Below are positions 1 through 22,497 of a stretch of DNA of 22,497 nucleotides, piece after piece; positions within the stretch are counted from its first letter, which is position 1, and each line of letters starts with the position of its first letter. Both the position numbers and the translations under genes were made by a program. The notes under the pieces are model-generated. The model was given only the letters and a program-made list of their open reading frames with translations. It had not been told where the DNA came from and made no database searches. The DNA is taken from IMG/VR virus record IMGVR_UViG_3300023237_001101, positions 1 through 22,497 of that record; one strand, 5' to 3'. The stretch comes from a virus.

Positions 1-120
1 GCCCGCCTCATCGAGTTGAGCCGCCATTGCCTCGTAAACCTGAGTAGAGGCCGCGAGGAGCCACTTGTTACCGGCAGCGGCGAGCTTGATCTCAAGCGGG
101 GTTGGTTGAGTTTCGTCCAT
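1..120 (-). CDS. Partial distal tail gene (N-terminus only)
   Basis: Forty codons are visible from an ATG at 120 to the window edge, beginning MDETQPTPLEIKLAAAG. The start lies one base after the TAA of the fibre gene (TAAAATG), the same tight junction used by other tail genes here, which supports a real gene in the same transcript. The visible part is predicted helical and is too short to assign. By position it could be a fibre chaperone, a fibre accessory protein or the first gene of a lysis block. No function is claimed. Confidence 0.6.
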   Translation of the reverse strand, partial: MDETQPTPLEIKLAAAGNKWLLAASTQVYEAMAAQLDEAG

Positions 121-121
121 T

Positions 122-1888
122 TTATGGGTATGAATAACCGAGTTCGGCGGCGAGTAGGGGCATTGCGGCGGCGACTGTGTCGGCGCTGAAAGTCTTCGGG
201 AGGATGTAGACCTGTTGAAGGAAGAGGGTGGTATTGCTCTCTCCGTCACGCTTACCAAATACGTTGATTTCCTCAAAGTCCATGGCTGACGTATCTGCCG
301 ACGCTGTTACTGCCGTCCCCCCGTTTACTCGGGATGATATTCCGTCAGAATTAGCCAGAGCCTCATGTATGATATTACCGGTAAACCCGTCATCGTTTTG
401 GGCGATGTGACTAGCTGTGTAGTATGATCTAAGATCGTCTCCTCCACTTGCGCTTCCGGTCCTGTAAGACGTAATCCAGCCGGTCGAGGCTGTATCAAGC
501 GCACCCGTTTTGTTTAGTGCTACGAGCCTGCCGTTGGGTTCTCCTCCGTCTCCTAGTCGATGCGCTACCAAGATCACCCAGCCGCCGTTCTGCCCCTCGG
601 TCAGCGTGGAGATCAGGTGACTGGCGTCGTCGGACACGATGCCCGGATGACGGACGATCATCGCGGGATCTTGGCCGGACTGGTTTACCGTGATGGTGCC
701 TCCGACAAGTGCTGTAAACGATTCCGCCATGTGGGGGGCGTCGCGGGAGATGTTTAGGTCGAGGACAGTGGTTCCGGCAATCTTGAACGTGGCAGAGCGG
801 AGGTTGTAGGCTTTAGACGAAAGGCTGTGGTAACCCGCCATTAAGTCGAATGTGGCGGAGCCCGATTGATCTCCGCCCGACGCTCTGACAAATTCGACCC
901 CATTTATTTCAGCGTAAATGTCTGTCCCGTCAAAACCATATTTACATGTAAAATACACACCCTCAATGGACGCATGGGAAACCCGACCGGTTTTTGCGCC
1001 TTTTGAAAAAACTACTGCTGTATTGTTGTCATATATAAGGATATTTGCCCCTGAGGACCAAGCACCGCCTAAAGGTAACACGTAAGACGCTAAATCTGGA
1101 ATCATCATCTCAACCTCAGCTTCCCAAGTCTCGTTCGCGCCGATTGTAACGCTCCCGCAATTCATCGAGTTGCCGCTGGTTCCGGGGAATGTGACATACT
1201 CAGCCCCCGGCGAGCACGGGAACGCGAGGGGTTGTTTTGACAACGTCCCCTGCGTGAAGGCGGTGGCGGTCGGCTGGCGATACTCGACGCCGTTGACTAC
1301 GAGGTTTGTGACTTCTTGGCCGTCTATTGCCTGACTAGGAAATCCTCCGAAATATAGGTCTTTTAAAATAGATAAGGTTATTGTGACGTCATGCGTTCCC
1401 GAGACGGCAAGCAATGTATAAAGCTCGCCGCGTGTTCCTGAGAAAGCAGATCCATCCACCGTGTAAGTCACCGAACCAAAAGAACCAGATAATGATGAAT
1501 TACCGCTACCACTCGCTACCGCAAATAAGTATTGGGTTGAACCATTGGTGAACACCATAAGATCCCCAGTCTCCCCCTTCAGATCAATCGTGAAATTGAT
1601 CGTCGTCAGCGTCAGCCCTGTGACAATTTGAGTTCCGTCCACCGTCCACTTGTCCGCCCGAATAGGACTCCGGTTAGGCGACAACGCAATGGGATCGCGG
1701 AAGCCGCACGCGCTACCGTCGCCTTTGAGCCAGCCTGTGCCAGCTGACAAGATCGCGAGAGCGCCCGCGTTCAGGAGGTCGAGCGCTGACGCCCCGCCGC
1801 GCTCTACTCCTGCCCTGGCGATGATCCCGTCTGCGATGGTGATTCCTAGCTGCTGGACGATCCCGGAGGTTGTTTGGATCCCGCTCAT
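122..1888 (-). CDS. Tail fibre / receptor-binding candidate with LamG-like domains
   Basis: This 588-residue protein probably forms part of a distal tail fibre or host-binding appendage. An N-terminal helix-prone segment (about residues 1-50, ADGIIARAGVERGGASALDLL) precedes long beta-rich stretches. Two regions look like concanavalin/LamG beta-sandwiches: about 240-385 (motifs WEAEVEMMIP, YAEINGVEF, ATFKIAGTTVLDLN) and about 410-588 (GGWVILVAHR, EINVFGKRDG, then a closing helix ending LGYSYP). LamG-like domains bind glycans and are common in phage adhesins. The gene starts 3 bases after the preceding small gene's stop. Its middle (about 900-1110 and 1330-1520) is visibly more AT-rich than its ends, as if replaced by exchange. 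Role is inferred from fold and position; a structural protein without receptor binding is possible. Confidence 0.65.
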   Translation of the reverse strand: MSGIQTTSGIVQQLGITIADGIIARAGVERGGASALDLLNAGALAILSAGTGWLKGDGSACGFRDPIALSPNRSPIRADKWTVDGTQIVTGLTLTTINFTIDLKGETGDLMVFTNGSTQYLFAVASGSGNSSLSGSFGSVTYTVDGSAFSGTRGELYTLLAVSGTHDVTITLSILKDLYFGGFPSQAIDGQEVTNLVVNGVEYRQPTATAFTQGTLSKQPLAFPCSPGAEYVTFPGTSGNSMNCGSVTIGANETWEAEVEMMIPDLASYVLPLGGAWSSGANILIYDNNTAVVFSKGAKTGRVSHASIEGVYFTCKYGFDGTDIYAEINGVEFVRASGGDQSGSATFDLMAGYHSLSSKAYNLRSATFKIAGTTVLDLNISRDAPHMAESFTALVGGTITVNQSGQDPAMIVRHPGIVSDDASHLISTLTEGQNGGWVILVAHRLGDGGEPNGRLVALNKTGALDTASTGWITSYRTGSASGGDDLRSYYTASHIAQNDDGFTGNIIHEALANSDGISSRVNGGTAVTASADTSAMDFEEINVFGKRDGESNTTLFLQQVYILPKTFSADTVAAAMPLLAAELGYSYP

Positions 1889-1891
1889 GGA

Positions 1892-2134
1892 TCAGTTTTT
1901 CAAGAAATTTACCTCGATGGTGTCACCGGCGGAGGACTCGAATTTTAGGAATCCGCCATGATTGGCGGTCTGGAGGTCGCCGCGCTCGCCATCTGCGAGC
2001 TCGCCGACTGGGACGGGGTCCCAGGTGTCGTTTTGGAGTTTCCGGGAGACGGTGAGGTCCCCTCCCACTACGTCGAGGTAGTATTTTTTCCCGCTTTGAT
2101 ACGGGACCAGTTGCTCGCCAGTGAAGGGGTTCAT
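1892..2134 (-). CDS. Small beta-rich tail protein
   Basis: The 80-residue product begins MNPFTGEQLVPYQSGKKYYLD and is predicted all-beta, with no membrane segment. I do not recognise a family. It sits between two larger distal tail genes and is followed after three bases by the fibre gene, so it is probably co-translated and may act as a fibre connector or fold accessory. The start is preceded by a TTTGACA box 14 bases upstream rather than a Shine-Dalgarno. The ending HGGFLKFESSAGDTIEVNFLKN has the alternating pattern of a small beta-barrel. Confidence 0.6.
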   Translation of the reverse strand: MNPFTGEQLVPYQSGKKYYLDVVGGDLTVSRKLQNDTWDPVPVGELADGERGDLQTANHGGFLKFESSAGDTIEVNFLKN

Positions 2135-2148
2135 TGATGGGAGGCGAA

Positions 2149-2155
2149 TGTCAAA
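2149..2155 (-). promoter_or_regulatory. TTTGACA box upstream of the 80-aa tail gene
   Basis: An exact TTTGACA on the minus strand ends 14 bases before the ATG at 2134. It is one of seven such boxes in the window. No -10 hexamer fits at 16-18 bases, so a simple promoter is unlikely. Confidence 0.45.
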
Positions 2156-2182
2156 TGAGCGGCATGGGGAGGATCTGGGATT

Positions 2183-3298
2183 TTAGGTGGGATACGAACA
2201 GTTCCCGACAATTATGATGTCAGTCCCCTCAGTCGTGATGAGGCCATCCTCCCACTGGATACGCCCTATCTCTACGCCCTCACAATTCTGGAATATTTTG
2301 TAGCCGTTTTTTCCGTTGCCATGGATCCGGATTTCGGACTCGCCATCGGTGACTCGGATCTGTTTCTCGGCGGCCCCAGCGCCATTTAGGAGCGATTTGA
2401 TTTTGAGCTTTTGATCGCAGATTTCGGCGGCCGGATCCTCATCGGCCCTCTCGATCAGGATGCTGGCCCCGGTGCCACTAGTGACCTCGCCACCGGTCCC
2501 GATATTCTCGGCGGCGAGGTCGAACTTGATGACGTCGCCGTCTTCTGCGGCGTCGATGCCCCAGCAGCCCTTGAGGGTCCGGAATCTGTAGACGCCTTCG
2601 GCCTCGGTGTGCTCCTTGAATACTCGCTGAGCGGCCCCGACGTTTTGACCGGTCCAGAGAAACGGGGTGAGCTGGATGTCTGATTCCCGCCAGGTTTTGA
2701 TTTCGATTTCCTCATCGACGAGGTCTAAATAGAGGATTCGGATGAGGTCATGATTGCTCTCGTTACCGGAGTCCTCGGGGTCCTCGGGCTGGTAGTGGTC
2801 GCTGTCCTTATCCTGGTCATCGGCTACGAGCTGGACGGGCGGGATGATCATCCCGAGTTCGTCCCGCTGGATCTTACAATAGACGCCTTGACCATCGGAG
2901 ACGGTGAGGGCCGGGAAGGCCTTGGTCACGGCGTCCCTTTCGTCCATCGGGGCTCCGTCGATTTCGGGGACGAAGTAGGAATAGCCATCGCCCTCCGTGG
3001 CGGCCTCGACCGGGTTGGCTATGATGACTCGGCCGGGTTCGAAGGTGAGCTCGTAATCGAGTTCGACTTTCTTGGTGGCAACGAGGGCGAAGGGAGGGTA
3101 TTCGACCTTTTTTTGGATCGGTTTTGGCCGCAATCGCACTTGCTTGCCCTTGTTTGTATCGACCCACTGGAAATCCCGGGTTGAGAAAATATTCTCAAGA
3201 CCGGCGAGGAGGGCGCGGAGCTTTTCCCAAGTTGAGCGCTTGATGAAGTTGATACTTCCCCGGGCCTGGGGAAGTTGGTCTTTTGGTCCTTGCGGCAT
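2183..3298 (-). CDS. Distal tail / baseplate-region protein, unknown family
   Basis: The 371-residue product has a basic, helical start (residues 1-40, SINFIKRSTWEKLRALLAGLENIF), a beta-rich middle, and an acidic linker around residues 157-180 (DDQDKDSDHYQPEDPEDSGNES) that probably separates two domains. The C-terminal part (about 250-371) has repeated short beta-strands with Gly turns (EIRIHGNGKNGYKIF, EGVEIGRIQWEDG), as in fibre shafts or carbohydrate-binding folds. It starts a few bases after the 233-aa gene (TAAAAAATG), so the two are surely in one transcript. No enzymatic motif is visible. Position after the tape measure points to the tail tip. I do not recognise the family. Confidence 0.6.
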   Translation of the reverse strand: MPQGPKDQLPQARGSINFIKRSTWEKLRALLAGLENIFSTRDFQWVDTNKGKQVRLRPKPIQKKVEYPPFALVATKKVELDYELTFEPGRVIIANPVEAATEGDGYSYFVPEIDGAPMDERDAVTKAFPALTVSDGQGVYCKIQRDELGMIIPPVQLVADDQDKDSDHYQPEDPEDSGNESNHDLIRILYLDLVDEEIEIKTWRESDIQLTPFLWTGQNVGAAQRVFKEHTEAEGVYRFRTLKGCWGIDAAEDGDVIKFDLAAENIGTGGEVTSGTGASILIERADEDPAAEICDQKLKIKSLLNGAGAAEKQIRVTDGESEIRIHGNGKNGYKIFQNCEGVEIGRIQWEDGLITTEGTDIIIVGNCSYPT

Positions 3299-3301
3299 TT
3301 T

Positions 3302-4003
3302 TTAGTCGGGGCGGGCTGGATGTTTGAAGGCGTAGGTATCGATGACCTGATAGATATTGGGGAAAACGCTGTCGTATTCCCGGTTTTCGAGGACCCATCC
3401 GTTCGGGTGCACGAAGCGGAGCGCGTCCTGGAATCCGCCCCAGATGTAGGCGGGATTGGGGGGCGCATTCGGCGGGGCGAGCTGAGTGCCGATCAGAGTG
3501 GTATCGGGGAGCGTGTCCATGAAGTAGGTATCGACCACTCCGAGCATGGGCTCAGAGATGATCCAGCGTTTCCCGGATCCACTGGGGGTGACGGTGGTTC
3601 GAAGGACCTCGACTAACTGGCGGGCGGTATCGTCGGGATTGCCATCGCCATCGGTGTCGATGCCGACGAGTTCCGAGCCCTCGTAGGTGGTGGGGCCGAT
3701 GGAGACCTCCTGGCCGAATGCGCTGACGCGGCGCAGGGTTTTGGCGCGCATCGAGACGAGGCCCAGGCAGGAGATCGAGGCTGTGCCGGTCTCGCCGGTA
3801 ACCCTCAGCGAGAGCCGCTCCACGTAGAGCTTGGAATATCCGGGGTAGGCGGCTCCCTCCGCTAAACTGAGGCCCGCTGCGGTATCGTAGATCCACTCAG
3901 CTTCGAGCGAGTCATACTGCCCGGGGCCGCTCAGGGTGACCGTCTCGGAGGTTTTGATCGGGTAAGCTCCGTAAATAATGGAGGAGGGTAATGAGGTCGG
4001 CAT
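3302..4003 (-). CDS. Tail-tip region protein with an EF-hand-like loop
   Basis: This 233-residue, beta-rich protein starts directly after the tape measure stop (TAAAATG), the place where lambda-type phages encode distal tail proteins. Residues 116-125 read DTDGDGNPDD, the acidic spacing of a calcium-binding EF-hand or dockerin-like loop, set between beta segments. A Pro/Asn stretch (about 176-184) precedes a conserved-looking aromatic end. No signal peptide or membrane segment is seen. It may be a distal tail protein or a baseplate hub part; the family was not recognised. Confidence 0.6.
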   Translation of the reverse strand: MPTSLPSSIIYGAYPIKTSETVTLSGPGQYDSLEAEWIYDTAAGLSLAEGAAYPGYSKLYVERLSLRVTGETGTASISCLGLVSMRAKTLRRVSAFGQEVSIGPTTYEGSELVGIDTDGDGNPDDTARQLVEVLRTTVTPSGSGKRWIISEPMLGVVDTYFMDTLPDTTLIGTQLAPPNAPPNPAYIWGGFQDALRFVHPNGWVLENREYDSVFPNIYQVIDTYAFKHPARPD

Positions 4004-4004
4004 T

Positions 4005-6221
4005 TTAGACTGAGTTGAGATTATTCCAGATCGCGAGTTGGCTCTCGCTGACCTCGATCAGGCGTTCGAAAAATCGCGAGCTGTTCGCATCGCCGTTGGC
4101 GCGGCCCTCGAGGAGCTGGCGTTTGTTTGAGCGGTCTCGTTTGACGGATTCGCGGATGCCCCCGGAGAATCCGATGTCGGGGATTCCTCGTAGGTCCTGG
4201 CGAGGATTCGCCTGCATTTTGAAAATCCCACGCGCCACAACTTGACGCTCGCTCTCCATCCCGTTGCGCTTCGCGGCGAGGATCTGCTCCTCGAGGCGCG
4301 CCTTAGCGCGGAGGAGGGCGAGGGCCTTCTCTTCCGAGATGCCGGTCTCGCGGGCGATGCGCTCCGCTTCTTTTCGAAGATCGAATTCCTCTCGGAGTTG
4401 ATCGGCGAGACCGGAGCGGCCCTGGGCCTCGAGCTGGAGGGCCTTGAGTTCGATGGCGAGGTCTCGCTTCCCGCGCGCTTGCTGCTCCTCGTTCCTGGCG
4501 GTCTCCTGAGCGGCATCGGCTTGCTCGGCACGGGCCTGGGCGATCTGCTCTTCTAGATCGGCGCGACTCTCGGTGGTGGCTCGGAGTTTCTGGGCAATGA
4601 TCAAGAGTTCCTTGGAGGTCTGGAGGTTGCCACTCGCGAAGGCCTTCCGGGCGAGGTCGAAGGCTCCCTTGGGTCCGAGGCCGGCACCGGCCTCGAGACC
4701 AGCATCGCGGGCGAGCGTTTCGGCGGCATTGAGGAGGCTGACCACGGTGTCCTGGAGTCTCCCGAGCTGATCTTCCGGGGCCAGGAAATCAATCTCGACC
4801 TTGAAGACATCCTTGGAGAGAGCGAGGACTTCGGTCGCAAGGTCGGACTTTTGCTTAGCGAGCGCAGCCATGGCCTTGCTCTCACGCTCGACTGCGGCTG
4901 CGCTGGCGTCCGAAAGCGACTTCCTCCGGAACTCTGAATTCGCGAGCGCGAGTTGCTCCTGCTCCCTCTCGTCTGCGGCGGCGCGGTCCTGGTCGATGAG
5001 TTTTTTCGAGAGTGCTATTTGCTCTTTTGTCGCATCGATGCGCTCGGCCGGGTTGAACTCGTTTTTCGCCAATTGGTCACCGATCAGATTGCCCAGCTGA
5101 AACCCTGCATAAGCAGTGCCGACCATGGCCGCCGCGGCGCCGCCACTGGTCTTTGAAAGCCCCCCCGCGCCAGAATTTTTGACCTTGGCGGCCGTATTCA
5201 CGTTGAGCGCTGCGGTCTGTGCGGTGATCGCGGCGGAGGACGTGACCAGGCTCCCGGCGGTGGCCGCGAGCCCTTTGAGAAATACCCCGAAATTGATGGC
5301 CTTGAGCGTGATCACATAGGCTCCATACAGCTTTACGGTGGTTCCCAGGACCTCGCGGTTTTCGACGAGGAAATTCGTCAGTGCCACCATGGCATTTGCG
5401 ACGGCTTCGAGCTCCTCTTCCATGCCCGCGAGGACCTCGATGCCCTCAGTCGCGCCTTTGATGAAGGCCATCTGGAGGGGGATGAGTTTCTGCCCGAGGA
5501 CGGACTGGGCGTTCTCGAACTGGGCCGCGAGAATCCGCTGCTGGTTTGCAACGCCCTCGGCAGTTTTCGCGAAATCGCCCTGGGCATCGGAGGTTTTACG
5601 ATAGATGAGATCGAGAGCAACGAGCTGTTTCGTTTGAGCCTCCAGCGCGCCTTTGCCATCGTAGAGGCCCATGGTGCGGGCGCGATCCTTGAGGATGGTT
5701 TCGTTGATGATGACGTTGTATTTCTTGAGCATCTCAAACTCTCCGGTCAGGGCCCCGGCGATGGCATCTCGCGCATCGTCCTGGCTCGAGTTGAAGAAGG
5801 AGGCGAGATCTGAGGTGAGGCCGACGAGCTCTTGCGAGATCTTCTCGGCCTCGGTGGCGGTTTTTCCTCCGATTTCCTTGAGCGCACCCCCGAAACGAGA
5901 GGCGTAATCGAGCGCGGCGGTCTGAGATAATCCGAGGGCCTCATCCTGACGAGCGGCCCAGGCGGAGATGGAATTATCATCGCCAAAGATGGCGGCCGTC
6001 TTGGAGAGGGTCTCGCTGAGATCTGAGGCGGACCCGACGAGATCCTTGAAGACCTCCTTACCGGAGCGGAGGGCGAGGAGCCCGACCCCGAGCTTGATGA
6101 CGTTTCGCAGGGAGTCGCTGGTATCCTTACCGAATGACTTGACGGTCTTGCGCGCTTTCCCGAATTCCGAGCGGAGCGGACCGGAATCGGCGCGGAGGTT
6201 GATCTTGATATTCTCGGCCAT
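4005..6221 (-). CDS. Phage tail tape measure protein
   Basis: The 738-residue product sets tail length and helps DNA entry. The N-terminal 240 residues show the usual tape-measure pattern: SGPLRSEFGKARKTVKSFG, a short hydrophobic helix around 45-55, then ASDLSETLSKTAAIFG, DYASRFGGALKEIGG and AGALTGEFEMLKKYNVIIN. About 310-375 is Ala/Gly-rich with apolar helices (LYGAYVITLKAINFGVFLKGL), likely membrane-active. Residues 390-660 are long charged coiled coil rich in Ala, Glu, Arg and Gln. Length and position after the tail-chaperone pair fit. In lambda-like systems the chaperone G/GT wraps this protein before tube assembly. It predicts a siphovirus-type tail of modest length. Confidence 0.93.
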   Translation of the reverse strand: MAENIKINLRADSGPLRSEFGKARKTVKSFGKDTSDSLRNVIKLGVGLLALRSGKEVFKDLVGSASDLSETLSKTAAIFGDDNSISAWAARQDEALGLSQTAALDYASRFGGALKEIGGKTATEAEKISQELVGLTSDLASFFNSSQDDARDAIAGALTGEFEMLKKYNVIINETILKDRARTMGLYDGKGALEAQTKQLVALDLIYRKTSDAQGDFAKTAEGVANQQRILAAQFENAQSVLGQKLIPLQMAFIKGATEGIEVLAGMEEELEAVANAMVALTNFLVENREVLGTTVKLYGAYVITLKAINFGVFLKGLAATAGSLVTSSAAITAQTAALNVNTAAKVKNSGAGGLSKTSGGAAAAMVGTAYAGFQLGNLIGDQLAKNEFNPAERIDATKEQIALSKKLIDQDRAAADEREQEQLALANSEFRRKSLSDASAAAVERESKAMAALAKQKSDLATEVLALSKDVFKVEIDFLAPEDQLGRLQDTVVSLLNAAETLARDAGLEAGAGLGPKGAFDLARKAFASGNLQTSKELLIIAQKLRATTESRADLEEQIAQARAEQADAAQETARNEEQQARGKRDLAIELKALQLEAQGRSGLADQLREEFDLRKEAERIARETGISEEKALALLRAKARLEEQILAAKRNGMESERQVVARGIFKMQANPRQDLRGIPDIGFSGGIRESVKRDRSNKRQLLEGRANGDANSSRFFERLIEVSESQLAIWNNLNSV

Positions 6222-6238
6222 GCTCTAACGGGGGGTTG

Positions 6239-6466
6239 TCATTTGCAGACCAGTCCCCTGGCCCATTCTTTGATCTTGGTCATGACTCCGCGGCGGGCCG
6301 AGCCCTCCTCTGGCCAGCGCATGCGATCGCCATCGAGCATGCGGGCCATGTGATAGTAAGCGAGGCCGCGACTGAGGGGTAATTCCCACCGGATAAAATG
6401 TTCGGTCCAGCCGGATCGGGAGGAGATCACGATGACGTATTGCGCCTCCCAAACCGGCATGGCTAG
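6239..6466 (-). CDS. T extension of tail assembly chaperone, made by -1 frameshift
   Basis: This reading frame is entered by a -1 slip at GGGAAAC immediately before the stop of the upstream chaperone gene. After slipping, translation continues CTA GCC ATG and on for 73 more residues (MPVWEAQYVIVIS to KEWARGLVCK), giving a fusion of about 247 residues. An internal ATG at 6460, three bases past the upstream stop, could also allow separate initiation, so both routes are possible. In lambda the gpGT fusion recruits tube subunits to the tape measure through its T part. The tape measure gene begins 17 bases after this frame ends, the expected layout. The T part itself has no recognised family. Confidence 0.8.
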   Translation of the reverse strand, partial: LAMPVWEAQYVIVISSRSGWTEHFIRWELPLSRGLAYYHMARMLDGDRMRWPEEGSARRGVMTKIKEWARGLVCK

Positions 6467-6981
6467 TTTCCCGAGTCATCGCCATGTTCCGGGCTGTCGG
6501 ATGGAGCGGACTCCGCGTGGTTTTTATGAGCGAGATTGTAGATACGCATGGCGACGGTATTGGCCTCATCATGCCTCCCGAGCGGGACATGATCATCGAC
6601 CCAGGCATCGACCGCACACTGGAAGCGCAAGGGATCGCCCCGGAGCGAGCGGATCACTGATTCCTCGGCATGGCAGAGGAAGAGGATGCGGAAGGCATCC
6701 GGGAGGAAGGTATAGCTGCTGAGGATGCACTCCGCGAGGTGCCGCGATCCCAGGGCGTGGCGGACCTCGATCCAATGGCCCTCCCGGGCGGAGGTCCAGG
6801 GGCGGAGCGGCTTGCCATTCCACGACGGAGGGCCGGCATTAAAGGCGATCTGTCGGGCCGCTTGCTCGCTGGGATCTGGACCGGTGTCCTCGAGAAGCTG
6901 AGGAGCGGCGGTCGCTTGCCCGGTCGCGCGTTCGGGATTGTAAATATCGGCGTGGGCATCAGGCCCGGGGGAATCGTTCAT
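6463..6981 (-). CDS. Tail assembly chaperone (gpG-like)
   Basis: The product is 172 residues from the ATG at 6981 (MNDSPGPDAHADIY). The frame is open further upstream, but that part overlaps the 252-aa gene heavily, so the later start is preferred. Residues 1-50 are disordered and acidic. The remainder is helical (GHWIEVRHALGSRHLAECILSS, AFRILFLCHAEESVIRSL, FQCAVDAWVDDHV) with an acidic tail EHGDDSGN that ends in the slippery codons. Family is assigned by position before the tape measure and by the frameshift architecture, not by clear sequence similarity. In lambda most ribosomes stop here and a few percent make the longer fusion; the ratio here is unknown. Confidence 0.75.
   Translation of the reverse strand: MNDSPGPDAHADIYNPERATGQATAAPQLLEDTGPDPSEQAARQIAFNAGPPSWNGKPLRPWTSAREGHWIEVRHALGSRHLAECILSSYTFLPDAFRILFLCHAEESVIRSLRGDPLRFQCAVDAWVDDHVPLGRHDEANTVAMRIYNLAHKNHAESAPSDSPEHGDDSGN
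6466..6472 (-). other. Programmed -1 ribosomal frameshift site (GGGAAAC)
   Basis: On the minus strand the last sense codons of the chaperone are TCG GGA AAC followed by TAG. The heptamer G GGA AAC has the exact X XXY YYZ phase of a -1 slippery site, and the -1 frame is open for 75 codons. Lambda G-GT uses the near-identical GGGAAAG. Position in the tail-chaperone gene just before the tape measure makes this a confident call. Confidence 0.85.
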
Positions 6982-7016
6982 ATCAGTTTCTCGGTTTTTC
7001 GGTTTTTCGTTTTTGG

Positions 7017-7775
7017 CTACATCCCAAAGTGTTTTTCGGCGCGCTCCCACGCGGCATCGCTGGCATCGGCGCGGACCAGGGCGGACTTGGGAGATCGCGG
7101 TTTTTGAAGGATGACCATCTGGACCTGCTCGCGCATGGCCTTGACGATGGCGGCGCGATTGTAGAGCGCGAGCATGCAATAGAGTAGCGGATGCTCGGGA
7201 TCGCTCGCGGCGAGGAGGCCTTGGCGGTAATTAATCAAGAGCGCGTGCACATTCAGGATGGACAGGGGCCCGGTGGCTCCCGGCTTGGAATAGTTCTCGA
7301 AATAGAACACGCGCTGGCCCTGGGGACCGGAGATTGAGAGGAGCGGGATCCCGATCGTGATGAGGCTGACGGCCATCTCCATCTCGGTGATTTTCGTAAG
7401 GACGGCCTTCCCAGCGAGACCGGGGAGACCTTGGTCGGAGTCCTGCAGGAGGCACTGCCCGCCTTTCATTTTCACAAGGCTCACGAAGCGGCCTTTATTG
7501 GCGAGATCGAGAAGACGTTCGCGATTTCGGAGCGCGACGAGGCACCAGAGAAGCGGGTGACCAGGGGTCTGCGCCTCGAGCTGTTTCTCGCGATACATCC
7601 GGCGGAGACGGGAGGTGAGCATGGCTCCCTCCTCGGTCTTAGCGCAGAGGTAAAAGGTGTAAAATTCGCGGCCTGTCTTACTATCGATCGCTTTATCGAT
7701 GCGGATGGGAATGCCGAGAGTGGCGAGCGCGGCCGCTTCTTTGGTATCGCGCGTGGCGCTGAAGATGGGTTGCAT
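7017..7775 (-). CDS. Internally duplicated tail-region protein
   Basis: This 252-residue protein contains two copies of a module of about 90 residues. In the first (about 14-104) the motifs run ALATLGIPI, EFYTFYL, PGHPLLWCLVALRNRERLLDL, VSLVKMK. In the second (about 134-225) they are AVSLITIGIPL, RVFYFE, PEHPLLYCMLALYNRAAIVKAM, VQMVILQK. The order and spacing match, so it arose by tandem duplication and fusion. It sits between the tail-tube candidate and the chaperone pair, a place where some phages carry an additional tail chaperone or adaptor. No signal peptide is present. A weak terminator precedes it. The module family was not recognised and the assembly role is inference. Confidence 0.7.
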   Translation of the reverse strand: MQPIFSATRDTKEAAALATLGIPIRIDKAIDSKTGREFYTFYLCAKTEEGAMLTSRLRRMYREKQLEAQTPGHPLLWCLVALRNRERLLDLANKGRFVSLVKMKGGQCLLQDSDQGLPGLAGKAVLTKITEMEMAVSLITIGIPLLSISGPQGQRVFYFENYSKPGATGPLSILNVHALLINYRQGLLAASDPEHPLLYCMLALYNRAAIVKAMREQVQMVILQKPRSPKSALVRADASDAAWERAEKHFGM

Positions 7776-7808
7776 CTGAGGGGGGAATCGAGAGAGAGAG
7801 ATTGAAAC

Positions 7809-7845
7809 TAAAACCCCTCCCCTGGATCACTCCGGGAGAGGGGAA
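7809..7845 (-). terminator. Intrinsic terminator candidate after the tail-tube gene
   Basis: Just after the TAA at 7850, minus-strand arms CCCCTCTCCCGG (7843-7832) and CCAGGGGAGGGG (7825-7814) can pair with about two mismatches across a 6-base loop. TTTTAG then TTTC follow. The T-tract is short and interrupted, so termination may be partial. Confidence 0.55.
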
Positions 7846-7849
7846 CACA

Positions 7850-8263
7850 TTAGGCGACGAAGGGATATTGGACGATTTTAGCGGTGGCCTTTCCGAGCTC
7901 TTCGTTCGAGAGCTGGCGGCTGGGATCCTCCAGAACCAAGATGCCATCGGCGGGATCGAATCCATAGATCGCGCCGGTGTAGTTCGCGATGGCTCCAACT
8001 GAGGTTCCCGGATGGGCATGAGCGATGGAGTCCTCTGGATCATCGGCCCCGAGCGCGGCAAGGTAGCCATCGAAATCGAAGGTGAGAAGCGGATCCTGGA
8101 AGCGGAGACCGGCGGTCGATCCGTTCGTCCCCTTGAAGACTTTTTTCTCCCGGGTCGCAGAAACCGTCAGGCTGTTTACGAGGATTCCGATTTCTACCAC
8201 AATATCACCATCGGTTCCGGTGGCGATGGCTCCGTAGTCCATTTGAGAGGTATATGCAGGCAT
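7850..8263 (-). CDS. Tail tube (major tail) protein candidate
   Basis: The 137-residue, mostly beta protein starts MPAYTSQMDYGAIATGTDG, then IVVEIGILVNSLTVSATREKKVFKG and LLTFDFDGYLAAL. Alternating strands with a central long loop fit the small tube-fold proteins of siphophages. It is followed by a terminator, as expected for a highly expressed structural gene, and lies between the terminator/completion genes and the chaperone-tape measure block. A TTTGACA box lies 13 bases before the start and no strong Shine-Dalgarno is seen. The call rests mainly on position, size and fold; a spike-anchoring protein is an alternative. Confidence 0.6.
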   Translation of the reverse strand: MPAYTSQMDYGAIATGTDGDIVVEIGILVNSLTVSATREKKVFKGTNGSTAGLRFQDPLLTFDFDGYLAALGADDPEDSIAHAHPGTSVGAIANYTGAIYGFDPADGILVLEDPSRQLSNEELGKATAKIVQYPFVA

Positions 8264-8276
8264 GACCTCGCCGGGA

Positions 8277-8283
8277 TGTCAAA
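8277..8283 (-). promoter_or_regulatory. TTTGACA box upstream of the tail-tube candidate
   Basis: Exact TTTGACA on the minus strand, 13 bases before the ATG at 8263, preceded by a T-run. It lies in the gap between the tailspike stop and the tube gene start. Confidence 0.45.
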
Positions 8284-8288
8284 AAAAA

Positions 8289-10070
8289 CTACCGAATCAC
8301 GTAGAGCTTCCCATCATTCTTAAACCCGAGGGTGACCGAGCCCCAGTTTTCATCAATGAGATAGCTGGAGGCTCCATTAATGGTGTCCGTGCTGCTCGTG
8401 TTGATCGTGATCGCATTTGCACCCGCAGTGCCAGCAGCATCGATCACGCGGATCTGCCGGAAAATCCGGGCGTTGGATCGATAATTAGCACTCGCCATTT
8501 CGCGGAGGGTCAGGGTTCTCGCCCCCGTGTTCGCCATCAGGATTACGTCCTCGAATCCCTGCGTCGTGTAGGTCGTTGCCGTGACCTCCTCGATAAAATA
8601 ATTAGATTTAAACGCATCGACCCGAACGGGATCGCCATCGACCAGGATATGAGCCTGCAGATCGTCATTATTGAGATTAGCCGATGACTGAGCCTCTCGC
8701 CAATGCAGCACTCCTCGGTGTTTCGAATCCAGCGCGAACGGGCCCGGCCCGACCACCCAGGGAAGAGGCGTCAGGTAGACCACGCTCCCCGAGGAGAGCT
8801 TAACCTTACTCGTGGAGAGATCCCCCGGAGTAGCCGTATTGAGATTATCTGACGGCGTCCCAAACACGCTGGAGCGGATGTCTACGATCTCCGCCAGGGG
8901 AGCCGTCGTAGCGGCCTGAGCCTGCCGGGAATTATGAATTCCCACCGAACTCGAGTTATCCACTAGGATCGGAATGATCGCCGTCCCGCCTAGAAAACGC
9001 GCGCCATGAATCGTCACCCGGCTGGAGTCGATATCAAAAAATCTCTCAGTGTACGATTCTAGTTCACCCCCGACGAAATCCACATGCGATTCGGTCACCT
9101 GCACTCCAATCCTGGTAGCCGCGAAATCTTGCAAAAGGAAATATCCAGAGTTCAACCCGGATAATTTCAGGCCAATATCGCACTCCGAGACATTCAGTCC
9201 GAGGAAGACGTGACAGTTGTTTGTGGCAGATCCCCCCGTTGCCAGCTCCATCCCGATGTCGCAGTTCTTTATGGTAATGGAGCGACTATTATATCGGGCC
9301 GCTTTGCTGGAATAAATCCCAATGTCCCAGTCCAAAACCGTGCAAAAATCGATTCGCCAGCCTTCCCCGATCCACGTCGTCGGGCTCTCAACCTGGCTAT
9401 TCGTGAATGCTTTTTTGGTTGAACCGGCCGGGCCTTGGAGGAGAAGGTTCTCGATTTTGCCCCAAGAATTCGAGCCTACAGAGGAGCTCGGGAAATTCGT
9501 CGTCGTGCTTTCCGTCATCTCCTCAATCTCCATCCCATCGACATCTGCGATCCAGCGCAGAATGGTGCGGGTCCCACTCTCCCCCATCACCACTTGTCCC
9601 TGCGTCTCCAGCTCCAGAGTCGTCGAGAGGCGATAGATCCCAGCCGGGAGGAAGACGCCCCGGCGGGTATCAATCGCCTTCTGAATTGCGAGACCATCGA
9701 GTTCCTCTGTGAGATCGAGACATCTCGGATAAAAAGCCTGCGCCTCTCCCAAAGTCGCGAACGCCGTGATCGCCTGGTGACTCGCGCCATCTCCGAAGGC
9801 CCCGTAGTCTGAGGCCTTAGGGTTCGCAAAGTACGAGAACTCTGCGGATCCGCTATAGAGCGCGTTAAAATCAGCGATTGAGATGGACTCCTCGACCCGG
9901 CGCGTGTTGCCGGAGGGATCCCCCTGGGCCAGGAGCAGGAATTCCGCCCCCGTCAGCGTTTCGGTAGTCCGCAGCGGGGTCTGATTGAGACTGCCCTCAG
10001 ATCGGGGATCGGCATGGAGCGAGATGGAGGCGAGCGCCAAGGACAGGGCGGAGAGAAGGAACGATTTCAT
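8289..10070 (-). CDS. Pectate-lyase-fold tailspike with Sec signal peptide
   Basis: The 593-residue product begins with Lys, a hydrophobic stretch (FLLSALSLALASISL) and an Ala-type cleavage site (LHA before DPR, residue 20/21), a textbook Sec signal peptide. Residues 38-70 (LTGAEFLLLAQGD, TRRVEESISIADF) resemble the adaptor repeat found before spike domains. Residues 87-150 (DYGAFGDG, LDGLAIQKAID, GVFLPAGIYRLSTTLEL) match the start of pectate-lyase-type right-handed beta-helices. About 160-400 continues as short beta turns; the end is a beta-rich cap. Such spikes bind or cut surface polysaccharide. A signal peptide is unusual for a virion spike, since spikes normally assemble in the cytoplasm. 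It also sits oddly between tail-terminator and tube genes. It could instead be a secreted or lysogeny-expressed enzyme. Catalytic residues could not be placed. Confidence 0.75.
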   Translation of the reverse strand: MKSFLLSALSLALASISLHADPRSEGSLNQTPLRTTETLTGAEFLLLAQGDPSGNTRRVEESISIADFNALYSGSAEFSYFANPKASDYGAFGDGASHQAITAFATLGEAQAFYPRCLDLTEELDGLAIQKAIDTRRGVFLPAGIYRLSTTLELETQGQVVMGESGTRTILRWIADVDGMEIEEMTESTTTNFPSSSVGSNSWGKIENLLLQGPAGSTKKAFTNSQVESPTTWIGEGWRIDFCTVLDWDIGIYSSKAARYNSRSITIKNCDIGMELATGGSATNNCHVFLGLNVSECDIGLKLSGLNSGYFLLQDFAATRIGVQVTESHVDFVGGELESYTERFFDIDSSRVTIHGARFLGGTAIIPILVDNSSSVGIHNSRQAQAATTAPLAEIVDIRSSVFGTPSDNLNTATPGDLSTSKVKLSSGSVVYLTPLPWVVGPGPFALDSKHRGVLHWREAQSSANLNNDDLQAHILVDGDPVRVDAFKSNYFIEEVTATTYTTQGFEDVILMANTGARTLTLREMASANYRSNARIFRQIRVIDAAGTAGANAITINTSSTDTINGASSYLIDENWGSVTLGFKNDGKLYVIR

Positions 10071-10090
10071 TGAAAAATTGAGTACGAGGT

Positions 10091-10471
10091 TTACGAGAGC
10101 TTGGAGAAGGATTGGCAGATCTTATGAGACCCGGCCACGCTCGCCTGGCCTACGAGATCGTAGGTGATCTCAGCTCCATCGACTGAGTAGTTCCCCACTC
10201 CGAGCTCCTCATTCCCAGAGAGTCTCTGGATGAGGGGGGCTCCGAACATATCGGCGGCGATGAAGCCATCGGGAATCGCGATCGTGACTTGCCCGGTATT
10301 CGCGGGGATGAGAGAGCAGGCCTGAGAGCGGGCATCGACCTGGGTGGCGGTCCCGGTGGTGGCGAGGAGGATGATCTTATCGACCAGTTTCCCGTTTGCC
10401 GTCAGCACCGACTCGAGGGAGGTCTTCGGCACAAATTCGCTTAGGTCCGGACAGGAGGGGCATTCGCTCAT
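10091..10471 (-). CDS. Unknown small tail-region protein
   Basis: The 126-residue protein starts MSECPSCPDLSEFVPK, with two Cys in a CPSC pair that could bind metal or form a disulfide. It continues beta-rich (GQVTIAIPDGFIAADMFGAPLIQRL, GVGNYSVDGAEITYDL). The middle resembles the variable, fibre-associated proteins that bind substrate or partner subunits, but no family is recognised. The tailspike starts 20 bases after its stop, so it may be an adaptor that anchors that spike. The start follows a TTTGACA box, which overlaps the end of the preceding gene. Confidence 0.55.
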   Translation of the reverse strand: MSECPSCPDLSEFVPKTSLESVLTANGKLVDKIILLATTGTATQVDARSQACSLIPANTGQVTIAIPDGFIAADMFGAPLIQRLSGNEELGVGNYSVDGAEITYDLVGQASVAGSHKICQSFSKLS

Positions 10472-10484
10472 GGAAACGGGTCAT

Positions 10485-10491
10485 TGTCAAA
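10485..10491 (-). promoter_or_regulatory. TTTGACA box upstream of the 126-aa gene
   Basis: Exact TTTGACA on the minus strand, 13 bases before the ATG at 10471. It overlaps the last codons and stop of the tail-terminator gene (stop TGA at 10489-10487). Confidence 0.45.
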
Positions 10492-10918
10492 ACGCCCTCA
10501 GCTCTTGGATCCAGAGTTCCCATGAGGTGGCCCAGACCCGGGTGCGCTCGCCCTCGATCTCCAAGCGGGGACTGACCCGGCGATATTTCCGGACGATCCC
10601 CACCCCCGCTTGATTGAGATGACGGCAGAGATCGAGGACGGCCCCGAGGACGTGCGCCTCGATCTCGCGCGCGGCCCGAGAGGCGCGGCGGGGCTTGGTG
10701 TCATCGATCTGGGCCATGAGCTCCATCTCCACGGTGAGCTTGGTGAGCTGAGGATGCAGGATCTCAGAATTCCCTGCCGAGAAAACGCAGCACGGTTTCA
10801 GGCGCGCCCCCGTGTGCGATTCTCCGTAAAAATTCAGGGCGACAGCGAAGCGACTCTGCTCCGCGTAATACTCTGCCAGGCGATCCGTCACCGCGGTCTC
10901 GATTGTCTCCATGCTCAT
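10487..10918 (-). CDS. Tail terminator candidate (gpU-like position)
   Basis: The 143-residue protein starts MSMETIETAVTDRLAEYYAEQ and shows an alternating alpha/beta pattern: an N-terminal helix, beta strand RFAVALNFYG, then QLTKLTVEMELMAQI, a long helix (SRAAREIEAHVLGAVLDLCRHL) and closing strands (RVWATSWELWIQEL). Tail-terminator proteins of siphophages have this size and a mixed fold, and bind the end of the tube. It lies right after the gp10-like completion gene, as in lambda Z-U order. The spacing to that gene is 8 bases. The assignment is mostly by position. Confidence 0.6.
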   Translation of the reverse strand: MSMETIETAVTDRLAEYYAEQSRFAVALNFYGESHTGARLKPCCVFSAGNSEILHPQLTKLTVEMELMAQIDDTKPRRASRAAREIEAHVLGAVLDLCRHLNQAGVGIVRKYRRVSPRLEIEGERTRVWATSWELWIQELRAF

Positions 10919-10926
10919 GATTCTCG

Positions 10927-11733
10927 TTAGAAATTTTTCCGGTTTTCAGCCTCGATCTTTTTCGCGAGGACTTTTTTCATTCGTAGCTCAGTGCGGGCGA
11001 GCGCGCGGGTCATGACCCCCTGCTTGAGAGCCTTCCTGCCGTGGCGGACATCCGAGAAGATCGTGACCGAGGGATTCGCCCCAGCGACCACTCGCGCGCC
11101 ACCGAGGTTAAGCCCTCTGCCAGCCGCGATGACCCACTTCGGAAAGGCCGCGACCGCTTTTCCGCTCGCGGAGCTCGTGGTGCGCAGGCGGCCCCCGACT
11201 CCTCGGGCTGCTTGATACCAGCCCGCTTTAGCCATCCCTATCCTTTTCTGTTTCTTCCGGATCATGCTCTCGATCCGCGATCGCGCCGCGAGCGCAATGG
11301 GCTTACGCCCGACTCCGCCCTTCTGTTTCCGGCGCGTCTCGTATTCCTCCGCGCGCACCCCACGGGGGAGGCCCCGGCGGCGCAGGAACTTGCTCGCTTT
11401 CTCATGGTTTCCGGACTTAAACTGGAGCCAGAAGGCATCGGCGACGCCTTTATCAAAGTGGGACTCCAAGATATCATAAACCTGGGAGGCATTCCCGGTG
11501 GTGAGTTCGTTTTCCGGGAAAAGACGGCGGACATCGCGGTCGATCGACTTGGCAATCTGGCGGCGGGCGCGCTCACCAAAGCCCCGCGGAGAGGTCTCGT
11601 AGGCGAGATCCTTACTCAGGCTCCGGGCCTCCATCTTGAGCTGAGAGAGGGTCTCCTTTGCCAAACGCTCGGGATACTTCGCGAGCTTTTGATTGATGCG
11701 ATCCAGACCTTCGATGTTAAAATCGATATTCAT
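10927..11733 (-). CDS. Tail completion / minor tail protein (gp10- or gpZ-like)
   Basis: This 268-residue, strongly basic protein starts MNIDFNIEGLDRINQKLAKYPERLAKETL, the pattern of the HK97 gp10-like family in which a short strand is followed by a helix with Leu repeats. It joins head and tail or completes the tail end. The central part is very rich in Arg and Lys (FLRRRGLPRGVRAEEYETRRKQKGGVGRK), and the C-terminus has another helix. The family's usual length is about 120-200, so there is an extra basic insertion of about 80 residues. The start is preceded by a tandem GGAATAAGGAATAAGG, so a GGA-type Shine-Dalgarno is present about 12 bases upstream. Confidence 0.65.
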   Translation of the reverse strand: MNIDFNIEGLDRINQKLAKYPERLAKETLSQLKMEARSLSKDLAYETSPRGFGERARRQIAKSIDRDVRRLFPENELTTGNASQVYDILESHFDKGVADAFWLQFKSGNHEKASKFLRRRGLPRGVRAEEYETRRKQKGGVGRKPIALAARSRIESMIRKKQKRIGMAKAGWYQAARGVGGRLRTTSSASGKAVAAFPKWVIAAGRGLNLGGARVVAGANPSVTIFSDVRHGRKALKQGVMTRALARTELRMKKVLAKKIEAENRKNF

Positions 11734-11753
11734 TATTTTTTGTTCCTTATTCC

Positions 11754-12086
11754 TTATTCCTCAGGGGATCCGACTCGCACGACCCAGGCGACGGCATCGG
11801 CGGAGGTCTCGATGACGCGGAGCTCGATGGGTTCGCCATCGCGCTCTTGATAGGTGAGCCGGTCCCCAATTTTGAGATTATGCGCCATGCGCTCCTTACT
11901 GATCCGGATGGTGCCCTCGATCTCGGCGACCTCCCCGCCCCGCTCATAGCCGGAGTTCCGCCGCAGTTCGCTGCCGGCCCCCGGGATGATCAGATCTCCG
12001 ACCGTGATCGAGGCAGGCCAGAGATCCTCCAGGACCTGCTGGCCCTTTCTCATAAATTCCTTCATCCGAGATCGCGATAGCCCCAT
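11754..12086 (-). CDS. Head-tail joining protein candidate (gpFII position)
   Basis: The 110-residue protein has a basic N-terminal helix (MGLSRSRMKEFMRKGQQVLED), then a small beta-barrel-like part (ASITVGDLIIPG, AEIEGTIRISKERMAHNLKIGDRLTYQERDGEPIELRVIET). The last strands end VAWVVRVGSPEE. Size, fold and place directly after the capsid genes and before the gp10-like gene fit a head-tail joining protein, as lambda FII. It is the first gene after an intrinsic terminator, whose T-tract runs into a TTTGACT box 13 bases before its start, so expression may depend on read-through or on a start signal at the terminator. Confidence 0.6.
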   Translation of the reverse strand: MGLSRSRMKEFMRKGQQVLEDLWPASITVGDLIIPGAGSELRRNSGYERGGEVAEIEGTIRISKERMAHNLKIGDRLTYQERDGEPIELRVIETSADAVAWVVRVGSPEE

Positions 12087-12099
12087 ACCATTCGCCCTC

Positions 12100-12106
12100 A
12101 GTCAAA
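12100..12106 (-). promoter_or_regulatory. TTTGACT variant box upstream of the gpFII candidate
   Basis: TTTGACT on the minus strand lies 13 bases before the ATG at 12086 and is the only variant of the seven boxes. It directly follows and shares bases with the terminator T-tract. Confidence 0.4.
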
Positions 12107-12136
12107 AAAAGACCGCCACTGCAAGCAGTGACGGCC
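12104..12136 (-). terminator. Intrinsic terminator after the capsid block
   Basis: Minus-strand arms GGCCGTCACTGC (12136-12125) and GCAGTGGCGGTC (12122-12111) pair over 12 positions, two of them G-T wobbles. The nominal two-base gap means the innermost pairs probably open into a small loop. Seven T follow (12110-12104). This is a strong classical terminator, placed inside the late operon downstream of the major capsid and 101-aa genes. Confidence 0.85.
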
Positions 12137-12161
12137 TCTGGACGTTACGATGGTGATTCTT

Positions 12162-12467
12162 TTATTTCGCCGGTTTCTTGGGAGGATCGATTTTGGATTT
12201 TTCTTCCGCTTCGACTTTGGCCTTGGCTTCCGCTTCCGCCTTGGCCTCCGCTTCCGCTGCCGCCTTGGCTTCGACCTCTTCGGCGACTTGATCCTTATCA
12301 AAATGACGATATTTCGCGGTCATGGGATAGGATAACTCCGCCCGTATGAAACCGACCCCGGGCTTATTCAGAGCCTCCCGAGCGGCATTGCCATCGGTGC
12401 CCTGGTAGAGGACGGTGGCTTCCGCTCCTTTTTCGCGGGATTTGAACCCTAAAACTAGATTTCTCAT
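12162..12467 (-). CDS. Small Ala/Glu/Lys-rich protein in gpFI position
   Basis: The 101-residue protein has a compact N-terminal part (residues 1-58; NLVLGFKSREKGAEATVLYQG, GVGFIRAELSYPMTAKYRHF) and a low-complexity stretch from about 62 to 91 made of repeated Ala, Glu and Lys, ending DPPKKPAK. The repeat is also visible in the DNA as alternating GCC/GAA/AAG codons (about 12190-12280). It sits where lambda has gpFI, a DNA-packaging factor that also carries an acidic Ala-rich region, but no homology is claimed. A head decoration or scaffold-like role is also possible. It is just downstream of the coat gene, and a terminator follows. Confidence 0.6.
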   Translation of the reverse strand: MRNLVLGFKSREKGAEATVLYQGTDGNAAREALNKPGVGFIRAELSYPMTAKYRHFDKDQVAEEVEAKAAAEAEAKAEAEAKAKVEAEEKSKIDPPKKPAK

Positions 12468-12501
12468 TCGCTTTTTTCGATTTTAATTAGGAGGCGAGGG
12501 A

Positions 12502-13434
12502 TTAGGCGCTCGCGAGACGCTGACCGTGGCCGTCGAGTTCATCCCCGACCTTCGCCCCGGTGAGGAGGCGGATGACCATGAAGATCTCCTCGGTGTTCTG
12601 GTCCTGCCCCATGACGGACTGGAGGGAGAGGCCGGTGGCGAGATCCTGGAGGACGTCGTATTTGAGCACGCGGGGGATCCCGAGCTCCTGGGCCAGGTCG
12701 CCGCTATTGTCGGGGATCGCGGTGACGTATTGGATGGCCGATTTGTCGAAAAAGAATCCGCTGAGATTCTCCCCATTGGCGGGGAAATTAGGGTATTCCG
12801 AAATACGACGGAAGCCCTCCATATTCTCGAAGTTCACATACGGGTTTTCCTCCACGAGCTTGCCATGGTAATCCCGGCCCTTGATCTGGGGATCCTTGGA
12901 AAGCGAGGTTGCCACCGAGGAATTAATGAGCCCGTAGCGCATGGCCCCGACCCCGCGCAGGTTCATCGCTTCGCGCATATCGCTGATGGTGTCGAGGTCG
13001 GTATTGGCAATGCTCTCGGTGGTTTTATTGGTAAACTCGGCGGCAAGAACCATGCTGAGGATATTATCGACCACGCCCTTGCCAACGGCAGCGGCGGCAT
13101 TCGAGAAGATCTCAGCCAGGGCGAGCTTGTCATCCTGGAGCGCATTGATGCGGCTCAGGGAGAGACGGACGCGGACCTCCTTATTGACCATGATCTCGAC
13201 GTCTGTCAGCAGGGTGTTGGTCTGATCCCCACCCTGGAGATTACGAGTCGACGCGGCGTCGCCCATATCGATGATGTCAGCGGTGGGCGACCCGACGATG
13301 TGCGCGATCGCGTTCTGGCCGAGGCGCAAGCGCTGATTGGTGAAGCCCCCGGCGAAGTAATTCAGGAAGGGAGCCTCCACGCGGAGGGCCTGAATGACCT
13401 TCTGGAGGATGATGGTTTGTGTAAGAGTAGCCAT
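12502..13434 (-). CDS. Major capsid protein
   Basis: The 310-residue product has the size and position of a coat subunit. It begins MATLTQTIILQKVIQALR, with an N-terminal helix, then YFAGGFTNQRLRLGQ, a long loop (TADIIDMGDAASTRNLQGGDQ) and EIMVNKEVRVRLSLSRINALQDDKLALAEIFSNAAAAVGKGVVDNILSMV. That last part resembles the helix after the peripheral strand in HK97- or P22-type coats. It has no signal peptide. It follows the scaffold candidate by 36 bases and precedes a small gpFI-position gene. I infer a HK97-fold coat; the specific sub-family was not recognised. Confidence 0.82.
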   Translation of the reverse strand: MATLTQTIILQKVIQALRVEAPFLNYFAGGFTNQRLRLGQNAIAHIVGSPTADIIDMGDAASTRNLQGGDQTNTLLTDVEIMVNKEVRVRLSLSRINALQDDKLALAEIFSNAAAAVGKGVVDNILSMVLAAEFTNKTTESIANTDLDTISDMREAMNLRGVGAMRYGLINSSVATSLSKDPQIKGRDYHGKLVEENPYVNFENMEGFRRISEYPNFPANGENLSGFFFDKSAIQYVTAIPDNSGDLAQELGIPRVLKYDVLQDLATGLSLQSVMGQDQNTEEIFMVIRLLTGAKVGDELDGHGQRLASA

Positions 13435-13470
13435 GGCTTTGAGATTTCTTTGGAAATTGAGGGATGAGGA

Positions 13471-14073
13471 TTAGAGACCGAGCAAAGCGACCTGTTTGGC
13501 AGCGAGAGCCGACCGCTTGATCGGGTCGCTTTCTTGGGAGAGTTTCATCTCGATGCTCTCGAGAGTTTCGGAGCCATCGGCCCCGGCTGCGCCCTGGGCT
13601 GGCGGGAGGTTTTCCTCGGGGATTCCGAGCTGGGAAAGCTGATCGGTAACTCCTTGAGAGACAGTGACCTTGGCGGCCTCGAGCTTTTGGAGGGCGGTCT
13701 CATATTCCAGGACTGAGGCCTCCGCGGTTTCGCAACGGACCTTGAGGGCATCGCGCTCCGTGACGAGCTCCGCAGCTTGAGCCTTGTAGTCATTCGCCTC
13801 GGCCTGCATCGCAGAGCGAGGGCGGAGGATGGACTGGACGCGCTCCATCACGCTCGGCTCCCGGGGAGTCTGCTCAGCAGGAGGAGCAGGGGCCGGGACG
13901 GCAGGAGGAGTCTGGACCTGAGCCGCTGCCGGGGCAGCGGGAGGATTAGGAGGAGTGGGAGCAGTAGGAGGGATCACTGACTGAGGCGTGACCGGCGCAG
14001 TCGCGCCGCCAGACCCACCATCGATGCCATGAATCAAAGCCGCCGTTAGGAGGGGAAAAAAAGAAGTCCGCAT
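13471..14073 (-). CDS. Scaffold candidate, proline-rich with coiled coil
   Basis: The 200-residue product has three parts: a hydrophobic N-terminus (residues 4-15, SFFPLLTAALIH), a Pro/Ala-rich linker (about 24-72), and a coiled coil (about 87-137; AEANDYKAQAAELVTERDALKVRCETAEASVLEYETALQKLEAAK). The last third has a Gly/Ala turn followed by a helix to the end. Size, coiled coil and position directly before the coat gene fit an internal scaffold. The head protease upstream lacks the scaffold extension found at the end of lambda gpC, so a separate scaffold would be needed. The hydrophobic start could be a signal peptide or a helical anchor, and a lipoprotein or other function is not excluded. 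A TTTGACA box lies 16 bases before the start. Confidence 0.6.
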   Translation of the reverse strand: MRTSFFPLLTAALIHGIDGGSGGATAPVTPQSVIPPTAPTPPNPPAAPAAAQVQTPPAVPAPAPPAEQTPREPSVMERVQSILRPRSAMQAEANDYKAQAAELVTERDALKVRCETAEASVLEYETALQKLEAAKVTVSQGVTDQLSQLGIPEENLPPAQGAAGADGSETLESIEMKLSQESDPIKRSALAAKQVALLGL

Positions 14074-14089
14074 ATCACGGGCTTACTTT

Positions 14090-14096
14090 TGTCAAA
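14090..14096 (-). promoter_or_regulatory. TTTGACA box upstream of the scaffold candidate
   Basis: Exact TTTGACA, 16 bases before the ATG at 14073, the widest spacing of the seven. It marks the return from the cargo region to the phage head genes. Confidence 0.4.
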
Positions 14097-14174
14097 AATC
14101 GGGAGGAAAACGCGGCTTGCAAAGGCTAGAGCGGGCGGATATCAAAGAAATAACCCTGCGGCTGGATAACTTTG

Positions 14175-14381
14175 TTACTCCCGGACCCCCCGGGGAATAA
14201 AACTGTTCTGCTGAGAATCGGAAGCGATCTGTCGAATCGCCAACGCAGCTTCTTCGGTGATTTTCGCCGCTCCCCGCTCTCGATCCGTGATCGTTTTTCG
14301 TGTGACTCCTAATTTCTCAGCGAGATCTTTCTGGATCATGCCGGTTTCTTTTCGGAGCTTTTTGTATTCTTCTGAGTTCAT
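14175..14381 (-). CDS. XRE-family HTH regulator (68 aa)
   Basis: The protein MNSEEYKKLRKETGMIQKDLAEKLGVTRKTITDRERG is a compact Cro/C1-type helix-turn-helix: helix 2 is MIQKDLAEKLG (about residues 15-25) and the recognition helix is VTRKTITDRERG. The rest is a short helix (EEAALAIRQIAS) and a Gly-Arg tail. It overlaps the preceding 83-aa gene by one base as TAATG, so translation is coupled. The pair of AACA-TGTT inverted repeats at the promoter upstream of that gene is the likely operator, implying self-regulation. An antitoxin role is possible; the partner does not look like a known toxin. Confidence 0.75.
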   Translation of the reverse strand: MNSEEYKKLRKETGMIQKDLAEKLGVTRKTITDRERGAAKITEEAALAIRQIASDSQQNSFIPRGVRE

Positions 14382-14632
14382 TAGGAAATGGACTGGATTT
14401 TCTCGATTACAGATTCTTCTACTTCTTCAGTTTCGGCATCGAAGACCTCCTGGGTGATCGTGAACCATGACCCAGGCAGGCATTCGGAATCATTATTTTC
14501 GTTGATTGAGCTACGCGCATCTTCGACTCTGTCGAAATGCTCAATGTCGAACATCGCGCCTTCTTTGAATTTCTCGCCGGTGAAGTTCAGTGTGAAATCA
14601 GCGGTGTTGAACTGGATAGTGTAAGTCGTCAT
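14381..14632 (-). CDS. Small acidic protein coupled to the XRE regulator
   Basis: The 83-residue product starts MTTYTIQFNTADFTLNFTGEKF. The first 60 residues are beta-rich and the tail is acidic (ETEEVEESVIEKI). A longer frame opening upstream would run across the promoter, so the ATG at 14632 is preferred. The stop overlaps the next start as TAATG. The gene has its own sigma70-like promoter about 45-70 bases upstream with two operator-like palindromes. No toxin fold is recognised; it could be a phage inhibitor or modulator kept in a regulated two-gene unit. Confidence 0.6.
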   Translation of the reverse strand: MTTYTIQFNTADFTLNFTGEKFKEGAMFDIEHFDRVEDARSSINENNDSECLPGSWFTITQEVFDAETEEVEESVIEKIQSIS

Positions 14633-14676
14633 TTTATTTTCTGGTTGGTCTTGGATTCGTTCCCTTCGACACGTGA

Positions 14677-14704
14677 AAAGTAACATATTGTTCCACTGAG
14701 TCAA
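14677..14704 (-). promoter_or_regulatory. sigma70-like promoter of the XRE two-gene unit
   Basis: Minus-strand TTGACT (14704-14699) is followed after 16 bases by TACTTT (14682-14677) as a weak -10. The surrounding DNA is AT-rich, unlike neighbouring genes. It lies 45 bases before the 83-aa gene start. Two inverted repeats flank the -35. Confidence 0.55.
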
Positions 14705-14725
14705 CCCTTAAAAGAAACATTTGTT
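14682..14725 (-). promoter_or_regulatory. Operator pair AACA-N2/3-TGTT
   Basis: Two inverted repeats of the type AACA-TGTT lie at 14682-14692 (three-base centre) and 14716-14725 (two-base centre), about 33 bases apart, or three helical turns. The first overlaps the -10/spacer and the second is upstream of the -35 of the promoter. The XRE protein encoded downstream is the natural candidate to bind. Confidence 0.5.
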
Positions 14726-14741
14726 CACTTATTTTCCAGAG

Positions 14742-14825
14742 ACAGAACAAAACGCTGGAGGAGGACGGCTTCGGCGTCATAGAGTTCAGGAGTCGTATGA
14801 GCCGCCCCTCAGCTAAGCGTTCTGT
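14742..14825 (-). repeat. attC-like imperfect inverted repeat, copy A
   Basis: This 84 bp element begins and ends with ACAGAAC and GTTCTGT in minus orientation, with inner arms AACGC and GCGTT, then a second arm pair (GGGGCGGC against GCCGTCCTC) and unpaired bases between. This nested R/L arm layout resembles integron attC recombination sites. Its inner 70 bases are 90 % identical to copy B at 16051-16120. The stop codon of the upstream Cys-rich gene lies inside the element (14813-14815), as often seen with cassette genes. The outer arm does not match the usual GTTRRRY consensus, so it is called attC-like only. Confidence 0.6.
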
Positions 14826-15097
14826 TTCAGAAATATTTCGTCACCGATTTGCTCGCAGCAATCCGGTATCTGTATCCAGCCGCAATCAGGATTCCAGCAC
14901 CCGACCGTGATATCGGCTAGATTTAGACTTTTCCATGTCAGCGCTTCGAGGGCTTTTCCGCGACAATTAGGGCATTCGTCGAGCAGCTCCAGTATGCGGT
15001 CTGGATCGGCGGCGATTTCTTCAGGGGTCGGGAGAGAACAATCCGCTGGAGAGGAACCGCTCTTCGCGGCTTCGGTTTCTGGATTGTTGGTTTTCAT
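14813..15097 (-). CDS. Small Cys-rich zinc-ribbon-like protein
   Basis: This 94-residue product has an acidic, flexible N-terminal half and a compact second half with C42 and C45 (CPNC) and C67 and C72 (CWNPDC), plus C80 and C81. The first four fit a small zinc ribbon like those of anti-restriction or DNA-associated small phage proteins, without clear homology. The stop codon lies inside attC-like copy A. It is preceded by a shortened repeat copy and has no clear Shine-Dalgarno. Confidence 0.6.
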   Translation of the reverse strand: MKTNNPETEAAKSGSSPADCSLPTPEEIAADPDRILELLDECPNCRGKALEALTWKSLNLADITVGCWNPDCGWIQIPDCCEQIGDEIFLKQNA

Positions 15098-15110
15098 AAG
15101 TTTAATTTTG

Positions 15111-15153
15111 TGGGGGAGGCCCGCCGATTGAGCGGTCCCTCAGCTAGGCGTTC
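15111..15153 (-). repeat. Shortened attC-like element, copy C
   Basis: The minus-strand side GAACGCCTAGCTGAGGG matches copies A and B exactly or nearly so, but the element is only about 43 bp. It folds as a short hairpin (CCGC against GCGG arms) and lacks the second outer arm, so it looks like a truncated or decayed copy. It lies 12 bases after the stop of the 82-aa gene, the place expected for a cassette end. Confidence 0.45.
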
Positions 15154-15165
15154 TCGAAAGGTAGA

Positions 15166-15414
15166 TTAAGCTTTATCTGCCTCCGGATTTCCTTCAGCTG
15201 ATCGTGGGTATTGCTGCTTCGCTTCTCTAAAAATCTCAGCCATTCGAGCCTCCTTTTCCGCCCACAAAGGGCTTCGGAGACGGCAGAGTTCTTGCCATAG
15301 TTCGTGGTTTTCATTTGCGAGAGATAAATTGTAAGCCCTTAGTCGCCCAAGATCCCGAGAACGACGCCCCTCGGCGTCATGGATTTTGGCGGGGTCGGAA
15401 TCAGATTCGGGCAT
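15166..15414 (-). CDS. Small coiled-coil protein, unknown
   Basis: The 82-residue protein starts MPESDSDPAKIHDAEG and is helical and charged, with a heptad-like run (RDLGRLRAYNLSLANENHELWQELCRL) and a second helix (WAEKEARMAEIFREAKQQY). It begins 17 bases after the stop of the XRE gene, in the same direction. No function is recognised. A small DNA-mimic or a helper of the upstream regulator could look like this, but the evidence is only context. Confidence 0.55.
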   Translation of the reverse strand: MPESDSDPAKIHDAEGRRSRDLGRLRAYNLSLANENHELWQELCRLRSPLWAEKEARMAEIFREAKQQYPRSAEGNPEADKA

Positions 15415-15431
15415 GGTATTGGGTAATAAAT

Positions 15432-15623
15432 TTAAGGGTTTTGGGGGGTCTTGGTTTTCGCGAGTCGAACCAGCGCGCCCTCCTGAGCGATCTCCGGCGG
15501 AGTTGTTTTGTCATTTTCCCACTCCCAATATGTTCTCGGTTTAGTGGAGAGCAGGGAAGCGGCTTGCGCCTGGGTGAGCCCCAGACGCTTGCGCTCTTTT
15601 TTGAGTTGGTCTGCAAAATTCAT
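15432..15623 (-). CDS. XRE-family HTH regulator (63 aa)
   Basis: The product MNFADQLKKERKRLGLTQAQAASLLSTKPRTYWEWENDKTTPP is a near-minimal Cro/C1 HTH: helix 2 is TQAQAASLLS and the recognition helix is KPRTYWEWENDK. The C-terminus is short. Its start lies three bases from a pair of perfect AAATGCATTT palindromes, which probably are its own operator. It is the second gene of a unit with the 94-aa gene just upstream. It differs clearly in sequence from the 68-aa regulator at 14175-14381. Confidence 0.8.
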   Translation of the reverse strand: MNFADQLKKERKRLGLTQAQAASLLSTKPRTYWEWENDKTTPPEIAQEGALVRLAKTKTPQNP

Positions 15624-15626
15624 GTT

Positions 15627-15647
15627 AAATGCATTTTAAATGCATTT
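15627..15647 (-). promoter_or_regulatory. Tandem AAATGCATTT operator
   Basis: Two perfect 10-bp palindromes, at 15627-15636 and 15638-15647, lie one base apart, so their centres are 11 bases apart. They cover the last codons of the 94-aa gene and sit directly before the XRE gene start. A single-turn spacing like this fits two repressor dimers on one face of the DNA. Confidence 0.6.
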
Positions 15648-15920
15648 TCCTTCTGCGAGATCTTTTTCGAGAGATACTGAGTTTTCGCAGAATCGGAAAC
15701 TCGCTCTCTGCATCATCTCGGGAGTGACTCCCAACTCTTTCAGGTCTTCATCGATTTCCCAATCAAGATGCATAGATTCGACGTCTGGAAGACTCTCCGC
15801 TCTAGACTCTTCCATCCAGTGTTCGCCGTCATCGGCAGCGTTATTACTAATCCGAATACATTGCTCCTCGCTCAGTTTGATTTCAGGAAACATTCTTTGG
15901 ATAATTATAGGATTAATCAT
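15636..15920 (-). CDS. Small acidic protein upstream of the XRE regulator
   Basis: The 94-residue protein MINPIIIQRMFPEIKLSEEQCIRISNNAADDGEHWMEESRAE is acidic and mainly helical, with EDLKELGVTPEMMQRASFRF near the end. Its last codons carry one palindrome of the regulator's operator. Two further palindromes stand about 50-95 bases upstream of its start. The family was not recognised. The gene pair has the shape of a self-regulated unit, yet no toxin motif is seen. Confidence 0.6.
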   Translation of the reverse strand: MINPIIIQRMFPEIKLSEEQCIRISNNAADDGEHWMEESRAESLPDVESMHLDWEIDEDLKELGVTPEMMQRASFRFCENSVSLEKDLAEGKCI

Positions 15921-15969
15921 TTGGTTATTTTGGGTGTCTCGGGTTTATTCCCTCCGACAAAAAGACATT

Positions 15970-16014
15970 CGCAGATTCTGCGGATTACGCAAGATCTATT
16001 TCGCAGAATCTGCG
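15970..16014 (-). promoter_or_regulatory. Paired CGCAGA-W-TCTGCG palindromes
   Basis: Two 13-bp palindromes, at 15970-15982 and 16002-16014, differ only in the central base and have centres 32 bases apart, about three turns. They lie between the end of attC-like copy B and the 94-aa gene start, where its promoter should be. I could not place a convincing -10/-35. They do not resemble AAATGCATTT, so a different protein may bind. Confidence 0.55.
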
Positions 16015-16040
16015 TTTCTCTTTTCGGAGCGGTCGAACGG

Positions 16041-16126
16041 CACAGAACACAACGCTGGAGGAGGACGGCTTCGGCGTCGCAGAGTTAAGGAGTCATAGGG
16101 GCCGCCCCTCAGCTAGGCGTTCGGTG
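16041..16126 (-). repeat. attC-like imperfect inverted repeat, copy B
   Basis: The 86 bp element has outer arms CACCGAAC and GTTCTGTG (one mismatch), inner arms AACGC and GCGTT, and GGGGCGGC against GCCGTCCTC, in the same orientation as copy A and 90 % identical over 70 bases. It follows the stop of the 55-aa gene by 35 bases and is followed by the operator-controlled gene pair. The arrangement of a short gene, then the repeat, then the next gene, is that of gene cassettes. No integron integrase was found in the window. Confidence 0.6.
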
Positions 16127-16161
16127 AAGAAAGGGATCGGACCTTTCCTCGCCGTCACGGT

Positions 16162-16329
16162 TTAACCCTGTTCACGGGCGTTGTTCTCAAGTCCGATGAT
16201 CGCATTTGAGGCGTTCACGGCGGCTTGGGTATACTGCAGCGCATCCAGCGCAGTGGCTTCAGCATGGGCTGCTTTATGGGCACACGCGACGATTGCCGCT
16301 TCCAGTGTTTTCTTCATTTCTTCATTCAT
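16162..16329 (-). CDS. Small helical protein (55 aa)
   Basis: The frame from ATG at 16329 to TAA at 16162 gives MNEEMKKTLEAAIVACAHKAAHAEATALDAL, ending NNAREQG. An AGGAG Shine-Dalgarno lies about 10 bases upstream, one of the few clear ones in this window, which supports translation. The product is Ala-rich and helical, with no membrane segment. It lies directly upstream of attC-like copy B. No family recognised. Confidence 0.55.
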   Translation of the reverse strand: MNEEMKKTLEAAIVACAHKAAHAEATALDALQYTQAAVNASNAIIGLENNAREQG

Positions 16330-16423
16330 TGGGTTCTATCTCCTATGTTAGTTTTTGTTTTTTCCGCCGCGCAACGCCTAAGAAGACGGTGCTGGAAACG
16401 ACGGGAAAATTTTCTGTTGGGGC

Positions 16424-17242
16424 CTAGCTCAGAAGCCCCGCGATCAATTCCGCCAAGGAATTCGCGTATCCATCAACCAGGACTCCACTGACTTCCTTGG
16501 CCTCCCAGGTCTGGCCTCTCATGTGATCATCAGTGACGGCCCGGCGCGCGCGGATGTAATCCTTGAACTTGGAATTATACAGATCGAGCCGTTCTTGGAC
16601 GTGCTTTTCCTCGGCTTCGGTCCATTTCTTACCGGGCATCCCGAGCGCTTTGAGATCGCCGCCGGCAAAGAGCTTGAGCTCAAGGCCCTCGTTCTCCCAA
16701 CGCTTCGAGGAATCAACGCCCGACATAATGGTGGAAATGCTCCCAACGACGGCGCAGGGCTCAGCGTAGATGGCATCGCAAGCGGCCGCGATCCGGTAGG
16801 CCGCGCTGGCCGCGATATGATCGACCCAGGCGATGACGGGCTTGCCAGCCTCCGAGATGCGGCGGATGTCATCGGTCACTTCCTCGAGGCCGATCGCAAG
16901 GCCTCCGCGAGAGCGGATGTCCAGGACCACGATCTCAACATCGCTATCCTCGCGAACATTCCGGAGCTGCTCCTGTAGGAGATACGAGTCGGCGAGGCCA
17001 TACCAATAGGTCATTAATGGGGATTCGTGCCGACCGATGACCCCTTGCACCGGGACCTTAGCGACTGGGCCAATCATTTCGACCTGCGGATAAATCGTCC
17101 GGCCTCGATAGTCGGTAAATCCCACTTGATCGTCCGAGCGAGCCTCAGGAGTCAACTCCCGAGAGCGCTGGAGGAGATCGCCAAAGGCGGAGGGTAATAA
17201 GGCAAAGGGCTCGCTGTAGAGCTTGCTGGTAAAATCATTCAT
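16424..17242 (-). CDS. Head maturation protease, S49/SppA type (gpC-like)
   Basis: The preferred start is ATG at 17242 (MNDFTSKLYSEPF), overlapping the portal gene by 8 bases; it gives 272 residues. An earlier ATG would overlap the portal by 89 bases. Motifs match S49 peptidases of lambda gpC type: GVIGRHESP, VVLDIRSRGGLAIG, then DHIAASAAYRIAAACDAIYAEP with Ser146 as nucleophile, GSIS at 167-170, and LFAGGDLKALG with Lys198 as the candidate general base. It cleaves head proteins during maturation. It ends soon after the protease fold, without the long scaffold extension of gpC. The next head gene is 2.3 kb away, past the cargo region. Confidence 0.88.
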   Translation of the reverse strand: MNDFTSKLYSEPFALLPSAFGDLLQRSRELTPEARSDDQVGFTDYRGRTIYPQVEMIGPVAKVPVQGVIGRHESPLMTYWYGLADSYLLQEQLRNVREDSDVEIVVLDIRSRGGLAIGLEEVTDDIRRISEAGKPVIAWVDHIAASAAYRIAAACDAIYAEPCAVVGSISTIMSGVDSSKRWENEGLELKLFAGGDLKALGMPGKKWTEAEEKHVQERLDLYNSKFKDYIRARRAVTDDHMRGQTWEAKEVSGVLVDGYANSLAELIAGLLS

Positions 17243-18767
17243 CGTCGTCTTTGGTTTTTGGTTTTGGTGCCCCGTTGCTGGTCGCCGCGCCCTGGCGAGG
17301 GCGGAAGACCTCGTCAGGATCAACCCCCTGGCGGGAGCACTCCTCTTTGATGTATTTTCGCTCGAGGATATTTTGCTTAGTCATTTCCTCCCAATCCTTG
17401 CCACGCTGGCTGTAAAATTCATTGAGCGAGGTCATCCCGCCGTCGTAGAGATCCAGCTGATCCTTATCGCGAGAGCGATCAATCGTCATCGATTTCTGTC
17501 CGATCCAGTTGACCTTCCACCAGTGCGGGTCGCGGCATTCCCGGAGACGCCCGGCGGCCATTTCTTTTGCCTGGTGCACTTGCCAGTATCTTGTCGACCA
17601 CGCCTTGATGGGCTTTTGCATGGTATTGATCCAGCGCTCTAATTTCTCGAGCAGGAAGCGGAAGCCGGGGCCATTGAGGCCGGTGAGTTCCCAGATGATC
17701 TCGGGCGGACAGCCCTCGGTCCCGTGCGAGATATCGCGGATGAGATCCTTGATGGTCTCGCGGATGTTTGGGCTGAGGCGAGTGTCGTGGAGCGTTTTAA
17801 GATCTTTGCCTTTTCCGAGTTCTGGAGCTGACCCGCTGCCACTGCCAGCCCAGACCTCCGCTGAATTGAAGGACTCCCCGGAGGGGCCTTGCACTCCCGC
17901 GATATTCGAGCCCATCGGGGTGCGCGTTCTCGCCGCTTTTTCGTCGCTATTGGTGACGTAAACGCCAAAAAGACCAGCGGTTTTGATCCCGTGTTTGGCA
18001 TCGCCCCAGATCTCCGTGATATCGATGGCATGGTTCACGGCATGCGAGAGCGGCGGGACGCTACGATGGTGACCGCAGCTGCTCCACTTGCCGAAGTAAA
18101 GGACGTTTCGAGCATCGATTGGGCTCACTTTTCCCTCCTGATTCTTGAGGCCATAGCGCATGTGACGCCCCATCGCATTTGCCTGGACGCCATCGAGCCA
18201 GCCCGTGCCCGCTTGGTCAGGATTCGCGAGGCGGTGGCATTCGTAAAAGGCCGCGCGGGCTCCCTTGGTGGGAGTCTCCGAGAAAACGGTGAGGAGCTCG
18301 CCATCGCGGAGCCAGGTGCGCGTTTGTAAAATCTGAGCGTCGAAGAAATCGAATTTTCCGGAGGCATCGAAGACCGAGGCCGATCCGGCCCGGGCGTGGA
18401 AATTGACCTCAGCCGCGGCGTTCCATTCGAGGTCTCGAGTGGCGGCCTGGGGCATCATGTAGCCGACCAGATCGGCGAGACCGTGCACGATTCCCTTCAC
18501 GAAACCGACGTTCTTGGTGAGCCAACGAATGCGGCGCACCAACTCATCCCGCGAAAATGAATCCAGCTCGAGCCTGGTATCCATGGTGTCGAAATTAATG
18601 GAGCCCCGGCGCTCGCTTTGATTCGCGCCATCGTAGGCCGAGCTCGAGATCCACTCGACCGGTTGATCGACCCGGCCATCAGCAGCGGCTCCCGAGACAA
18701 GGGAAGGAGCCGCCGCTTGTGGGCCTCGCTGGGACGAACGAGATCTTTTTTTATGTTTTCGGCCCAT
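17235..18767 (-). CDS. Portal protein (gpB type)
   Basis: The 510-residue product forms the dodecameric DNA entry ring and connects head and tail. The N-terminus is basic and disordered (MGRKHKKRSRSSQRG). Typical portal-2 family features follow: RDELVRRIRWLTKNVGFVKGIVHGLADLVGY, QTRTWLRDGELLTVFSE, and a central domain with YFGKWSSCGHHRSVPPLSHAVNHA. The wing and stem follow, with GCPPEIIWELTGLNGPGFRFLLEKLERWINTMQKP. The C-terminus is again disordered and acidic (PKTKDDDE). It starts two bases after the small connector gene's stop and overlaps the protease start, in the lambda W-B-C order. Length is close to the usual 530. Confidence 0.92.
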   Translation of the reverse strand: MGRKHKKRSRSSQRGPQAAAPSLVSGAAADGRVDQPVEWISSSAYDGANQSERRGSINFDTMDTRLELDSFSRDELVRRIRWLTKNVGFVKGIVHGLADLVGYMMPQAATRDLEWNAAAEVNFHARAGSASVFDASGKFDFFDAQILQTRTWLRDGELLTVFSETPTKGARAAFYECHRLANPDQAGTGWLDGVQANAMGRHMRYGLKNQEGKVSPIDARNVLYFGKWSSCGHHRSVPPLSHAVNHAIDITEIWGDAKHGIKTAGLFGVYVTNSDEKAARTRTPMGSNIAGVQGPSGESFNSAEVWAGSGSGSAPELGKGKDLKTLHDTRLSPNIRETIKDLIRDISHGTEGCPPEIIWELTGLNGPGFRFLLEKLERWINTMQKPIKAWSTRYWQVHQAKEMAAGRLRECRDPHWWKVNWIGQKSMTIDRSRDKDQLDLYDGGMTSLNEFYSQRGKDWEEMTKQNILERKYIKEECSRQGVDPDEVFRPRQGAATSNGAPKPKTKDDDE

Positions 18768-18769
18768 AT

Positions 18770-19102
18770 TTAGGTGCCGACCCGGCGAGTTGAAAAGTTA
18801 AAATGAGTGCTTCCTGAGCGCGAGGGACTGATTCCGCATCCGTTCTCAGCCTCGATCTCCTGCAGAGCGACCTCGCACGCGCCCATCATCTCGAGCGGAT
18901 CTGCCATCAACTGGCCCGCGACCCCGCCGCCATCGAGATTCCCCGACACGAAGGTCACGCCGGTCCGCCCCTCCGAGGCGAATTCGCCAGCCTTGGCGTA
19001 GACGGTCTCAATCGCCGCCTTAGTCTTGAGAAATCGCCTCACCCACGCCAAGAGCGTAGCATCTGCCACGATCCCCGATACATTTGGTCCCTGTCTAGCC
19101 AT
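18770..19102 (-). CDS. Small connector candidate in gpW position
   Basis: The 110-residue protein MARQGPNVSGIVADATLLAWVRRFLKTKAAIETVYAKAGEFASEG has an N-terminal helix, a Gly-rich beta hairpin region and a long helix (MADPLEMMGACEVALQEIEAE), then a Ser/Arg-rich end (THFNFSTRRVGT). The place between the terminase large subunit and the portal matches lambda gpW, which completes the head-tail junction. This protein is longer than gpW (68) and homology is uncertain. A TTTGACA box lies 14 bases before its start. Confidence 0.55.
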   Translation of the reverse strand: MARQGPNVSGIVADATLLAWVRRFLKTKAAIETVYAKAGEFASEGRTGVTFVSGNLDGGGVAGQLMADPLEMMGACEVALQEIEAENGCGISPSRSGSTHFNFSTRRVGT

Positions 19103-19116
19103 CGGCAGCGGCGGAG

Positions 19117-19123
19117 TGTCAAA
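19117..19123 (-). promoter_or_regulatory. TTTGACA box upstream of the gpW-position gene
   Basis: Exact TTTGACA, 14 bases before the ATG at 19102, in the short gap that begins with the terminase stop. Confidence 0.45.
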
Positions 19124-19124
19124 C

Positions 19125-21011
19125 TCAGGCCGCCTCGGTCTCGCGCTCGAGCAAGCGCCGCGCCTCTAATTGAGCCTCGAGGATCTTCTTTTTCTCAGGA
19201 TCTGCGAGGATCTCGGCGAAAATTGTGGGCGAGACAATCTCCCACTGAGCCCGCAGATATTTCAACGTGTCCCACCAGTCGTTAGTACCCCTTTTCTTCC
19301 ATTTCCACTCTCCTTTACCGTAGGGATTTTTGACCCAGAGCGGGATCTCGTTTTTGAGTTCCTTCAAGAATTCCGCATCTTCATCGACATCGATCGGGAG
19401 ATGGGTTTTTGGGATTTTCTTCTGTTTTTTCTCAGAATAATGCTTCCGCCGTAGACTCTGCAGGAGGCTCCACTTGTGATGCGGATCGTTGATGTGAAAG
19501 GTAATTCCATTGCCGAATTGAGTGTCATGATCCGACTCCGTGATTGATTTATCGATCTGAGTTTTGCCCCGTCCCTTCACCGGGAACCAGCGCTCACTTT
19601 CGTCCAGCATGCAAAATTCGCGGACCGCTACGGTGTCCTTTCCGTTGCCCTCATCAATGAGCCCGCACTGCACCCGGACTTCCTTACCATCGATCTCCAG
19701 GGGGACATCCGCAAATTCGACAACCTCATCCAGCGTGATGAGGGTGTCCCAATCGACCACCCAGAAATCCCCGTGGACATCGTAGACGCCCTTCGTCGCT
19801 TTAAAATATTCGCCATCCTCCTGGACATCGACCGACATCGCATAAAACAGGAAATCGCACGCCGGCATCGTCCCCCGGCGATAAGGCTTCCGAAGCTCGA
19901 GCAACTCGTCATCGGAAACGCCCCCACCCTTCATCAAAAAATTCATGGCGCGGCGGCCCCTCATGAAGCGAGCCAGTTCAATGAGATTCCCCTCTGCCGA
20001 AATTCGCTCTAGGGCCAACTGCCCGAAGGTCACGAAATTACTGTAAGCATCCCAGATGTAGAGGGAGACCACGCCGGGGGCCGGATTCGGATTCGTCGAC
20101 CGGTGCTCCACCTTCTGGAGCATCTCAAATTTATGTTTTTCTTCGATCTTCCCGCCGCAATTCTGACACGCGAAATACGCGAATTGCGCAACCAGCTGCA
20201 GGTTGAGAGTGCTATCGAGATCCCGGAATTCCTTGGTATCGTATCGGAAATTTTCCCACTCCAACGGAGCCATCGTTTCGCAATGTGGACACGGAAGATC
20301 GAGGACATCGCACGAACCGCGCGCATGCTCGATCGTGATCTGACTATCCTGGTCATTGATTTCATCATTGTCCTCATCGCCCTCGCCGCCAGGCGTCGAT
20401 GTCGTAATAAGCTTCGCGTTTTTTGGCCGTTTCAATCTCTCCCGAGCCAGACCCACCGTCGATCCCTCCCCGTCGATGAGATTGTGCTTATCCAGCTCCT
20501 CGAGGATACAGAGCACCAGCGACTTATTGGCCCAGGCCCCCGCCGAATGCGCCCCGATCATATAGACCGTCATTCCACTTAGGTAGTAAGTCAGGTTATT
20601 GAGATCATCCTCATTCTCCCCCATCCGCTCGAGCAGCTCGTTCTTCAAGATCCACTTTTTCAGGCGAGTTTTTGAAATATTATTAGCCTCTTTCAGCGAG
20701 TCGATCGCATACGCCATCTGCCCCGAGCGGTGCACTATCATCCAACAAATCACGATCAACAGCGCCATCGTAAACCCGACCTGGGAACTTTTTTTCACAT
20801 GATATTCCCCCTTCCCGGGCTGCTTCACCCAGGCCATCAAATGCCGGACGTAGGGAGTCACCGAGCTGGACCAATACCGGTCCGCCCACTCCTCGTTCTC
20901 CGTTGCGGGAACTTTCAGCGTCCGCTCTGCCCATTCCACAATCCCCTCCGCTGGCTCAGGCTCGTAAACTCCTGACAAAACGCCTGCGACCCACTCGCGC
21001 GCCGCGCTCAT
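19125..21011 (-). CDS. terL: Terminase large subunit (GpA type)
   Basis: The 628-residue ATPase and nuclease pumps DNA into the head and cuts it. Walker A-like KKSSQVGFT is at 73-81 and Walker B VLCILEELDK at 166-175, followed by LITTSTPGG. Two CxxC pairs, CPHC at 241-244 and CQNC at 282-285, form a zinc knuckle seen in GpA. Nuclease acidic residues are likely D395 (MSVDV), D453 (LIDEG) and D578/D581 (NDWWD). The C-terminus is a charged helix. It overlaps the small-subunit gene by four bases (ATGA). The family assignment implies cos-type packaging, but no cos site is seen in the window. Confidence 0.93.
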   Translation of the reverse strand: MSAAREWVAGVLSGVYEPEPAEGIVEWAERTLKVPATENEEWADRYWSSSVTPYVRHLMAWVKQPGKGEYHVKKSSQVGFTMALLIVICWMIVHRSGQMAYAIDSLKEANNISKTRLKKWILKNELLERMGENEDDLNNLTYYLSGMTVYMIGAHSAGAWANKSLVLCILEELDKHNLIDGEGSTVGLARERLKRPKNAKLITTSTPGGEGDEDNDEINDQDSQITIEHARGSCDVLDLPCPHCETMAPLEWENFRYDTKEFRDLDSTLNLQLVAQFAYFACQNCGGKIEEKHKFEMLQKVEHRSTNPNPAPGVVSLYIWDAYSNFVTFGQLALERISAEGNLIELARFMRGRRAMNFLMKGGGVSDDELLELRKPYRRGTMPACDFLFYAMSVDVQEDGEYFKATKGVYDVHGDFWVVDWDTLITLDEVVEFADVPLEIDGKEVRVQCGLIDEGNGKDTVAVREFCMLDESERWFPVKGRGKTQIDKSITESDHDTQFGNGITFHINDPHHKWSLLQSLRRKHYSEKKQKKIPKTHLPIDVDEDAEFLKELKNEIPLWVKNPYGKGEWKWKKRGTNDWWDTLKYLRAQWEIVSPTIFAEILADPEKKKILEAQLEARRLLERETEAA

Positions 21012-21790
21012 TCAAAAACCTCCTTTTTCAAAAACTCGAAGATTTCCCGATACTGCTCCTCGCTCAGGAATCCCTTTAAAACCGAAACAATTTGGCCATG
21101 AAAACTCTGTATTTCCATCGCCGCCTCCGCCCTCAAAACCAGCTTCCCCTGCGCCTGGAGTTCTTTGCGGAGATTGGCGGCCGTCGACGTCATCCGCGAG
21201 ATCGTATCGAGCCACGGTTTCGCCTGCCCTGGTTGGTCCGCCTTCCGCGCCAGGTGCAGCTCCATCTTCTCGAGCCTCCCCATCGTCCCCGCGAGGCCGG
21301 GGACCTCATCTCCTAAATCAAGGCCGTCATCTGGCTCAAGCTCCTCTTTCAGATCTTCGACCTCCTCGCCAGCATTCAGCGCGGCAATCTCTGCGGCGAT
21401 GATTCCGGGCGGACACCGCTGCGTCATGCACGCGGCCCACCAGCCCCTCATTTTCGTCGGTTCATCGAGAGGGCACAGAATCGGATCCGGCTGCATCTCC
21501 TTGCCCGTTTTGACCCAGCGCATCACCGTCCGCCGCGCAGATCCATAGCGCGCGGCATACCATTGATACGACTCCACATATCCGGTCATGGCCGAACGCC
21601 CGCTTTTCGCCTTCGGCTTGACTCGAGGCGCGGCCTTTGGAGCTGTCGGCTTGGCGCGCTTCGACTTTTCGGCCTCGATCAAAGCCCGCTCCCGGGCCGT
21701 CAAGGGCGCCCCAGCACTCGCTTTCTTCACGATATTTGCCAAGTCCTTCTCGAGTACCTTATCGAAGTCCAATTCAATTTCCTCACTCAT
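21008..21790 (-). CDS. Terminase small subunit candidate
   Basis: The 260-residue product has an acidic start, a basic Lys/Pro linker (about 43-65), then SYQWYAARYGSARRTVMRWVKTGKEM (about 73-98), which looks like a winged or HTH DNA-recognition unit. A WWAACMTQRCPPGIIAAEIAALN segment follows, an acidic stretch is near 140-165, and the end is a long helix. The order matches the HTH-oligomer-TerL-binding layout of small terminase subunits. Its stop overlaps TerL by four bases and its start overlaps the HKD gene by eight. The DNA-recognition role is known for the family; the assignment here is by structure and position. Confidence 0.75.
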   Translation of the reverse strand: MSEEIELDFDKVLEKDLANIVKKASAGAPLTARERALIEAEKSKRAKPTAPKAAPRVKPKAKSGRSAMTGYVESYQWYAARYGSARRTVMRWVKTGKEMQPDPILCPLDEPTKMRGWWAACMTQRCPPGIIAAEIAALNAGEEVEDLKEELEPDDGLDLGDEVPGLAGTMGRLEKMELHLARKADQPGQAKPWLDTISRMTSTAANLRKELQAQGKLVLRAEAAMEIQSFHGQIVSVLKGFLSEEQYREIFEFLKKEVFE

Positions 21791-22445
21791 CGACCTTTTT
21801 TCCAGCTTCCATTAACTCGCGGATCCAACCGCAGTGAAATTCTAAAAGATCGCGGTCATTCGAGATCACAAACTGCTCAATATTATTTGAAGACCTCAAA
21901 TTCGCACTTGTCTCCACTACCCAGGCCTTGAAGGGATAATCAAAGAGGATGATTTTCGCATGACTCCGGGTCACCCCGATCTCAAATCGATCAGGAAAGA
22001 CCTCAGTGAGCAGCGAATTAATCGCCAAGAATACATCGCCGTTGGTCGATTGAAAATAATGAGAAACGACCATTTCTATCAACAACTCAGAATTTTCACG
22101 GAGAAGGTCTGCGAGATTCTCCGCATTTTTCACCGACATGCTCAGAGTCGAAATCGTAATTTTCAGAGGACAGCCAAAACGCCCGACAACTTCCGTGATC
22201 AAATCCCCCATCACAAAATCTCCGCAAGTGATCCCGTGCAGTTGTTCGTCGACAGTCGGGAAGAGATCGAGAATCGCCTTGGCGTTTTTCGGGCGAATCA
22301 ACTTCCGCGCTGCAGAGCGATCCTTTCGCTTCATCTCATCCTTTTTCCGCTGGATGAAATTCCGAGAAGCCACCGGGAATTGTCGGCTCCGAACCGACCC
22401 CTCCGGATCGTTTAATTCTGCGAATGCGTCTGCGAGGTCTCCCAT
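21783..22445 (-). CDS. Phospholipase-D-like (HKD) protein, probable nuclease
   Basis: The 220-residue product has one HKD-type motif near the C-terminus: H162-A-K164, four residues, D169, then ETSANLRSSNNIEQF (Ser180, Asn182). One motif suggests a homodimer, as in Nuc- or BfiI-type nucleases. The N-terminal 50 residues are basic and disordered; no signal peptide is present, so it is cytoplasmic. It overlaps the terminase small-subunit gene by eight bases and so is co-expressed with packaging. It may process DNA ends, degrade host DNA or exclude rivals, but none of these is shown. A TTTGACA box lies 14 bases before the start. Confidence 0.8.
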   Translation of the reverse strand: MGDLADAFAELNDPEGSVRSRQFPVASRNFIQRKKDEMKRKDRSAARKLIRPKNAKAILDLFPTVDEQLHGITCGDFVMGDLITEVVGRFGCPLKITISTLSMSVKNAENLADLLRENSELLIEMVVSHYFQSTNGDVFLAINSLLTEVFPDRFEIGVTRSHAKIILFDYPFKAWVVETSANLRSSNNIEQFVISNDRDLLEFHCGWIRELMEAGKKVDE

Positions 22446-22459
22446 CGAAACAAGGCGAG

Positions 22460-22466
22460 TGTCAAA
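22460..22466 (-). promoter_or_regulatory. TTTGACA box upstream of the HKD gene
   Basis: Exact TTTGACA, 14 bases before the ATG at 22445, the first gene in transcription order seen here. Confidence 0.45.
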
Positions 22467-22497
22467 GTGCCAAAGAAAAAACGCATAGTTCTCACTG

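Follow-up and report, generated by a model that had tools for sequence, protein, structure and literature searches.

A putative −1 frameshift signal adjoining a stop codon in the tail genes of viruses linked to Verrucomicrobiota

Layout of the tail gene region and the proposed frameshift

The window analyzed here, the whole 22.5 kb stretch of a virus record, carries its tail genes on the minus strand, to which all coordinates given below for the window refer. It raises the question of how a 75-codon frame is translated that lies in the −1 frame at the end of a 172-aa ORF and directly before the tape measure gene, the spot that is the classical place of the G and T genes (PMC5009743). The genes are arranged in the order terminase (gpA type), portal, capsid, a 137-aa protein, a 252-aa protein, the 172-aa protein (G), the T extension, and the tape measure protein. 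The tape measure gene (4005..6221, 738 aa) was recognized by a tblastn match to phage proteins annotated as tape measure (E 2e-30, 40% over residues 28-250), and the 137-aa protein (7850..8263), which is conserved in L006 and L008, is the probable major tail protein according to gene order. The 252-aa protein (7017-7775) between the latter and G is likewise conserved in L006 and L008 and gave no family match; it contains an apparent internal duplication, whereby both halves share the pattern TLGIP...HPLL(W/Y)C(L/M)(V/L)AL(R/Y)NR.

The G-like ORF (6463..6981) reads MNDSPG...HGDDSGN and, as the original prediction had stated, ends with TCG GGA AAC TAG when read on the minus strand. The junction sequence is GATGACTCGGGAAACTAGCCATGCCGG, in which the heptamer GGGAAAC (6466..6472) is in the correct phase for slippage, X_XXY_YYZ, i.e., G_GGA_AAC. 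The −1 frame after the heptamer continues with CTA GCC ATG CCG GTT TGG and stays open for 75 codons (6239..6466; LAMPVWEAQYV...ARGLVCK) up to a TGA at 6241-6239, which leaves 17 bases to the tape measure ATG at 6221; these predicted features were thus likewise borne out.

Taken from sequence comparison, the junction very probably constitutes a signal for programmed −1 ribosomal frameshifting, whereby a single start codon gives rise to two products, as is the case for lambda G and T. We infer slippage itself, its rate, and the functions of the proteins as follows. Most ribosomes would read ...GGA AAC TAG and stop, yielding the short chaperone G. A minority would be slowed in translocation at G_GGA_AAC by an RNA stem-loop 7 nt downstream, whereupon the Gly and Asn tRNAs would slip jointly one base back onto GGG and AAA and reading would resume with CTA GCC ATG CCG, yielding a G-T fusion. 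By analogy to lambda, the fusion would bind the tape measure protein through its G part and the tail tube protein through its T part. The stop beside the heptamer would let unshifted ribosomes leave at once and fix the end of G.

Neither G nor T yielded anything above cut-off in Pfam, PHROGs, and NCBIfam, and a PDB sequence search gave nothing usable. The original prediction had noticed no obvious resemblance of the two proteins to lambda G or T, and this holds at the profile level, as hhalign gave no significant match of G to the lambda G family (P 0.42) or of T to the lambda T family (P 0.028 over 14 columns). An AF2 model of the window's G (pLDDT 83.5) had the HK97 tail assembly chaperone 2ob9 as its top VIA row (Z 3.0, rmsd 3.5, 65 aligned) and the GT protein of phage N15 at rank 2 in BFVD (E 0.41), both below significance, and a Foldseek search against the PDB returned no significant row. 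For a second family model, several annotated tail assembly chaperones occurred among weak BFVD rows and none in the VIA list. Since there is no library or profile match, the chaperone identity rests on gene order, on the frameshift itself, and on the weak fold matches, which together make a role of the G/T family as tail assembly chaperone likely. As a side observation, lambda T (L143, 1216-1650) starts with ELSFALKLAREMG, which in place and letters resembles the family sequence A-S-F-V-F-T-L-A-R-E-T-G; the corresponding hhalign comparison is the non-significant one given above.

In a few loci (L056, 1120-1770; L155, about 1000-1648; both contigs of one Verrucomicrobiaceae MAG), G and T form a single ORF without a heptamer, and both likewise read as one frame without a heptamer in a third genome (L161). 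These loci show that G and T can work as one protein and that some lineages have abandoned the frameshift.

Conservation of the heptamer and of the downstream stem-loop

A search with G alone recovered two contigs, one identical in sequence and one 72% identical, and more distant relatives were reached by tape measure and T alignments. In this way 66 distinct relatives were gathered by T-protein similarity and profiles and not by the heptamer motif, so that the heptamer provides an independent test. A first scan of GTDB, for which L013 headed the T alignment, gave no relative, and a second scan with an alignment of the CCCAAAC group found eight loci, all from Verrucomicrobiota, including the isolates Chthoniobacter flavus Ellin428, Verrucomicrobium sp. 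BvORR106, and Haloferula sp. BvORR071. T was present in 12 of 388 sampled Verrucomicrobiota genomes, and all genome matches with named hosts belong to this phylum; the relatives thus point to Verrucomicrobiota as the presumable host of the window's virus. The cultured phage and plasmid collections contained no relatives of the G or T parts.

An in-phase XXXAAA(C/G) heptamer is present at the G-T junction in 66 of 66 distinct relatives (CCCAAAC 30, GGGAAAC 25, AAAAAAC 8, GGGAAAG 2, AAAAAAG 1), and in 63 of them the final base is C. Clustering of G at 50% identity gives 32 clusters, all of which have the heptamer, and L056, the one further locus outside the 66 that lacks it, is among the single-frame loci described above. 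The XXX triplet alternates between GGG, CCC, and AAA, whereby the first encoded residue becomes Gly, Pro, or Lys. Since the triplet is kept although the residue changes, it is the slipperiness that is conserved, beyond the need of the protein. Further Verrucomicrobiota matches carry GGGAAAG, AAAAAAG, or AAAAAAC directly before TAG. The Chthoniobacter flavus Ellin428 prophage (L059) has CCCAAAC, and the Haloferula sp. BvORR071 prophage (L052, L062) has AAAAAAG, a heptamer of the dnaX type, with the stop ten codons downstream. A dnaX-like Shine-Dalgarno stimulator upstream of the heptamer was considered and is not proposed here: AGGA, GGAG, or GAGG occurs 5-17 nt upstream in 28 of 66 relatives versus 7.8 in controls, the motif is absent in the window, and the signal is confounded by the acidic C-terminus with its GAG, GAA, and GAC codons.

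A conserved stem-loop (6407..6462), which was absent from the original prediction, follows the heptamer. In the window, folding gives a hairpin of -32 kcal/mol (z -4.13), with the main stem formed by 6458-6445 and 6423-6410. The stem starts 7 nt past the heptamer, within the 5-9 nt expected of a stem-loop-stimulated −1 frameshift, and 7 nt is the usual distance when the heptamer occupies the P and A sites. Across the family, the 60 nt downstream of the heptamer have a mean folding z of -2.75, with 57 of 66 below -1.5, compared to a mean of -0.02 for a control taken 250 nt upstream in these genes. In 45 relatives an equivalent 11-bp stem is paired in 92.7% of cells, compared to 34-48% in slid controls. 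Two-sided changes in this stem number 51, versus 14.7 +/- 3.2 in shuffles, none of 500 of which reaches 51; the shuffle control is subject to the relatedness of the sequences, which the slid control retains. Within the window's own group of five sequences, three pairs show a two-sided compensatory change. In both subfamilies, the 5' arm begins 7 nt past the heptamer, whereas the 3' arm lies at columns 40-50 in one and 50-63 in the other; thus, the stem was retained while its pairing partner moved. The covariation set left out the subgroup L025 and L027-L032, for which the predicted structure is weak, so that the stem-loop is not universal in the family.

The adjoining stop codon and alternative readings

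The zero-frame stop TAG of the window (6463..6465) adjoins the heptamer, and such a stop adjoins it in 43 of the 66 relatives, lies one codon on in 16, and follows after 6-13 codons in seven, whereby TAA, TAG, and TGA are all used across the family. For SEA-PHAGES tail chaperone genes, a mean distance of 26 nt is given (PMC10885494). The synonymous codon choice shows that the closeness of the stop is under selection. Among 26 Leu sites (50% clusters), 18 have CTA as the first −1 codon, the last two bases of which begin the zero-frame TAA or TAG, versus 9% of CTN codons elsewhere (p about 1e-13, which, as for all codon-choice p-values here, assumes independent lineages and is best taken as a rank). 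Where the stop does not adjoin, an aliphatic residue at the second codon is encoded by NTA in 4 of 4 cases (15 of 16 without clustering), which places the stop one codon on. As its proximity is selected, the stop must do something.

The suggestion in the original prediction that pausing at the stop codon may help frameshifting is possible and is not the favored expectation, since it goes against published E. coli data, where placing a stop immediately behind the HIV heptamer decreased frameshifting and additional RF2 abolished it (Horsfield 1995, as related in PMC4373837). More simply, the stop could define where G ends and let ribosomes that have not shifted leave before they open the hairpin.

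It could also be that most slippage follows translocation, at a stage when AAC occupies the P site and the stop codon the A site (E/P-site slippage), whereby the rate would be set by competition with the release factor. The selected proximity of the stop would fit this course, as would the finding that bacterial ribosomes read stop codons placed behind the HIV heptamer before slippage occurs (PMC4373837). However, the use of all three stop codons means that no one release factor is targeted, and 7 of the 66 relatives manage without a close stop. The 7-nt spacer also stands against it, being the usual distance for a heptamer in the P and A sites. Together with the decreased frameshifting that stops at this place caused in E. 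coli, these points make E/P-site slippage as the main route rather unlikely, and slippage in the P and A sites remains the preferred reading.

A further question is why the motif ends with C instead of lambda's G. In E. coli, heptamers ending with AAG are the shiftiest because its sole tRNA-Lys pairs weakly with AAG, and Z = C is far less shifty than Z = G, which speaks against the frameshift reading, whereas AAG is expected to pair tightly in bacteria that possess a further lysine tRNA (PMC5009743). Chthoniobacter flavus Ellin428 (L167, L171), unlike E. coli, possesses separate genes for tRNA-Lys(UUU) and tRNA-Lys(CUU), and also a tRNA-Asn(GUU). Judging from this one host genome, a dedicated tRNA-Lys(CUU) may lie behind the final C. 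Taking both parts together, we tentatively propose, as a possibility that we do not hold to be the more probable one, that the stop in contact with the slip site takes an active part in the signal, so that the G:GT ratio would result from competition between slippage and termination before the hairpin, and that the C-ending heptamers would be an adaptation to tRNA-Lys(CUU) hosts, in which the lambda and dnaX type of slip on AAG would be weak.

T might instead be a separate gene with an incidental heptamer, started from the −1 frame ATG (6458..6460) through termination-reinitiation two bases past the stop of G. This ATG is present in the window and its three nearest relatives (L003, L008, L012), which share TAGC(C/A)ATG, and gene finders would call T from it. 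However, its position is occupied by GAC in L024, which belongs to the nearest group, no ATG is found in L013, L014, and L015, and only 6 of the 66 distinct members have any ATG within the first five extension codons. Protein comparison showed that the T-like protein is conserved in relatives with and without the ATG, and the codons before the ATG position are conserved as protein as well (Leu1, Pro4). The ATG moreover adjoins the stem and lies partly within it, its G (6458) being the first base of the main stem. Thus, the ATG is probably not a needed start, and reinitiation is very improbable. The original prediction had proposed an alignment of homologues, naming loss of the heptamer together with retention of the ATG as evidence against a frameshift; the alignment gave the opposite, with the heptamer conserved in 66 of 66 distinct relatives and the ATG not conserved, which favors the frameshift.

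That the heptamer occurs by chance, with G and T independent of each other or T unexpressed, is hardly credible: GGGAAAC is indeed not rare in the window (4 found, 3.6 expected), but in-phase XXXAAAZ occurs elsewhere in the G genes of the family at 6.9e-4 per codon, so that 0.05 of 66 junction heptamers would be expected versus 66 observed, and this conservation, beside the covarying stem, already refutes such a reading. What exceeds chance in GGGAAAC is its location and conservation and not its frequency. Stop-codon readthrough was rejected as the zero frame past TAG closes within a dozen codons and T lies in the −1 frame, and so was transcriptional slippage, as GGGAAAC and CCCAAAC contain no run longer than three.

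Significance and comparison with known systems

The general frameshift trick is already known, and so is a GGGAAAC directly before a stop, in Burkholderia phage KL1 (PMC3483164); no earlier report of the family, of its covarying stem-loop, or of a selected stop proximity was found in the open-access literature searched. A protein family without a library match hereby gains a likely role, both in uncultivated phages and in prophages carried by cultured Verrucomicrobiota. The family also offers a set of natural signals that differ independently in slip letters, stop distance, and stem sequence. The long-standing question whether slippage precedes or follows entry of the next codon into the A site thereby becomes testable on natural bacterial sites. 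In addition, it provides a testable link between the lysine tRNA set of the host and the choice of heptamer.

In KL1, the GGGAAAC of gp18/gp19 directly before the zero-frame stop TGA was reported in 2012 (PMC3483164; JF939047) and was confirmed here in the sequence (L054). The heptamer adjoins the stop as in the family, and a downstream stem-loop has been suggested for KL1 as well (PMC3483164). However, the T parts are not recognizably related, as tblastn of the family T parts in the phage collection gave no KL1 match, and KL1 has an extra gene between gp19 and the tape measure gene, unlike the window. Tail chaperone heptamers with Z = C, GGGAAAC or AAAAAAC, are also found at the g-t sites of HCTV-1/-2, Colossus, and phiCbK (PMC5009743), which have different hosts. 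In eukaryotic viruses, a stop directly after the heptamer occurs as in the family, but in a polyprotein context (PMC4373837).

Lambda gpG/gpGT (G_GGA_AAG) shares with the family the place before the tape measure gene, the in-phase X_XXY_YYZ heptamer where the short protein ends, and a −1 extension that runs to the next gene. The term "lambda-type" in the original prediction is accordingly apt for place and phase and loose otherwise, as the family has Z = C instead of lambda's G, a covarying stem-loop, and proteins without detectable similarity. In the window, the stop adjoins the heptamer, whereas in lambda (L143) five codons come after it.
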